DNA from: Mesosutterella faecium
GTDB lineage: Bacteria > Pseudomonadota > Gammaproteobacteria > Burkholderiales > Burkholderiaceae_F
Direction: 5' to 3'
Assembly: GCF_022809315.2 (NCBI RefSeq)
Contig: NZ_JAKZJU020000001.1
Location: 1,054,001-1,118,000, forward strand
DNA: 64,000 bases
Shown: positions 1 through 64,000 of the stretch, in pieces
Numbering within the stretch: position 1 is the first letter of the stretch
How the letters are laid out: each line of letters starts with the position of its first letter
Program-made: the position numbers and the translations under genes
Notes under the pieces: generated by a model
Database searches by the model: none
What the model saw: the letters and a program-made list of their open reading frames with translations, nothing else
What the model was told of the DNA's origin: nothing

Positions 1-1300
1 CGTTGCAGCGCGGGCAGGTGATGTGGTGGCCTTCGGACAGGGCCGGGCGCAGCCTCTGGCGCGACAGCTCCATCAGCCCGAAGCGGCTGATCTTCGCCAT
101 CTGGACGCGGGCGCGGTCATAGCGCAGGGCCTCCTTGAGGCGCTGCTCGATCGCGCGCTGGTTGCGGGGGTCCTCCATGTCGATGAAGTCGATCACGACA
201 AGGCCGCCCAGGTCGCGCAGCCTCATCTGCCGGGCGATTTCGTCGGCGGCTTCGCAGTTGGTGCGGAAGGCGGTCTCCTCGATGTCGGAGCCGCGGGTGG
301 CGCGCGCGGAGTTGACGTCGACCGCGACGAGGGCCTCGGTGTGGTCGATCACGATCGCGCCGCCCGAGGGCAGCGTCACGGTGCGCGAGTAGGCGGTTTC
401 AATCTGGTGCTCGATCTGAAAGCGGGAGAACAGCGGGGTTTCCTCGCGGTAGCGCTTCACGCGGTTCACCATGTCGGGCATGACGTAGAGCATGAACTGC
501 CGCACCTGGTCGTAGATTTCGTCCGTGTCGACGAGGATCTCCCCGATGTCGGGCTGGAAGTAGTCGCGCACCGCGCGGATGACGAGGTTGCTCTCCTCGA
601 CGATCAGGAACGGGGCGGGGTTCATGCGCTTGAGGTGCTGCCCGTCGACGACCGGCTCGGTGACGTAGGTGGTGGTCGTGCGGCCGTTTTCGGTGCGGGT
701 GAGCTCGTACTGCGGGGTCGCGGCCTCGCAGATCGCGCTCCAGAGCTTGAGCAGGTAGTCAAGATCCCACTGCAGCTCTTCCACGGAGCGGCCGATGCCG
801 GCCGTGCGGGCGATGACCGACATGCCCTGCGGGAGGTTGAGCTCTTCGATCGCGTGGCGCAGCTCCTGGCGCTCCTCGCCCTCGATCCTGCGCGAGACGC
901 CGCCGCCCCTCGGGTTGTTCGGCATCAGAACGAGGTATCGGCCGGCCAGCGAAATGAACGTGGTGAGGGCGGCGCCCTTGTTGCCGCGCTCCTCCTTTTC
1001 GACCTGGACGATGATTTCCTGGCCTTCCCTCAGCGCCTCCTTGATGGTGCAGTTGTGGACGTCGACGTCCTTGCTGAAGTAGCTGCGGGAGACTTCCTTG
1101 AAGGGGAGGAAGCCGTGGCGCTCCTCGCCGTAGTCGACGAAGCAGGCCTCGAGCGAGGGCTCGATGCGGGTGATGATGCCCTTGTAGATGTTGGACTTGT
1201 GCTGCTCGTGTCCGACGGTCTCGATGTCGATGTCAACCAGCGTCTGGCCGTCGACGATCGCCACCCGGGTCTCTTCCGAGTGGATGGCGTTGAATAGCAT
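1..1300 (-). CDS. rne: Ribonuclease E, N-terminal part (runs off the window)
   Basis: Main mRNA-decay and rRNA/tRNA-processing endonuclease, core of the RNA degradosome. Reading down from the ATG at 1298-1300, the protein opens [18 protein letters not shown], the RNase E/G start. An S1 domain follows (about residues 35-120), then the catalytic DNase I-like part with VVIDFIDME near residue 390. The last codons at the window edge read CPRC, the first half of the zinc-link that joins subunits. 433 codons are visible, so the C-terminal scaffold is outside the window. A GGAG lies 12-15 bases upstream of the ATG. The gene diverges from rluC, an arrangement shared by many gamma- and betaproteobacteria. 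Confidence 0.95.
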
Positions 1301-2070
1301 GCGCTTCACTTGAGCACTCCTTGGCGCCACTGTCGCGGGCGCGTCAAGCGTGCGGAAGCCTGCACTGGGATTTTCGGCTGCGGCGGCCTGGGGGCCGCTT
1401 TTTCTCAACGCCTCTGAGTGATGCCCGGGTTCTCGCGTCGCCGGCATCCGGAGGCGGACGGGCCCGGTCTGCAGACAGCGCGGCCCCGGGCCCGGGGGAT
1501 GAAGTCCTCCGAGCTGCCGTGCAGCTCCGTCATGACAGTAGTTCGAGCGCGATCCACGTTCAGGGTTGATCCAAAAAAACAGCCAAAAAACAAAACGTGC
1601 ACGCACCGGCCGTCGCCCGCTTCTTTCTTCGGGGGGCGGGCCGGCTGCGGCACTCCATGCATTCTTTCGCAGTCGGGGGCGTGATGCTCTCGCACGGGCC
1701 CGACCGGCTCGTCCGTCCTCCAGCGCGCAGCTCCGCCGCGGCGTCTCGCCGGCGGCATTCCTGGGCGCGAGTACAGGACTCGCCTTAGTCAAAAAACAAA
1801 AACTTTTTCCACGGCGGCGCCGGCCCGGGCGTGAAAACCGCCATAATGAAAGGCGCATCTTCGCTTCGCGGGGAGGGCGTCGCCGCCGCCCGGGGCCTCA
1901 GGGGCGCCCGGGCTATCAGATCGTCAGGGGACCGCAACGGCAGGCCGCGTGTTTTTTGCTGCGCAAAGCGCGGAAAAACGGCAGACCGGCAAGGGTTGCT
2001 CGAAACCGGATGGGGCTTAACGGGGGTCCGCACCTGAAAACGACGCCCTATAGTATAGTGGATAACATCT
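1301..2070. other. Long rne-rluC divergent intergenic region (770 bp)
   Basis: No convincing gene here; open frames on either strand have poor starts and no recognisable protein. Visible structures are a 6-bp GC hairpin followed by five T on the plus strand (1383-1403, GCGGCC/GGCCGC), a perfect 7-bp hairpin at 1511-1527 (GAGCTGC, loop CGT, GCAGCTC), and A/T-rich runs at 1568-1593 and 1790-1810. The rne mRNA of enterobacteria has a long 5' leader through which RNase E controls its own level; the size fits the same role, but that is inference. TATAGT boxes at 2049-2059 lie very close to the rluC ATG, without a good -35. Confidence 0.5.
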
Positions 2071-3096
2071 ATGTCTGAGCTGAAATCAAGAGAAATTGTG
2101 CCGGTGCCCTCCTCGAGGGCCCTCAGCCTCTCGCCCGAGCAGGTGAACTGGGTGGAGATCGGCGAGGACGCCGCGGGGCAGAGAATTGACAATTTCCTGC
2201 TGCGGGTCTGCCGCGGGGTGCCGAAAAGCCACGTCTACCGCATCCTGCGCAGCGGCGAGGTGCGGGTGAACCGCAGCCGCTGCAGCGCCGAGCGGCGGCT
2301 TGAAAAGGGCGACGTCGTGCGCGTGCCCCCGATGCGGATTGCGCAGAGGCAGGAAGCCGGCCCCCGGGCCGCCCCGCTGCCCGACGACACGCTTCCGATT
2401 CTTTACGAAGACCGCGACCTGCTCGTGGTCGACAAGCCCGCGGGCCTCGCCTGCCACGGCGGCAGCGGCATCGCCTTCGGGCTGATCGAGCGGCTGCGGG
2501 CGAGCCGCCCGGGCGAGCCCTTCCTCGAGCTCGCCCACCGCCTCGACCGGGACACCTCGGGGGCGATCGTGATCTGCAAGAGCCGCCGCGCGCTGGTGCG
2601 CCTGCAGCGGCAGATGCGCGAGGGCGGCGTCGAGAAGCACTACCGGGCGCTCGTGAAGGGCGACTGGCAGAACGAGCGACAGCACGTGAAGCTGCCGCTG
2701 TTCAAGTACGTCACCCGCGAAGGCGAGCGGCGCGTCCGCGTCGACGAGGAAAAGGGCGTTCCCGCCCACTCGATCTTCACGCTGCTGCGCCGCTACGGGC
2801 CGGTGAGCTACCTCGACGTCGAGCTGCTCACGGGGCGCACCCACCAGATCCGCGTGCACGCCGCGGCAAGCGGCTTCCCGCTCGTGGGCGATGACAAGTA
2901 CGGAGACTTCGACTTCAACCGCTCGGTGGAAAAGGGCTCGCTCGGCGTCCCCTTCAGGCGCATGTTCCTGCATGCGGCGAGGCTTTCCTTCGAGCATCCG
3001 GTGACCCGCGAGCCGCTCCTGATCGAGGCGCCGCTGCCCGTGGCCTGCCGCAACCTGCTGGACACACTCGATGAACAGAGAAAAAAGGCCCTTTGA
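2071..3096 (+). CDS. rluC: 23S rRNA pseudouridine synthase RluC
   Basis: 341 aa. It isomerises specific uridines of 23S rRNA to pseudouridine (positions 955, 2504 and 2580 in E. coli). An N-terminal S4 RNA-binding domain (about residues 30-95, containing GQRIDNFLLR) precedes the RluA-type catalytic domain. The catalytic motif HRLDRDTSG supplies the aspartate, and GRTHQIRVH is the second family signature. The start ATG follows a weak GGATAA. The 3' end overlaps the next gene by 26 bp, so the two are probably co-transcribed. Length and position beside rne match RluC rather than RluD. Confidence 0.93.
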   Translation: MSELKSREIVPVPSSRALSLSPEQVNWVEIGEDAAGQRIDNFLLRVCRGVPKSHVYRILRSGEVRVNRSRCSAERRLEKGDVVRVPPMRIAQRQEAGPRAAPLPDDTLPILYEDRDLLVVDKPAGLACHGGSGIAFGLIERLRASRPGEPFLELAHRLDRDTSGAIVICKSRRALVRLQRQMREGGVEKHYRALVKGDWQNERQHVKLPLFKYVTREGERRVRVDEEKGVPAHSIFTLLRRYGPVSYLDVELLTGRTHQIRVHAAASGFPLVGDDKYGDFDFNRSVEKGSLGVPFRRMFLHAARLSFEHPVTREPLLIEAPLPVACRNLLDTLDEQRKKAL

Positions 3097-3754
3097 ACTC
3101 TACGTCTTCGACTGGGACGGAACGCTCATGGACACGACGCGCTTCATCGCGCTGTCGATCCAGCAGGCCGCCCGCAGCCTCGGCTATCCCGAGCCCTCGT
3201 TTGCGGTGGCCGAGAGCGTGATCGGGCTCGGCCACGAGGACATGATGCGCCGGGCGGTGCCCGAGTGCCCGGCTTCGGACTACGAGCGCTTCGCCGCCGA
3301 GTACTGGAAGGCCTACATCGGGCAGGAGGCGGGGCTGCCCGGGCTGCATCCCGGCATTGAGGCTCTGCTGTCGAACATGAAGCGCTCGGGCCTGTGGCTG
3401 GCGGTCGCGACGGGCAAGAGCCGCGGGGGCCTCAACCGCGTCTTCCGCAAGACCGGGGCGGGGCCGCTTTTCGTCGCGACGAAGACGGCCGACGAAACCG
3501 CTTCCAAGCCTGCCCCGGACATGCTGATCGAGCTGTCCGAGGAGCTGTGCGTGCCGGCCCCGCGCATGGTGATGGTGGGCGACGCGGTGCACGACCTCGA
3601 GATGGCGCGCGCGGCCGGGGTGCCCGCGATCGGGGTCACCTGGGGGGCGGCCCGGCGCGAGTCGCTCGAGGCGCTGTCGCCCCGGGCGGTGGTCGACGAC
3701 GTGCCGCAGCTCGCGCGCGCGATGGGAGTGGAAGACCTGCTGCCGGCCGCCTGA
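3071..3754 (+). CDS. HAD-family hydrolase, phosphoglycolate phosphatase-like
   Basis: 227 aa, cytoplasmic phosphatase of HAD subfamily IA. Motif I is DWDGTLMDT (nucleophile and acid/base aspartates near residue 15), motif II is the Thr of ATGKSRGG, the lysine lies in SKPAPDM, and motif III is GDAVHDLEMA. A helical cap domain sits between motifs I and II. It overlaps rluC by 26 bp, and an HAD gene after rluC is common in betaproteobacteria. The substrate cannot be read from the sequence; phosphoglycolate and other small phosphate esters are the usual ones for Gph relatives. Confidence 0.85.
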   Translation: MNREKRPFELYVFDWDGTLMDTTRFIALSIQQAARSLGYPEPSFAVAESVIGLGHEDMMRRAVPECPASDYERFAAEYWKAYIGQEAGLPGLHPGIEALLSNMKRSGLWLAVATGKSRGGLNRVFRKTGAGPLFVATKTADETASKPAPDMLIELSEELCVPAPRMVMVGDAVHDLEMARAAGVPAIGVTWGAARRESLEALSPRAVVDDVPQLARAMGVEDLLPAA

Positions 3755-3782
3755 GAGCGGGCAGACGAAGCAGGGGGCGCAC

Positions 3783-4388
3783 TCAGCGCAGCCCCGGCAG
3801 CACCTCGAGCCCGGACTGGGCGAGCAGCGTGGTGAGCGCGATGAGCGGCAGTCCGATGAGCGAGGTGGGGTCGTCGGACTTCACCGATTCCATGAGCGCG
3901 ATCCCCAGGCTTTCGATTTTGGCCGATCCCGCGCAGTCAAAGGGCTTTTCGCGGTCCACGTAGGCTTCGATCGTCTCGCGCGAGAGCGGCCGCATGCGCA
4001 CCTCGGTGGCCGAAAGGCGCTCGCGGGCCGTGCCGTCGGGCGCGATCACAGCCAGGGCCGTGTAGAAGGTGACGGTGCGGCCCTGCATGGCGAGCAGCTG
4101 CTCGACGGCGCGCTCCCGGGTGTGGGGCTTGCCCAGCTTTTTCCCGCCCAGGTCCGCGACCTGGTCGGAGCCGATCACGACGGCTCCGGGGTGGCTCTTC
4201 GCGACAAAGCGCGCCTTTTCCACGGCGAGCCTCTGCGAGGTCTGCAGCGGGGTTTCGCCCTCGAGGGAGCTTTCGTCGATGTCGGAGGCGATCGCCTCGT
4301 AGGCGATCCCGAGCCTGTCAAGCAGCTCGCGGCGGTAGCGCGAGCTTGAGGCCAAAATAAGCGGAGGATTCTTTATCATAATGGGCAC
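3783..4388 (-). CDS. yceF: Maf-like nucleotide pyrophosphatase (YceF type)
   Basis: Hydrolyses modified nucleoside triphosphates; YceF-type members act on 7-methyl-GTP. The N-terminus carries the Maf signature LILASSSRYRRELL, followed by SDIDES and GSDQVADL with the catalytic aspartate. The frame opens with GTG at 4388 (MPIMIKN), and an ATG three codons later (4379) is an equally good start, giving 198-201 aa. It diverges from yceD, with the two starts only about 30 bp apart. In E. coli yceF is likewise divergent from yceD-rpmF, which supports the subtype. Confidence 0.88.
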   Translation of the reverse strand: MPIMIKNPPLILASSSRYRRELLDRLGIAYEAIASDIDESSLEGETPLQTSQRLAVEKARFVAKSHPGAVVIGSDQVADLGGKKLGKPHTRERAVEQLLAMQGRTVTFYTALAVIAPDGTARERLSATEVRMRPLSRETIEAYVDREKPFDCAGSAKIESLGIALMESVKSDDPTSLIGLPLIALTTLLAQSGLEVLPGLR

Positions 4389-4416
4389 TTATTGTAACGA
4401 ACCAGAGGAAACGGGC

Positions 4417-4929
4417 ATGGGAGCGGTCCTGATAGATGTGTTCAGGCTTTCGCAAGACCGGCAGTGCGCCTCGGGCGTGCTCAAGGTCTCTGAGCTGCCG
4501 AGGCTCGCCGCCGCTCCGGGGGCTTTTCTGAGCGGGCAGCTCGCCTGGAGGGCGCAGGGAACCGAAGGGCGACGCGGGCTTGCAGGGGCGCTGCTCACCG
4601 TGAAGGGGGAGCTGCACGGGACGTGCTGCCGGTGCGGCGCTCCGATCACGCTGCCCGTGCAGCTGGAGACCTCCTTTCTCTTTGCGAAGAGCGAGGCCGA
4701 GGCCGACGCCATCCCGCTTTCCGAAGACGGGGATGACGAAATTGCTGTAGGATCTACCCGCTTTGACGCGGCCGCGTGGGTCGAGGAGGAGGTGCTCCTC
4801 GCGCTGCCGCTTTTCCCCGCGCACGACGACTGCGAGCCGCCTGCCGGGCCCGGGGAAGAGGACGCGCCCGGCGAAGGCGGCAGCCGCAGCCCCTTTGCCG
4901 TTCTCGCGGGGCTGAAGGTCAGGCATTAG
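4417..4929 (+). CDS. yceD: YceD family protein (DUF177)
   Basis: 170 aa. YceD is a conserved protein of bacteria and plastids implicated in 23S rRNA accumulation; its biochemical activity is not settled. The ATG at 4417 was chosen because GAGGAAA lies just upstream, although an in-frame ATG exists at 4381. The middle contains Cys-Cys-x-Cys (TCCRCGAPI, about residue 70) and the acidic C-terminal half typical of the family. It sits directly upstream of rpmF, its near-universal neighbour, but rpmF has its own promoter in between. Confidence 0.88.
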
Positions 4930-4946
4930 GTTTTTTCCGGAAGCCC

Positions 4947-4976
4947 TTCACAAAATTCCGGAGATTTGTTTATAAT
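4947..4976 (+). promoter_or_regulatory. rpmF sigma-70 promoter
   Basis: TTCACA at 4947-4952 and a perfect TATAAT at 4971-4976 with an 18-bp spacer, 28 bp before the rpmF ATG. It is the best sigma-70 promoter in this part of the window. Confidence 0.8.
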
Positions 4977-5003
4977 GCCCTGTTTTCAACGTGGGGTCTA
5001 AAA

Positions 5004-5189
5004 ATGGCTGTACAACAGAATAAAAAATCGACTGCCCGCCGTGGCAATCGTCGTTCGCATGACTTTCTTTCCAATCCGGCTCTCGCCGTCGAGCCGACGA
5101 CCGGTGAAGTGACTCGCCGTCACCACATCAGCCCGTCGGGCTTCTACCGCGGCAAGAAAGTGGTCGAGACCAAGAAAGACGAGGAATAA
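5004..5189 (+). CDS. rpmF: 50S ribosomal protein L32
   Basis: 61 aa. It opens [20 protein letters not shown] and continues through the [14 protein letters not shown] region characteristic of L32. It is a small basic component of the large subunit near the peptidyl-transferase region. This L32 has no zinc-binding cysteines, as usual for proteobacteria. There is no clear Shine-Dalgarno sequence. A terminator follows immediately. The usual downstream partner plsX is absent. Confidence 0.97.
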
Positions 5190-5197
5190 TGTCCTGC

Positions 5198-5219
5198 CGC
5201 GGGATCGCCGCGTTTTTTT
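5198..5219 (+). terminator. Intrinsic terminator after rpmF
   Basis: Stem CGCGG (5198-5202) with CCGCG (5208-5212), a five-base loop and seven T. It separates rpmF from the fab genes. Confidence 0.75.
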
Positions 5220-5398
5220 CCGGGTGTGGGCTTGCGGCCTGAGACAGCCTGAGCTGCCTGGGCCCCACGGCCAGAGCTTCTTCCTCTAGCGGAGAAGCAT
5301 CGGCCTTCCTCTCGGGGAGGGCTGGGACAGGTCCCGGGTTCATGCCGGGCATGAATGCGCCGGTTCCGCAAGAGACATTGAATGCGCAAGCGAAGAAA
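5220..5398 (+). other. Gap in place of plsX; possible small RNA
   Basis: Between two strong intrinsic terminators there are about 180 bases with no credible reading frame but several local inverted repeats, such as GCCGGGCATG-like and GGGGAGGGC-like blocks. In most proteobacteria plsX occupies the rpmF-fabH gap. No plsX remnant could be recognised. The terminator at the far end implies that something is transcribed here. No known RNA family was recognised, including 6S, SRP and RNase P. Confidence 0.35.
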
Positions 5399-5430
5399 AG
5401 AGGGCTGGTTCATCCAACCCTCTTTTTTTT
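5399..5430 (+). terminator. Intrinsic terminator upstream of fabH
   Basis: AGAGGG (5399-5404) pairs with CCCTCT (5418-5423); the stem continues with TGG/CCA after one mismatch and is followed by eight T. It lies 31 bp before the fabH start, so fabH needs its own promoter or read-through. Confidence 0.85.
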
Positions 5431-5460
5431 GAGTGTTTTTTCCGAGGAGGCACGCTTCGA

Positions 5461-6447
5461 GTGACTGAACCGACTCTTTTCAGCCGCATTGCCGGCACCG
5501 GCAGCGCCCTGCCCGCCAGGCGCGTGACCAACGACGAGCTGGCCGCGGAGCTTGCCGCGCGCGGCATCGAGACGAGCGACGAGTGGATACGCACGAGAAC
5601 CGGAATTGCCGAGCGGCGCATCGTCTCGGAAGGCGAGACGACCCACACGCTCGCCCTCGAGGCCTCAAGGAACGCGCTGCAGGCCGCGTCCTGCAGCCCC
5701 TCGGACATCGACCTCGTGATCGTGGCCACGACCACTCCCGACGAGCTCTTTCCGTCCGAAGCCTGCAGGCTGCAGGCCTCGCTCGGCATACCGCCCTGCG
5801 GCTGCTTTGACCTGCAGGCGGTCTGCTCGGGGTTCGTCTACGCGCTCATCACGGCCGATTCGCTGATTCGAAGCGGCGCGGCGCGCCGGGCGCTCGTCGC
5901 CGGGGCGGACACCTTCTCGAGGCTGCTCGACTGGAATGACCGCTCAAGCTGCGTGCTCTTCGGCGACGGGGCGGGCGCCGTGGTTCTCGAGGCAGGCGCC
6001 GAGCCCGGGCTCGCCGCGGGCGTACTTGTCGCAGACGGCAGCCGCGGAGACATCCTGCGGGTTCCGGGCCGCATCGAGGGCGGCAGGCTCCGGGGCAGCG
6101 GCTTTCTTTACATGGAGGGCCGCGCGGTGTTCCGCGAGGCGGTGGAGTCGCTCGAGTCGACCGCCCGCGAGGCGCTCGCCCGGGCGGGGCTGAGCGCCGC
6201 GGACATCGACTGCTACATCCCCCACCAGGCCAACATCCGCATCATGACCCACGTGGCGGGCCGGCTCGGGATCCCCCTGGAGCGGATGGAAACGGCCGTG
6301 ACGCACCACGGCAACACGTGCGCGGCCTCCGTTCCGCTCGCGCTCGACGAGGCGGTGAGAAGCGGCCGGCTGCGCCGCGGGCAGACGGCCCTGCTGCAGG
6401 GGGTCGGCGCGGGCATGACCTGCGCGGCCGCGCTGCTGCGCTACTAG
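5461..6447 (+). CDS. fabH: Beta-ketoacyl-ACP synthase III
   Basis: 328 aa. Condenses acetyl-CoA with malonyl-ACP to start type II fatty-acid synthesis. The catalytic triad is visible: Cys in AVCSGF (about residue 120), His in PHQANIRI and Asn in HHGNTCAAS. The start is GTG, placed by GAGGAGG about 10 bases upstream. The 328-aa length is normal. It heads fabH-fabD-fabG-acpP-fabF, all on the plus strand. Confidence 0.96.
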   Translation: MTEPTLFSRIAGTGSALPARRVTNDELAAELAARGIETSDEWIRTRTGIAERRIVSEGETTHTLALEASRNALQAASCSPSDIDLVIVATTTPDELFPSEACRLQASLGIPPCGCFDLQAVCSGFVYALITADSLIRSGAARRALVAGADTFSRLLDWNDRSSCVLFGDGAGAVVLEAGAEPGLAAGVLVADGSRGDILRVPGRIEGGRLRGSGFLYMEGRAVFREAVESLESTAREALARAGLSAADIDCYIPHQANIRIMTHVAGRLGIPLERMETAVTHHGNTCAASVPLALDEAVRSGRLRRGQTALLQGVGAGMTCAAALLRY

Positions 6448-6567
6448 AGGCGGGGCGGCCCGCCGCTGTTATATGATTCAGGAACGGCGCGGGGGCGGGC
6501 CGCCCGCAGCAGCAGCGCGGGAGCCTCCCCCGGCGCGGCGGTACAGACAAAACAAAAGGAACCATTC

Positions 6568-7497
6568 ATGCGCTTGGCAATACTTTTTCCCGGACAGGGC
6601 TCGCAGAGCGTCGGCATGCTCGCCGGGTTTGCGGGCAACGCCGCCGCGGAGTCGGTCATGCGGCGGGCGGGCGAAGCCCTCGGCGAGGATCTTGTGCGGC
6701 TTTGCAGCGAAGGTCCGGCCGAACAGCTCAATCTCACCGTGAACACGCAGCCGGCGCTGCTTGCCGCCTCGGTCGCCTTCTACGAGGCGTACCGCGCGGC
6801 CGGCGGCCCGGAGCCCGCCTTCATGGCCGGGCACAGCCTGGGCGAGTACTCGGCGCTTACGGCCGCGGGCTCGCTCGAGCTCGAGGAGGCGGTGCCGCTC
6901 GTGCGCTTCCGCGCCCGCGCGATGCAGGAGGCGGTGCCGGTGGGCCGCGGCGGCATGGCCGCGATCCTCGGGCTCTCCGACGAGGATGTCCGGGCGGCCT
7001 GCGCGGAGGCCTCCGCCTCGGGCGTAGTCGAGCCGGTGAACTTCAACTGCCCCGGCCAGGTCGTGATCGCGGGCATCAGCGAAGCGCTCGAGCGGGCCTG
7101 CGAGCTTTGCCGGCAGAAGGGCGCAAAGCGCGCGCTGCGGCTTGCCGTTTCGGCGCCGTTTCACAGCTCGCTGCTCGCGCCGGCCCGCGACCGGCTCGCG
7201 CAGAGGCTTGAGAGCACCGCGGTGAAGCCCTGCCGCATCCCGGTCTACGCCAATGTGGACGCGCAGCTGCACACGACGCCCGAGGCCATACGCAGAGCGC
7301 TCGCGCGCCAGGCCTGCAGCCCGGTGCTCTGGTCCTCGATCATGGCCGGGATGAAGCGCCAGGGCGTCACGCACATGATCGAGTGCGGGCCGGGCCGCGT
7401 GCTCTCGGGGCTTGCGCGGCGCTGCGTCCCGGACATCCCCTGCTACAGCGTGAACAGCGAGGAGACGCTTGAGGCGGCGCTTCAGGCGATCGGCTGA
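6568..7497 (+). CDS. fabD: Malonyl-CoA:ACP transacylase
   Basis: 309 aa. Transfers malonyl from CoA to acyl carrier protein, supplying the extender unit for FabH and FabF. It opens with LFPGQGSQ, has the nucleophile elbow GHSLGEYSAL (Ser about residue 90) and the catalytic His in SAPFHSSLL. AAAGGAA lies about 7 bases before the ATG. The 120-bp gap from fabH is GC-rich with inverted repeats and no clear gene. Confidence 0.96.
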   Translation: MRLAILFPGQGSQSVGMLAGFAGNAAAESVMRRAGEALGEDLVRLCSEGPAEQLNLTVNTQPALLAASVAFYEAYRAAGGPEPAFMAGHSLGEYSALTAAGSLELEEAVPLVRFRARAMQEAVPVGRGGMAAILGLSDEDVRAACAEASASGVVEPVNFNCPGQVVIAGISEALERACELCRQKGAKRALRLAVSAPFHSSLLAPARDRLAQRLESTAVKPCRIPVYANVDAQLHTTPEAIRRALARQACSPVLWSSIMAGMKRQGVTHMIECGPGRVLSGLARRCVPDIPCYSVNSEETLEAALQAIG

Positions 7498-7529
7498 GGC
7501 GCCGGCCTGAAAGCACGAGGAGAAACTCT

Positions 7530-8300
7530 ATGGAAAACAGCATTTTTTCTTCTGACTGCCTGTCCGGGCGCGTTGCGCTCGTGACCGGAGCAACCCGGGG
7601 CATCGGGGCCGCCACGGCCGACCTGCTCGCGCGCATGGGCGCGGAAGTGATCGGAACCGCAACGAGCGCCGAAGGCGCGGAAAAAATCACGGCCCGCCTT
7701 GAGGCCGTCCGCCCCGGCGCGGGCCGCGGCGCGCAGCTTGACGTGAACGACGCCGCCCTGGGCGACGAGCTTGTGGCCGGCATCGTGCGCGAGCGCGGGC
7801 ACCTCGACATTCTCGTGAACAACGCGGGCATCACCCGCGACGGGCTGCTCATGCGGATGAAGGACGAGGACTGGGAGCGGGTGATCGCCACCGACCTCTC
7901 GTCGGTCTTCCGGCTCTGCCGCGCGGTCTGCCGTCCGATGCTCCGGGCGCGCTTCGGGCGCATCATCAACCTCACCTCGGTGGTCGCCTGCTCGGGCAAC
8001 GCCGGACAGACGAACTACGCCGCCGCGAAGGCGGGCCTCATCGGCTTTACCCGCTCGCTCGCGCGCGAGATCGGCAGCCGCGGCGTCACCGCCAACTGCG
8101 TCGCCCCGGGCTTCATTGACACGGACATGACCCGGGAGCTTCCCGAAGAGCACCGCGCCGCACTGCTCGCGCAGATCCCGCTGGGCCGTCTGGGCCGAAC
8201 GGATGATGTCGCGCAGTCCGTCGCCTTCCTCGCGAGCCCCGCCGCCTCGTACATTACGGGCGCCGTGATCCCGGTCAACGGTGGCATGTACATGGGATAA
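7530..8300 (+). CDS. fabG: 3-oxoacyl-ACP reductase
   Basis: 256 aa, short-chain dehydrogenase that reduces 3-oxoacyl-ACP with NADPH. The cofactor motif TGATRGIG is near residue 20, NNAG follows in NVNNAGIT-like context, and the catalytic residues are Ser in NLTSVV plus YxxxK in NYAAAKAG. The C-terminal PVNGGMYM is typical of FabG. GAGGAG precedes the ATG. It lies 32 bp after fabD, so the same transcript is likely. Confidence 0.95.
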   Translation: MENSIFSSDCLSGRVALVTGATRGIGAATADLLARMGAEVIGTATSAEGAEKITARLEAVRPGAGRGAQLDVNDAALGDELVAGIVRERGHLDILVNNAGITRDGLLMRMKDEDWERVIATDLSSVFRLCRAVCRPMLRARFGRIINLTSVVACSGNAGQTNYAAAKAGLIGFTRSLAREIGSRGVTANCVAPGFIDTDMTRELPEEHRAALLAQIPLGRLGRTDDVAQSVAFLASPAASYITGAVIPVNGGMYMG

Positions 8301-8311
8301 TTCCGGCGGAA

Positions 8312-8342
8312 TTGGTAAAATGCTTTCGAGTTCTTATATAAT
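8312..8342 (+). promoter_or_regulatory. Probable acpP promoter
   Basis: A perfect TATAAT at 8337-8342 with TTGGTA at 8312-8317 (19-bp spacer, longer than ideal). It lies about 95 bp before acpP and would let the abundant carrier protein be made independently of fabG. Confidence 0.6.
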
Positions 8343-8435
8343 CTCAGCCCGATTGAAGTTTTGCTGCAGGGCCGGATTCACGATCCGTCAATTTTTCTCT
8401 GCAGAGTAAACATTTGTCCGAATCCGGAGAATTAA

Positions 8436-8678
8436 ATGGAAGATATTGAACAGCGTGTCAAGAAGGTTGTTGCCGAACAGCTGAGCATCAACGAAGCGGA
8501 CATCAAGAACGAGTCCGCCTTCATTGAGGACCTCGGGGCGGACAGCCTCGACACGGTCGAGCTCGTGATGGCCCTGGAAGACGCCTTCGGCATCGAAATC
8601 CCTGACAGCGAGCAGGAGAAGCTGCGCACCGTCCAGCAGGCGATCGACTACATCAAGGCCCACCAGAAGAAGGCCTGA
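8436..8678 (+). CDS. acpP: Acyl carrier protein
   Basis: 80 aa, very acidic. Carries growing acyl chains on a 4'-phosphopantetheine attached to the Ser of [15 protein letters not shown] (about residue 39). The protein opens [21 protein letters not shown] lies about 10 bases upstream. It has its own likely promoter and a strong terminator, as expected for a highly expressed single gene within the fab cluster. Confidence 0.97.
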
Positions 8679-8732
8679 TGCCTGACTTCCGGTTCCGGCG
8701 GCCCTGAAAGGCTCCCGGTTCTGCCCGAGAAG

Positions 8733-8765
8733 AGGAAACCAGGAGCTGACTGGTTTCCTTTTTTT
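8733..8765 (+). terminator. Intrinsic terminator after acpP
   Basis: A 9-bp perfect stem AGGAAACCA/TGGTTTCCT with a 9-base loop and seven T. Confidence 0.9.
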
Positions 8766-8800
8766 GTCTAGAGTTTTTTTGTTCTGGAGAACTGCACAAT

Positions 8801-10030
8801 ATGCGACGCGTAGTGGTCACCGGGCTCGGCATGGTCTGCCCGATCGGAAATACTGTGGAAGAAGCCTGGAAAAATGCCCTGGCAGGCGTCTCCGGCATCG
8901 GACGCATCACCCGCTTTGATCCGGCCGAGCACGGCTGCCAGATCGCTGGCGAGGTGAAGGATTTCGACGCCACCCGCTTCATGCCCGCGAAGGACGCTCG
9001 CCGCTTCGACCGCTTCGTGCAGCTCGGGGTCGCCGCGGCCACGCAGGCCCTCGAGGACAGCGGCCTGGAGGTGACCGAGGAGAGCGCGCCGCGCATCGGG
9101 GTTTCGATCGGCTCGGGCATCGGCGGCCTCATCTCGATCGTGGAAAACGGCAACACGCTGCAGGCCCGCGGCCCGAGGCGCGTCTCGCCCTTCCTCATCC
9201 CGGGCTGCATCGTGAACTCCTGCTCGGGCGAATTCTCCATCCTGAAGGGACTGAAGGGCCCCAGCGTCGCCATGGTGACCGCCTGCTCGACCGGGCTGCA
9301 CTCGATCGGCGAGTCTGCGGCGATGATCGCCCGGGGCGACGCCGACGCGATGGTGGCCGGCGGCACGGAGGCCGCGGTCTGCCCGGTCGGCATCGCCGGC
9401 TTTGACAACATGCACGCCCTGTCGCGCCGCAACGACGAGCCCGAGCGGGCCTCGAGGCCGTTTGACCAGGACCGGAACGGCTTCGTGATGGGCGAGGGCA
9501 GCGGCGTCGTCGTGCTCGAGGAGTACGAGCACGCCCGGGCGCGCGGCGCCCGGATCTACTGCGAAATCGCCGGCTACGGGCTTTCGGGCGACGCCTACAA
9601 CATCACCGCCCCGTCGGTCGACGGCCCGGTGCGCTGCATGCGCATGGCCCTCGAGCACGCGGGGATGAACCCCTCGGACATCGACTACCTCAACGCCCAC
9701 GGCACCTCGACCCCGATCGGGGACGCCAACGAGTGCCGCGCCGTGCTCGAGGTCTTCGGCGAGGCCGCCGGGCATCTCGTGATGAGCTCCACCAAGTCGA
9801 TGACGGGGCACCTGCTCGGAGGCGCGGGCGGCATCGAGTCGGTCTTCACCGTGCTCGCCATCCGCGACCAGGCGGTTCCCCCGACCATCAATCTGGAGCA
9901 CCAGGATCCCGCCTGCGCGATTGACTGCTGCCCGAACGAGGCGCGGCAGATGCCGGTGCGCGCCGCGATGAAGAACTCCTTCGGCTTCGGCGGGACCAAC
10001 GCGACCGTCATCTTCCGGCGGCTCGGCTGA
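8801..10030 (+). CDS. fabF: Beta-ketoacyl-ACP synthase II
   Basis: 409 aa. Elongates acyl-ACP by condensation with malonyl-ACP. The Cys-His-His triad is visible: Cys in [11 protein letters not shown], His in [11 protein letters not shown] and His in [17 protein letters not shown]-terminal [10 protein letters not shown] motif completes the thiolase fold. GGAG lies about 11 bases upstream of the ATG. It lies beyond the acpP terminator, so it needs read-through or its own promoter. Confidence 0.96.
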
Positions 10031-10060
10031 CGCTGCGCCGCGGCCGAAAGCCTTCCTTTC

Positions 10061-10092
10061 GGGCCCGGCCGCCGCTTCGGCCGGCCGGGCCC
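10061..10092. repeat. GC-rich inverted repeat between fabF and lepA
   Basis: GGGCCCGGCCG (10061-10071) pairs perfectly with CGGCCGGGCCC (10082-10092), and the loop can pair further (CCG/CGG). There is no T-tract, so it is not a classical terminator; it may end fabF mRNA or affect the lepA leader. Confidence 0.55.
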
Positions 10093-10206
10093 TCCATGAT
10101 AAAATTCAACGCCTGCCGCGCGAACCGGGGAGCGCACGCAAACAGCCCCCCGGCGGCCGCGGCGCTTTCGGCCGGATCCCCGGACGCGGACGCCATAAAT
10201 TTTTCC

Positions 10207-12009
<1,803 letters not shown>

Positions 12010-12050
12010 CGCGCCGGGCGGCCTGAGGCGCGCTCGAAGGCAGGGAGGCT

Positions 12051-12857
12051 ATGGACTACACGCTGCTCATTGTGGCGGTCACTCTGGCGGCCGGGGTCCT
12101 CTGGGGGCTCGACCGCTGGGTGTGGGCGCCCGAGAGGCTCGCGAGCCTCGGGCCGCATGCGAGGCGCCCGCGCTGGCTCGACTACACGGCCGGGCTCTTT
12201 CCGATCCTGCTGCTCGTGCTTGCGTTCCGCAGCTTTGTCTTCGAGCCCTTCCGCATCCCCTCCGGGTCGATGATGCCCACGCTCGTGCCGGGTGACTTCG
12301 TGCTCGTGAATAAGTTCGTCTACGGCCTGCGGCTGCCGCTGCTCAACCTGAAGATCGTGCGGGCGAAGGAGCCCGCGCGCGGCGACGTGATCGTGTTCCG
12401 CTACCCGGTCAACCCGCGGCTCGACTACATCAAGCGCGTGGTGGGGCTGCCCGGCGACGAGGTGGTGTATCTTGACAAGAGGCTTGTGATCAACGGCGAG
12501 CGCCAGCCGCTGAGCCGCCTGCCCGCTTCGCGGGCGGGCGAGGGCACGAAGGAGAGCTGGCAGCAGCTGCGGCTCGAGAACCTCGACGGCCGGCGCCACC
12601 GCATCGTGCTCGATCCGCGCCTGTCGCCCGAAGTGCGGCCGGTGCCGGGGATGAGCGCCGGGCAGGACTGCCGCTACAGCCGCCGCGGCATAGTCTGCCG
12701 CGTCCCCGAGGGGCACTACTTCGTCCTCGGCGACAACCGGGACTATTCGCAGGACAGCCGCTACTGGGGCTTCGTCCCGGAAAAGAACATCGTTGGCCGG
12801 GCGTTCCTCGTCTGGGCCAATTTCTCGAACATGAAGCGGGTCGGCCGCATTCCCTGA
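12051..12857 (+). CDS. lepB: Signal peptidase I, first copy
   Basis: 268 aa inner-membrane protease that removes signal peptides. An N-terminal membrane helix (residues 2-20) is followed by a second hydrophobic segment (about 45-60). Catalytic Ser lies in PSGSMMPTL and the general-base Lys in YIKRVVGLPGD; box E is GDNRDYSQDSRYWG. Compared with the second copy it is shorter and carries Cys residues in the large periplasmic loop (QDCRYSRRGIVCR). It lies 42 bp after lepA and 43 bp before the second copy. Confidence 0.93.
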   Translation: MDYTLLIVAVTLAAGVLWGLDRWVWAPERLASLGPHARRPRWLDYTAGLFPILLLVLAFRSFVFEPFRIPSGSMMPTLVPGDFVLVNKFVYGLRLPLLNLKIVRAKEPARGDVIVFRYPVNPRLDYIKRVVGLPGDEVVYLDKRLVINGERQPLSRLPASRAGEGTKESWQQLRLENLDGRRHRIVLDPRLSPEVRPVPGMSAGQDCRYSRRGIVCRVPEGHYFVLGDNRDYSQDSRYWGFVPEKNIVGRAFLVWANFSNMKRVGRIP

Positions 12858-12900
12858 CGGGCGGCCCGGAAAGAAGCTGATAAGCAGAGAGGAGCAAGGA

Positions 12901-13785
12901 ATGAACTTTCCACTGATACTGCTGGCGCTCACCGTGGTGACCGGCGTTTTCTGGCTGGGGGACGTCTTCTACTGGAAAAAGAAGCGGATCGCGGCTGAAA
13001 AGGCGGCCCTCGAGCGCTTCGACCTCGAGCATGCCGGCGAGGCGCAGAGCCCGCAGCTGCTCGACGCGCGCAAGACCGCAGGCTACCTCGCGCGCCGCCG
13101 CCCCGGCTGGCTCGAGTGGACCGCGGGGCTCTTCCCTGTGATCCTCCTCGTCTTTGTCGTGCGCAGCTTCGTGATCGAGCCGTTTCGCATTCCCTCGGGC
13201 TCGATGCTGCCCACCCTCGAGGCGGGGGACTTCATCGTGGTGAACAAGTACCAGTACGGGGTGCGCTTCCCGGTGCTCAACACGCGGCTCACCCGCGGCG
13301 AGAAGCCCAGGGCGGGCGATGTGATCGTCTTCGATCATCCGCTCACCCCGGGCACCGACCTCATCAAGCGCATCGTCGGCACGCCCGGCGACCATGTGGT
13401 CTACAGCGGCAAGAAGCTCTTCATCAACGGGCGCGAGCAGCCGCAGACCGCGGTGGGCGACTACGTCGACCGCGAGCTCATGATCACGCTTTCCGAAAAG
13501 AAAGAAAACCTCGGGGGCGTCGAGCACCGGATCGTGCTCGACCCGCGCGCGCCCGACGCCACGAGCCCGATGGGCCCCTCGACCAACCCGGGCGCGATCC
13601 ACTACACCGATCAGGGCTTTGAGACCACGGTGCCCGAGGGCTGTTACTTCGTGATGGGCGACAACCGGGACAACTCCGACGACGGCCGCTACTGGGGATT
13701 CGTGCCCGAGCAGAACATCATCGGCAGGGCCTTCTTCATCTGGCTTAACATAGGGCATATGTCCCGGGTGGGATCTTTCAGGTGA
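12901..13785 (+). CDS. lepB: Signal peptidase I, second copy
   Basis: 294 aa, same family as the preceding gene. It shows PSGSMLPTL (Ser), LIKRIVGTPGD (Lys) and GDNRDNSDDGRYWGF, with a long charged cytoplasmic loop between the two membrane segments. Its architecture resembles standard betaproteobacterial LepB more closely than the first copy. Its stop overlaps a possible GTG start of rnc by 4 bp, so lepA-lepB-lepB-rnc is probably one operon. Both copies keep all catalytic residues, so both appear functional. Confidence 0.93.
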   Translation: MNFPLILLALTVVTGVFWLGDVFYWKKKRIAAEKAALERFDLEHAGEAQSPQLLDARKTAGYLARRRPGWLEWTAGLFPVILLVFVVRSFVIEPFRIPSGSMLPTLEAGDFIVVNKYQYGVRFPVLNTRLTRGEKPRAGDVIVFDHPLTPGTDLIKRIVGTPGDHVVYSGKKLFINGREQPQTAVGDYVDRELMITLSEKKENLGGVEHRIVLDPRAPDATSPMGPSTNPGAIHYTDQGFETTVPEGCYFVMGDNRDNSDDGRYWGFVPEQNIIGRAFFIWLNIGHMSRVGSFR

Positions 13786-13808
13786 GTGTGTGCGGAAAAG
13801 AGCGCGAA

Positions 13809-14513
13809 ATGCTTGAACTGACTGAGTTGGAAAAACGCATCGGCTACGTCTTCAGCAACAAGGCGCTGCTGCAGCGCGCGGTGACGCACCGCAGCTTCAG
13901 CGCGGACCACAATGAGCGGCTTGAATTCCTGGGCGACTCGGTGCTTGGCTGCACGATCGGCTACGAGCTTTTCAAGATGGACCAGCACTTCTCGGAGGGC
14001 AGGCTCTCGCGGGTGCGCTCGAACCTCGTGTGCGAGAAGGCCCTCGACGAGATCGCGGCCGAGGTGAAAATCAGCGACTTCCTGCGGCTCGGCTCCGGAG
14101 AGCTCCGCTCGGGCGGCCTCACGCGCCCCTCGATCATCGCCGACGCCATGGAGGCGGTGTTCGGGGCGGTGTTCCTCGACGGCGGGTTCGAGCAGGCGCA
14201 GAAGGTGATCCTGCGGCTCTACCGCGGCATTCTCGAGGACCTTCCGGAGCGGATGTCGAAGGACGCGAAGACGAGGCTGCAGGAGCTGCTGCAGGGCAAC
14301 CACCTGCCGCTGCCCGTCTACCGGGTGCTCAGCGCGGAAGGACAGGCGAACGCGAAAACGTTCCGCTGCGAGTGCTTCATCGAGAAGTTCGCCCTGCGCA
14401 CGATAGGCGAGGGCACCAAGCGCCAGAGCGCGGAGCAGAACGCCGCGAAGGCGGCGCTTGCGGCGCTGCGCAGCCTGCCGCAGGCCGCTTCGCTCAAGGC
14501 CGTGGAATCCTGA
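13809..14513 (+). CDS. rnc: Ribonuclease III
   Basis: 234 aa from the ATG at 13809 (MLELTELEKRIGYVF, aligning with the usual N-terminus). A GTG at 13782 overlapping the lepB stop would add nine residues. Cleaves double-stranded RNA, including the 30S rRNA precursor. The catalytic signature is NERLEFLGDSVLG (about residue 40), with the second metal-binding region in DAMEAVFGAVFLD. A C-terminal dsRNA-binding domain runs from about residue 160 to 225. Confidence 0.95.
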   Translation: MLELTELEKRIGYVFSNKALLQRAVTHRSFSADHNERLEFLGDSVLGCTIGYELFKMDQHFSEGRLSRVRSNLVCEKALDEIAAEVKISDFLRLGSGELRSGGLTRPSIIADAMEAVFGAVFLDGGFEQAQKVILRLYRGILEDLPERMSKDAKTRLQELLQGNHLPLPVYRVLSAEGQANAKTFRCECFIEKFALRTIGEGTKRQSAEQNAAKAALAALRSLPQAASLKAVES

Positions 14514-14573
14514 GAAGGGAGAGAAAAGGGCGGCGCGCCCCGGGCGCACAGGATAAAGGGAGAAGGGACAGTC

Positions 14574-15527
14574 ATGACAGAAGAGAAATCCGCCGAAGCC
14601 TCCGGACAGGAGGGCATTGTCCTGCCGCCCGCGAGGAAGGTTCCCGCAGGCTTTCGCTGCGGCTACATCGCGGTGGTGGGCCGGCCCAACGTGGGCAAGA
14701 GCACGCTCATCAACCGGCTGGTGGGCGAGAAGGTCTCCATCACGAGCCACAAGCCGCAGACGACCCGGGACCGGGCGCTCGGGGTTCTCACGCGCGAGGA
14801 CGCGCAGTACATCTTCGTCGACACCCCCGGGTTCCAGAGCCGCTACAAGAGCGGCCTCACGCACTACATGAACAATGTCGTCCGGGGCGTGCTCACCGAC
14901 GTGAACGTGGTGCTTTTCGTGATCGACGCCTCGGGCTGGAAGGGGCCCGACGAAGAGGTGCTGCGGCTCGTGCCCCGGGAGTGCTCGGTGATCCTCGTGC
15001 TCAACAAGACCGATGAGCTGAAGAACCGCGACGCGCTGCTGCCGCTCATGGCCCTTTCCATGCAGAAGTTCCCGTTCGCGGCGATCGTCCCGACCTCCGC
15101 GAAGAAGGGCACGCAGTGCGAGGAGCTGCTCACGGAAATCCGGCGGCATCTGCCCGAGGACGGGCCCTACTACGACCCCGATCTCTACACGGACAAGAGT
15201 CCGCGCTACCTCGCCGCTGAAACGGTGCGCGAGAAGGCTTTCCGGCTGCTGGGCGACGAGCTGCCCTACGGGATTGCGGTGACGATCGACAAGTGGGAAG
15301 AGGACGAGCGGCACGCGAACATCGTGGCGACGCTGCTGGTCGAGCGCGAGAGCCACCGCCCGATCGTGATCGGCGAAAAGGGGGCGAAGCTGCGCGAGAT
15401 TTCGAGGCTTGCCCGCGCCGACATCGAGCAGATGCTGGGCAAGCCCACGCACCTTGAGGTCTGGGTGCGCGTGCGCCGCGGCTGGAGCGATGACGCCCGG
15501 GCCCTGAAGACCCTGGGCTACAGCTGA
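14574..15527 (+). CDS. era: GTPase Era
   Basis: 317 aa. Binds 16S rRNA near its 3' end and assists 30S assembly. G1 is GRPNVGKSTLI, switch I has KPQTTRDR, G3 is DTPGFQ and G4 is NKTDE. A C-terminal KH domain contains IGEKGAKLREISRLAR. An N-terminal extension of about 25 residues precedes the G domain. GAAGGGA stands before the ATG. The rnc-era-recO order is strongly conserved. Confidence 0.96.
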   Translation: MTEEKSAEASGQEGIVLPPARKVPAGFRCGYIAVVGRPNVGKSTLINRLVGEKVSITSHKPQTTRDRALGVLTREDAQYIFVDTPGFQSRYKSGLTHYMNNVVRGVLTDVNVVLFVIDASGWKGPDEEVLRLVPRECSVILVLNKTDELKNRDALLPLMALSMQKFPFAAIVPTSAKKGTQCEELLTEIRRHLPEDGPYYDPDLYTDKSPRYLAAETVREKAFRLLGDELPYGIAVTIDKWEEDERHANIVATLLVERESHRPIVIGEKGAKLREISRLARADIEQMLGKPTHLEVWVRVRRGWSDDARALKTLGYS

Positions 15528-15562
15528 GCCAAGAGCAGCCCCGAAAGCCCTGCGCCCGAGCC

Positions 15563-16303
15563 ATGTCTTCCCAGTCCTTCCAGACGATCGGGGGCTTCAT
15601 CAACCGCGGCAGCCCGGAGCGGGTCTCCGGGCAGCCCGTGTTCGTGCTGCGCACGCGCCCCTGGTCGGAGACGAGCCTGCTGGTCGACCTGCTCTCGCGC
15701 GACTTCGGCCGGGTCTCGGTGAGGGCCCGCGGCGCGAAGCGCCCGACAAGCCCCTGGCGCGGGATCCTCGCGGAATTCTGCCCGCTGCAGGCGGCCTGGA
15801 GCGGCAGCGGCGCGACCAAGACGCTCACGGGGCTGCGGTGGATGGGGGACTTTGCGCCCGTCGAGGGCGAGGCGCTGCTCGCGGGCTTTTACCTCAATGA
15901 GCTCGTCATGCGGCTCACCGCGCTCGAGGACCCCCAGGAGGGGCTCTTCGAGGCGTACTGGGGAGCGCTTCGCGTGCTCTCGGGGCAGGAGCGCGGGAAG
16001 ACGGTCGAGCAGGCGCTGCGGCTCTTCGAGATGCGGCTGCTCGAGCTCTCGGGCTACGGGCTGCCCCGGACGTTCGAGGACGGGACCTATGAGCTGCGCG
16101 GCGCGGAGCTCGTGCGCGCCGGCGCGGGCGGCAGCGGCCCGCGCTACAGCGCCGCGCTGCTGCGGGAAATCGTACAATGCCACTTCTCGGACCCGGCGGT
16201 CCTGAGGGCGGCGAAGTCGCTGCTGCGCTCGATCATCGCCGCGGCCGTGGGCGACCGGCCGCTCAACTCGAGGCGGATCCTCTCGGAGCTGCACAGGCTC
16301 TGA
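15563..16303 (+). CDS. recO: DNA repair protein RecO
   Basis: 246 aa. Mediator of RecF-pathway repair that helps RecA replace SSB. The N-terminal OB fold contains VFVLRTRPWSETSLLVDLLS and ARGAKR, followed by the helical domain with EGEALLAGFYLNELVMRL, the family hallmark. There is no zinc-finger cysteine cluster, as in most proteobacterial RecO. pdxJ and acpS usually follow in betaproteobacteria; here nagZ follows directly. Confidence 0.9.
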   Translation: MSSQSFQTIGGFINRGSPERVSGQPVFVLRTRPWSETSLLVDLLSRDFGRVSVRARGAKRPTSPWRGILAEFCPLQAAWSGSGATKTLTGLRWMGDFAPVEGEALLAGFYLNELVMRLTALEDPQEGLFEAYWGALRVLSGQERGKTVEQALRLFEMRLLELSGYGLPRTFEDGTYELRGAELVRAGAGGSGPRYSAALLREIVQCHFSDPAVLRAAKSLLRSIIAAAVGDRPLNSRRILSELHRL

Positions 16304-16428
16304 AGCCTGGCGGGGGGATTGCGCCCGGACGGGTTTTCTTTTCGGGGCGGCGCGGCCTCACCTGACGCAGCCTTAAAACCCAGAAAAACGAGGGGCGCCC
16401 CCCGAAGGGGCGCCGCCACAGACACACA

Positions 16429-17475
16429 ATGCTAGGACCCGCAGTCATTGACATCGAAGGCACGGCGCTGACCGCCGCCGACCGCCGCCGCATCGCCTCG
16501 CCGCTTGCCGGCATGGTGATTCTCTTTACCCGCAACTACGAGAGCCCGGCGCAGCTGCGCGCCCTCTGCGACGAGATCCACGGCGCGAGGCCCGGGATCC
16601 TGATCTCGGTGGACCACGAAGGGGGGCGGGTCCAGCGCTTCAGGCGCGGCTTCACGAGGCTGCCCGCCCTCGCGCAGTACGGCCGGATGTACGGGCGGGA
16701 CCGCGGGGAGGCGCTGCGGGCCTCCTGGGCCCACGGCTATGTGCTCGCCGCGGAGCTGCTCGCCTGCGGCGTGGACTTTTCCTTTGCGCCCGACCTCGAC
16801 CTCGACTGGGGGCACTCGAAGGTGATCGGCCACCGCTCGTTCTCGCGCGACCCGCAGGCCGTGGCCGAGCTCGCGCTCGCGATGATCTCGGGCATGCGCG
16901 AGGCGGGGATGGCCTGTTGCGGGAAGCATTTCCCCGGACACGGCTGGGCCGGCGCCGACAGCCACAAGGAGCTGCCCGAGGACGAGCGCGACCCGCAGCT
17001 CATCGTGCGCGAGGACGCAGGCCCCTACCGGGCCCTCGCCCCGGCGCTCGCCTCGGTGATGACCGCGCACGTCGCCTACCCGGGCATGGACCCGCTGCCG
17101 GCCACTTTCTCCAGGCGCTGGCTCTCGGAGGTGCTCAGGGGCCGCTGCGGCTTCGAGGGGCTCGTGTTTTCCGACGACCTCGCGATGGGCGGCGCCCGGG
17201 TGGCCGGGGGGATCCTCGAGCGGGCCCGCGCCGCCCTGGACGCAGGCTGCGACGCGCTGATCCTCTGCAACGCGCCGCAGCTCTGCGACGAGCTCCTCGC
17301 GGGGCTTGACTGGAAGAGAAGCGACCTTTTCGAGCGGCGCAGCGCGCGGCTCGACCCCAGCCGGCTCTGGCCCGGCCGCGGCGCGCTCGAGCGCGACTGC
17401 CTTTACGCCCAGTGCCGGAGGCTCGTCCCCGCGACCGATCCCGATCTCGTCGACTGGGTGGAAGAGGCGCGCTGA
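16429..17475 (+). CDS. nagZ: Beta-N-acetylhexosaminidase NagZ
   Basis: 348 aa glycoside hydrolase family 3 enzyme. Removes GlcNAc from anhydro-muropeptides in cytoplasmic peptidoglycan recycling. Substrate and catalytic motifs: SVDHEGGRVQRF (about residue 62), KHFPGHGWAGADSH (catalytic loop His/Asp about 165) and the nucleophile Asp in VFSDDLAMGG. A 7-8 bp GC hairpin (about 16393-16413) lies in the short leader. No clear Shine-Dalgarno sequence is seen. Confidence 0.93.
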   Translation: MLGPAVIDIEGTALTAADRRRIASPLAGMVILFTRNYESPAQLRALCDEIHGARPGILISVDHEGGRVQRFRRGFTRLPALAQYGRMYGRDRGEALRASWAHGYVLAAELLACGVDFSFAPDLDLDWGHSKVIGHRSFSRDPQAVAELALAMISGMREAGMACCGKHFPGHGWAGADSHKELPEDERDPQLIVREDAGPYRALAPALASVMTAHVAYPGMDPLPATFSRRWLSEVLRGRCGFEGLVFSDDLAMGGARVAGGILERARAALDAGCDALILCNAPQLCDELLAGLDWKRSDLFERRSARLDPSRLWPGRGALERDCLYAQCRRLVPATDPDLVDWVEEAR

Positions 17476-17562
17476 ACGCCGCGGCGCAGTTGTGCCACAA
17501 TGGCCGGCAGCGCGGGCCGGGTCCTGAATTTGCCCGCACCCCGGCCTTTGAGGAGCTTCTGG

Positions 17563-18768
17563 ATGATTATCGAGTCTTTGCTGGATACCGATCTCTACAA
17601 ATTTACGATGATGCAGTGCGTGCTGCACCAGTTTCCCGGAGCCGAGGTGAAGTACCGCTTCAAGTGCCGCACCCCGGGCGTTGACCTGCGGCCTTACGTC
17701 GCCGAGATCAACGAGGAGATCGACCACCTGTGCGAGCTGCATTTCAGCGACCAGGAGCTCGCCTACCTCGCCTCGCTGCGGTACATCCGGCGCGACTTCG
17801 TCGAATTCCTGAGCCTTTTCCACCTCAAGCGCAAGTACATCCGCGTCTCGCCCTCGAACGACTATCCCTGCGGCATCGACATCTCGATCAAGGGCCCGTG
17901 GCTGCACACGATTCTTTTTGAGATCCCGGTGCTCGCGATCGTGAGCGAGACCTACTTCCGCCACCGCATCCCCGCCGACGGCTTCGAGCTGGGCCGCCGC
18001 AGGCTTGCCGAGAAGTGCCGGATGATCCTCGAGGAGCCGGACAACGACAACCTCGTGATCTCGGACTTCGGGGCGAGGCGGCGCTTCTCGCGCGCCTGGC
18101 AGGAGGAGGTGATCGAGTACTGCATCGAGCATCTCGGGCGCCATTTCTCGGGCACGAGCGACGTGCTTTTCGCCCGCGAGTTCGGGGTGCTGCCCCTCGG
18201 GACGATGGCGCACGAGTACCTGCAGGCCTGCCAGGCCCTGGGCCCGAGGCTGCGCGACAGCCAGACCTTCGGCTTCGACATGTGGGCGAAGGAGTACCGC
18301 GGCGACCTGGGGATCGCGCTCTCCGACGTCTACGGGCTCAAGCCCTTCCTCAAAGACTTCGACATGTATTTCTGCAAGCTCTTTGACGGCGCGCGGCATG
18401 ATTCCGGGGACCCATTCCGCTGGGGCGAGGCGATGATCCGGCACTATGCCGTGAACAAGTGCGACCCGAAGAGCAAGACCCTCATCTTCTCCGACGGGCT
18501 GGACATTCCGCGCGTGCTCGCGCTTTACCGGCGGTTCAACCACCGCATCCGCCTGGGCTTCGGAATCGGCACGAACCTCATGAACGACGTGGGCCCGAAG
18601 CCGCTCAACATCGTGATCAAGATGATTGAGGCGAACGGCCAGCCGGTGGCGAAGATCTCCGACACGCCCGAAAAGGGCATGTGCGAGGATCCGACCTATC
18701 TCGCCTACCTGCGGCAGGTCTTCGGTCTGGACGAGCCGGACGCGGCCGCCTCCTCGCCCAAAGCCTAG
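17563..18768 (+). CDS. pncB: Nicotinate phosphoribosyltransferase
   Basis: 401 aa from the ATG at 17563, placed by GAGGAG; an upstream in-frame start at 17500 adds 21 unlikely residues. Converts nicotinate and PRPP to nicotinate mononucleotide in NAD salvage, coupled to ATP hydrolysis through a phospho-histidine. It starts [13 protein letters not shown], the family signature, and contains [16 protein letters not shown] and [11 protein letters not shown]. The phosphoribosyl-binding loop is near [15 protein letters not shown]. Length matches E. coli PncB. Confidence 0.95.
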
Positions 18769-18801
18769 CCTCCGCCGCAGCCCGGGACGGCAGGCCCGGA
18801 G

Positions 18802-18834
18802 AAAAAAACGCCCCGCGCCCGTTCGGTGCGGGGC
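18802..18834 (-). terminator. Terminator-like hairpin on the minus strand after pncB
   Basis: On the minus strand a 7-bp GCCCCGC/GCGGGGC stem is followed by G and seven T. No minus-strand gene ends here, so it may only serve as 3' structure for pncB mRNA. Confidence 0.35.
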
Positions 18835-18851
18835 CGCGGATCCACTACAAT
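18822..18851 (+). promoter_or_regulatory. Possible antiporter-gene promoter
   Basis: TTCGGT at 18822-18827 and TACAAT at 18846-18851, spacer 18 bp, about 105 bp before the antiporter ATG. The -35 box is weak. Confidence 0.4.
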
Positions 18852-18957
18852 AAAAAGCATCCGGCCGCTGCGCCGCGGGGCTTCCGACCCTTAAGCCGCG
18901 CTGGATCAGCCCCCTTCGGATGGGAGGGGACCGTAAATTAAAAAAAGGATTCGGAAA

Positions 18958-20385
18958 ATGTCTTGTTCCAACCTGCCGGTGCGGGCTCTGGCTGCTGCAG
19001 CCGCATTTTTTTCGCCGGCCGCCGCTTTTGCTTCTGAGATGAGCGGCGCGGAGCTCTCGCTCGCCTGGGCCGTTCCGTTCGCCGGGATTCTTCTCTCGAT
19101 CGCCTTTATTCCGCTTTTCGCCGCCAAGTTCTGGCACAACCACTTCGGCAAGGTCTCGCTTGCCTGGGCCGTGCTCACCATTGTCCCGATCAGCGTGGTC
19201 TTCGGGCTTGAAAACGGCCTGATCGCGCTCAACGAGGCGCTGGTGGGCGACTTCCTGCCCTTCATCCTCTTCGTGGGCACGCTTTTCGTCGTGGCGGGCG
19301 GCATCCACATTTCGGGCAACTTCTCGGGCCGCCCCGCGGGCAACCTCGCCTTCCTCGTGGGCGGGGCGGGGCTTGCCAACATCATGGGCACGACCGGCGC
19401 GGCGATGCTGCTGATCCGCCCGCTGCTCAAGGCGACCGAGCACCGCAAGTACCGGATGCACACCTTCATCTTCTTCATCTTCATCGTGGCCAACATCGGC
19501 GGCTCGCTCACGCCGCTCGGCGACCCGCCGCTCTTCATGGGCTTCCTGCGGGGCGTGGACTTCTTCTGGCCCGCAGAGCACCTGTTCCTGCCGATGGTCT
19601 TCACGGTGGGGCTGCTCTCGGTGGTCTATCTCGTGATCGACACGATCTGCTGGAAGAAGGAGCATCCGCGCGCCCTTCCGGTCGAGCCTAAGAAGGAGGC
19701 GAACGAGTCGCTGCGGATCTCGGGCGCCGTCAACATCATGCTGCTCGTGATCGTGATCGGCGCGGTGCTGCTCTCCGGCGTCTGGGACTCGGGCTTCAAG
19801 GTGCAGTTCCTGGGAGTGACGCTCACCGGGCAGGGCCTCGCGCGCGACGGCATCTTCCTCGCCTGCGCGGTCCTCTCCGTCATCCTCACCCCGAAAGTGG
19901 TCCGCGAGAAGAACCAGTTCTCCTGGGGGCCGATCCTCGAGGTGGCCAAGCTCTTTGCCGGCATCTTCGTGTGCATGGTGCCGGTGCTCGCGATGCTCAA
20001 GGCCGGCCACGACGGCAGCTTCGCGCCGCTCGTCGCGCTGGTGACCAATGCCGACGGAACCTACAACAACTCGGTGTTCTTCTGGCTCACCGGAATGCTC
20101 TCCTCGTTCCTTGACAACACGCCGACCTATCTCGCGTTCTTTAACCTCGCCGGCGGCGATCCCACCGTGCTGATGGGCGTGGACGCGAAGACCCTGATGG
20201 CGGTTTCCTGCGGCGCGGTCTTCATGGGCGCGAACACCTACATCGGCAACGCCCCGAACTTCATGGTGCACTCGATCGCCTGCAGCCGCGGCGTGAAGAT
20301 GCCCTCCTTCTTCGGGTACATGGCCTGGAGCATGGGCATCCTCGTCCCCACGTTCCTGATCGGGGACTGGCTCTTCCTCATGTAA
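18958..20385 (+). CDS. nhaD: Putative Na+/H+ antiporter (NhaD/CitMHS type)
   Basis: 475 aa integral membrane protein with about 12 hydrophobic segments and a cleavable-looking N-terminus (AAAAFFSPAAAFAS). Motifs of the ion-transporter superfamily are present: GGAGLANIMGTTGAAMLL and GGSLTPLGDPPLFMGFLRG in the first half, and FWLTGMLSSFLDNTPTYLAF and GANTYIGNAPNFM in the second. These fit NhaD-type sodium/proton antiporters, but this superfamily also includes citrate and arsenite carriers, so substrate is inferred. It is preceded by a possible promoter. Its terminator is interrupted by an insertion sequence. Confidence 0.8.
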   Translation: MSCSNLPVRALAAAAAFFSPAAAFASEMSGAELSLAWAVPFAGILLSIAFIPLFAAKFWHNHFGKVSLAWAVLTIVPISVVFGLENGLIALNEALVGDFLPFILFVGTLFVVAGGIHISGNFSGRPAGNLAFLVGGAGLANIMGTTGAAMLLIRPLLKATEHRKYRMHTFIFFIFIVANIGGSLTPLGDPPLFMGFLRGVDFFWPAEHLFLPMVFTVGLLSVVYLVIDTICWKKEHPRALPVEPKKEANESLRISGAVNIMLLVIVIGAVLLSGVWDSGFKVQFLGVTLTGQGLARDGIFLACAVLSVILTPKVVREKNQFSWGPILEVAKLFAGIFVCMVPVLAMLKAGHDGSFAPLVALVTNADGTYNNSVFFWLTGMLSSFLDNTPTYLAFFNLAGGDPTVLMGVDAKTLMAVSCGAVFMGANTYIGNAPNFMVHSIACSRGVKMPSFFGYMAWSMGILVPTFLIGDWLFLM

Positions 20386-20448
20386 CGGCGCTCCGGCCGG
20401 AAAAAGAGGGTGCGGGGCATCCTTCCGGCCGGCACTCCCCGTTCCCCG

Positions 20449-20475
20449 GCGCCCCATTCCCTCTGTCCGGGAATG
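20449..20475 (+). terminator. Left part of the split antiporter terminator
   Basis: Joining 20449-20475 to 22297 onward recreates a 13-bp perfect stem, GCGCCCCATTCCC with GGGAATGGGGCGC, loop TCTGTCC, followed by TTGTCTTTT. The insertion lies within the 3' arm of the stem. The left piece still has a 7-bp stem (CATTCCC/GGGAATG) but has lost its T-tract. Confidence 0.8.
20459..20475 (+). repeat. Target-site duplication, left copy (17 bp)
   Basis: CCCTCTGTCCGGGAATG, identical to 22280-22296, flanking the insertion sequence exactly. Confidence 0.9.
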
Positions 20476-20479
20476 TGTT

Positions 20480-20549
20480 AGAGCAAAGGGAAAATGTCAC
20501 ATGCCAGCACAACGGGACTATGTCACACCCTAGCAAAGCGATTATGACA
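20480..20549. repeat. Left subterminal repeats of the IS
   Basis: Three related blocks of the form AGCA-A-n-G-n-GA-n-n-ATGTCA/ATGACA, ending near 20499, 20525 and 20549 (24-26 bp apart). They are inverted with respect to the right-end array and are probable transposase binding sites. Confidence 0.6.
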
Positions 20550-20722
20550 CCAAAAATTCTCCGCCAAAGACAGAAATTGAGAGCCCCCTGGGGCCCTTTA
20601 TCGTCTTCATGGAGAACACCCTGCCCACGCTCTGTCGGGCGCTCGCCTCAAATGGGCTGAAGCCCGTGCGGGCTGTGGGCAGGTTGGGAAAAAAGATCTT
20701 CTGAGAGCCTGTGTTGATTTCA

Positions 20723-22123
20723 TTATTTGCCAGATCTGTTTTTCCGCTGCTTCAGCTTTTCTTCGAGTTCACGGGCCTTTTGGTCACGCTCTTTTCTCTG
20801 GGCCTGCCGTTGCTTCGCTTCAGCCATTTCGCATTCCAGCTTCATGACGAAGCCGTTGGGTCGCAAATCTTCCTTCTCAATGATTCGATCCAGGCATGCG
20901 TCTATGGTCTTCGATGACTCAAGGTATTCCGTGCGCTCGAGCGTTTTTCTTTTCCGGGCTTCAAAGCAGAGCAGATGTTCTTTGCCCCGTGCATCCCGGT
21001 AGACCATTTCCGGCGCACGGCCATCCGGGTACTCGATGACGCTGACTTTCTTGCCCATCAGCTCAAACTTCCGAGCGCTCGCATTCTTGAGCTGCAGGAT
21101 CGACCCCCCGAAGGAGACGCTCAGAGATTTGCTCAGAACGCGTTCGTGCCACCAGGCGCATATGCGTTCAATCTCGGGCATACTTTCTTCAGCCACCGCA
21201 CAGTTTGCGCTCAGGGGTTCTCTTGGGTCGATTCCAAACCGCTGATTGAAATCCCTGATCAGTTCGTCCATGCGCTGATTGGCGGTGGCCATGTCTTCGA
21301 TTCCCATGACCCTGAACTCATGCGGCCAGCGCCCCTGCAGCGTCTTGAACAGGCGTTCTATCCGGCCTTTTGCCTGCGGGCTCTGAGCGAATATCTGCTC
21401 GATCTGAAGCTTGTCGCAGACTCTCTGAAACTGTGTGCCCTCTACATTTTTGGACCGGCCCTGAGCCAACGCGCGGAAAGTGCCGTGCCGATCGCTGTAT
21501 AGCGCAAGGGGGATTCCGTGCGCCCTGATGTATTGGAGCAGCACGGTCATATAGCCCGCCGCGGTCTCCGAGGGAAAGAACCCGGCAGCGGCGATTCTGC
21601 CGGTCGCATCGTCAATGAACGCGATTAATGAGCACTCTTTCTGACCGGGGCCGAACCATCTGTGCGGGCTGCCGTCGATCTGAACCAGCTCGCCGAACCT
21701 TGACCTTCTGCGCCTCAGAAAATGACCGGCTCTTCTGAGCCCCTGCTCTGAGGCCTGAGGGCTGAGTTCTCTCAGAATCTTTCGAACAGTTTCCTTCGAC
21801 ACTTTGATCCCTTCGTTTTTCACAAGGTACTGAGTCAGGAGCGTCGGAGGGAAATCCTGATATTTTGTAACTGCCAGTTCTATGATTTTTAAACGAATAT
21901 CGTCTGGCAGGCGGTTGCTCGGGGGCCGCCCTTTGTTGCCATGGGGCGGATCTGCGGCTTCGCCCCTTTTCCAGGCGGCCAGCCTGCGATAGAACTGGCG
22001 AATGCTCAGCTTCATCGCTTTGGCTGCCTCCGGCACCGAGAGCAGGCCGTAGGCGACCTGTTCGAAAATCTCCTCTGTGCCGGTCTGGGACTTCGGGGCT
22101 CTTTCAGGAAGCGAGTTTTTCAT
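20723..22123 (-). CDS. IS1202/ISNCY-family DDE transposase
   Basis: 466 aa. An N-terminal helix-turn-helix region (SVPEAAKAMKLSIRQFYRRL) and a second HTH precede an integrase-type catalytic core: first Asp in LVQIDGSPHRWF, second Asp in ALYSDRHGTF and Glu in SPQAKGRIERLF. The C-terminus is a lysine/arginine/glutamate-rich coiled coil. The spacing of VQIDGSPHxWF and SPQAKGRxER is characteristic of the ISNCY/IS1202 group. The ATG is preceded by GGAGTCGC. All catalytic residues are intact. Confidence 0.88.
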   Translation of the reverse strand: MKNSLPERAPKSQTGTEEIFEQVAYGLLSVPEAAKAMKLSIRQFYRRLAAWKRGEAADPPHGNKGRPPSNRLPDDIRLKIIELAVTKYQDFPPTLLTQYLVKNEGIKVSKETVRKILRELSPQASEQGLRRAGHFLRRRRSRFGELVQIDGSPHRWFGPGQKECSLIAFIDDATGRIAAAGFFPSETAAGYMTVLLQYIRAHGIPLALYSDRHGTFRALAQGRSKNVEGTQFQRVCDKLQIEQIFAQSPQAKGRIERLFKTLQGRWPHEFRVMGIEDMATANQRMDELIRDFNQRFGIDPREPLSANCAVAEESMPEIERICAWWHERVLSKSLSVSFGGSILQLKNASARKFELMGKKVSVIEYPDGRAPEMVYRDARGKEHLLCFEARKRKTLERTEYLESSKTIDACLDRIIEKEDLRPNGFVMKLECEMAEAKQRQAQRKERDQKARELEEKLKQRKNRSGK

Positions 22124-22162
22124 GTGCGACTCCTAAAAAACAGGCTCTCTGAAGTGATTGTG

Positions 22163-22272
22163 TGACAAAATCGCTTTGCCGGGGGCTGTCATGCAGATTG
22201 CCGGCTTATGACAGAGTCGCGTTGCCGGACCATGACATAGTCCCGTAGTTTTCCGTGACATTATCGCGTTGC
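22163..22272. repeat. Right subterminal repeat array of the IS
   Basis: Copies of TGACAnnnTCGCnTTGCC begin at 22163, 22209, 22233 and 22256, plus a degenerate copy near 22186, so the period is 23-24 bp. The last copy merges into the terminal inverted repeat. They are probable transposase-binding sites on one helix face. Confidence 0.7.
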
Positions 22273-22279
22273 TCTAACA

Positions 22280-22296
22280 CCCTCTGTCCGGGAATG
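22280..22296 (+). repeat. Target-site duplication, right copy (17 bp)
   Basis: Identical to 20459-20475. It is followed by GGGCGC and a T-rich stretch, the rest of the split antiporter terminator. Confidence 0.9.
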
Positions 22297-22416
22297 GGGC
22301 GCTTGTCTTTTATGCGCTATATTGATCAAAAATGCGGTCACGGGCGAGCCCGGGGCCCGGCCTGCGAAACGGCCGCCCCGGGCAGCGCCGGGACCGCCTG
22401 AAGACTGGAGAACCTG

Positions 22417-23964
22417 ATGGAAAAACTCATCATTTTCGATACCACGCTCCGTGACGGAGAGCAGAGCCCCGGCGCCACCATGACCGGGGACGAGAAAGTC
22501 CGCATCGCCCAGCAGCTCGAGCGGCTCGGCGTCGATGTGATCGAGGCGGGCTTCGCCGCCGCCTCGGTGGGCGACTTTCTTGCCATTCAGAAGATCAGCT
22601 CGATTGTGAAGAACTCGACCGTGTGCTCGCTGTCGCGCGCGCTCGAGCGCGACATTGAAAAGGCCGGCACGGCGATCTCGGCGGCGGCCCGCGGGCGCAT
22701 CCACACCTTCATCGCAACAAGCCCCATCCATATGCAGATGAAGCTGCACATGACGCCCGAGCAGGTGATTGAGAACGCCGTGAAGGCCGTGCGCCTCGCC
22801 CGTGAGTACACGGACGACGTGGAGTTTTCGGCCGAGGACGCCTCGCGCAGCGAACCCGACTTCCTCGCCCGGATCTGCGAGGCGGCGATCGAGGCGGGGG
22901 CGACCACGGTGAACCTTCCCGACACCGTGGGCTACGCGATCCCCGAGCAGTTCGGCAGCTTCGTGCGCGACATCCGCACCCGCGTTCCCAACTCCGACAA
23001 GGCGGTCTGGTCCGTGCACTGCCACGACGACCTCGGCATGGCCACGGCCAACTCCCTGGCCGGCGTGCACATCGGCGGGGCCCGGCAGCTCGAGTGCACG
23101 ATCAACGGCCTGGGCGAGCGGGCGGGCAACTGCCCGCTCGAGGAGGCCGTGATGGCGATCTCCACCCGCTCCGACTATTTCCAGCTGCAGTGCGGCATCA
23201 ACACCAAGGAGCTCGTGCCGACCTCGAAGCTTGTCTCCACGGTGACCGGCTTCCCGGTGCAGCCGAACAAGGCGATTGTGGGGGCGAACGCCTTCGCGCA
23301 CGCCTCCGGCATCCACCAGGACGGCGTGATCAAGGCTCGCCAGACCTACGAGATCATGCGCGCCGAGGACGTCGGCTGGGCCAGGGACCGCATGGTCCTG
23401 GGCAAGCTTTCGGGCCGCAACGCCTTCAAGCAGCGCATCCAGGAGCTCGGCATCCCGGTGACGAGCGAGAACGAGATCAACGAGGCGTTCCTGCGCTTCA
23501 AGGATCTCGCCGACCGCAAGAGCGAGATCTACGACGAAGACATCCAGGCCCTCTTTGCCCCCTCGGGCTCGCAGCCGCTGTCGAACTACTACGGCTTCGT
23601 GAGCCTCGACCAGCGCTCCGAAACCGGCGAGCGCCCGTACGCCAAGGTCGTGATGACCGAAGGCGGCGGCGAGGTGACGACCGAGGCCTACGGCAACGGC
23701 CCGGTGGACTCCGTCTTCAAGGCGATCGAGGCGCACGTGAAGTCGGGCGCCACGCTCGACCTCTACGCGGTCAACGCGATCACGGGCACCTCGGAGGCCC
23801 TGGGCGACGTGGTGGTGCGGCTCTCGCTGGGCGGCCGGATCGTCAACGGCGTGGCCACCGACGCGGACATCATCGCGGCCTCGGCCAAGGCCTACATCGC
23901 GGCCCTCAACAAGCTGAAGACCGTGAGCCCGATGAACGCGCAGCTCGCCGAGCAGACGCCCTGA
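22417..23964 (+). CDS. leuA: 2-isopropylmalate synthase
   Basis: 515 aa. Condenses acetyl-CoA with 2-ketoisovalerate, the first committed step of leucine synthesis. It begins [18 protein letters not shown], the aldol-condensation signature. Metal-binding [16 protein letters not shown] and [14 protein letters not shown] follow, with catalytic [11 protein letters not shown]-terminal allosteric LeuA domain (about 390-510) should confer leucine feedback. GGAG is placed well before the ATG. The leader has GC-rich hairpins but no obvious Leu-codon leader peptide. Confidence 0.96.
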
Positions 23965-23977
23965 GGGCGCGGCGCGG

Positions 23978-24006
23978 GGCGCTGCGCAGGCAGCGCCTCC
24001 GTTTTT
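23978..24006 (+). terminator. Intrinsic terminator after leuA
   Basis: A perfect 8-bp stem GGCGCTGC/GCAGCGCC with loop GCAG, then TCCGTTTTT. Confidence 0.8.
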
Positions 24007-24010
24007 GCTA

Positions 24011-24016
24011 TACAAT
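24011..24016 (+). promoter_or_regulatory. rpsO -10 box
   Basis: TACAAT within TATACAAT, about 70 bp before rpsO and just after the leuA terminator. No strong -35 is visible. Confidence 0.5.
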
Positions 24017-24084
24017 AGCGACTTTCACGATTCAGGTTCCTAACGCCTGAAATCGCCCGTTTATTTTTTTTATGGTTAGAAAAA

Positions 24085-24348
24085 ATGGCTGAAATCAACA
24101 AGCAGGACATCATCAAGCAGTACCAGCGCGCCGACCGTGACACGGGATCCCCCGAAGTCCAGGTGGCTCTTCTCACGGCCCGCATCAACGGCCTTTCCGA
24201 GCACTTCAAGACTCACGAGAAGGACCATCACTCCCGCCGCGGTCTGCTCATGATGGTTTCCCGCCGCCGCAAGCTGCTCGATTACCTGAAGCGCACCAAC
24301 GTTGAGAGCTATCGCAAGCTCATTGATTCCCTCAACCTGCGCAAGTGA
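24085..24348 (+). CDS. rpsO: 30S ribosomal protein S15
   Basis: 87 aa. Primary 16S rRNA-binding protein of the platform. The family pattern is clear: [35 protein letters not shown] and [11 protein letters not shown]. It has its own likely promoter and terminator and stands upstream of pnp, the conserved rpsO-pnp pair. Confidence 0.97.
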
Positions 24349-24374
24349 TTCTGCTGCCGCGATGGTTCTAGGCG

Positions 24375-24424
24375 CTGCGGTCTGTCCGATTTCAAAAGAG
24401 TTCGGCCAGACCGCAGTTTTTTGT
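24375..24424 (+). terminator. Intrinsic terminator after rpsO
   Basis: A perfect 10-bp stem CTGCGGTCTG/CAGACCGCAG with an inner CCGA/TCGG pairing and a T-rich tail. Some read-through into pnp is expected from other bacteria. Confidence 0.88.
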
Positions 24425-24575
24425 TTTTTCACCAGGCGCCGTTCGCGGGGATGATGGCTTCGCGTTGCGACATGGAGCCCTTTTCGAAGGCTGTGAGGAG
24501 CTCGATGCCGCAGCGTGCCGTCCACTGGATTTTCCCCGGGGAAACAGGCTGCCCCTTTACAAGGAAACTCAGAAC

Positions 24576-26732
24576 ATGACCATGTTCAACAAGGTCTCCA
24601 AGTCCTTCCGCTTCGGCGACAACGACGTCACCATCACCACCGGTGAGATCGCCCGCCAGGCCTCCGGCGCGGCCGTCGTCCAGATGGGCGACACGGTGGT
24701 TCTCGCCACGGTCGTTGCCAAAAAGGAGGCGAAGGAGGGCCAGGACTTCTTCCCGCTGACCGTTGACTACGTCGAAAAGGCCTATGCGGCCGGCCGCTTC
24801 CCCGGCGGCTTCTTCAAGCGCGAGGGACGTCCCTCCGAGCACGAGACGCTCACTTCCCGCCTGATCGACCGTCCGATCCGCCCGCTGTTCCCCGACGGCT
24901 TCTACAACGAAGTCCAGGTGATCTGCACCGTCGTGTCCGCCGACCCTGAAGTCGACCCCGACATTCCCGCCATGCTCGGCGCTTCGGCCGCGCTGTCCAT
25001 TTCCGGCATCCCCTTCAAGGGGCCGATCGCCGGCTGCCGCGTCGCCTACATCAACGGCCAGTACGTCTGCAACCCGCACGTCTCCCAGATGCCCTCCTCG
25101 AAGCTCGATCTCGTCGTGGCCGGCACTGAGCGCGCCGTGCTGATGGTCGAGTCTCAGGCCGACCGCCTGCCCGAGGACGTGATGCTCGGCGCCGTCTCCT
25201 TCGGCCACCAGCAGATGCAGGTCGCGATCAATGCGATCAACGAGCTCGTCGAGGAAGCCGGCAAGCCCGCCTGGGACTGGCAGCCTCCCGCGAAGAACGA
25301 GGCTCTCATCGCCCGCATCCGCGAGCTCGCCTTCGACGGCCTGAAGGCCGCCTACGACATCCGCCAGAAGCAGCCCCGCTCGGAGAAGATCCGCGCGGTC
25401 TACGAGCTGGTGCACGAGACGCTCAGGAAGGACTGCGAGGCGAAGGGCGTGGAGCCCGACTTCGACCAGAACGAGGTCGACGGCATCCTCTTTGACATGG
25501 AAGCCCACCTCGTGCGCGACCGCATCCTGCGCGGCGAGCCGCGCATCGACGGCCGCGACACCCGCACGGTCCGCCCGATCGAGATCCGCATGGGCGTGCT
25601 GCCGCGCACCCACGGCTCGGCCCTGTTCACCCGCGGCGAGACGCAGTCGCTTGCCCTCACGACGCTCGGCACGAAGCAGGACGAGCAGATCGTCGACGGC
25701 CTGACCGCCGAGAGCCGCGAGCGCTTCATCTTCCACTACAACATGCCCCCGTTCGCCACCGGCGAAACCGGCCGCATCGGCTCGCCCAAGCGCCGCGAAA
25801 TCGGCCACGGGAGGCTCGCCAAGCGCGCCCTCACCGCCGTGCTGCCCGACTACGACGACTTCCAGTACACGATCCGCGTGGTCTCGGAAATCTGCGAGTC
25901 CAACGGCTCCTCCTCCCAGGCCTCCGTCTGCGGCGGCTGCCTGTCGATGATCGACGCGGGCGTGCCCCTGAAGGGACTGGTCGCGGGCGTCGCGATGGGC
26001 CTCATCAAGGAAGGCAACAAGTTTGCGATTCTGACCGACATCCTGGGCGATGAGGATCACCTGGGCGACATGGACTTCAAGGTGGCCGGCACCGAGGACG
26101 GCGTGACCGCCCTGCAGATGGACATCAAGATCGACGGCATCACCGAGGACATCATGAAGCTCGCCCTCGCGCAGGCTCACGAAGGCCGCATGCACATCCT
26201 CGGCCTGATGAAGCAGGCCGTGGGCGACCAGAAGCGCGAGCTTTCCTCCTACGCGCCGCGCATGCTCGTGATTAAGATCAATCCCGAGAAGATCCGCGAC
26301 GTGATCGGCAAGGGCGGCGCCACGATCCGCGGCCTCGTCGAGGAGACCGGCTGCAAGATCGACGTTGAGGAAGACGGCACGGTGACGATCGCCTCGGCCG
26401 ACACCGAGAAGGCTCAGGAAGCCAAGCGCCGGATCGAAGAGATCACCGCCGAGGTGGCCGTGGGCCAGGTCTACGAGGGCACGGTCACCCGCATCCTCGA
26501 CTTCGGCGCGATCGTGCAGCTGCTGCCCGGCAAGGACGGGCTGCTGCACATCTCGCAGATCGCCAACGTCCACGTCGACAAGGTGAGCGATTACCTGAAG
26601 GAAGGCCAGAAGGTCCGCGTGAAGGTGATCGAGGCCGACGAGAAGGGCCGCGTGCGCCTTTCGATCAAGGCCCTCATCAACGATGAGAAGCGGGCGGCCG
26701 CCGAAGGCAGCCCTGACATCCAGCAGGCCTGA
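24576..26732 (+). CDS. pnp: Polyribonucleotide nucleotidyltransferase (PNPase)
   Basis: 718 aa 3'-5' phosphorolytic exoribonuclease. Two RNase PH domains (about 10-230 and 315-550), a KH domain ([15 protein letters not shown], about 560) and a C-terminal S1 domain ([20 protein letters not shown]) are in the canonical order. The first RNase PH domain has [12 protein letters not shown]. The ATG at 24576 follows AAGGAAA. The leader contains a perfect 14-nt palindrome TTTCCCCGGGGAAA (24531-24544). The E. coli pnp leader is cleaved by RNase III and PNPase for autocontrol; similar control is inferred. Confidence 0.97.
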
Positions 26733-26766
26733 GCGGCCGGCGCCTGAAAGGCGCTTCGGATGAGGC

Positions 26767-26797
26767 AGGAGGGGAACTGGCTTCCCCTCCTTTTTTT
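26767..26797 (+). terminator. Intrinsic terminator after pnp
   Basis: A perfect 10-bp stem AGGAGGGGAA/TTCCCCTCCT, loop CTGGC, followed by seven T. Confidence 0.92.
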
Positions 26798-26831
26798 AGC
26801 TAAAATAGTAAATCTTTCTCATCGACGGGCA

Positions 26832-27611
26832 ATGGACATGAAGGGTCGCTCTTCTCTGGTTGTCGGCAACTGGAAAATGAACGGCTCCCTCGCCCTGGCT
26901 GAAAACTGGGCGAAGGAGTTTGCGGCGCTTTGGCGGCAGGCTGCGCCTGCGGCTGAAGCGGGCCTGTGCGTGCCTTCGGTCTTTCTCGACCGGCTTGTGC
27001 GCAGCCTCAGGGCCGAAGGCCTCGAGGCGGTCGAGCCCGGCGCGGAGGACGTGAGCGTGCGCGAGGGCAGCGGCGCCTTCACCGGAGAGGTGAGCGCTTC
27101 GATGCTCAGGGACGCCGGCGCGAGGCTCTGCATCGTGGGGCACTCCGAGCGCAGGACGCTTTTCGGCGAAAGCAACGCCTCGGTGGTTCTCAAGGTGAAG
27201 GCTCTGGCCGCCCAGGGGATCCGCCCGATCGTCTGCGTGGGCGAGACCCGCGAAGAGCGCGAGGCGGGCCGGACCTCCGAGGTGATCCTCGCTCAGGTGA
27301 GGGCGGTGCTCGGGGGCTGCGGGATTGAGTCGCTTGCGGGCGGCGCCTTCGCCTATGAGCCTCTTTGGGCGATCGGCTCGGGGGCCGCGGCCTCGCTCGA
27401 GCAGATCGAGCCCGTGCACGCGGCGATCCGCGCAGCGCTTTGCGAGGCGGACGCCGGAGCCTCGGAGAAAGTGAGGGTTTTGTACGGCGGCAGCGTGAAG
27501 CCGGCCAATGCGGCGGCTATTCTCGCGCTGCCCCACGTCGACGGGGCGCTCGTGGGGGGCGCTTCGCTCAAGGCTGAAAGTTTTTATGGCATCTGCGCCT
27601 GCGGGCGCTGA
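26832..27611 (+). CDS. tpiA: Triosephosphate isomerase
   Basis: 259 aa glycolytic enzyme interconverting dihydroxyacetone phosphate and glyceraldehyde 3-phosphate. N-terminal GNWKMNG carries the catalytic Lys, IVGHSERRTLFGES the catalytic His, and FAYEPLWAIGSG the catalytic Glu and mobile loop; VLYGGSVKP binds phosphate. ATG codons at 26832 and 26838 are both possible. A TAAAAT at 26801-26806 may be its -10. It lies 26 bp before secG, the usual tpiA-secG pair. Confidence 0.96.
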   Translation: MDMKGRSSLVVGNWKMNGSLALAENWAKEFAALWRQAAPAAEAGLCVPSVFLDRLVRSLRAEGLEAVEPGAEDVSVREGSGAFTGEVSASMLRDAGARLCIVGHSERRTLFGESNASVVLKVKALAAQGIRPIVCVGETREEREAGRTSEVILAQVRAVLGGCGIESLAGGAFAYEPLWAIGSGAAASLEQIEPVHAAIRAALCEADAGASEKVRVLYGGSVKPANAAAILALPHVDGALVGGASLKAESFYGICACGR

Positions 27612-27637
27612 CAACCTTAGGTTTTAAGAGGAAAGAC

Positions 27638-28021
27638 ATGTCTCTTCTGATGAGCATTGGGCTGGCTGTCCAGGTGATCGCAGCCATTGCGCTGGTGATT
27701 CTCGTGCTGCTGCAGCACGGCAAGGGCGCGGATCTGGGCGCGGCCTTCGGCTCCGGCGCCTCCGGTTCTCTCTTTGGCGCAGCCGGCTCCGGCACGTTCC
27801 TGTCCAAGATGACCTGGATTGTCGCGACGATCTTCTTCCTCGCGACGATTGCGATTACGCTCGGTTCGGGCGCCTTCGCCCGCCACAACCAGCTCGAGCG
27901 CCAGGCCGAGGGCGGCGGCGTGCTGGGCACGGTCTCCTCGGTTCCCGCGGACGCCTCGTCTCCGGCCGCTAATCCTAGTAATATCCCTAACACCCCTTCA
28001 CAAAATCAGATTCCGAGGTAA
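27638..28021 (+). CDS. secG: Protein-export membrane protein SecG
   Basis: 127 aa, two membrane segments (about 5-25 and 53-73). The Sec translocon subunit motif LVLLQHGKGADLGAAFGSGAS lies between them. The Ala/Ser/Pro/Asn-rich tail is typical of betaproteobacterial SecG. AGAGGAAAG precedes the ATG. The stop codon overlaps the -10 box of the following tRNA promoter. Confidence 0.94.
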   Translation: MSLLMSIGLAVQVIAAIALVILVLLQHGKGADLGAAFGSGASGSLFGAAGSGTFLSKMTWIVATIFFLATIAITLGSGAFARHNQLERQAEGGGVLGTVSSVPADASSPAANPSNIPNTPSQNQIPR

Positions 28022-28024
28022 AAT
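27997..28024 (+). promoter_or_regulatory. Promoter of the tRNA-Leu/tRNA-Gln unit
   Basis: TTCACA (27997-28002) and TAAAAT (28019-28024) with a 16-bp spacer, embedded in the 3' end of secG and 52 bp before tRNA-Leu. Confidence 0.6.
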
Positions 28025-28076
28025 ACATAACCTCTGACGCAGACATGCTTCTGCTTCAGGATCTTTAAGAATTCAT

Positions 28077-28161
28077 GCGGTCGTGGCGAAATTGGTAGAC
28101 GCACCACTTTGAGGGGGTGGCGGAGCAATCCATATGAGTTCGACTCTCATCGACCGCACCA
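28077..28161 (+). tRNA. tRNA-Leu (anticodon GAG)
   Basis: 85 nt. Acceptor GCGGTCG (28077-28083) pairs with CGACCGC (28151-28157), followed by A and encoded CCA. The anticodon stem CCACT/GGTGG encloses loop TTGAGGG, giving GAG. A long variable arm, as required for a class II leucine tRNA, lies before the T arm GAGTTCGACTC. Confidence 0.95.
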
Positions 28162-28229
28162 GATTTCAAGCGTCAGCAGACGGTTGAAAGCGAGGGCCGG
28201 AAGCGCGAGCGACCGGTGCTTTAAAAGAC

Positions 28230-28306
28230 AGGGGTGTCGCCAAGTTGGTTAAGGCATCGGATTCTGAATCCGATATTCGTAGGTTCGAGTCCTACCACCC
28301 CCGCCA
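28230..28306 (+). tRNA. tRNA-Gln (anticodon CTG)
   Basis: 77 nt with encoded CCA. D stem GCC/GGC, anticodon stem TCGGA/TCCGA with loop TTCTGAA (anticodon CTG), T stem GTAGG/CCTAC. The acceptor pairs six bases (GGGGTG/CACCCC), and the first position is an A1-C72 mismatch. The discriminator is G73. Glutaminyl-tRNA synthetase favours a weak 1-72 pair and G73, so this fits Gln identity. Confidence 0.9.
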
Positions 28307-28347
28307 GCTGATCTTCCTTCGTCTGCCGCCCGTTTGAAAATCGATTG

Positions 28348-28385
28348 AAAGCCTGCAGGTTGATCATCTGCAGGCTTTTGCTTTA
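28348..28385 (+). terminator. Terminator of the tRNA unit
   Basis: A perfect 11-bp stem AAAGCCTGCAG/CTGCAGGCTTT with a 9-base loop and T-rich tail. It is also usable from the minus strand for the converging gene. Confidence 0.85.
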
Positions 28386-28443
28386 TGCGCGGTCCGGACG
28401 GCAGGGCCGGAAAAGGGCGCTCAGCGCGGCGCCCGCAGCCTCG

Positions 28444-29400
28444 CTAGTGCTTCGGGATCGACTCCGGGACAAGCCTGGCCGAGACCCAGAAGAGACCGGC
28501 GACAAACTGCCCGGAGAGTTTTTCCACGGTCCATTCGGGCGTCTCCGACGCATAGACTGCCAGAGGGCTTTCGCCGAAGGCCTGATCCAGGACGCAGTCC
28601 AGCCGCAGGACGGCAGAAGAAAAGAATTCGAGCCTCGCGGCCTTTTCGGCCCTGCAGCGCAGCTCCATCAGGCACGCGTCGCTGCCGTGCGGGCTGATGA
28701 GCTGCAGGTTTTCCGTGGAGACGTTCACTTCCGGCAGAGCTTCCCTGCCGAGGCCCGGGTGCTGCGAGAGGAAGTCCTGCAGCGCCTGCTCGTAAAAGGG
28801 ACCTGAGCTGACGCTGAAGACCTCTCCCGGGGCGAGCTCGGAGGCGGGGCCGAAGCTCTGGCCGGCCGCGACGGCTGAGACTTCGAACACGCATTTTCGT
28901 CCGGGCTCGAGAAAGGGGCCGTCATAGAAGAAATACGGAAGCGCGCAGGTGAACACGGCCTGCCCGAATTTCAGGGCGGCGTCGCCTGAAACGCCGTTTT
29001 CGTCGGCATGCACGGCCAGGACCTCCGCTTCCGCCCGGGTCCCGGGCAGGGCTGGCGCTGTCGTGAAGAGCTCGAAGTTCTCCTCGCCCGCCCTGCGGCG
29101 CAGATAGAGCGGAAGGCCGGGAAGCCCGGACTCCCGGGGCGGGTATTCGAGAGCGGTGAACTCGGTTTTGTCCGCGCCCTGGGCGCGCCGCCCGCTGGGC
29201 TGCGCTTTCTCAAGCGCATCGGGCAGCACGGACAGCAGCGTGAGCCGGGCCCTGGCCGCAGCGGTGTCGTCGACGGCGGCCTCCGGCGAGACGAGCCAGC
29301 CGAAAGGCTCCGGAAGAGCGACGCCTCGGTCAAGCGAGCCGTACTTCTCGATATAGTCCTCGTCGGAGAGCGTCATGTGAGCGGCCTCATACGTTTCCAT
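28444..29400 (-). CDS. Hypothetical protein, unrecognised family (318 aa)
   Basis: No family recognised. From the ATG at 29398-29400, seven bases after AGGAGG, it reads METYEAAHMTLSDEDYIEKYG; an ATG two codons earlier is also possible. The protein is acidic, soluble and Glu/Ala/Leu-rich, with no signal peptide or membrane segment. A Pro/Gly-rich stretch lies near 90-105, and a Cys-containing section with ISPHGSDACLMELRCRAEK lies near 240-260. It stands alone between the tRNA terminator and a non-coding stretch, with its own promoter (29481-29510). Composition is like the chromosome, so recent transfer is not obvious. Confidence 0.7.
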   Translation of the reverse strand: METYEAAHMTLSDEDYIEKYGSLDRGVALPEPFGWLVSPEAAVDDTAAARARLTLLSVLPDALEKAQPSGRRAQGADKTEFTALEYPPRESGLPGLPLYLRRRAGEENFELFTTAPALPGTRAEAEVLAVHADENGVSGDAALKFGQAVFTCALPYFFYDGPFLEPGRKCVFEVSAVAAGQSFGPASELAPGEVFSVSSGPFYEQALQDFLSQHPGLGREALPEVNVSTENLQLISPHGSDACLMELRCRAEKAARLEFFSSAVLRLDCVLDQAFGESPLAVYASETPEWTVEKLSGQFVAGLFWVSARLVPESIPKH

Positions 29401-29406
29401 AGCCAT

Positions 29407-29784
29407 GCCTCCTGTACGGTGAACGTCTGGAAAGCCGGGCTGATGCCCGCAGGCCCGGGGATGGAGTGCTGACAGAAAGGATGATAAAGAGAATTTTTTC
29501 CGAACAGCAAACCAAGCGGTCTGTTTTGCAGGGAAAAGTTAAGCGAGCGCTTTCTCTTCTCAGGCCGAGCTTCCTGTTTTTTCTCCGGAGAAGGGCGGCC
29601 CCGCGGGGAGGGGCTTTCAGTCCGGGGGCTCGCTGCGGGGGCGCTTCGGGCGCTTGAGGCCGCCTGCCGCGTGCGGGGCATCAGCCCCCGGTGATTTGTA
29701 GCTCATTTCGAGGCTTTCACCGGTTTGTCAAAATCGTCTGCTAACTTTTCTTCAAGTTTGGAAGACATCACTGGAGCAGCCGCA
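29407..29784. other. Non-coding stretch between two divergent genes
   Basis: About 380 bp. It contains the minus-strand promoter at 29481-29510, an A/T-rich block around 29480-29580 and a GC-rich block around 29590-29690. Short open frames exist but lack Shine-Dalgarno sequences and resemble nothing known. Confidence 0.5.
29481..29510 (-). promoter_or_regulatory. Probable promoter of the 318-aa gene
   Basis: On the minus strand, TTGCTG (29505-29510) and TATCAT (29481-29486) with an 18-bp spacer, about 80 bp upstream of the start. Confidence 0.5.
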
Positions 29785-29931
29785 ATGTCAGAGTTCGAGC
29801 ACGAGGACCGCCGGAAGCAGATTGATTTCGAAGATGACGAGGATGATGAAGTGGACGAGGGGGAGGAGATCACCTGGTTTGACGACGACGATGAAGTCGA
29901 GGGCGCAGCGTCCTTTGCTTCCATCGGGTGA
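29785..29931 (+). CDS. Very acidic small protein (48 aa)
   Basis: MSEFEHEDRRKQIDFEDDE begins a 48-residue protein whose middle is almost all Asp/Glu, with a single Trp (EEITWFDDDD). The ATG at 29785 is preceded by GGAGCAG at a suitable distance; a TTG at 29725 could extend it by 20 residues. A GC-rich hairpin with a T-tail follows at 30086-30134. No family recognised. Extreme negative charge occurs in nucleic-acid mimics and in protein-binding regulators, but nothing in the sequence decides between these. Confidence 0.55.
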   Translation: MSEFEHEDRRKQIDFEDDEDDEVDEGEEITWFDDDDEVEGAASFASIG

Positions 29932-30085
29932 AAACCGGCACAACATTTCAATTTTCCTGCGAAGCGCACCGGTTCAGCCATCAGGAAAAGCCCTCTGGCT
30001 GCCGGGGGCTGCGCTGTGAGATCATATTCACGAAGGCAGAGAAACCACGAGGTCAGTAAACCCTCATCAAGCTGGTTTCCGCCAC

Positions 30086-30134
30086 AAGGCCCGGCCAAGA
30101 CGCTGCGAGCGTCGCACACTCCCGGGCCTTTTCA
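30086..30134 (+). terminator. Terminator between convergent units
   Basis: AAGGCCCGG (30086-30094) pairs with CCGGGCCTT (30122-30130); the loop holds a second hairpin GACGCT/AGCGTC. It is followed by a short T-run. Confidence 0.65.
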
Positions 30135-30166
30135 TTTGCCCCGCTTTTTTAAGCGCCCGCCTGTCT

Positions 30167-30808
30167 TTAAGGCTCAGAGAATTTTTCACTCTGCTTTAGA
30201 AGTTCCTTCAGTTCTTCCGAAGTGGAGCTGACATGGAGCTTTTTGTTTGCGGAGGAACGGTGAGCCTCCACCGTGCGCTCGCTGATGCCAAAGCGCGCCG
30301 CGATTTGCCGGCTGGACAGCCCCTGCGCGACGAGCCTGATGACCTCCCGTTCGCGTTCGGTCAGCAGCGAGAGCCGGTGCATCGCTGAGGCGCTGTCGGT
30401 GACGACAGGGCTTTCCTCAAGGGATTTCCGCACCGCTTTCTCAATGGCGGCCAGCAGCCTCGCGCTGTCGACGGGCTTTTGCAGAAAATGCACGGCCCCC
30501 TCCTGTATCGCCTGCACCGCCATGTCGATGTCGCCGTGTCCCGAAAGGAAAACGACGGGCAGAGTGTTGTTGCGCCTGATCATCTCATGCTGGAGCTCGA
30601 TGCCGCTGATGTCAGGCATCTGGACGTCCAGAATAAGGCAGCCCGGCACGGACGGGCTGTCGTTTCTGAGAAAGTCTTTGGCTGATTTGTAGCCCGCGCT
30701 TTTCCATCCGGCGCAGCCCAGCAGGAATGAGAGGCCTTTTCTGAGGTCCTGCTCGTCATCCACAATCCGGATCAGAGCTTTTTCCTGAATGGCCTTGAGT
30801 TCGTTCAT
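30167..30808 (-). CDS. FixJ-type response regulator
   Basis: 213 aa. A receiver domain (about 10-125) with acidic pocket Asp17/Asp18, phosphorylation site Asp61 in LILDVQMPD, the conserved Thr/Ser in FLSGHGD and Lys in FLQKPV. A LuxR-type helix-turn-helix follows (about 145-200, LTEREREVIRLVAQGLSSRQIA). Its ATGA start overlaps the kinase stop by 4 bp, so the pair is translationally coupled. It should be activated by the adjacent kinase and bind DNA as a dimer at palindromes. It resembles TtrR/FixJ regulators of respiratory genes. Confidence 0.9.
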   Translation of the reverse strand: MNELKAIQEKALIRIVDDEQDLRKGLSFLLGCAGWKSAGYKSAKDFLRNDSPSVPGCLILDVQMPDISGIELQHEMIRRNNTLPVVFLSGHGDIDMAVQAIQEGAVHFLQKPVDSARLLAAIEKAVRKSLEESPVVTDSASAMHRLSLLTEREREVIRLVAQGLSSRQIAARFGISERTVEAHRSSANKKLHVSSTSEELKELLKQSEKFSEP

Positions 30809-32631
30809 GGGACTTGGTTCTCCTTTTCCTGCGGCTTTTGATCCCGGCAGGGAAGTTCGAAGCTTGCCTGAAGCCCGCCGGCGCTCCCGCGCTCGAAGAC
30901 AAGCTTGCTGCCGTAGGCCTCGAGCAGCCCGCGGACGATGGACAGCCCGAATCCCAGCCCCCCGGCCTTCAGGCTGGGGCCTGAGGGTCCCAGTATTTTT
31001 TGGAAGTCCGCGTCAGTCAGAGACGGCCCGTTGTCGATGACAGTGACTCTCACGCAGTCCCCCTGTCTCCGGGTCTGGATCCGGATGGTCGGTTTCATGA
31101 CGGTTTCTGCCGCCTCCCCTGCGTTTTTAAGCAGGTTGAACACCACGCACTCCATCTCCAGCGGATCGACTTTGATCCAGACGTCTGCTGCGGCCAGGTC
31201 TTTCTGAATCAACGGAGGGCGCTTTCGCGAGACCCGGTAATTTTCTATGGTCTGATTCAGGACGGAGGAGAAATGCACCCAGGCGCGCCGGCTGCCGCTT
31301 TTGGCTGTCCTTGCGTACTGCCGTGCATGCTCGACAATGTCGTTGGCCTTCTTCGTCTGCCGTTCGATTTCTTCAAGCGGCTCCTTCAGGTGGTCCTCTG
31401 GGCCGATCACTCCCTTGCCGAGCAGCAGCTTCAGGCCGTCCAGGTAAAAGGAGATGGTTGCAAGCGGCTGCTTCATTTCGTGGGCGAGCATTCCGGAGAC
31501 CTGTCCGAGCGCTCCCATTTTTTGAAGAGCGGCAAGATGCTCGGAGGCTTCCCTCGCTTTTTCCTGCAGATCATTCTGCCTGGCCATCAGGGCCTGCAGC
31601 TGGCTGGTCCGGCGCCTGACGAGGTAGCCCGTCCGCCAGGAATGGAGAATCAGCCCCAGCAGCGACAGCAGCGCCAGCGCGAGCGCCGGCCAGTATTCAT
31701 TCAGAAAGCGCGTCAGGGTCCAGTCCCGAAGATACCTGTACTTGCCAAGCCTCAGGCTCCTGTAAAGGCGGTCCACATGCAGATAGTCTGTGGCGACGCC
31801 CCAGGTGTTCCCATGCTCATCGGGGGGCATATTCATGATCGCCAGGGCGGCTGTCCGCGCCTCTTCGGGCGTCAGCCGGCCGGTTGCCGTGACAGTCCAG
31901 TCGGGATAGAGTTCGGTCGATCGAACGCAGGCTTCGCCTTTCTGCGTCTGAGAGTTGATGACGCGCAGCTTCGAGGCAAGCTCAGGGTGGCTTTTGGCCC
32001 ATGTCTCAAAGTAGCAGAGCCGCGCAAAGGCTGCGTCAGTCTGCCCCGTAGCGACCGAGGCCAGGGCTTTCCCGAGGGCGGCTCCCCCGCCGACGAATTT
32101 CATTGATGAAAAGAAATTCTCCCAGTCGGCGTCTATTTTTGCGATTTCCCCCATGGGAACGTGAAATCCCGTGAATGCGACGGGCGTGTTCGCAATCAGG
32201 CTCTTTCCTTTGAGGTCTTTCAGGGTCCGCAGGGAGGAATCCCTGCGGACAAAAATGGCGGCACCTTCGCTGTGATTGGGATCCGGGTAGCTTTTCGTGA
32301 CGAGAGTTCCCAGGACCCGGGTTCCGTGTTTCTGCTGGATCCGGAAGGACTGCCCGGCGCTCGTGATGAAGATGTCGATTTTGCCGTCATTGATCGCTTC
32401 GTCCAGCCGGTAAACGGGGATTTCGACCATTTGGACGTCGCGGTCGCGAAACCCTTTTCTCAGGCTCTCCACGGTGGACTCAATGATCGTTGCCTTTTCG
32501 GTCGGCCGGACGAAATCGACATTTCCGACGAAAAGAGGCTTTCCTGCGGCTTTGCAGGACGAAATTGAGAGCAGGTCCGCAAAGATGAGGAAAGCGCTGA
32601 AAATGATTTTTAACGATGTCCGTGTCGTCAC
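30805..32631 (-). CDS. Sensor histidine kinase with periplasmic solute-binding domain (TtrS-like)
   Basis: 608 aa. A signal segment (about 1-25) ends in ISSC, which fits a lipobox. A PhnD-like periplasmic binding domain follows (about 30-280, FVRPTEKATIIESTVESLRKGF). One membrane helix (LALALLSLLGLIL, about 320-340) leads to a coiled coil and HisKA domain with MLAHEMKQPLATI. The ATPase domain has N-box NLLKNAGEA, DNGPS and GGLGFGLSIVRG. It probably senses a small extracellular ligand, perhaps the substrate of the neighbouring reductase, and phosphorylates the FixJ-type regulator. It overlaps the cytochrome gene by 4 bp. Confidence 0.9.
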   Translation of the reverse strand: MTTRTSLKIIFSAFLIFADLLSISSCKAAGKPLFVGNVDFVRPTEKATIIESTVESLRKGFRDRDVQMVEIPVYRLDEAINDGKIDIFITSAGQSFRIQQKHGTRVLGTLVTKSYPDPNHSEGAAIFVRRDSSLRTLKDLKGKSLIANTPVAFTGFHVPMGEIAKIDADWENFFSSMKFVGGGAALGKALASVATGQTDAAFARLCYFETWAKSHPELASKLRVINSQTQKGEACVRSTELYPDWTVTATGRLTPEEARTAALAIMNMPPDEHGNTWGVATDYLHVDRLYRSLRLGKYRYLRDWTLTRFLNEYWPALALALLSLLGLILHSWRTGYLVRRRTSQLQALMARQNDLQEKAREASEHLAALQKMGALGQVSGMLAHEMKQPLATISFYLDGLKLLLGKGVIGPEDHLKEPLEEIERQTKKANDIVEHARQYARTAKSGSRRAWVHFSSVLNQTIENYRVSRKRPPLIQKDLAAADVWIKVDPLEMECVVFNLLKNAGEAAETVMKPTIRIQTRRQGDCVRVTVIDNGPSLTDADFQKILGPSGPSLKAGGLGFGLSIVRGLLEAYGSKLVFERGSAGGLQASFELPCRDQKPQEKENQVP

Positions 32632-32984
32632 TTTTTAGGCATTGTGAACTGGAACTTGTGGCACTGGCTGCAGACGAGCTTGTCGGCCTTGTGGCCCTGA
32701 TGGCATTCACGGCAGTCCAGTTCTCCCAGGTGATTGTCGTGAACGTTGTTGGGCTTCATGTCCTTGGTGCGCTCCTTCAGCTTCGAGTAGTCGCCGTGGC
32801 AGCTCTGGCATTGCGCCGTCTTGACCTTTTTGGCGGGCGGATTTTCCTTGTGACAGCCGGAACACTGCACCCCGGCCTTGGCGTGCCGGTCTGCCAGGAA
32901 GGGGCCTTCGCCGGCGTAGGAAGGCATCGACAGGGACAGGGCCAGGGCCGCTGACAGGGCCAAAGCGGAAATTTTTGAAATCAT
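32628..32984 (-). CDS. Periplasmic tetrahaem cytochrome c
   Basis: 118 aa. A signal peptide (residues 1-24, cleavage after SYA) precedes a small domain with four CxxCH haem sites: CSGCH (41), CQSCH (59), CRECH (91) and CSQCH (105). Extra histidines (34, 82, 85, 98) can act as distal ligands. This matches the tetrahaem domain of flavocytochrome c fumarate reductases. Here it is a separate protein that should pass electrons from the quinone pool side to the exported flavoprotein encoded just upstream. Confidence 0.92.
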   Translation of the reverse strand: MISKISALALSAALALSLSMPSYAGEGPFLADRHAKAGVQCSGCHKENPPAKKVKTAQCQSCHGDYSKLKERTKDMKPNNVHDNHLGELDCRECHQGHKADKLVCSQCHKFQFTMPKK

Positions 32985-33015
32985 ACTGGCAGTCTTATAG
33001 GTAGGAAAAGGGTGA

Positions 33016-33050
33016 GGGGATTAAACCGCGGAAAGGCCGATTTAATCCCC
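33016..33050 (-). repeat. Intercistronic hairpin before the cytochrome gene
   Basis: A perfect 10-bp stem GGGGATTAAA/TTTAATCCCC with no T-tract, between the flavoprotein and cytochrome genes. It may set differential mRNA stability within the operon. Confidence 0.55.
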
Positions 33051-33073
33051 GGTGCTGTTCAGTTCAGCTTCAG

Positions 33074-33834
33074 TCAGGCTTTTTTGGCCCGGGCAGCGGC
33101 GCTGCAGGCGGACTCGCGCCCCCAGATGATCGCCGCGCAGAGCTGGGAGCCGCCGATGTAGTCGTTGTAAAGGAGGCCGCCGATCGCGTTGCCTGCCGCA
33201 TAAAGGCCCGGAATCGGCCTGCCTTCAGTGTTGAGCACTTCGCCTTTGAGGGAAATCTTCGGGCCGCCGAAAGTGGCCGTCATTCCGCCCTGGAACGGGA
33301 AAGCGCGGAACGGAGGCTTGACCAGCAGCCGCGCGCCTTTGAGCGTATTGGGAGGAGTGAGCGTGCTGCCCTTTCCGGCCTTGATGGCGGCGTTGTACTG
33401 ATCCACCACTTTCACCAGAGTCGCTTCCGGAATGTGAGCGTTTCTCGCGAGTTCGGCGATCGTGTTCCCGGTGTAGATCGGGGCGTGGTTTCTCTGATAG
33501 CGGTTGATGCGGTCCTGGACCGTCGAAATGTTCGTCACCTGGTCGTCAATGATGATGAAGGCCCAGTTGTTCGGTATGAGCTTCGGCATGGCCTTGGCGA
33601 CATACACGTAGGTGTTGACCTCGTCGATGAAGCGCGTGCCGTCCTGTTTGACCAGAATGCCGTAATTAACCATGATGGACGGATTGGCGCGCGTCGGGCC
33701 GTGAATCGGACCGCCGTGGAACTGATCCATATTGACATACATGGGGTTGAAAGGCTCGGTGAGCGTGATGTTCTCGCCCGTGATGCAGGTCGATCCGCGG
33801 ATCGGCATCCAGGCGACGTCCCCGCCCATATAGC
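33074..33834 (-). pseudogene. 3' part of the IS21-interrupted flavoprotein gene
   Basis: Encodes the C-terminal 251 residues of an FAD_binding_2 flavoprotein, from MGGDVAWMPIRG to the stop. It includes DGTRFIDE (substrate-domain arginine region) and the FAD-binding end PGLYAAGNAIGGLLYNDYIGGSQL. It is continuous with the fragment at 36409-37140: removing the IS and one target copy gives ICRY-M-GGDVAW with no frameshift. As it stands, the frame continues 26 codons into the IS end, giving ATG and a hydrophobic stretch at 33910, so a truncated product is possible. FGGPK stands where fumarate reductases have a catalytic histidine. Confidence 0.9.
33827..33834 (+). repeat. IS21 target duplication, left copy
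   Basis: CATATAGC, matching 36409-36416. An 8-bp duplication is within the range of the IS21 family. Confidence 0.88.
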
Positions 33835-33989
33835 TGTTTTGCGACACTAAGGATCCAACCAGAACCGTCAATAAGAAACCAACCAGTGCCGTCACGAAAG
33901 TGAGCGGCATATTTGGCTGAGAGAAGCACTTTTCTCTCTAAAACGACAAAGTCCACGAATATCATTCACGCTCCACTGCAGCCAAACAG

Positions 33990-35582
33990 ATGGAGCAAAC
34001 GCAAATGCTATCCATGGACCAAATTCATCTTATCAAGAAGCTGGCCGCCAGCGGCCGCTCAACCCGAGAAATAGCGAAAATTACAGGATTCAACCGTGAG
34101 ACGGTGATGAAGTACATCAAAAAAGAGGCATCGATTCCTGAGCCTTTCCATAAGGAACGCGCCAAGAAGATCGACTCCTGCCAGCCTTACGTGCTGAATC
34201 TCCTGCAGAGCGACAGCGCTGTTGCCAATCCCAAGCTCAGGCTCACGGCCAAACGCATTCATGAATTGATCAAAACCGGCAGCCTTGCCGCGGATCTGCC
34301 TCCGCTCAATGTATCCATCCGGACCGTCGAGCGCATGGTCAAAGACATTCGAAGCTCACTGCGCCAGGCCCAGAGCCGCCAGCATCTCAAGCTGCTCCAT
34401 CAGCCAGGCAAGGCACAGCTTGATTTCGGTGAAATAACAATGCTCAGTGAAAACGGAGAAAGCCGCCATTACATTTTGGTGATGAGCTTCCCGCATTCAA
34501 ATTTTCGGCTTGCGTACGCCCTGCCGGCACAAAACTTTGAGTGCCTGGCCCACGGCCTGGCGGAGATGTTCAAGCGCATAGGGCGCGTCCCGGTGATCAT
34601 TCGCTGCGACAACATGAGCACAGCCGTCACTAAAGTCATTCGCCGCAAGAATCTGGGCAATGGGCTTTGCAACCACGACGCAAAGGATCATCCGCGCCAG
34701 CTGACGGAAAACTTTCTCACCCTGATGACGGCTTACGGTTTTGACGCGGAGTTCTGCAATCCTGCTTCAGGCAACGAGAAGGGTTCAGTGGAAAATGCCG
34801 TCGGGTGGGTGAGAAGGAATTTTTTCTGCCCGCTGCGTTCGTTCAACGGCAACTACGATGCCCTGAACGCAGAACTGGCGGAATTTTGCTTCAACGAGGC
34901 CAGGAAACCTCACTATCTGCACAAACCCAAGTCAATTGATGCCCTTTTCAAGGAGGATCTGGCGGCAATGAATCCGCTGCCGGACGCCCCACGCGAAGTG
35001 ACTCACTCCTGGGGCCGGGCAACGGTGACGGAGGACTGCCGCATCAAGGTCGATACGAATTCCTATCAGGTCGGCCTGCCGCCTGGGACGAAGACGTTTG
35101 TGAAGAAGTTCTGGAACAAGCTGGCCATCTTCACCGAGGGCGGGCAGCTCGTTTCCGAATACAACCGACAGTACGGAACCCGCAGGGACAGCATCAACTG
35201 GGGCGTGGAACTTGAAATGCTCAGCGAGCGCCCAAGCGCTTTCAACAGCTCTTATCTCCAGTCCGTCTGCCCGCAAAAAGTGTCTGCCTACCTTAAGCAG
35301 CTGACCGCTCCTGGGCGCGGTGTGCTGCTGCGGGCGCTGCGGCAGCGCTTTGTCAAAAGCAGGAACATTGTCAGCGAACTCTCGCTGCTGGAGCTGGCGC
35401 TCGATGTCTATGGCAGCCGCAGCGCTGAAGAAGTTGCTGCCGCCTATCGGGGAGCTGAGGACAAGCTGACCGACAGCATCAAGCCGATGAAAAGCGTGAG
35501 CCATGCCCTCGGGAACATGGATCTGCCGCCGCATAGCTTCTCTGATGTCTGCAAGGAGCTGGAGGGAGGGGCGCATGTCTAA
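33990..35582 (+). CDS. istA: IS21 transposase IstA
   Basis: 530 aa. An N-terminal HTH (STREIAKITGFNRETVMKYI) is followed by a DDE core: Asp in QLDFGEITML, Asp in IIRCDNMSTAV and Glu in GNEKGSVENAVGWV. The C-terminal region resembles other IS21 transposases. Starts at 33990 or at 34005, the latter preceded by GGAG at nine bases, are possible. It overlaps istB by 8 bp. A short GAGAGAA/TTCTCTC hairpin (about 33915-33935) precedes the gene. Confidence 0.93.
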   Translation: MEQTQMLSMDQIHLIKKLAASGRSTREIAKITGFNRETVMKYIKKEASIPEPFHKERAKKIDSCQPYVLNLLQSDSAVANPKLRLTAKRIHELIKTGSLAADLPPLNVSIRTVERMVKDIRSSLRQAQSRQHLKLLHQPGKAQLDFGEITMLSENGESRHYILVMSFPHSNFRLAYALPAQNFECLAHGLAEMFKRIGRVPVIIRCDNMSTAVTKVIRRKNLGNGLCNHDAKDHPRQLTENFLTLMTAYGFDAEFCNPASGNEKGSVENAVGWVRRNFFCPLRSFNGNYDALNAELAEFCFNEARKPHYLHKPKSIDALFKEDLAAMNPLPDAPREVTHSWGRATVTEDCRIKVDTNSYQVGLPPGTKTFVKKFWNKLAIFTEGGQLVSEYNRQYGTRRDSINWGVELEMLSERPSAFNSSYLQSVCPQKVSAYLKQLTAPGRGVLLRALRQRFVKSRNIVSELSLLELALDVYGSRSAEEVAAAYRGAEDKLTDSIKPMKSVSHALGNMDLPPHSFSDVCKELEGGAHV

Positions 35583-36315
35583 GGCCGCTGAAACAGATGC
35601 CCGCATCCGAGAACTTGCTTTAAATCTTAGGCTTGGCGGCACCAGCGTTGTGAAAACCTACAAAGAGATCAGCCTGACCGATCGAGCCGAATTCGTCCTG
35701 CAGCTTTTGCAAAAGCTTTGGGACGCGCGCGTCCGAGATCGTGTCGAGCGTAATCAAGTCAAAGCCGGTCTCCTGCGCACCAAAACACTGGAGAATTTCG
35801 ACTGCAGCTGTCTGGAACTGCCTCGGAATCTTGACCTGGCCTGGTTGACGCAGTGTCGTTTTATTGAGGCTAAGCAGAACCTCATCCTGTTGGGGCACCC
35901 GGGCACTGGCAAGACCCACTTTGCCACAGCGCTTGGCCTGCAGGCCTGCAGGCTGGGCTACAAAGCGCTCTTTAAGCGAATGGCAGTGCTGGTCGAGGAG
36001 CTGTCGTCGGCACACGAGACGGGACAGCTGCCCAGGCTGAAGCGGCGTTTTGAAAAATGCGACCTGCTGGTCATTGACGAATGGGGCTACCTGCCCACCA
36101 ACGTAACGGGCACGCGCCTGCTTTTCGAACTGATTGCCGACTGCTACGAACGGCGCAGCCTGATATTAACGACAAATATGCCGATTCCTGAATGGAACAA
36201 GATCTTTTGCGACGAGCGCCTGCTGATGGCGATGATTGACCGGCTGGCTCATCATGGCTATCTCATTAAACACATGGGTGAAAGCTATCGCTTAAGCCAC
36301 TCGCTGATGAAATAA
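35575..36315 (+). CDS. istB: IS21 helper ATPase IstB
   Basis: 246 aa AAA+ ATPase that selects target DNA and activates IstA. Walker A is GHPGTGKTHFATAL (about residue 105), Walker B is DLLVIDEWGYLP, and sensor 1 Thr-Thr-Asn lies in LILTTNMP. The ATG at 35575 follows GGAGGGAGGGG and overlaps the istA stop. An in-frame start at 35503 would add 24 residues encoded inside istA and is less likely. Confidence 0.94.
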   Translation: MSKAAETDARIRELALNLRLGGTSVVKTYKEISLTDRAEFVLQLLQKLWDARVRDRVERNQVKAGLLRTKTLENFDCSCLELPRNLDLAWLTQCRFIEAKQNLILLGHPGTGKTHFATALGLQACRLGYKALFKRMAVLVEELSSAHETGQLPRLKRRFEKCDLLVIDEWGYLPTNVTGTRLLFELIADCYERRSLILTTNMPIPEWNKIFCDERLLMAMIDRLAHHGYLIKHMGESYRLSHSLMK

Positions 36316-36408
36316 GGACTGGAGGTTCCCATGACATCCTGAAAAAACCAACCAGCTTACGAAGGACTTTGCGTCAAAAAGTGGTTGGTTTTGACTTGAC
36401 GGAACACA

Positions 36409-36416
36409 CATATAGC
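36409..36416 (+). repeat. IS21 target duplication, right copy
   Basis: CATATAGC, identical to 33827-33834. Confidence 0.88.
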
Positions 36417-37140
36417 GGCAGATGAGCTCCTTGTTGTTATGGAAGCCGCCGGTGCACACGATGACGCCGCCTCTGGCCTTGAAGGTCACGAGCTCTTCAT
36501 CCTCGTCGACCGCCTTCACCCCGGTGGCGTGAAGCACCTCGCTGCGGGTGATTTCAATCACCTTGGTGTTGAAGAAGACAGGGATTCCGAGCGCCTTGAC
36601 GCGGTCGAGCATCTGTTTTGCCAGCTGCGCGCCGTGGGGCTTCAGGGGGCCGTCGACCACATGGCCTCTCTGCAGCATGGGCCAGGATTCCTTTTCAAGC
36701 CTGCGGAACTTGATCCCGCACTCGCTGGTCAGCCACTGCACCGCATCTGCGGATTTTTCAACGTACATCTTTGTCAGAGCGGGATCGCCCCGGCCCTGCG
36801 AGACTTTCATCATGTCGGCGTAGAAGGCGTCAAGAGAGTCATTGACCCCTTCCTGCTTTTGAACATAGGTGCCGGCGGCGTTGATGATGCCGCCCGAGAA
36901 GATCGTATTGCCCGAGGGGCGAGGCATTTTGTCCAGAATGCAGACCTTGGCGCCCGCGTTCTTTGCCTCGATCGCGGCTGCCATGCCGGCGCACCCGCAT
37001 CCGATCACAACCACGTCGTAGGTTTCGGTTCTGCCCTTTTCGGCAGCGGATGCGGCGTTGGAAACGGTCGCGGCGCCGGCAGCGGCGGCACCGACCACGC
37101 TCGCCTTGAACAGGCTGCGGCGTGAAATTTCTCTTGTCAT
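36409..37140 (-). pseudogene. 5' part of the IS21-interrupted, Tat-exported flavoprotein gene
   Basis: Encodes residues 1-244 of a periplasmic FAD-dependent reductase or dehydrogenase. The ATG at 37138-37140 follows GGAGAGAAG. A Tat signal (SRRSLFKASVVGAAA, ending SNAASAA) precedes the dinucleotide fold YDVVVIGCGCAGMAAAIEAK and the FAD-family segment RPSGNTIFSGGIINAAGTY. The frame reads through the IS junction for about 39 foreign codons to a stop at 36292. Intact, the protein would be 494 aa. The family includes fumarate, urocanate and similar reductases and tricarballylate dehydrogenase; the substrate is unknown. It is the first gene of a four-gene operon with the cytochrome, kinase and regulator. 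Confidence 0.9.
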
Positions 37141-37204
37141 AGCTTCTCTCCAGGTTGCGGGCTTTTTGATCTCAGGACCCGTTGAATTCATTTTTCCCGG
37201 AGGG

Positions 37205-37216
37205 GTTCGTACGAAC
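37205..37216. promoter_or_regulatory. Perfect palindrome upstream of the flavoprotein gene
   Basis: GTTCGTACGAAC, centred about 70 bp before the flavoprotein ATG. It shares TTCGTnCGAA with the palindrome upstream of the neighbouring hicB-like gene and is a likely operator. Confidence 0.55.
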
Positions 37217-37328
37217 TTTAGCCTAGATCAACTCATTCTTGAGGCTTAGTCCGTGAGGCTGATGACGGGCGCTCCGGCTCTGTCAGGGGAGCAAAGCGCC
37301 GGGTTCCTGCACTGCGGGGTAGCCCCGC

Positions 37329-37670
37329 TTAATCGCCGCCGGAGGCGGGCAGCCCGGACAGAAGGCTTTTCTCGCTTGCCCTGAATAAGTTTGAGGCCTC
37401 GACGATCTCCGCGTCGAACGAGTCGACGGGACGGACCAGAACCCCCTGGCGTGCGACTCCCGCGCGCTCGAGGGCGCTCAGAATCTCTTTTTTCTTCATG
37501 GCCGGCGGCAGCGGGCTGCGGAGCTTCTGCAGGCATCTGCGCAGCGCGACGGCCGCATTGTCGTAGGCCTCCTGAATCGTGGCGCCGAAGCTCGCAAGCC
37601 CTGGAATGTCGGGAAAAGTGACGCGGTACCCCTTGTCGGTCGGCAGGAAAGCTGCAAGATATCTGGGCAT
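37329..37670 (-). CDS. HicB-like protein without a HicA partner
   Basis: 113 aa. The N-terminal half (YLAAFLPTDKGYRVTFPDIPGLASFGATIQEAYDNA-type pattern, residues 4-40) is the partial RNase H fold of HicB antitoxins. It is followed by PLPPAMKKKEILSAL. The tail lacks a recognisable ribbon-helix-helix or HTH domain. A HicA toxin gene normally lies next to it, but none is visible on either side within about 130 bp upstream or 190 bp downstream. It may be a remnant or a stand-alone HicB-fold protein. A TAATAT box at 37707-37712 and an overlapping palindrome lie upstream. Confidence 0.75.
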   Translation of the reverse strand: MPRYLAAFLPTDKGYRVTFPDIPGLASFGATIQEAYDNAAVALRRCLQKLRSPLPPAMKKKEILSALERAGVARQGVLVRPVDSFDAEIVEASNLFRASEKSLLSGLPASGGD

Positions 37671-37728
37671 TCTTCACACTCCACGTCAGTCATTAAGACG
37701 TAAGGCATATTACCTAGATTCCGGCCGT

Positions 37729-37740
37729 ATTCGTTCGAAT
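37729..37740. promoter_or_regulatory. Palindrome upstream of the hicB-like gene
   Basis: ATTCGTTCGAAT, centred about 65 bp before the ATG and about 25 bp from a TAATAT box, so it would cover the -35 region. It is related to GTTCGTACGAAC at 37205-37216. Confidence 0.5.
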
Positions 37741-37802
37741 GTTACGTATTTTTACCTATGCAAAGGTCGGGATACATCGCCTCCGGCCTTTCTTTTCGGG
37801 AC

Positions 37803-39467
37803 TCAGTCGCGGCTCAAGGCGGCTGAAAAGCGTCGCCTGGATTCAGGCTCTTCCCACCGGTAGTCCGGGCTGAGGAGGGACTCATGGGGCCGTTCGCCCT
37901 TCCAGCGGATTTCCGCCGCATCGAGCAGCAGGCTGTCGGTCCAGTCAGCCCTGAAGGGGCGGGCGGCCGCCTTCCGGACCGCCTGCTCAAGCGGCCCCCG
38001 CGCCCAGAGAAGGACAGGAATGCGGTAGCTTGAGGGAGAAGCCGGGGAGTGCCCGACGCGGTTGTCGTAGCGGCCGGTCTCCACGCCGTGGTCCGAAAGA
38101 AACAGGCAGAGCGTGCTTCGGTGTCCGGCCCCGTCGCGGACGACCCTGAAGATTCGCGCGAGGACTTCGTCCTGATAGAGCATCGCGCGGTCGTAGTCGT
38201 TGAGCTGGCTGCGCACGATCGGCCCGCGGCCGAGCTTTTCCATGGCTCTTGAGACGCTGTCGGGCCCGCTCCAGGCGTCCTTCAGACGCTCCGGATAGCG
38301 CAGGGCGAAGTGCGGGTGGGCTCCGAGCATGTGCACGACGATGAGCTTCCGTGGCGCCGGATCCTGCATGGCGGCCGAAAGCGGCTGCAGGAGCTTCTCG
38401 TCCATGGACCGGGTGGAGCGGCCGGAGACGCGGTTGAGGAGGACGGCCTTGTCAGCGTAGTCCTGGTAGAGCTCCTTGATCGCGAGGTCGTCCTGGTTCG
38501 AGATCCAGATGACACGGAAGCCGGCGGCGCGGATGAAGGCGAAAAGATTGCCGCGGCCCTGCAGCTGCGCCTGGCGGGCAGGGAAGTGAAACATCGAATC
38601 GAAGGCGGCGATGGTCTGGGCCGCCGTCGACCAGCTGTCGGCAACGGCGGTGATTTCTCCGCTGCGCACCATGCCGCGCAGCTCCGGGGTCGTGTCGCGC
38701 GGGTAGCCGAAAAGGCTCATGTTGTCCCGGGTGAGGCTCTCGCCTATGACGAGAACGATGGTTTTGGGCGAATCGCCCACCTGAGTGATCAGGCCCTGCG
38801 AGACGCGGACAATCTCGGCGTTCCGCTCATCGCTCTGTCGCCAGAAGTCCCGGTAGCTTTTCGCGCAGGCCGCGGCCTTGATCCAGGAGGCCGGCACCAT
38901 GTGCGAGCGCCATGAGTGGTTGAAGAGGGTGAGTCCCGCCACGGCAGCGGCCGCGAGGCACAGGGCGGCGCCCGCCGGGAGGCCGGGCCGGAACTCGTCC
39001 GGCTTTTTCAGAAGCGGAGAGGGCAGGGGAAGGCTGCGCTTCAGGGCCAGAAGGATCAGGGCGGCCTGAAGCAGGAAAACCACAAGTCCCGCGCCTGCCC
39101 AGAAAAGGATCTGGGGCAGGGCCGTGGCGAGGTATTCGCGGGCTTCCGCCGGGGTGGTGTTCGCAAGCGCCTGGATGACGAACCCCGAGAAGTAGTCCGA
39201 CTCGTAGGAGGTCATCAGAAAGCCCCGCAGGGCCGCATCGGCGCTGCTCAGCAGGCAGGACGCAAGAAATAAGGCCGCGGCGGCCCTGATCCGTCCCGGC
39301 CTGCGCGGCGACAGGGCGAACAAAAGCCCGAATGGAATCAGAAACGAGGCGAGCTGCGCCGAGCGCGCCGCGGGCAGAGCCGAAAAAGGCAGGAGAAAGC
39401 CGGCCGCAAGGCACAGGGCGGCTGCGCTCAGGCGCTGTCGGGAAAGAAGGAAGGGGAGCTTTTTCAT
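37803..39467 (-). CDS. Phosphoethanolamine transferase-like membrane enzyme
   Basis: 554 aa. Five hydrophobic segments in the first 200 residues anchor a periplasmic alkaline-phosphatase-fold domain. Motifs: VIGESLTRDNMSLFGYPRDTTP (nucleophile region), VHMLGAHPHF and LFLSDHGVE (metal site). EptA/CptA relatives move phosphoethanolamine onto lipid A or core sugars. The residue aligned with the EptA catalytic Thr (GET in that enzyme) is Ser here (GES), as in CptA-like sequences. It stands alone. Exact acceptor unknown. Confidence 0.82.
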   Translation of the reverse strand: MKKLPFLLSRQRLSAAALCLAAGFLLPFSALPAARSAQLASFLIPFGLLFALSPRRPGRIRAAAALFLASCLLSSADAALRGFLMTSYESDYFSGFVIQALANTTPAEAREYLATALPQILFWAGAGLVVFLLQAALILLALKRSLPLPSPLLKKPDEFRPGLPAGAALCLAAAAVAGLTLFNHSWRSHMVPASWIKAAACAKSYRDFWRQSDERNAEIVRVSQGLITQVGDSPKTIVLVIGESLTRDNMSLFGYPRDTTPELRGMVRSGEITAVADSWSTAAQTIAAFDSMFHFPARQAQLQGRGNLFAFIRAAGFRVIWISNQDDLAIKELYQDYADKAVLLNRVSGRSTRSMDEKLLQPLSAAMQDPAPRKLIVVHMLGAHPHFALRYPERLKDAWSGPDSVSRAMEKLGRGPIVRSQLNDYDRAMLYQDEVLARIFRVVRDGAGHRSTLCLFLSDHGVETGRYDNRVGHSPASPSSYRIPVLLWARGPLEQAVRKAAARPFRADWTDSLLLDAAEIRWKGERPHESLLSPDYRWEEPESRRRFSAALSRD

Positions 39468-39507
39468 GCCTTGGGTGCTGAGGGGCGGGGCAGGGCAGAG
39501 GCGGACC

Positions 39508-39543
39508 GAAAAAAAGCCTGGTGCAGAAAAATGCGCCAGGCTT
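39508..39543 (-). terminator. Intrinsic terminator after efp
   Basis: On the minus strand an 8-bp stem AAGCCTGG/CCAGGCTT is followed by a run of T (39508-39513). Confidence 0.85.
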
Positions 39544-39572
39544 CGGTCATTTCTCCTGAAAAATCAGGGAAA

Positions 39573-40133
39573 TTACTTCACGCGGTTGGAGTACTCGCCG
39601 GTGCGGGTGTCGATTTCAATCTTGTCGCCGACGTTGATGAAGGCGGGAACCTGCAGCTCGTAGCCGGTGTCCTTCAGCTTGGCGGGCTTCATGACCTTGC
39701 CGGAGGTGTCGCCCTTCACGGCGGGCTCGGTGTAGCCGATTTCACGCACGAGCTTGGTCGGCAGCTCAACGGAGATGGGCTGGCCGTTGTAGAACGTGAG
39801 CTCGGCGGGCATTTCTTCCTGCAGGTACTTCTTCGCCTCGGTCATGGCCTCTTCGCCGACTTCGTACTGGTTGTAGTCGGAGTCCATCCAGACATAGGAC
39901 GGATCGGCGTAGTAGGAGTAGGTCACGTCCTTGCGCTCGAGGATCAGGTCCTCGAATTTGTCGTCAGCGCGGTACACGGTTTCGGTGATGGCGCCCGTCA
40001 GAAGGTTGCGCATCTTCATCTTGACGGTGGAGGCGCCGCGGCCACCCTTGGAGTAAACGGCCTTGACCACAACCATCGGGTCCTTGCCAACCATGAAGAC
40101 GTTGCCGGCGCGAAGTTCCTGAGCGGTTTTCAT
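39573..40133 (-). CDS. efp: Elongation factor P
   Basis: 186 aa from the ATG at 40131-40133 ([10 protein letters not shown]). Rescues ribosomes stalled on polyproline. The loop that reaches the peptidyl-transferase centre reads [10 protein letters not shown] with Arg at position 32, the arginine form that EarP rhamnosylates, rather than the lysine form modified by EpmA/B. All three OB-like domains are present. It lies 82 bp downstream of earP on the same strand. Confidence 0.96.
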
Positions 40134-40215
40134 AATCTGAGTTCTACCTTTAGAGAAGCCTGGCACTTTCTGGCATTTGCTCGCGAACGGCCGGGCGGGG
40201 AAAATTTCAAGCCCA

Positions 40216-41352
40216 TTATTCTAGCTCTTTTTTTATCTGTCTGGCGAGGCTGCGGGAGAGCGAGCCGAGGCCGGCCAGGCGGTCCGCCCAGCGCCGTCCG
40301 CCCGCGGCGAGATCACCGGCAGCGCTGCGGAATGCCGCCCAGTGGCGGTTTTCCCAGCGGTTTTCGTTCCAGGCGAGATTCGCCTCCCGCCAGAGCGCCC
40401 CGGCGGGCTCGGGAAAGGACGGGGCGATCCGGTCCATGAAGGCGCGCAGCTTCACGATGTGCGCGTTCTCATCCTGCGGATAGATGGTCCAGAGGAAAGG
40501 CCTGGCGGACAGCTGCGCGCGCACGAAGGAGTCTTCGCCGCGGACGATGAGGGCGTCGGCGCACCACAGCAGCCGGTCGAACTTGTCCTGCGCCACCGCG
40601 GGCACGGGCCGGAAGGACACCTGCGGGGCCTCAAGCGCTCGCAACGCCTCGCCCAGCCTGCGGCCGGCCTCGCCGGGAGCGGCGAGGACCTGCAGCGGCC
40701 TGGGGTCCGCGGCCAGGGAAGCCGCCAGGGATTCGACCGGGGCGCTCGGGTAGGAGAAGAAAAAGAGGCTGAAGGGGCTGTCCGGATCCGCCCCGAGGCT
40801 GCGAAGCGCCGCGGCCCTGTCCTGCCGGGAGAAGCGCTCCCGCGCCTCAAGCAGCCCGCGCTCTATCAGCACGCCCCCGGTCTTCTGCGTGAAGCCCGGG
40901 AAGAAGAAGGTTTTCGTCGCCTGAAGCCTGGGGTGCGGCGAAGGCAGCCCGTGGCAGCCCTCCACCCAGTCTTCGGCCGAAAGGTACTCGAGGTTGAGCC
41001 AGGCCGTGGGGCGCCCCGAGGCGATCCGGGCGGCGATCGCCTCCTCGAATGCGTCCGGAAGCCGGCAGCCGAAGGTTTCGACCACGGCGTTTCCGGGCGT
41101 GCGCCCGAGGCATTCCTCCCAGCCCCGGACGGTGACGCCCGAGACGCTCTGGCCCGGGCGGAGCGAAGGGTCGACGCCGGGCGCGATGCGCGCGAGGGTT
41201 GCGAGATCGTCGATATAGAGCGTGATCTCGAAGCCTTCTTCGCCGGAAAGCGCCCGGGCGAGCCTCCAGCACACGCCCGCGTCGCCGAAGTTGTCGATCA
41301 CGTGGCAGAAAATGTCGCAGCGCAGGGGCCGCTTCTGAGTGTAGCTTTGCAT
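40216..41352 (-). CDS. earP: EF-P arginine rhamnosyltransferase EarP
   Basis: 378 aa GT-B glycosyltransferase that uses dTDP-rhamnose to modify Arg32 of EF-P. The N-terminal [15 protein letters not shown] carries the conserved aspartates, and the C-terminal [10 protein letters not shown] is the nucleotide-sugar-binding motif. It is adjacent to efp, as in most EarP-containing bacteria, which strongly supports both assignments. Confidence 0.94.
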
Positions 41353-41468
41353 GTTTTGTCGCCGCCGCAGCGCGGGGCCGCGTGCTTTAGACTCTGAGGC
41401 CTTAAAGGGGAAAAAGGAAAGCGCGGGAGCCGAGCTTTCCGGCTTATCCCCCGCCGTTAGGAGACCTC

Positions 41469-43340
41469 ATGCCCAAGGGAACGCCCCCCGCCGATTTCGA
41501 TTACGCGCTTATTTTAAGAAATCTGCCCTCGCTGCCGGGGGTGTACCGCTACTTCGACGCCGCGGGGAACTGCCTGTACGTCGGCAAGGCCCGGGACCTG
41601 AAGAAGCGCGTCTCGAGCTATTTCCAGAAATCGGACCTGTCGCCGCGCATCGCGCTCATGATCTCCCAGGTCGAGAAGCTTGAGACCACCGTCACCCGCT
41701 CCGAGGCCGAGGCGCTGCTGCTCGAGCACAACCTGATCAAGTCCCTCAAGCCCAAGTACAACATCGTCTTCCGCGACGACAAGACCTACCCCTATCTCAG
41801 GATCGGCTCGGAGGCTTACCCGCGGATCAGCTTCTACCGCGGGGGCGTGGACCGCAGGAGCACGTATTTCGGCCCGTTTCCGAACAGCGGCGCGGTGCGC
41901 CAGTCGATCGCGGTGCTGCAGAAGGTGTTCCAGCTGCGCACCTGCGAGGAGACCAATTTCCGCAACCGCTCGAGGCCGTGCCTGCTCGGCCAGATCGGCC
42001 GCTGCTCGGCGCCGTGCGTGGGCGCGGTGAGCGAGGAGGAGTACGCGCAGGACGTGCGCCGGGCGAAGCGCTTCCTCTCGGGCGACGGCGGAGAGCTCAT
42101 GTCCGAGCTTGAATCCCAGATGGCCGCGGCGGCCTCCGAGCTGCGGTTCGAGGACGCGGCGAGGATCCGCGACAAGCTTGCCGCGCTCTCGACCGTGCTC
42201 GAGGGCCAGACGATCGAGACCACGGGAGGCGACATCGACGCCGACATCATCGTGGTCGCCGTCGACCGGGGTCAGGCCTGCGTAAATCTCGCCATGGTGC
42301 GCGGAGGGCGGCACCTGGGCGACAGGGCTTTTTTCCCGAGCCACGAGAAGGAGGCCGCGCCCGAGGATGCGCCGGACATCCTCGAGGCCTTCGTGTCCCA
42401 CCACTACGAGGGGCTGCCGGTCCCGACCGTGGTCGTGACCGCGGACGCGAGGGACCCTGCGGTGCTCTCCGAGCTGCTCTCCGAGATCGCCGGCCGGCGG
42501 GTTCCCGTGGTGAGCGAGCCCCAGGGCGCCCGCCGCCGCTGGCTCGAGATGGCCCAGGCGGGCGCGAAAATCGCCCTCGAGAGCCACATCGCGGTCGAGC
42601 TGGGCGAGAAGTCGAGGCTGCAGGAACTCGTCGACGCGCTGGGGATCCGGCCCGAGAGCGGCCGGCTCGAGGACTTCCGCGCGGAGTGCTTTGACATCAG
42701 CCACACGGCGGGCGAGGCCACCATCGCCTCCTGCGTGGTGTTCAGAAACTTCAGGATGGACTCCTCCGAGTACCGGCGCTTCAACATCGACGACGTGACA
42801 CCCGGCGACGACTATGCGGCGATGAAGGAAGTGATCACGCGCCGCTACAGCGCGGTGGCCAGGGGCCGCTCCCCGATGCCCACGGTGGTCTTCATCGACG
42901 GCGGTCGCGGGCAGGTCGAGATGGCCCGGGAGGTTTTCGAATCCCTGGGGCTGGACACTTCCCACATCGTGGGCGTTGCCAAGGGCGAGGGCCGCAAGGT
43001 GGGGCTCGAGACCCTCGTCTTTCCCCGCGACCAGCACCGTGAGCCCTTGGTCCTCGGGCCGCAGTCGCCCGCGCTCATGCTCGTGGCCGAAATCCGCGAC
43101 GAGGCCCACCGGTTCGCCATCACCGGCATGCGGGCGCGGCGCGCGAAGCCCCGCAGCCGCAGCCGTCTCGAAGACTTCGAGGGCGTGGGGCCGAAGCGCC
43201 GGGCGAGGCTGCTCGCGCGATTCGGCGGCATGAAGGGCCTGCGCAACGCCTCCGTCGAGGAAATCGAGTCTGTCGAGGGCATCTCCAAAACGCTCGCCGA
43301 AAAAATCTACCTGCAGCTGCACGGCGAGGCCTCGGCATGA
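41469..43340 (+). CDS. uvrC: Excinuclease ABC subunit C
   Basis: 623 aa nucleotide-excision repair nuclease. N-terminal GIY-YIG domain ([20 protein letters not shown], cut 3' of the lesion), a UVR motif (about 205-240) for UvrB contact, the RNase H-like 5' nuclease domain ([25 protein letters not shown]) and a C-terminal double helix-hairpin-helix ([17 protein letters not shown]). GGAG precedes the ATG. It diverges from earP and is followed by pgsA, a common uvrC-pgsA pair. Confidence 0.96.
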
Positions 43341-43450
43341 AAGTCACTGCGCAGGCGGGCGAATTCGTCCTCCGCTCGCATTACAATCAGGAACGTCTTC
43401 GTTATTTTTTTCTTCGCCCCGCGCCCTGACTGCGGGGCTGCGGTGCCTTT

Positions 43451-44074
43451 ATGTCTGAAGTACAGAATTCCTCGCCAGCCCGTCCGCGGAGCCGGCTCAA
43501 TGTGCCGATGGCGCTCACGTGGACCCGCGTCGCGCTGATCCCGTTCGTGATCGGGGTCTTTTATCTCGGCTGCCTCAGCCCGCACGCGCAGAACGTGATC
43601 GCCTGCGTGATCTTCTGCATCGCGGCGATCACCGACGCCCTGGACGGCTTCATCGCGAGGCACTTCAACCTCACCACCCCGATGGGCGCCTTCCTGGACT
43701 CCGTGGCCGACAAGCTGCTCGTGTGCGCGGCGGTGATCGCGCTGCTCGCGCTGCGCCGCATCGACATGCTGGTCGCCCTCATCATCGTGGGGCGCGAGAT
43801 CGCCGTGACGGGGCTGCGCGAATGGATGGCCAAGGTCGGCGCCTCCTCCCACGTGAAGGTGAACTGGTACGGCAAGGTGAAGGCGATCGCGCAGATGGTC
43901 GCCATCCCGATGCTGCTCTGGCACGATCCCCTCTGGGGGCTCAACATCCCCCTGATCGGGACCTGGCTCATCTGGATCGCCGTGATCCTCACGCTCTACT
44001 CGATGTGCGTTTACACGAAGGCCGCGATCCCCTTCCTGTACCCGGATGAAAAGCTGAAGAACCAGGACCGCTGA
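43451..44074 (+). CDS. pgsA: CDP-diacylglycerol-glycerol-3-phosphate 3-phosphatidyltransferase
   Basis: 207 aa inner-membrane enzyme that makes phosphatidylglycerol phosphate. The CDP-alcohol phosphotransferase motif spans DALDGFIARHF to DSVADK (D-x2-DG-x2-AR-x8-G-x3-D-x3-D). Four to five membrane segments are visible. It has an N-terminal extension of about 15 residues. A strong bidirectional terminator follows. Confidence 0.95.
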   Translation: MSEVQNSSPARPRSRLNVPMALTWTRVALIPFVIGVFYLGCLSPHAQNVIACVIFCIAAITDALDGFIARHFNLTTPMGAFLDSVADKLLVCAAVIALLALRRIDMLVALIIVGREIAVTGLREWMAKVGASSHVKVNWYGKVKAIAQMVAIPMLLWHDPLWGLNIPLIGTWLIWIAVILTLYSMCVYTKAAIPFLYPDEKLKNQDR

Positions 44075-44096
44075 AGCGGATCCCCCCGCGCACGAC

Positions 44097-44123
44097 AAAG
44101 CCGCCCCGAAGGGCGGCTTTTTT
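44097..44123. terminator. Bidirectional terminator between pgsA and fhs
   Basis: A perfect 10-bp stem AAAGCCGCCC/GGGCGGCTTT, loop CGAA, with T-tail on the plus strand and A-run opposite. It serves convergent pgsA and fhs. Confidence 0.92.
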
Positions 44124-44145
44124 CAGTTCGGGCTGAACCGGGAGG

Positions 44146-45792
44146 TCAGGACAGGCCCACGATCTGCCCGTCCTTCACGTCGATCTTGAAGGCGTTGGGG
44201 ACTTTGGGAAGGCCCGGCATTCTCAGGATGGAGCCGGTCGTGATCACGACAAAGCCCGCGCCCGCGTTGAGGATCAGGCGCTCCACGGGGATGGTGAAGC
44301 CCTTGGGGGCGCCGAGCAGCTTCGGATCGTGCGACAGCGACAGCGGGGTCTTCGCGATGCAGATCGGCAGACGTCCGAAGCCGAGCGACTCGATCTGCTT
44401 CAGATCCTTCACCGCCTTGGGCGAGAGGCTGAAGTCCTTCGCGCCGTAGCAGCGCGTGATGACCGCCTGGAGCTTGTCGAGGATCGGGGCGTCCTCCTCG
44501 TAGGCGAATTTGATCGGACGGGGGTCGCCCTCGCAGGCTTCGACCACCTGCCGCGCGAGCTCCTCGGCCCCGGCGCCTCCGCGGGCGAACCCGTCGGAAA
44601 CGGCGAAGCGCGCGCCGAGCTCCTCGCAGCGCCTGCGGATCACCTCGATCTCAGCCTCGTCGTCGTTGGCGAAGTGGTTGAGGGCCACGACGACGTTCGG
44701 GCCGAAGCCCTGCATGTTGCGGACGTGGTGGTCGAGGTTGCACAGGCCTTTTTTGAGCGCCTCGATGTTGGGCTGGGCGATGTCGGCCAGCGGGACGCCG
44801 CCGTGCCAGTGCAGGGCGCGGGTGCTTGTCACGATCACCGTGGCGTTCGGGCGCAGGCCCGCCGAGCGGCACTTGATGTCGAAGAATTTTTCTCCGCCCA
44901 GCTCTGAGCCGAAGCCCGCCTCCGTGATGGCGTAGTCGCCGATCGTGAGGGCGGCCTTGGTGGCGGCCACCGAGTTGCAGCCGTGGGCGATGTTCGCAAA
45001 GGGCCCCCCGTGGATGAATGCGGGGCCGCCTTCGATCGTCTGCACGAGGTTGGGCTTCACGGCCTCAAGCAGCAGCGCCATCAGCGCTCCGGTGCAGCCG
45101 ATTTCCTTGACGGTGAGCGCCGAGCCGTCGCGCTTCGTGGCGACCACCATCCGGTCGATGCGCGCGCGCAGGTCCTCCTCGTCCTTGGCGAGGCAGAACA
45201 CCGCCATCAGCTCCGAGGCCACCGTAATGTCAAAGCCCGTCTCGGCGGGCACGCCGTTGGCCGAGCCGCCCAGCCCCGTCACGATGAAGCGCAGCTGCCG
45301 GTCGTTCACGTCGAGCACGCGCTTCCAGGTCACTTCCTTGATGTCGTGCTCGCCGCGGAAGCGGCAGTTGTCGATGATGGCCGCGAGCAGGTTGTTCGCG
45401 GCGGTGATCGCGTGGAAGTCGCCGGTGAAGTGCAGGTTGATCGACTCCATCGGCAGCACCTGGGAATAGCCGCCGCCGGCGGCGCCGCCCTTCATGCCGA
45501 AGCACGGGCCGAGCGAGGGCTCCCGAAGCGCGAGGCAGGATTTTTTGCCGATCCTGCGCAGTCCCTGGGCGAGCGCGATCGAGGTCGTCGTTTTGCCCGA
45601 GCCCGCGGGCATGCCGGAGGTGGCCGTCACAAGAATGAGCTTTCCGTGGGGCTTGCGCTCCGGGGAGAGCTTCACCTTCGCCTTGTCGCGGCCGTAGGGC
45701 TCGAACTCCTCGTCAGTGAGCCCGATTTCGTGGGCGAGCTGCTCGATCGGCTTCAGCTTGGCCGCATGGGCGATTTCAATGTCAGACAGCAT
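44146..45792 (-). CDS. fhs: Formate-tetrahydrofolate ligase
   Basis: 548 aa from the ATG at 45790-45792, placed by AGGAGA; an upstream in-frame start (45831) is less likely. Makes 10-formyl-tetrahydrofolate from formate, tetrahydrofolate and ATP. N-terminal domain with P-loop PAGSGKTTTSIALAQGL, SLGPCFGMKGGAAGGGYSQV, the family signature HFTGDFHAI and GGPAFIHGGPFANIAHG. It gives this organism a formate-assimilating route into one-carbon metabolism. A 400-bp upstream region follows. Confidence 0.96.
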   Translation of the reverse strand: MLSDIEIAHAAKLKPIEQLAHEIGLTDEEFEPYGRDKAKVKLSPERKPHGKLILVTATSGMPAGSGKTTTSIALAQGLRRIGKKSCLALREPSLGPCFGMKGGAAGGGYSQVLPMESINLHFTGDFHAITAANNLLAAIIDNCRFRGEHDIKEVTWKRVLDVNDRQLRFIVTGLGGSANGVPAETGFDITVASELMAVFCLAKDEEDLRARIDRMVVATKRDGSALTVKEIGCTGALMALLLEAVKPNLVQTIEGGPAFIHGGPFANIAHGCNSVAATKAALTIGDYAITEAGFGSELGGEKFFDIKCRSAGLRPNATVIVTSTRALHWHGGVPLADIAQPNIEALKKGLCNLDHHVRNMQGFGPNVVVALNHFANDDEAEIEVIRRRCEELGARFAVSDGFARGGAGAEELARQVVEACEGDPRPIKFAYEEDAPILDKLQAVITRCYGAKDFSLSPKAVKDLKQIESLGFGRLPICIAKTPLSLSHDPKLLGAPKGFTIPVERLILNAGAGFVVITTGSILRMPGLPKVPNAFKIDVKDGQIVGLS

Positions 45793-46195
45793 AGGGGTCT
45801 CCTGATTAATTCCAAATGGACAGAAAAACAAAAGAACTCAAAACACTTCATCTGATCATGGGCTTCGCGTTTCCCCAAAGTGCGGCAGGCTCCGCGCGGC
45901 GGAGGGCGCGGGAAAAGGAAAAAGGCAAAGCCCGCGGGCGGGAGCGCGCAGACACCCCCCGGGCAATCCCTCTATTTTGACAGAATCGGGGCCCGGGGCG
46001 CGGCGCCAGAAGGGGTAGCCGGCTTCGTCACGAAGAAGTAGGGAGGGGAGCGTTGGTGGTATCAAAAAGGCAGGCAGGTGACTTTTTCGTCCTCGTTAAA
46101 GGCGGGAAGGGACCTTTATAATGCCTCTCCACACAGCAGGGGCGGGCCCGTGCCGGGGCGCCTCCGCCCATGAACCCCTTTCCTAGGAGCAATGA
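45793..46195. other. Divergent intergenic region between fhs and etfB
   Basis: About 400 bp with no credible gene. It contains an A-rich stretch near 45820-45840, a GC-rich block around 45890-46015 with several inverted repeats (GCCCGCGGGC-like), and the etfB -10 box. The conserved 3' motif of the ZTP riboswitch, which can precede fhs, was looked for and not found. Confidence 0.5.
46117..46122 (+). promoter_or_regulatory. etfB -10 box
   Basis: A perfect TATAAT, 73 bp before the etfB ATG. No matching strong -35, so an activator may be involved. Confidence 0.5.
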
Positions 46196-46954
46196 ATGAA
46201 GGTTCTGGTTGCAGTTAAAAGAGTGGTCGACTACAACGTGAAGGTTCACGCGCTTGCCGACGGCAGCGGTCTGGACGTCGACGGCAAGCCCGCGGTGCGG
46301 CGCTCGCTCAATCCCTTTGATGAGATCGCGGTCGAAGCCGCCGTGCACCTCAAGGAGACGGGCGCGGCCGATGAGGTGGTCGCGGTGAGCGTGGGCGAGG
46401 CGAAGGCCGTGGACACCCTCCGCGTGGCGCTCGCCATGGGAGCCGACCGCGGCATTCTCGTTCACACCGACGTGAAGACCGAGCCGCTGGGCGTCGCGCG
46501 GCTTCTCAAGGCCGTCGTGGACCGGGAGAAGCCCGACCTCGTCGCCGTGGGCAAGCAGGCGATCGACGACGACGCGGGGCAGACGGGCGCCATGCTGGCC
46601 GCCCTGATGGATGCGCCTTTCGGAGCGAACGCGAACGGCGTCGAGCTCAAGGACGGCGCGCTTTACGTCTCCTCCCAGACCGTGGACGGGACCGAGCTGA
46701 GGAAGCTGTCGCTGCCGGCGGTGTTCGCGGCCGATCTGCGGCTCGCGGAGCCGCGCTACGTGACGCTGCCGAGCATGATGAAGGCGCGCAGGAAGCCCGT
46801 GGAGACGATCGAGGCGGAGACGCTCGGGGCCGATTTCGCCCCGCAGCTGAAAGTCACCCGCTACGACGCGCCGCCCGCGCGCAAGGCCGGCGTGATGGTG
46901 GGCAGCGTCGCGGAGCTCGTCGAGAAACTGCGCTGCGAGGCGAAGGTCCTTTAA
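46196..46954 (+). CDS. etfB: Electron transfer flavoprotein beta subunit
   Basis: 252 aa. With EtfA it forms a soluble FAD/AMP heterodimer carrying electrons between dehydrogenases and a quinone-linked acceptor. It begins MKVLVAVKRVVDYNVKV, the AMP-binding region, and contains NPFDEIAVEAAVHLKE and GKQAIDDDAGQTGAMLAALM. TAGGAGC precedes the ATG. etfA follows after 24 bp, then menaquinone genes, which makes a link to the quinone pool plausible. Confidence 0.96.
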   Translation: MKVLVAVKRVVDYNVKVHALADGSGLDVDGKPAVRRSLNPFDEIAVEAAVHLKETGAADEVVAVSVGEAKAVDTLRVALAMGADRGILVHTDVKTEPLGVARLLKAVVDREKPDLVAVGKQAIDDDAGQTGAMLAALMDAPFGANANGVELKDGALYVSSQTVDGTELRKLSLPAVFAADLRLAEPRYVTLPSMMKARRKPVETIEAETLGADFAPQLKVTRYDAPPARKAGVMVGSVAELVEKLRCEAKVL

Positions 46955-46978
46955 CTTTTTTTCAGGCTGAAGACAAAA

Positions 46979-47902
46979 ATGACGATTCTGGTAGTTGCTG
47001 ATTTTGAAGAAGGCAGCCTGAAGGCTTCCACGGCCAGCGCGGTGGCGGCCGCCTCTATGGCGGGCGCTCCCGTGACCCTGCTTGTGGCCGGGCACGGAGC
47101 CGAAGGGGCCGCCCCCGAGGCCTCGAAGCTGCACGGCGTGGAGCGCGTGCTCGCCGTCGAGACGCCCGAGCATCCGTCGCCTGAGACGATTGCGGCCCAG
47201 GTGCTGGCCAACTGCGGGGGCTGCAGCCACATTTTCTTTGCGATGAGCTTCCTCAACCGCGCGGCGATGCCCCGCGTTGCGGCAAAGCTCGGCGTCTCGC
47301 CGCTGAGCGAAGTCTCAGCCGTGCTCGGGCCGCGCACCTTCCGCCGCGCGATCTACGCGGGCGGCGTGATCACCACGGTGCAGTGCCCCGAAGGAGCCGT
47401 CGTGGTGGCCACCGTGCGCACGACCTCCTTTGAGCCCGCCGCGGCCGACGGGGCCGCCGCCGTTGCGCCGGGAGCGGCTGCGCCTGCCTTCGAGGGCAGC
47501 GTTTTCGTCTCCTCGGACGTGAAAAAGAGCGACAGGCCCGAGCTTCTCACCGCCAAGCGCGTCGTGGCCGGCGGCCAGGGCCTCGAGGATGCCGCGGGAT
47601 TCCAGGCCCTGGACCAGCTCGCCGCGAAGCTTGGCGCCGCGGTGGGCGCCACCCGCGTGGCCGTCGACGCGGGGCTCGCTCCGAACGAGTGGCAGGTGGG
47701 GCAGACCGGCAAGATCGTGGCCCCCGACCTCTACATGGCCTTCGGCATTTCCGGGGCGCTGCAGCACCTCGCGGGCATGATGGGCTCCAAGGTGATCGTG
47801 GCCGTCAACAAGGATCCGGAGGCGCCGATCTTCGAGGTGTGCGACTACGGCCTCGCGGCCGATGCGAAGGAGTCCATCGCCGAGCTTCTGAAGGCGCTTT
47901 GA
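46979..47902 (+). CDS. etfA: Electron transfer flavoprotein alpha subunit
   Basis: 307 aa. N-terminal domain I pairs with EtfB, and C-terminal domain II binds FAD ([41 protein letters not shown]). The FAD signature near the C-terminus ([23 protein letters not shown]) is complete. The next start is only 12 bp away, suggesting one operon with menI-menB-menE. Confidence 0.96.
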
Positions 47903-47914
47903 CGCGGAGGGGCC

Positions 47915-48325
47915 ATGGGACTTTCCGAAACGCTGGGAATCCGCATCATCCCCGGGGACGATCCGCAGGAGATGCGCGGCGAGCTCGAGGTGACGGAGGG
48001 CTGCTGCCAGCCCTACGGGTACTGCTCGGGCGGCGCGATGCTCTCCGTCGAGGAGACGCTCGCCGGGCGGGGCTCGGCCGCGCTGCTCGAGCCGGGGCTG
48101 ATCCCGATGGGCGTGCAGGTGAGCGCGAGCCATGTGAAGGCCGTGCCGCTGGGCGGGCGCATCCGCGCGGTGGCAAGGCTCCTGAGCCGCGGCCGCAGGC
48201 TGCACGTCTGGAACGTGGATCTTTTCGACGAGGCGGGCAGCCTCGTCTCGACCGCCCGGGTGACCAACGCCATCACGCATCTGCCCGGCGAGCGCCGGGC
48301 AAAAGCTGAGGAACAAAATGTCTGA
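47915..48325 (+). CDS. menI: Hotdog-fold thioesterase, probable DHNA-CoA hydrolase
   Basis: 136 aa, PaaI/YdiI-type. It has the conserved [20 protein letters not shown] segment (catalytic Glu on the long helix) and [19 protein letters not shown]. YdiI/MenI releases 1,4-dihydroxy-2-naphthoate from its CoA ester in menaquinone synthesis. It overlaps menB by 8 bp and is followed by menE, which supports that role over general acyl-CoA hydrolysis. Where most relatives have HGG, this sequence has CSGG. Confidence 0.75.
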
Positions 48326-49139
48326 CATTGAATGGAAGCCGATCAAATCGTATTCCGACATCCGCTTCGAGCTCTACGAGGGCATCGCGAAGATCACGAT
48401 CAACCGTCCGCAGGTGAGGAACGCCTTCACGCCGGTCACCGTGGCGGAGATGAGCGAGGCCTTCCGGATCTGCCGAGAGCGCTCCGACATCGCCGTGGTG
48501 GTGCTCACGGGCGAAGGCGACAAGGCCTTCTGCTCGGGCGGCGACATGCACTTCAAGGGGCGCGGGGGCTACGTGGGGCCCGACGGAGTGCCGAGGCTCA
48601 ATGTCCTTGACGTGCAGAAGCAGATCCGCTGCCTGCCCAAGCCCGTGATCGCGATGGTCAACGGCTACGCGATCGGTGGCGGGAACGTGCTCGCCACGGT
48701 CTGCGACCTCACGATTGCGTCGGAAAACGCGATCTTCGGCCAGACCGGCCCGAAGGTGGGCAGCTTCGACGCGGGCCTCGGCGCCTCGTACCTGGCCTCG
48801 ATCGTCGGCCAGAAGAAGGCGCGCGAGATCTGGTTCCTCTGCCGCCAGTATTCGGCCGCCGAGGCGCTGGAGATGGGGCTCGTGAACAAGGTGGTGCCGT
48901 TTAAAGAGCTCGAGGCGACCACCGTCGAGTGGGCGCGCCGCATGCAGCAGTACAGCCCGCTCGCGCTGAGGTTCCTTAAGTTCGGCCTCAACGCCGAGCT
49001 CGACGGCCAGCTCGGGCTGCAGCAGTTCGCGGGCGACATGACGATGCTCTACTACATGACCGACGAGGCCCAGGAGGGCGGAAAGGCGTTCCTCGAAAAG
49101 CGGGCCCCGGACTTTTCCAAGTCTCCGAGGCTGCCTTGA
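48318..49139 (+). CDS. menB: 1,4-dihydroxy-2-naphthoyl-CoA synthase
   Basis: 273 aa crotonase-fold enzyme closing the second ring of menaquinone. The N-terminal [18 protein letters not shown] region, oxyanion-hole segments ([36 protein letters not shown]) and the MenB-specific [19 protein letters not shown] with the catalytic Asp are present. The C-terminal block PDFSK is also typical. It overlaps menI upstream and menE downstream by a few bases. Confidence 0.94.
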
Positions 49140-50263
49140 GCGCTCCCGGGGAGAAGGCTGCGGCGGAGCTGCCGCAGCGGCTCTGGCTGAACGGCCGCGT
49201 GCTCGAGGGGCGGCGGGATTTCGAGCGCGCGCTCGAAAACGCCTCCGAGCAGGAGCGCCCGGTGCTCGAGTTCGGCCTGAGGTGGTGTTCGGACGAGCCC
49301 GAGATGGTGCTCCATACCTCGGGCTCGACCGGCCGCCCGAAGGAGATCCGCGCGAAAAAGACCTGCATGGCCGCCAGCGCCCGCATGACCGTGCGCAGGC
49401 TCGGGCTTCAGGCGGGCGACACCGCGCTGCTGTGCCTGCCGATGGATTACATCGCGGGCCAGATGGTGGTCGTGCGCTCGATGCTCGCAGGTCTCAGGCT
49501 CGTTGCCCGGCGCCCGAGCCGCAGGCCTTTCGAGGACCTCGAGCGCGCGCCCGACTTTGCCGCACTCGTGCCCCTGCAGGTGCTCGCGACCCTTGAGCAC
49601 GAGCGCGAGCGCGCCCTTCTGGCCGCCACCCGCGAGGTTTTGATCGGGGGCGCGGCGGTCGACCGCTCGCTTGCCGCCCGGCTCGCGCCTTTTCCGAACC
49701 GGCTCTGGTCGACCTACGGCATGACCGAGACGCTCTCGCACATCGCGCTGCGGCCGCTTTCGGGGCCGCGCGCCGGGGTCTGGTACGAGCCTCTCGAGGG
49801 CGTGCGCGTTTCCGCGTCGCCCCGGGGGACGCTTGCGGTGAGCGCGCCCGCGGTCGGCGTGTCCCTGATCGAGACCAACGACCTGGTCGTCTTCGAGCCG
49901 GGAAGCGACCGCTTCCGGGTGCTCGGGCGCACCGACAACGTGATCGACTCGGGCGGCATCAAGGTGCCCGCCGAGACGCTCGAGGAGCTGATCGGCACGG
50001 TGCTCGGGAGCCCCTTCGCGATCGCCCCGCTGCCCGACCCCGAGCTCGGAAGCTCGGTCGCCATCGTGGTGGAGGGCTCGCCGGACCTTCCGCTGCCTGA
50101 CTTCCGGGCGCTGCTGCGCGGCGCGGGGCTCTCGCCCTACTGGAAGCCCCGGAGCGCCGTCTTCGTGGAGAGGCTTCCGCGCACCCGCACCGGCAAGCTC
50201 GACCGGGCCGCGCTCCGGGAGGCCGCCCGAAGCGCTCCGGGCGAGCGCCGCAGGGCGCTCTAG
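49136..50263 (+). CDS. menE: o-Succinylbenzoate-CoA ligase-like enzyme
   Basis: 375 aa AMP-forming adenylate enzyme, shorter than the usual 450 aa. The phosphate loop is [13 protein letters not shown], with A5 motif [11 protein letters not shown]7/A8 NDLVVFEPG and [13 protein letters not shown], and the catalytic Lys near the end in [12 protein letters not shown]. The TTG start at 49136 overlaps the menB stop (TTGA) and implies coupled translation. Activates 2-succinylbenzoate to the substrate of MenB; context decides this assignment. The N-terminal subdomain is reduced. Confidence 0.85.
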
Positions 50264-50281
50264 CGGGCTGCGGGCGCACAG

Positions 50282-50310
50282 TTGCGGCGAAAAACGAATT
50301 GCAATAAAAT
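50282..50310 (+). promoter_or_regulatory. rpsP promoter
   Basis: TTGCGG (50282-50287) and TAAAAT (50305-50310), spacer 17 bp, with about 118 nt of leader before rpsP. Confidence 0.65.
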
Positions 50311-50427
50311 CACACTTTTCCGACCTCGACCCCTGAGGCAGGGGACCGCGTCGGACCTTTTTTCCTGCCGGCGCCGGGCTCTGGTCCCGGCTGCGGCTTT
50401 GTTTTGTCAATTTACGAGGTAAATAGC

Positions 50428-50790
50428 ATGGTTGTTATCCGTCTGGCTCGCGGCGGCTCCAAGAAGCGTCCGTTCTATAACGTTGTTGTCACTGACTCCC
50501 GCAAGCGTCGCGACAGCCACTACATTGAGCGCGTCGGCTTCTACAACCCGGTCGCCGCCGGTGCCGACGTTCGTCTTCACTTCGAGGAAGACCGCGTTAA
50601 CTTCTGGGTTTCCAAGGGCGCCCAGATGAGCGACACCGTCGCCCGTCTGTTCAAGAACCGTGCCGCCCTCTCCGCCCCCGAAACGGCCGAGCAGAAGGCC
50701 GCCGTGGCCGCGAAGAACGCCGCCAAGAAGGCTGCCGCCCAGGCCGCCGCCGACGCGAAGGCCGCCGAAGAGGCTGCCCCCGCTGCCTGA
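50428..50790 (+). CDS. rpsP: 30S ribosomal protein S16
   Basis: 120 aa. The ATG at 50428 follows GAGGT and gives [20 protein letters not shown], the standard S16 start. The conserved core ends near residue 82. Beyond it is an Ala/Lys-rich tail of about 38 residues ([20 protein letters not shown]), longer than the ~80-aa E. coli protein but of a type seen in several betaproteobacteria. It heads rpsP-rimM-trmD-rplS. Confidence 0.96.
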
Positions 50791-50997
50791 TTGTTCAGGC
50801 GCTGAAGCCGCGCGGCTTCGGGGCGGAATTGCCTTCGCGCCCCGCGCAGGCCGCGTTGTTTCATACATCGGTCCTTTTTTCCGTACGTCCGGGCTTTGCG
50901 GCGTGCTACGTGTCTCGCCGCTGCGAGCGCTTAACCCGGTATCTAGGCGTAGGGAGGAAAGGGCCTCTTTTTTTGCCCGGAGCTTTTGAGCAAGACG

Positions 50998-51501
50998 ATG
51001 ACAAAATGGATCGAGATGGGCCGCACTGCGGGCCCTTACGGCGTGAAAGGCTGGATCAGGATTTCGCCCGCGGGCGAAGGAGACCTGCTGCTGGGCTCTC
51101 GGGCCTGGGCCTTCCGGCCCGCCGCCGGAGGCGATCCCCGGCCCCTGGAGCTCGAGGGAGCGAGGGCGCACGGCGGGATGATCATCGCGAAGTGGAAGGG
51201 GTGCGACTCGCCTGAGGAGGCGCGGCTGTGGCGCGGCACGATACTGCTCGAGCGCAGCGCCTTCCCGGAGCTGCCGGAGGGCGAATGGTGGGCCGCGGAC
51301 CTCGAGGGCTGCGAAGTCGTGAACCGGGCGGGCGACAGGCTCGGGACCGTCACGGGGCTTGGCAGCAACGGCGCGCAGGACATCCTTCAGGTGAAGGGCG
51401 CCGCGCACAGCTACCTCATCCCCATGGTCCCTGCCTATCTGCTCGGGGTGGAGCCTGAGAAAAAGCTCATCACGGTTGACTGGGATCCGGACTGGTTCTG
51501 A
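50998..51501 (+). CDS. rimM: 16S rRNA processing protein RimM
   Basis: 167 aa from the ATG at 50998; a TTG at 50986 would add four residues. Assists maturation of the 30S head by binding S19. N-terminal beta-barrel (MGRTAGPYGVKGWIRI) and C-terminal PRC-barrel (EWWAADLEGCEVVNRAGDRLG, IPMVPAYLLGVE). It sits in the usual place between rpsP and trmD. Confidence 0.93.
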   Translation: MTKWIEMGRTAGPYGVKGWIRISPAGEGDLLLGSRAWAFRPAAGGDPRPLELEGARAHGGMIIAKWKGCDSPEEARLWRGTILLERSAFPELPEGEWWAADLEGCEVVNRAGDRLGTVTGLGSNGAQDILQVKGAAHSYLIPMVPAYLLGVEPEKKLITVDWDPDWF

Positions 51502-51527
51502 CGGAGGCGAGGAAAGGGAGGCAGGCC

Positions 51528-52301
51528 ATGCGCTTTGACGTCGTCACGCTTTTTCCTGAAATGTTCGCCGCAGTCTCCGAGTGCGGCATCACCTCCCGCG
51601 CCATGAAGCGCGGGCTCTGGCAGCTCGGGCTGTGGAATCCGCGCGATCAGACCCACGACCCGCACCGCACGGTCGACGACCGGCCCTTCGGGGGCGGCCC
51701 GGGCATGGTGCTCATGGCCGAGCCGCTCGCGCTCACCCTTGAGGCGATCCGCGCCTCGGGCAACGCGGGCCGGGTGGTGTCCTTCGCGCCCGGCGGCAGG
51801 CCGCTGTCAGACGCCGACATCGCGCGCTTCGCACGCGAGGACGCCCCCCTGGTGCTCGTGTGCGGGCGCTACGAGGGCATCGACCAGAGGTTCCTCGACG
51901 AGTTCGTCGACGAGCAGTTCTGCATCGGGGACTTTGTGCTCTCCGGCGGGGAGCTGCCCGCCCTGTGCCTGATCGACGCCGTCGTGCGGCGCCTGCCCGG
52001 CGCGATCAAGGAGCTGTCGGCCGAGGACGAGTCCTTCGCGACGGGGCTGCTCGACGAGCCGCACTACACGAGGCCCGAGCTCTGGCGCGGGCATCCCGTG
52101 CCCGAGGTGCTGCTTTCGGGCAACCACGCGGTGGTTGAGCGCTGGAACCGCGACCGGGCGCTTGAGGCGACTTGCGCAGTGAGGCCTGATTTGATTAAAA
52201 TTGCGCGTTCCTGCGGAAAACTTTCGCGGGAAGACGAAAGGACGCTGCGGGCGATCGCCCGGGCGGCCAGGGAAAAGGCTGACGCCGCGAAAGAGGCGTG
52301 A
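51528..52301 (+). CDS. trmD: tRNA (guanine-N1)-methyltransferase
   Basis: 257 aa SPOUT-class enzyme making m1G37 in tRNAs. N-terminus MRFDVVTLFPEMF. The knot that binds S-adenosylmethionine includes LVCGRYEGIDQRFLDEFVDE and SGGELPALCLIDAVVR. DEPHYTRPELWRG, the tRNA-binding/catalytic loop, is intact. Length is normal. Confidence 0.96.
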   Translation: MRFDVVTLFPEMFAAVSECGITSRAMKRGLWQLGLWNPRDQTHDPHRTVDDRPFGGGPGMVLMAEPLALTLEAIRASGNAGRVVSFAPGGRPLSDADIARFAREDAPLVLVCGRYEGIDQRFLDEFVDEQFCIGDFVLSGGELPALCLIDAVVRRLPGAIKELSAEDESFATGLLDEPHYTRPELWRGHPVPEVLLSGNHAVVERWNRDRALEATCAVRPDLIKIARSCGKLSREDERTLRAIARAAREKADAAKEA

Positions 52302-52384
52302 GCCTTCTGATTTTTAAATCCATCCTACGGCGGCACTCATAAATTTTTCCAAACGCCGCTCGTGATGGCACCGGAGTTTTTAAA

Positions 52385-52768
52385 GTGGCAAACATTATCG
52401 AAGTTCTCGAGCAGGAAGAAATCGCCCGCCTCAACAAGACCGTCCCGGCGTTCGCCGCCGGCGACACCGTGGCCGTTGCCGTGAACATCAAGGACGGCGA
52501 CCACACCCGCGTCCAGGTCTATGAAGGCGTCGTGATCGCCAAGCGCAACCGCGGCCTCAATTCTTCCTTCACGGTCCGCAAGATTTCCTCGGGCGAAGGC
52601 GTGGAGCGCACGTTCCAGACCTACTCCCCGGCCATCGCCACGATCACCGTGAAGCGCCACGGCGACGTTCGCCGCGCGAAGCTCTACTACCTGCGCAGCC
52701 GCGCCGGCAAGACCGCCCGCATCCGCGAGCGCCTCGTCCGCAAGGATGCCGCGAAGGCCGCCGAGTAA
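52385..52768 (+). CDS. rplS: 50S ribosomal protein L19
   Basis: 127 aa. The GTG start at 52385 follows GGAG at eight bases. Conserved segments [38 protein letters not shown] and [15 protein letters not shown] identify L19, a protein at the 30S-50S interface. It closes the rpsP operon and is followed by a strong terminator. Confidence 0.96.
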
Positions 52769-52830
52769 GCGCCTGTTCGGGAAAAAGCGCGGGGCCTGCG
52801 GGCCCGCGCGCGAAGCAGTACACTTTGGAG

Positions 52831-52866
52831 AATCCGCCGGAGCTCAGCCGCACCGGCGGATTTTTT
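52831..52866 (+). terminator. Intrinsic terminator after rplS
   Basis: A perfect 10-bp stem AATCCGCCGG/CCGGCGGATT with a 12-base loop and T-tail. Confidence 0.9.
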
Positions 52867-52913
52867 CAAACTTAAGGAAACTCAGGGAAAGGACTGGCAA
52901 GGAGCTGAGGGCG

Positions 52914-53480
52914 ATGATCACCGACGATGAGAAGCTGCGGGAAGCGAGGCTGGGCGGCGAGCCCGTGTTTGAGGGCAGGCTGCTGCACGTGTTCCGCGAC
53001 CGGGTCCGGCTGCCCGACGGACGGGAGTCGACCCGGGAGTATATCCGGCACCCCGGCGCTTCGGCCGTCGTGCTGCTGCGCGGCGGCGAGGTGCTGCTTG
53101 AGCGGCAGTGGCGCTATCCGCTGGGCCGCGCGTTCTGGGAGGTTCCCGCGGGCAAGCTCGAGCCCGGCGAGGAGCCCCTGAGCTGCGCCCGCCGCGAGCT
53201 CGCCGAGGAGACGGGCTACGAGGCCGAAGGCTGGGCGAGCCTGGGCTCCATGTGCCCCGGAATCGGCTACTCGAACGAGGTGATCCACCTCTTTCTCGCG
53301 CGGGCGGCCTCGGGCGGCGAGCGCCACCTCGACGCGGGCGAGTTCCTCGACCTCTTCTGGGTGCCGTTCGAGGAGGCCGTCGCGCGGGCGGCCTCGGGCG
53401 ACATCGACGACTCGAAGACGATCGCGGCTCTCTTCCGCGCGGAAAAGTACCTCGAAAGGAACCCCCGGGAGGGGCGGTGA
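52914..53480 (+). CDS. Nudix hydrolase, ADP-ribose pyrophosphatase-like
   Basis: 188 aa from the ATG at 52914 (GGAGCTGAGG upstream). The Nudix box spans GKLEPGEEPLSCARRELAEETGY (G-x5-E-x7-REUxEExGU). Upstream YIRHPGASAVVLL and downstream PGIGYSNEVIHLFLA match the NudF-type ADP-sugar diphosphatases, which have the conserved proline-glycine-containing loop. It lies just after the rplS terminator. Confidence 0.88.
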   Translation: MITDDEKLREARLGGEPVFEGRLLHVFRDRVRLPDGRESTREYIRHPGASAVVLLRGGEVLLERQWRYPLGRAFWEVPAGKLEPGEEPLSCARRELAEETGYEAEGWASLGSMCPGIGYSNEVIHLFLARAASGGERHLDAGEFLDLFWVPFEEAVARAASGDIDDSKTIAALFRAEKYLERNPREGR

Positions 53481-53542
53481 TCAAAAAAGGGGGATTCCCC
53501 GGCCCCCTTGAGGGGCTGAATTCGAGGATAATGAACAGGTGA

Positions 53543-54967
<1,425 letters not shown>

Positions 54968-55019
54968 GCCGCGGCCGCTCCGTCCGCCGAAAAGCCGGGG
55001 AGCTGCTCCCCGGCCGCTT

Positions 55020-55054
55020 CGCCCTCGCGCAGATTCCGCTGCGGAGGGCGTTTT
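55020..55054 (+). terminator. Intrinsic terminator after argG
   Basis: A 7-bp stem CGCCCTC/GAGGGCG, extended by inner GC pairs, followed by TTTTG. Confidence 0.7.
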
Positions 55055-55068
55055 GTTTGATTGCAAAA

Positions 55069-59958
<4,890 letters not shown>

Positions 59959-60010
59959 TGCCGGCCGGCGAAGGGATTCAAGGTCTTAGGACTGGAGCGG
60001 CTTCGGTTTT

Positions 60011-60517
60011 ATGGAACGCTGGCGATACTGGCTCGCGCTCGTGATCTGGGCTCTTGCGATCCTGATCCAGTGGCCGCTGTGGTTCGGCAAGGGCGGCTGG
60101 CTCAGGGTCTCGAAGCTCGAGCAGAGGCTGGTCGACACCCAGCAGCAGATCGAGCGCGAGAAGACCTCCAATGAGGCTCTTTACGCCGAGGTGATGTCGC
60201 TGCGCCAGGGCACCGACGCCATTGAGGAGCGCGCCCGCCGCGAGCTCTACATGGTGCGCGGCAACGAGGTGCTCTTCCGGGTGAAGAACTCGCCCGAGGA
60301 AGAGGCGAGGCTCGCCCAGGAGGAGGCGCGGCGCGCCGCCGACGAGGTGAAGGCCGAAAGCCGCGCCCTTGAGAAGTCGAAGGAAGGCGGGGCCGACATG
60401 GGCGACGACACCGAGGGCGCGGCCGAAGAGATCCGCGAGGGCGAGGCCCCCCGCGCGAAGGCCGCCCCGAAGAAGTCTGAAAAGAAAAGCGCCCAGGGCC
60501 AGGCCCAGAAGCGCTGA
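60011..60517 (+). CDS. ftsB: Cell division protein FtsB
   Basis: 168 aa. A single N-terminal membrane helix (YWLALVIWALAILIQWPLWF) leads to a periplasmic coiled coil with the FtsB pattern ending IEERARRELYMVRGNEVLFRV (about residues 75-95, shown in part). It links FtsL and FtsQ at the septum. After the conserved core there is an unusual tail of about 70 charged residues rich in Glu, Ala and Lys; E. coli FtsB stops near 103 aa. Position after eno is conserved. Confidence 0.93.
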   Translation: MERWRYWLALVIWALAILIQWPLWFGKGGWLRVSKLEQRLVDTQQQIEREKTSNEALYAEVMSLRQGTDAIEERARRELYMVRGNEVLFRVKNSPEEEARLAQEEARRAADEVKAESRALEKSKEGGADMGDDTEGAAEEIREGEAPRAKAAPKKSEKKSAQGQAQKR

Positions 60518-60557
60518 TCCGCCGCCGGGCGCTGCCCCGGCTGCGCGTGTTTTCCCG

Positions 60558-60592
60558 AAGCAGGGGCCCCTTTCGGGGCGCCTGCTTTTTTT
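60558..60592 (+). terminator. Intrinsic terminator after ftsB
   Basis: A 13-bp stem with one mismatch (AAGCAGGGGCCCC with GGGGCGCCTGCTT), loop TTTC, then seven T. It lies just before the IS200-type element. Confidence 0.88.
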
Positions 60593-60655
60593 GGTAAATA
60601 GAAAACTCCCAGCTAGGCTGGGAGTTCAGTAAAGCTTATAGCTTTGCACAAAAAA

Positions 60656-60731
60656 CAACTCCTCCGAGTTTGGTAAAAAGAGCAATGCGGTCTAGCCACT
60701 GCATTTGCTCCAGCCTAACTAAGAGGAGTTG
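60656..60731 (+). promoter_or_regulatory. tnpA leader hairpin hiding the ribosome-binding site
   Basis: CAACTCCTC (60656-60664) can pair perfectly with GAGGAGTTG (60723-60731), which contains the tnpA Shine-Dalgarno sequence. Between them lies a second hairpin GAGCAATGC/GCATTTGCTC. Such leader structures repress tnpA translation in enterobacterial IS200. Confidence 0.75.
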
Positions 60732-60736
60732 CGAGA

Positions 60737-61192
60737 ATGAATGATACAAAAACCTTGGCGCACACGACGTGGAACTGTAAGTACCACATCGTGTTTGCGC
60801 CAAAGTATCGCCGGCAGGTGTTTTACGGCGAGAAAAAGCGGGCTGTCGGAGAAATACTTCGCAAGCTCTGCGAGTGGAAGGGCATCAACATCGTAGAAGC
60901 GGAGTGTTGCCCGGATCACGTGCATATGCTGTTGGAAATTCCCCCGAAGTACAGCGTCTCAGCAGTTGTGGGGTATCTCAAGGGGAAAAGCAGCCTAATG
61001 ATTTACGAGCAATTTGCGAATTTGAAATTTAAGTACCGAAACCGAGAATTTTGGTGCAGAGGGTACTACGTGGACACGGTTGGCAAAAACAAGACCAAGA
61101 TCGCGGAGTACATCAGACACCAACTGGATGAAGACAAACTGGGTGCCCAATTAAGCATGCCGTTTGCCGAGGACCCATTCAAGGGCAGGTAA
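60737..61192 (+). CDS. tnpA: IS200/IS605-family Y1 transposase TnpA
   Basis: 151 aa HUH single-strand transposase. The metal-binding motif is CCPDHVHMLLEIPP (His-x-His about residue 60), and the catalytic Tyr is expected in the C-terminal helix GKNKTKIAEYIRHQ. The opening NCKYHIVFAPKYRRQVF is diagnostic. Full length and apparently intact. AGGAG lies eight bases before the ATG but is buried in a leader hairpin. Confidence 0.94.
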   Translation: MNDTKTLAHTTWNCKYHIVFAPKYRRQVFYGEKKRAVGEILRKLCEWKGINIVEAECCPDHVHMLLEIPPKYSVSAVVGYLKGKSSLMIYEQFANLKFKYRNREFWCRGYYVDTVGKNKTKIAEYIRHQLDEDKLGAQLSMPFAEDPFKGR

Positions 61193-61304
61193 TCTGCAAA
61201 TAGCCCGTTTTACGGGCGGCTGGCAGCAGATATGCGAATGACAGACGCATGAGCGCCCGTTTGGGCGCGGCTGGTATGAGAGCCTTTCAGGCGCTCAGGG
61301 AGAA
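61193..61304 (+). other. Structured 3' region of the IS200 element
   Basis: About 110 bases that fold into consecutive hairpins: AGCCCG/CGGGC(T) within ATCTGC/GCAGAT, ATGCG/CGCAT, and GCGCCC/GGGCGC within GAGCGCC/GGCGCTC. The phrase CGGCTGG follows two of the stems. No reading frame. It may be end-structure for transposition or a small RNA. Confidence 0.5.
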
Positions 61305-61340
61305 CCACCAGCTATGCTGGTGGGTCTCTCTTTTCACCTT

Positions 61341-62255
61341 TCAGTTGATCGAGCCCGGGGCTTTCGCGGCCCGCTCCTCAAAGAGCGCCTGCACGTCGAT
61401 CGAATCGAAGCTGTAGGTCTTTCCGCAGAATTCGCACGTGACGTCGATCGAGCCTTTTTCGGCGAGCAGCTCCAGGGCCTGCTTCTCGCCCAGCGCCCGG
61501 ATCATGCCGCCCACGCGCTCGCGCGAGCAGCCGCACTCGAAGCGGGGCGACCGGGGCTTGGCCAGCGCGGGGTTCTCCTGCCAGAAAAGCCTCTTCAGAA
61601 GCTCCCGGGGCTCGAGCCGGAGCAGCTCGCCGGATGTGACCGTTTCAGCGAGCTTCTGCACGCGGTTCCAGTCCTCCGGATCGTACTCGGGCGCCTCGCC
61701 GCGCCCGCCCTCGTCAGCCACCTTCTGCAGCATCAGGCCCGAGGCGGCCATCGCGTCGGCCGACAGCCACAGCCGGGTCTCGATCTGCTCGGAGTGCGTC
61801 ATGTAGGCGGCGAGGGCCTCGGCAACGCTGGAGGTTGAGGCGATGTCGACGATGCCCTGGTAGCTTTCGGCGCGCCGGGCGGGATCGGGCTGCACGAGCG
61901 TGATCGCGCAGCGCCCGCCGCCCGAGGCGTTGACGAGCTCGCGCATTCCCGCGCCCTCCGGCACCGGGACGTCCTCGCGCAGCCTCGCGACGGCGCGAAG
62001 CCCCAGATCGGGTTTCACCTCGACCATGGCGAGCCGCACCGGGCCGTCGCCCATGATCTGCAGCAGCACGGAGCCGGGGAAAGTGATCGAGGAGGCGAAC
62101 ATCGCCGCCGCAGCCGTCATTTCGCCAAGCAGCTTCTGCACGGGGGCGGGGTACGCCCTGCGCTCGAGGATCGTCTGCCAGGACTCCTGCAGCCGCACGG
62201 CGCTGCCGCGGGCGTTGGCCCTGGGAAAATAGAAATGCTCCAGAGTGTCGAACAT
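61341..62255 (-). CDS. hslO: Redox-regulated chaperone Hsp33
   Basis: 304 aa from the ATG at 62253-62255 (GGAGC upstream, MFDTLEHFYFP); a TTG at 62324 would extend it. Activated by oxidation, when four zinc-bound cysteines form disulfides. These are present near the C-terminus: FECGCSRER and VTCEFCGKTY. The N-terminal core has GEMTAAAAMFASSI and the family glycine-rich loop. The 3' end abuts the IS200 right end. Confidence 0.94.
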   Translation of the reverse strand: MFDTLEHFYFPRANARGSAVRLQESWQTILERRAYPAPVQKLLGEMTAAAAMFASSITFPGSVLLQIMGDGPVRLAMVEVKPDLGLRAVARLREDVPVPEGAGMRELVNASGGGRCAITLVQPDPARRAESYQGIVDIASTSSVAEALAAYMTHSEQIETRLWLSADAMAASGLMLQKVADEGGRGEAPEYDPEDWNRVQKLAETVTSGELLRLEPRELLKRLFWQENPALAKPRSPRFECGCSRERVGGMIRALGEKQALELLAEKGSIDVTCEFCGKTYSFDSIDVQALFEERAAKAPGSIN

Positions 62256-62519
62256 GGTGCTCCAGTCCGGGGCGGCCGCGCGCCGCGGCGCCCCGATGAG
62301 GGTTTGTCGAGGGGCGGCGGACAAAAGGCCGGGCCGCCCATCAGAGAAAAAGACCTCTATTTTAGGATTCCAGGGCTCCCGCCGTGCGGCGCGCCCGCGT
62401 TTCCCGCATTCTTGTCATGCCGCGGCGGCTCCTGGGGGCCGCGCAATGACCTAACATTGTGAACTGTTCGGTTTTTATTGTTTCAAAAGCGGAGCGCCGC
62501 ACCCTCTCTCTTTTTGCCC

Positions 62520-63383
62520 ATGAAGATCGACCTGCACACCCATTCAAACGCCTCGGACGGGGGGCTTTCCCCCTCGCAGCTCGTCACCCTTGCCCAGAGC
62601 TGCGGCGTCGGGCTGCTCGCGCTCACGGATCACGACACCGTGAACGGTCTTGAAGAGGCCGAGGACGCGGCCGCGAAGGCAGGCATCACCTTCGTGCCGG
62701 GCATCGAGGTCTCGACGCTCTGGCGCGGGATCACCATCCATGTGGTGGGGCTCGGCATCAGGCACCGCGACGGCGTGATGCGCAGGATTTTCGAGAGCGT
62801 GGGCGAAAAGCGCATCAGGCGGGGCGTGGAAATAGGCCGGCGCTTCGAGGCTCTGGGGTATCCCGGCGCCTACGAGGGGGCGCTGCGCTACAGCTCGAGC
62901 CCGGAGTCTCTCGGGCGGGTGCACTTCGCGCGCTGGCTCGTGCGCGAGGGGATCGTGCGCAACCAGCAGGAGGCCTTCGACCGGTTCCTGCGCGACGACG
63001 GCCCGGCCTTCGTGCAGGCCGTCTGGCCGAGCATCGCCCGTGCGGTCGAGGTGATCGGCTCCTGCGGGGGCATCGCCGTGCTCGCCCATCCCGGGCGCTA
63101 CCGCTGCAGGCCGGGCAAGTCCCTGGAGGAGCTGCTCGTCGACTTCAGGGCCGCGGGCGGGCGCGCGATCGAGGTGAGCTCCGGCAGCCAGTCGGCGGAT
63201 TCCGACCGGCTGCTCGCCGCGATCGCCCGCGAGGAAGGCTACTGGGCGAGCCTCGGCTCGGATTTCCACAACCTCGGGGGATCGCGCCCGAGGCCGGGCG
63301 GCGAGAGGCCTCTGCCCGAAGGGCTGGAGCCCGTATGGAAGCACATCCCGGGGCTGCCCGCGCTCGACTGGGACCGGGCCTGA
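62520..63383 (+). CDS. PHP-domain phosphoesterase (YciV/RNase AM-like)
   Basis: 287 aa from the ATG at 62520. Metal ligands of the PHP fold are visible: DLHTHSNASDGG, LTDHDTVNGL, PGIEVST, LAHPGRY and LGSDFHN. E. coli YciV hydrolyses 3',5'-nucleotide bisphosphates and trims rRNA 5' ends. No Shine-Dalgarno sequence is visible before the chosen ATG, and a TTG at 62478 is an alternative start. Confidence 0.85.
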   Translation: MKIDLHTHSNASDGGLSPSQLVTLAQSCGVGLLALTDHDTVNGLEEAEDAAAKAGITFVPGIEVSTLWRGITIHVVGLGIRHRDGVMRRIFESVGEKRIRRGVEIGRRFEALGYPGAYEGALRYSSSPESLGRVHFARWLVREGIVRNQQEAFDRFLRDDGPAFVQAVWPSIARAVEVIGSCGGIAVLAHPGRYRCRPGKSLEELLVDFRAAGGRAIEVSSGSQSADSDRLLAAIAREEGYWASLGSDFHNLGGSRPRPGGERPLPEGLEPVWKHIPGLPALDWDRA

Positions 63384-63435
63384 GCGGCCTGCCGGGCCCA
63401 CGTCCTCCCCCGCCTCCTGCTAGACTTCGTGCACT

Positions 63436-64000
63436 ATGAACATCAATGCCATTGTCCAGCTCATCACCGTCTGCGCGATCCCGCTCATTTTCGCCATCAC
63501 CATGCACGAAGCCGCCCACGGCTACGTCGCGCGCAGGTTCGGCGACGCGACCGCGTGGGCCATGGGCCGCGTCACTCTCAATCCCGTCAAGCACATCGAC
63601 CCCTTCGGCACGATCATCCTGCCCGCGCTGATGCTGGCCGCCTCGGCCGCGGCCGGAGGCCCGGGCTTTCTCTTCGGATGGGCCAAGCCCGTTCCGGTCA
63701 ATTTCAGCGCGCTGCGCAACCCCAAGCGCGACATGATCTGGGTGGCGCTGGCCGGGCCGCTGTGCAACCTATGCCAGGCGATCCTCTGGGGCATTGTGCT
63801 CAAGCTGCTGCTCGTCGCCGGCGTGCAGGAGGAGTTCTTCCTGCGCATGGCGGTCTGGGGCGTGAACATCAACATCTTCCTGATGGCCTTCAACCTGATC
63901 CCGATCCCGCCGCTTGACGGCGGGCGCGTCGCCGTGGGGGTTCTGCCCTGGAGCATCGGCCGCTACATCGACCGCCTCGAGCCCTACGGGATGTGGATCG
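63436..64000 (+). CDS. Site-2 protease (M50) family membrane metallopeptidase, partial
   Basis: 188 codons visible, running off the window. MNINAIVQLITVCAIPLIF opens a membrane protein with the zinc motif TMHEAAHGYVARRFGD (HExxH about residue 24) and the third ligand in NLIPIPPLDGGR (NPDG-like, about residue 155). Four or more membrane segments. The short form without PDZ domains resembles YwhC/Rip-like proteases. It lies 52 bp after the PHP gene, as in many proteobacteria. Substrate unknown. Confidence 0.88.
   Translation, partial: MNINAIVQLITVCAIPLIFAITMHEAAHGYVARRFGDATAWAMGRVTLNPVKHIDPFGTIILPALMLAASAAAGGPGFLFGWAKPVPVNFSALRNPKRDMIWVALAGPLCNLCQAILWGIVLKLLLVAGVQEEFFLRMAVWGVNINIFLMAFNLIPIPPLDGGRVAVGVLPWSIGRYIDRLEPYGMWI

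Follow-up and report, generated by a model that had tools for sequence, protein, structure and literature searches.

A predicted acceptor-inducible respiration operon of Mesosutterella faecium with an IS21-family insertion in its FAD reductase gene

The locus described here is best read as an acceptor-inducible respiration operon whose reductase gene has been cut by a recent IS21 insertion in this strain, a reading to which we give a probability of roughly 0.6. It lies in a stretch of 64,000 nucleotides of the Mesosutterella faecium genome (hereafter, the window), and all coordinates refer to that stretch. Its four gene products, encoded on the − strand, are a flavoprotein, a tetrahaem cytochrome, a kinase with a PhnD domain and a FixJ-type regulator. 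The IS21 element interrupts the reductase gene and leaves this locus with its cytochrome, kinase and regulator but without an intact reductase.

Gene organization of the locus

An initial annotation proposed that a periplasmic reductase and its electron donor are placed under a two-component pair, in the order flavoprotein, cytochrome, kinase, regulator. The order was confirmed, as were the components (a Tat-type FAD reductase, a tetrahaem cytochrome and a periplasmic solute-binding sensor), but the flavoprotein gene is not single: it is interrupted, and its halves, with in-frame codons at 36412-37140 (N-terminal) and 33077-33832 (C-terminal), are separated by an IS21-family element. Overlaps of 4 bp among the last three genes, also reported there, are found at 32628-32631 (cytochrome and kinase) and 30805-30808 (kinase and regulator), and a Pfam domain match agrees with the assignment of the reductase to FAD_binding_2. 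The features are as follows:

30167..30808, − strand: FixJ/TtrR-like response regulator, 213 aa, receiver plus GerE/LuxR HTH (Pfam Response_reg 89 bits, GerE 61.8 bits)
30805..32631, − strand: sensor histidine kinase, 608 aa (Phosphonate-bd 79.6 bits, HisKA, HATPase_c)
32628..32984, − strand: tetrahaem c-type cytochrome, 118 aa, four CXXCH (Cytochrom_c3_2 67.8 bits)
33074..33834, − strand: interrupted FAD reductase, C-terminal part, 252 codons plus stop (FAD_binding_2 profile positions 277-403)
33827..33834: target-site duplication CATATAGC, left copy, 8 bp (comparison of two IS copies)
33835..36408, + strand: IS21-family element, antiparallel to the operon (NF033546, NF038214)
36409..36416: target-site duplication CATATAGC, right copy, 8 bp (comparison of two IS copies)
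36409..37140, − strand: interrupted FAD reductase, N-terminal part, 243 in-frame codons (FAD_binding_2 profile positions 1-210)
37205..37216: perfect palindrome GTTCGTACGAAC, candidate response-regulator operator, 64 bp upstream of the reductase start

The CXXCH motifs of the cytochrome lie at residues 41, 59, 91 and 105, and its N-terminus, examined by eye, resembles a signal peptide. Against the CctA model the cytochrome scores 42.8 of 180 bits. The genome has one gene of the NapC/NirT family.

Sensor kinase and response regulator

An N-terminal hydrophobic signal or transmembrane segment of the kinase (about residues 5-25, hydropathy over 1.8) is followed by a PhnD-like periplasmic domain (about 30-312), a second hydrophobic stretch of only 1.67 (about 314-332), a HisKA domain with His384, which is invariant across 20 kinases, and HATPase_c. 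With Phosphonate-bd preceding HisKA and HATPase_c and a regulator gene adjacent, the pair falls within the broad group of PhnD-type sensor kinases. Scores typical of TtrSR equivalogs are not reached: the kinase aligns with the TtrS model over residues 53-580 at 173.3 of the 750 bits needed, and the regulator scores 154 of 290 bits for TtrR and 179.8 bits for FixJ, both under the NCBIfam cut-offs.

The PhnD-like fold had been presented in the initial annotation as a contrast to TtrS. That contrast does not hold, as the sensing domain of TtrS is itself described as PhnD-like (PMC5408782). In TtrSR and the ThsSR/TtrSR sensors of Shewanella (PMC5408782), as here, a kinase with a PhnD-like periplasmic domain and a response regulator stand beside a respiratory reductase; the difference is that TtrSR accompanies a three-gene tetrathionate reductase cluster, while the window encodes an FAD protein with a tetrahaem cytochrome.

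Residues that hold the oxyanion in AioX are Ser161, Ser163 and His192 (PMC5908839). The SNS of AioX aligns with AFT in the window kinase (family consensus aFt), the two serines not being kept, and His192 falls opposite a consensus position, beside a gap, that is not His and where the window kinase has no His either; some relatives (e.g. L068 and L080) carry a His near this position. Structure prediction of the sensor from a two-row alignment (the window kinase and that of Mesosutterella porci) gave a mean pLDDT of 34.1, unusable for the pocket.

Related kinase loci and kinase-reductase pairing

The arrangement does not stand alone: the genome encodes ten further kinases of the same type (one of them split), seven of them near an FAD reductase gene, which makes 11 such loci, 8 with an FAD reductase gene nearby. 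A wider survey covered 115 kinases, chosen by similarity to the window kinase or, in the own genome, by a PhnD-domain match; loci L091-L110 were picked by similarity to the window reductase. Split kinases and those under 520 aa (e.g. L005, L059, L072 and L075) are outside this count, and duplicates are counted once. An FAD-reductase profile match was found within 5 kb of 95 of the 115 kinases (93 of the 95 in a frame of at least 420 aa), a figure that is no unbiased rate, since the loci were chosen by similarity. A c3-type cytochrome lies within 5 kb of 53 kinases, and a regulator within 600 bp of 107. The search for the same four-gene order elsewhere, suggested in the initial annotation, yielded 13 of the 115 loci, the window and M. 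porci included, which is beyond chance; seven of the 13, again with the window and M. porci, carry the reductase class of the window.

Sensors track reductases overall. Among 94 kinase-reductase pairs, in which the window reductase is represented (as in the reductase tree) by its C-terminal part only, divergence of the sensor domain is a closer match to that of the reductase than is divergence of the kinase domain. The correlation between sensor and reductase is 0.53, and 0.36 as a partial correlation given the kinase domain, a value reached in 0 of 500 permutations, with relatedness uncorrected.

An alternative that we regard as unlikely, although it survives better than the others, is that the kinase senses something other than the substrate of this reductase, a reductase-cytochrome module having been joined by chance to the kinase-regulator module of another reductase. 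After M. porci, the nearest kinases (57% identity) and regulators (61-62%) are those of two congeners, G001 and G003, where the pair adjoins an FccA-type reductase only 23% identical to that of the window, while the window reductase is nearest to those of G044 and G030; in trees, the kinase and the reductase group with different nearest relatives. Pairing with an unrelated reductase in most genomes, the outcome that the initial annotation considered fatal to its proposal, is thus partly borne out, by the closest kinases outside M. porci. Kinases of the window's reductase class require 6 changes on the kinase tree, which speaks for this alternative; shuffled labels, however, require a mean of 9.8. 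The recurrence of order and reductase class at seven loci and the purifying selection on all four genes together, described below, also argue against a chance joining. The cytochrome is a rather weak witness for such a joining, because its identity at L052/L053 is 48-50%, compared with 53-63% at five loci of the window's class. For 11 of 23 close reductase relatives no such kinase was found in the fetched stretch, and in 10 of these 11 a member of a LysR-type cluster lies nearby (the type was assigned by Pfam on one member).

A palindrome upstream of the reductase gene

The palindrome GTTCGTACGAAC is kept in M. porci and has no other exact copy in the genome. It fits TWCGTACGWA, a form present upstream of other reductase genes, and differs from TACGTACGTA at two symmetrical bases. 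Sites with at most one mismatch to TACGTACGTA are found upstream of 16 of 164 reductase starts, some of which share one site (L126, L129); control palindromes drawn at random (up to 25) gave a mean of 1.36 and a maximum of 4. All 11 exact sites in eight genomes, seven of which were known beforehand to contain one, are at fetched loci: ten precede a reductase start (one of them if the Tat-like start of L128 is preferred to the listed start), and one adjoins a kinase close to the end of a contig. The 24 distinct sites with at most one mismatch are distributed as 12 before reductase starts, one at a cytochrome, one at a kinase and ten elsewhere, away from all four gene types. Site number does not exceed every control (14 sites, where seven control words gave between 0 and 15), and a control word reached 8 in the eight genomes compared with 11. 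Only the position of the palindrome is informative. It is a candidate operator of the response regulator. A promoter scan gave one promoter-like site, on the + strand, compared with 2.0 expected.

Selection on the operon

The reductase start at 37140 is a Tat-type start, MTREISRRSLFK, common to M. porci, and the N part carries the Tat-type signal MTREISRRSLFKASVVGAAAAGAATVSNAASA. The C part is 98% identical to its M. porci counterpart over 252 residues. The dN/dS values relative to M. porci are 0.031 for the C part of the reductase, 0.047 for the N part from residue 65 on, 0.086 for the cytochrome, 0.095 for the regulator and 0.149 for the kinase. Strong purifying selection thus acted on the reductase gene up to recent times, and its knock-out is fresh.

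It might be argued that the whole operon is a dead remnant, decaying in the lineage and devoid of present function, as the reductase is split here and the M. porci gene shows a frame change near residue 64 in its assembly. We consider this unlikely: dN/dS is low in all four genes and lowest in the reductase, the frames of cytochrome, kinase and regulator are intact in both species, and the frame change seen in M. porci may stem from a mistake in its assembly.

Reductase class and predicted active site

The N part of the reductase matches positions 1-202 of the flavocytochrome c model TIGR01813. The two halves score 159.8 and 97.2 bits and the intact orthologue L074 scores 279.1, just below the cut-off of 285.45; the orthologue gives 263.4 bits with the model of the tricarballylate dehydrogenase TcuA, NF006130, below the 369 required. 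The genome has 44 long FAD_binding_2 matches besides the split one.

The C part contains the motifs TATFGG and DYIGG, in the places of HHTMGG and NRLGG of FccA. TATFGG is present in 50 of 51 reductases of the window's class and in 0 of 98 others, and [DN]Y in 45 of the 51; as the class was defined by similarity to the C part, which holds both motifs, these counts are descriptive and not an independent test. FccA residues H365, E378, H504, R544 and Arg402 are those that we take to form the substrate clamp and the active site. At the first four positions the window's class has other residues, and the R402-type arginine is the sole one shared among the fumarate-reductase residues compared, which makes an organic acceptor plausible. 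The fumarate/urocanate clamp is thus absent, and the active site is TcuA-like: two TcuA homologues have TF[TA]FGG and FYxNY at the sites of TATFGG and [FY]x[DN]Y, and RG[ST]-x3-TG[ED] is common to TcuA and the window's class. TcuA homologues differ in being 30-32% identical to L069, and the two examined have no Tat-type start.

Fumarate and urocanate were considered as substrates on account of the nearest PDB relatives, FccA and UrdA, and were set aside owing to the differences in the clamp. A flavocytochrome c system of the fumarate or urocanate type with a separate cytochrome is accordingly improbable, in spite of those relatives (E about 1e-56 with L074), the near-threshold TIGR01813 score and the retained arginine, given that both motifs and four clamp positions depart from FccA. 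FccA and UrdA (PDB 1qo8, 1qjd, 6t85) share the FAD_binding_2 family and the catalytic arginine with the window reductase, and differ from it in that the window cytochrome is on a separate gene. Separate genes for flavoprotein and tetrahaem cytochrome are also a trait of the methacrylate reductase Mrd of Geobacter (PMC4427408).

The insertion element

The element carries istA (33990-35582) and istB (35503-36315), whose products match NF033546 (205.6 bits) and NF038214 (220.5 bits), both above cut-off. Its ends, TG...CA, were located by comparison with a second copy, 100% identical, on contig C2, and inverted repeats lie near them; together with the short target duplication, these traits place the element in the IS21 family. 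That the identical second copy misled the three-contig assembly into placing the element here is highly improbable, as the two flanks are parts of a single gene and run on from each other residue for residue in the M. porci orthologue, and the element is bordered on both sides by the 8-bp repeat CATATAGC, typical of transposition, while the other copy has a different repeat of 5 bp (read by eye).

Proposed operation and possible substrate

In the operon model that we favor, the membrane kinase, on sensing a small organic periplasmic acceptor through its PhnD-type domain, would phosphorylate the FixJ-type regulator, which may bind the palindromic site with core TTCGTACGAA and turn on the operon. 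A quinol-oxidizing NapC/NirT-type protein, encoded elsewhere, would feed the tetrahaem cytochrome, from which the Tat-exported FAD reductase would presumably draw electrons, reducing a C=C bond by means of the conserved active-site arginine. The substrate would not be held by a fumarate/urocanate clamp, and a tricarboxylate such as aconitate is our best guess for it.

An aconitate-like acceptor is a tentative proposal, suggested by the absence of the clamp, the TcuA-like active site and the Tat-signal aconitases that adjoin related kinases. One counter-example is G019, where a Tat-type aconitase adjoins a reductase of the HHTMGG/NRLGG type. At L066 the nearest reductase belongs to a different class, and no full-length aconitase was found in the fetched loci of the window's reductase clade, with one weak match of 469 residues at L100.

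A broader and rather doubtful extension is that PhnD-kinase/FixJ pairs of Mesosutterella and relatives govern a regulon by recognizing palindromes of the TACGTACGTA type that precede genes for periplasmic FAD reductases. Part of this regulon might serve to respire citrate-derived aconitate outside the cytoplasm: a Tat-exported aconitase would form aconitate, and a TcuA-like reductase with a c3-type cytochrome would convert it to tricarballylate. The window operon would then be a member of this active-site class, acting on aconitate or a closely related compound.

Discussion

Little and colleagues are said to have described, in 2024, gut Burkholderiaceae such as Sutterella with many periplasmic FAD reductases per genome, and the genome studied here resembles such arsenals. 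What is added is that such reductases are coupled to PhnD-type kinases and share a palindrome. Among the matches listed in the openly licensed literature, as far as their text was available, no paper dealt with PhnD kinases controlling FAD reductases or with an exported aconitase.

Each relative of Sutterella has respiratory FAD reductases by the dozen, and we know of no substrates for most of them. If each sensor recognizes the acceptor of its own reductase, reporter strains built on sensor and palindrome could match gut metabolites to the reductases that they induce. With its reductase split by the insertion sequence, this strain offers a natural knock-out for the study of the sensor in isolation from the enzyme. 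The periplasm would be an unexpected place for an enzyme of the TCA cycle, and an exported aconitase, if active there, would hint that aconitate derived from citrate is respired.

Layout of the operon and the insertion in its reductase gene

The operon at 30167..37140 is read right to left on the − strand, in the order FAD_binding_2 flavoprotein, tetrahaem cytochrome, sensor kinase and FixJ-type regulator, with 4-bp overlaps at the cytochrome/kinase and kinase/regulator junctions. This is the gene order described in the initial annotation, and the operon and the kind of system proposed there stand. However, the key gene had been taken as intact: the reading frame of the flavoprotein is interrupted, and a transposon inside it was overlooked.

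37140 to 36412, − strand: N-terminal part of the flavoprotein, with a Tat-type signal at its start (37140)
33835 to 36408: IS21 family element with istA and istB, both above curated cut-offs
from 33832, − strand: C-terminal part of the flavoprotein, beyond the element

One identical second copy of the IS21 element is present elsewhere in the genome, and the ends of the element were set by comparison of both copies; CATATAGC flanks it on each side. As both reductase parts run on without an insert in Mesosutterella porci (locus L017; kinase 94% identical), the insertion is a simple transposition into a single gene. The M. porci stretch, found a second time as G004, is assigned to the same genus as the window, which places the window in Mesosutterella. 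A small ORF just upstream of the operon (37332-37670) matches a HicB-like antitoxin at 27.3 bits, barely above the cut-off of 27.

Comparison with M. porci yielded dN/dS values of 0.031 and 0.047 for the two reductase parts, both below those of the cytochrome (0.086), the regulator (0.095) and the kinase (0.149). From these lowest values we infer strong selection on the reductase gene up to the recent past. Residues 1-64 were omitted from this comparison because the orthologous M. porci reductase (L017:6075-7558), which has no insertion, changes frame near residue 64; that change reflects an error in the assembly or else another, independent lesion.

A family of kinases with PhnD-type sensors

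The genome, of about 2.6 Mb, holds 11 strong PhnD-like domain matches (at least 73 bits), all in kinases of this family. One of these kinases is broken by a TAG (L005:7643-9454; C1:2113729-2115411), which makes L005 the second damaged locus of this type in the genome. At seven of the 10 other kinases (L003-L006, L009, L011 and L012) an FAD reductase gene lies no more than 5 kb away, and none was found within that distance at L007, L008 and L010. Besides the split gene, the genome contains 44 long FAD_binding_2 matches, and 12 Cytochrom_c3_2 matches. One FAD_binding_2 match, at C1:2019411-2020700, contains a single TAG. Words at C1:2326691 and 2330138 recur with equal spacing at C3:14024 and 17471, and that at C1:19597 recurs at C3:40845; contig C3 thus appears to be redundant and to join the two C1 ends.

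When stretches from this genome and from genomes related to it within the same family were combined, 115 distinct kinases of this type could be examined. A regulator lies within 600 bp of 107 of them, an FAD-reductase profile match within 5 kb of 95 (93 in a frame of at least 420 aa, the split gene falling outside these), and a c3-type cytochrome gene, with three or more CXXCH, within 5 kb of 53; as the loci were selected by similarity, these figures describe a chosen set and no random sample. The search for the four-gene order elsewhere was productive: it recurs at 13 of the 115 kinases, the window and M. porci counted, including one other locus of the same genome (L012), and seven of the 13 carry a reductase of the window's class. 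The arrangement is family-wide, and not the single undescribed system that had been proposed.

The PhnD-like fold of the sensor had also been presented as a contrast with TtrS. In PMC5408782, however, TtrS is itself described as PhnD-like, a sensor domain it has in common with the window kinase, and 131 of 154 non-redundant PhnD-like kinases adjoin a regulator; the architecture is therefore of a known kind. A profile of 20 sensor domains found ArrX (E 4.9e-13) and AioX (2e-8) as the nearest solved structures. The oxyanion residues of AioX include two serines (SNS) and His192, according to PMC5908839. In the window sensor AFT stands opposite SNS, so that neither serine is kept; His192 falls next to a gap, where the consensus is not His, with a nearby His in some relatives. 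This alignment would fit an organic rather than an oxyanion ligand.

Pairing of sensor and reductase

Across 94 kinase-reductase pairs, reductase distance correlates with sensor-domain distance (r 0.53) and with kinase-domain distance (0.44). Controlling for the kinase domain leaves a partial correlation of 0.36 for the sensor, and controlling for the sensor leaves one of 0.14 for the kinase domain. None of 500 permutations reached either plain correlation or the 0.36 partial, kinship of the loci being uncorrected. These correlations support self-sensing for the kinase family as a whole.

In the window itself, the pairing follows the family trend less clearly. After M. porci, its kinase and regulator are nearest to those of genomes G001 and G003 (57% and 61-62% identity), where the kinases adjoin a reductase only 23% identical to the window's; one of the two was tested and lies above the flavocytochrome c cut-off. 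The window reductase is nearest to those of G044 and G030 (77%), where sensor identity falls to 36-38%; some of this gap is to be expected, since sensors diverge faster than reductases throughout. The trees agree with the identities in giving different nearest kin: the reductase groups with loci L069/L074 (99*) and the kinase with L052/L053 (100/100*). Cytochrome identity is 53-63% in five loci of the window's class versus 48-50% in L052/L053, so the cytochrome tends to side with the kin of the reductase rather than those of the kinase.

Among 23 close reductase relatives (at least 57% over the C-terminal part), 12 lie no more than 5 kb from a PhnD-type kinase, and none was found in the fetched stretch of the other 11. 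In 10 of these 11, a member of one LysR-type cluster lies nearby (one such member, L093, was checked with Pfam).

L091-L103, all but L098: relatives of the window reductase with a LysR-type gene nearby and no PhnD kinase found in the stretch fetched

The same enzyme class is possibly under two kinds of control, by a PhnD kinase or by a LysR-type regulator. A LysR-type gene of another cluster is also found at kinase-linked loci L059, L078, L080 and L082.

A candidate operator

Upstream of the reductase, 64 bp from its start, is the perfect palindrome GTTCGTACGAAC, which M. porci retains. It is the sole exact copy in the genome, and we regard it as a candidate operator. In related loci, TACGTACGTA occupies a similar position. 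Of 14 TWCGTACGWA sites in the fetched loci, 12 have a reductase start no more than 500 bp away; the remaining two are at L127, near a contig end, and at L074, an intact orthologue whose listed reductase start is too far upstream and whose Tat-type start comes 101 bp after the site.

Allowing one mismatch, TACGTACGTA precedes 16/164 reductase starts (control palindromes: mean 1.36, maximum 4), 3/120 kinase starts, 1/59 cytochrome starts and 0/122 regulator starts; 12 of the 24 distinct sites are classed before reductase starts and 10 elsewhere. In eight whole genomes all 11 exact sites were at such loci, a result that speaks to the absence of sites elsewhere, as seven of the eight were already known to hold one. 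One of the 11 exact TACGTACGTA sites lies 88 bp upstream of L176:2277-3856, a wider-class reductase of the window's genome that has no neighbouring PhnD kinase and is possibly controlled from elsewhere. FixJ proteins bind GTAMGTAG-like words, which would fit the candidate palindrome.

Active site and Tat-type aconitases

Compared with the fumarate and urocanate reductases FccA and UrdA, the window reductase retains the catalytic arginine and has other residues at the positions of FccA H365, E378, H504 and R544; TATFGG and a [DN]Y word stand at the H504 and R544 positions. TATFGG occurs in 50/51 reductases of the window's class versus 0/98 others, a count descriptive of a class set by similarity to the part containing these words; HHxMGG is found in 27 of the 98. 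Where the class has TATFGG and [DN]Y, two homologues of the tricarballylate dehydrogenase TcuA show TFTFGG or TFAFGG, plus FYxNY.

Aconitase genes adjoin kinases of this family, and all nine that were read have a Tat-type start, SRRxLL. Cysteine words typical of iron-sulphur aconitases were present in the four checked, and at four of the nine loci a wider-class reductase accompanies the aconitase, together with a cytochrome that has three or four CXXCH.

L010:4818-7310 (own genome, C2:127820-130309): Tat-type aconitase beside a PhnD-type kinase
L054, L055, L056, L058, L061, L066, L072, L073: Tat-type aconitase beside a PhnD-type kinase
L177:6044-8410: Tat-type aconitase beside an FAD reductase

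The L010 aconitase is the only full-length one in the genome, two other PF00330 matches being in frames of about 500 aa. Seven of 71 genomes searched carry such genes, nine in all, and eight of these are among those read beside kinases. The ninth, in G019, has a Tat-type start but lies next to an FccA/UrdA-type reductase, and no full-length aconitase was found at any locus of the window's own class. Taken together, these observations leave an aconitate-like substrate for the window reductase possible, though less likely than not. More interesting than the operon itself are the proposed wider regulon and the putatively exported aconitases.
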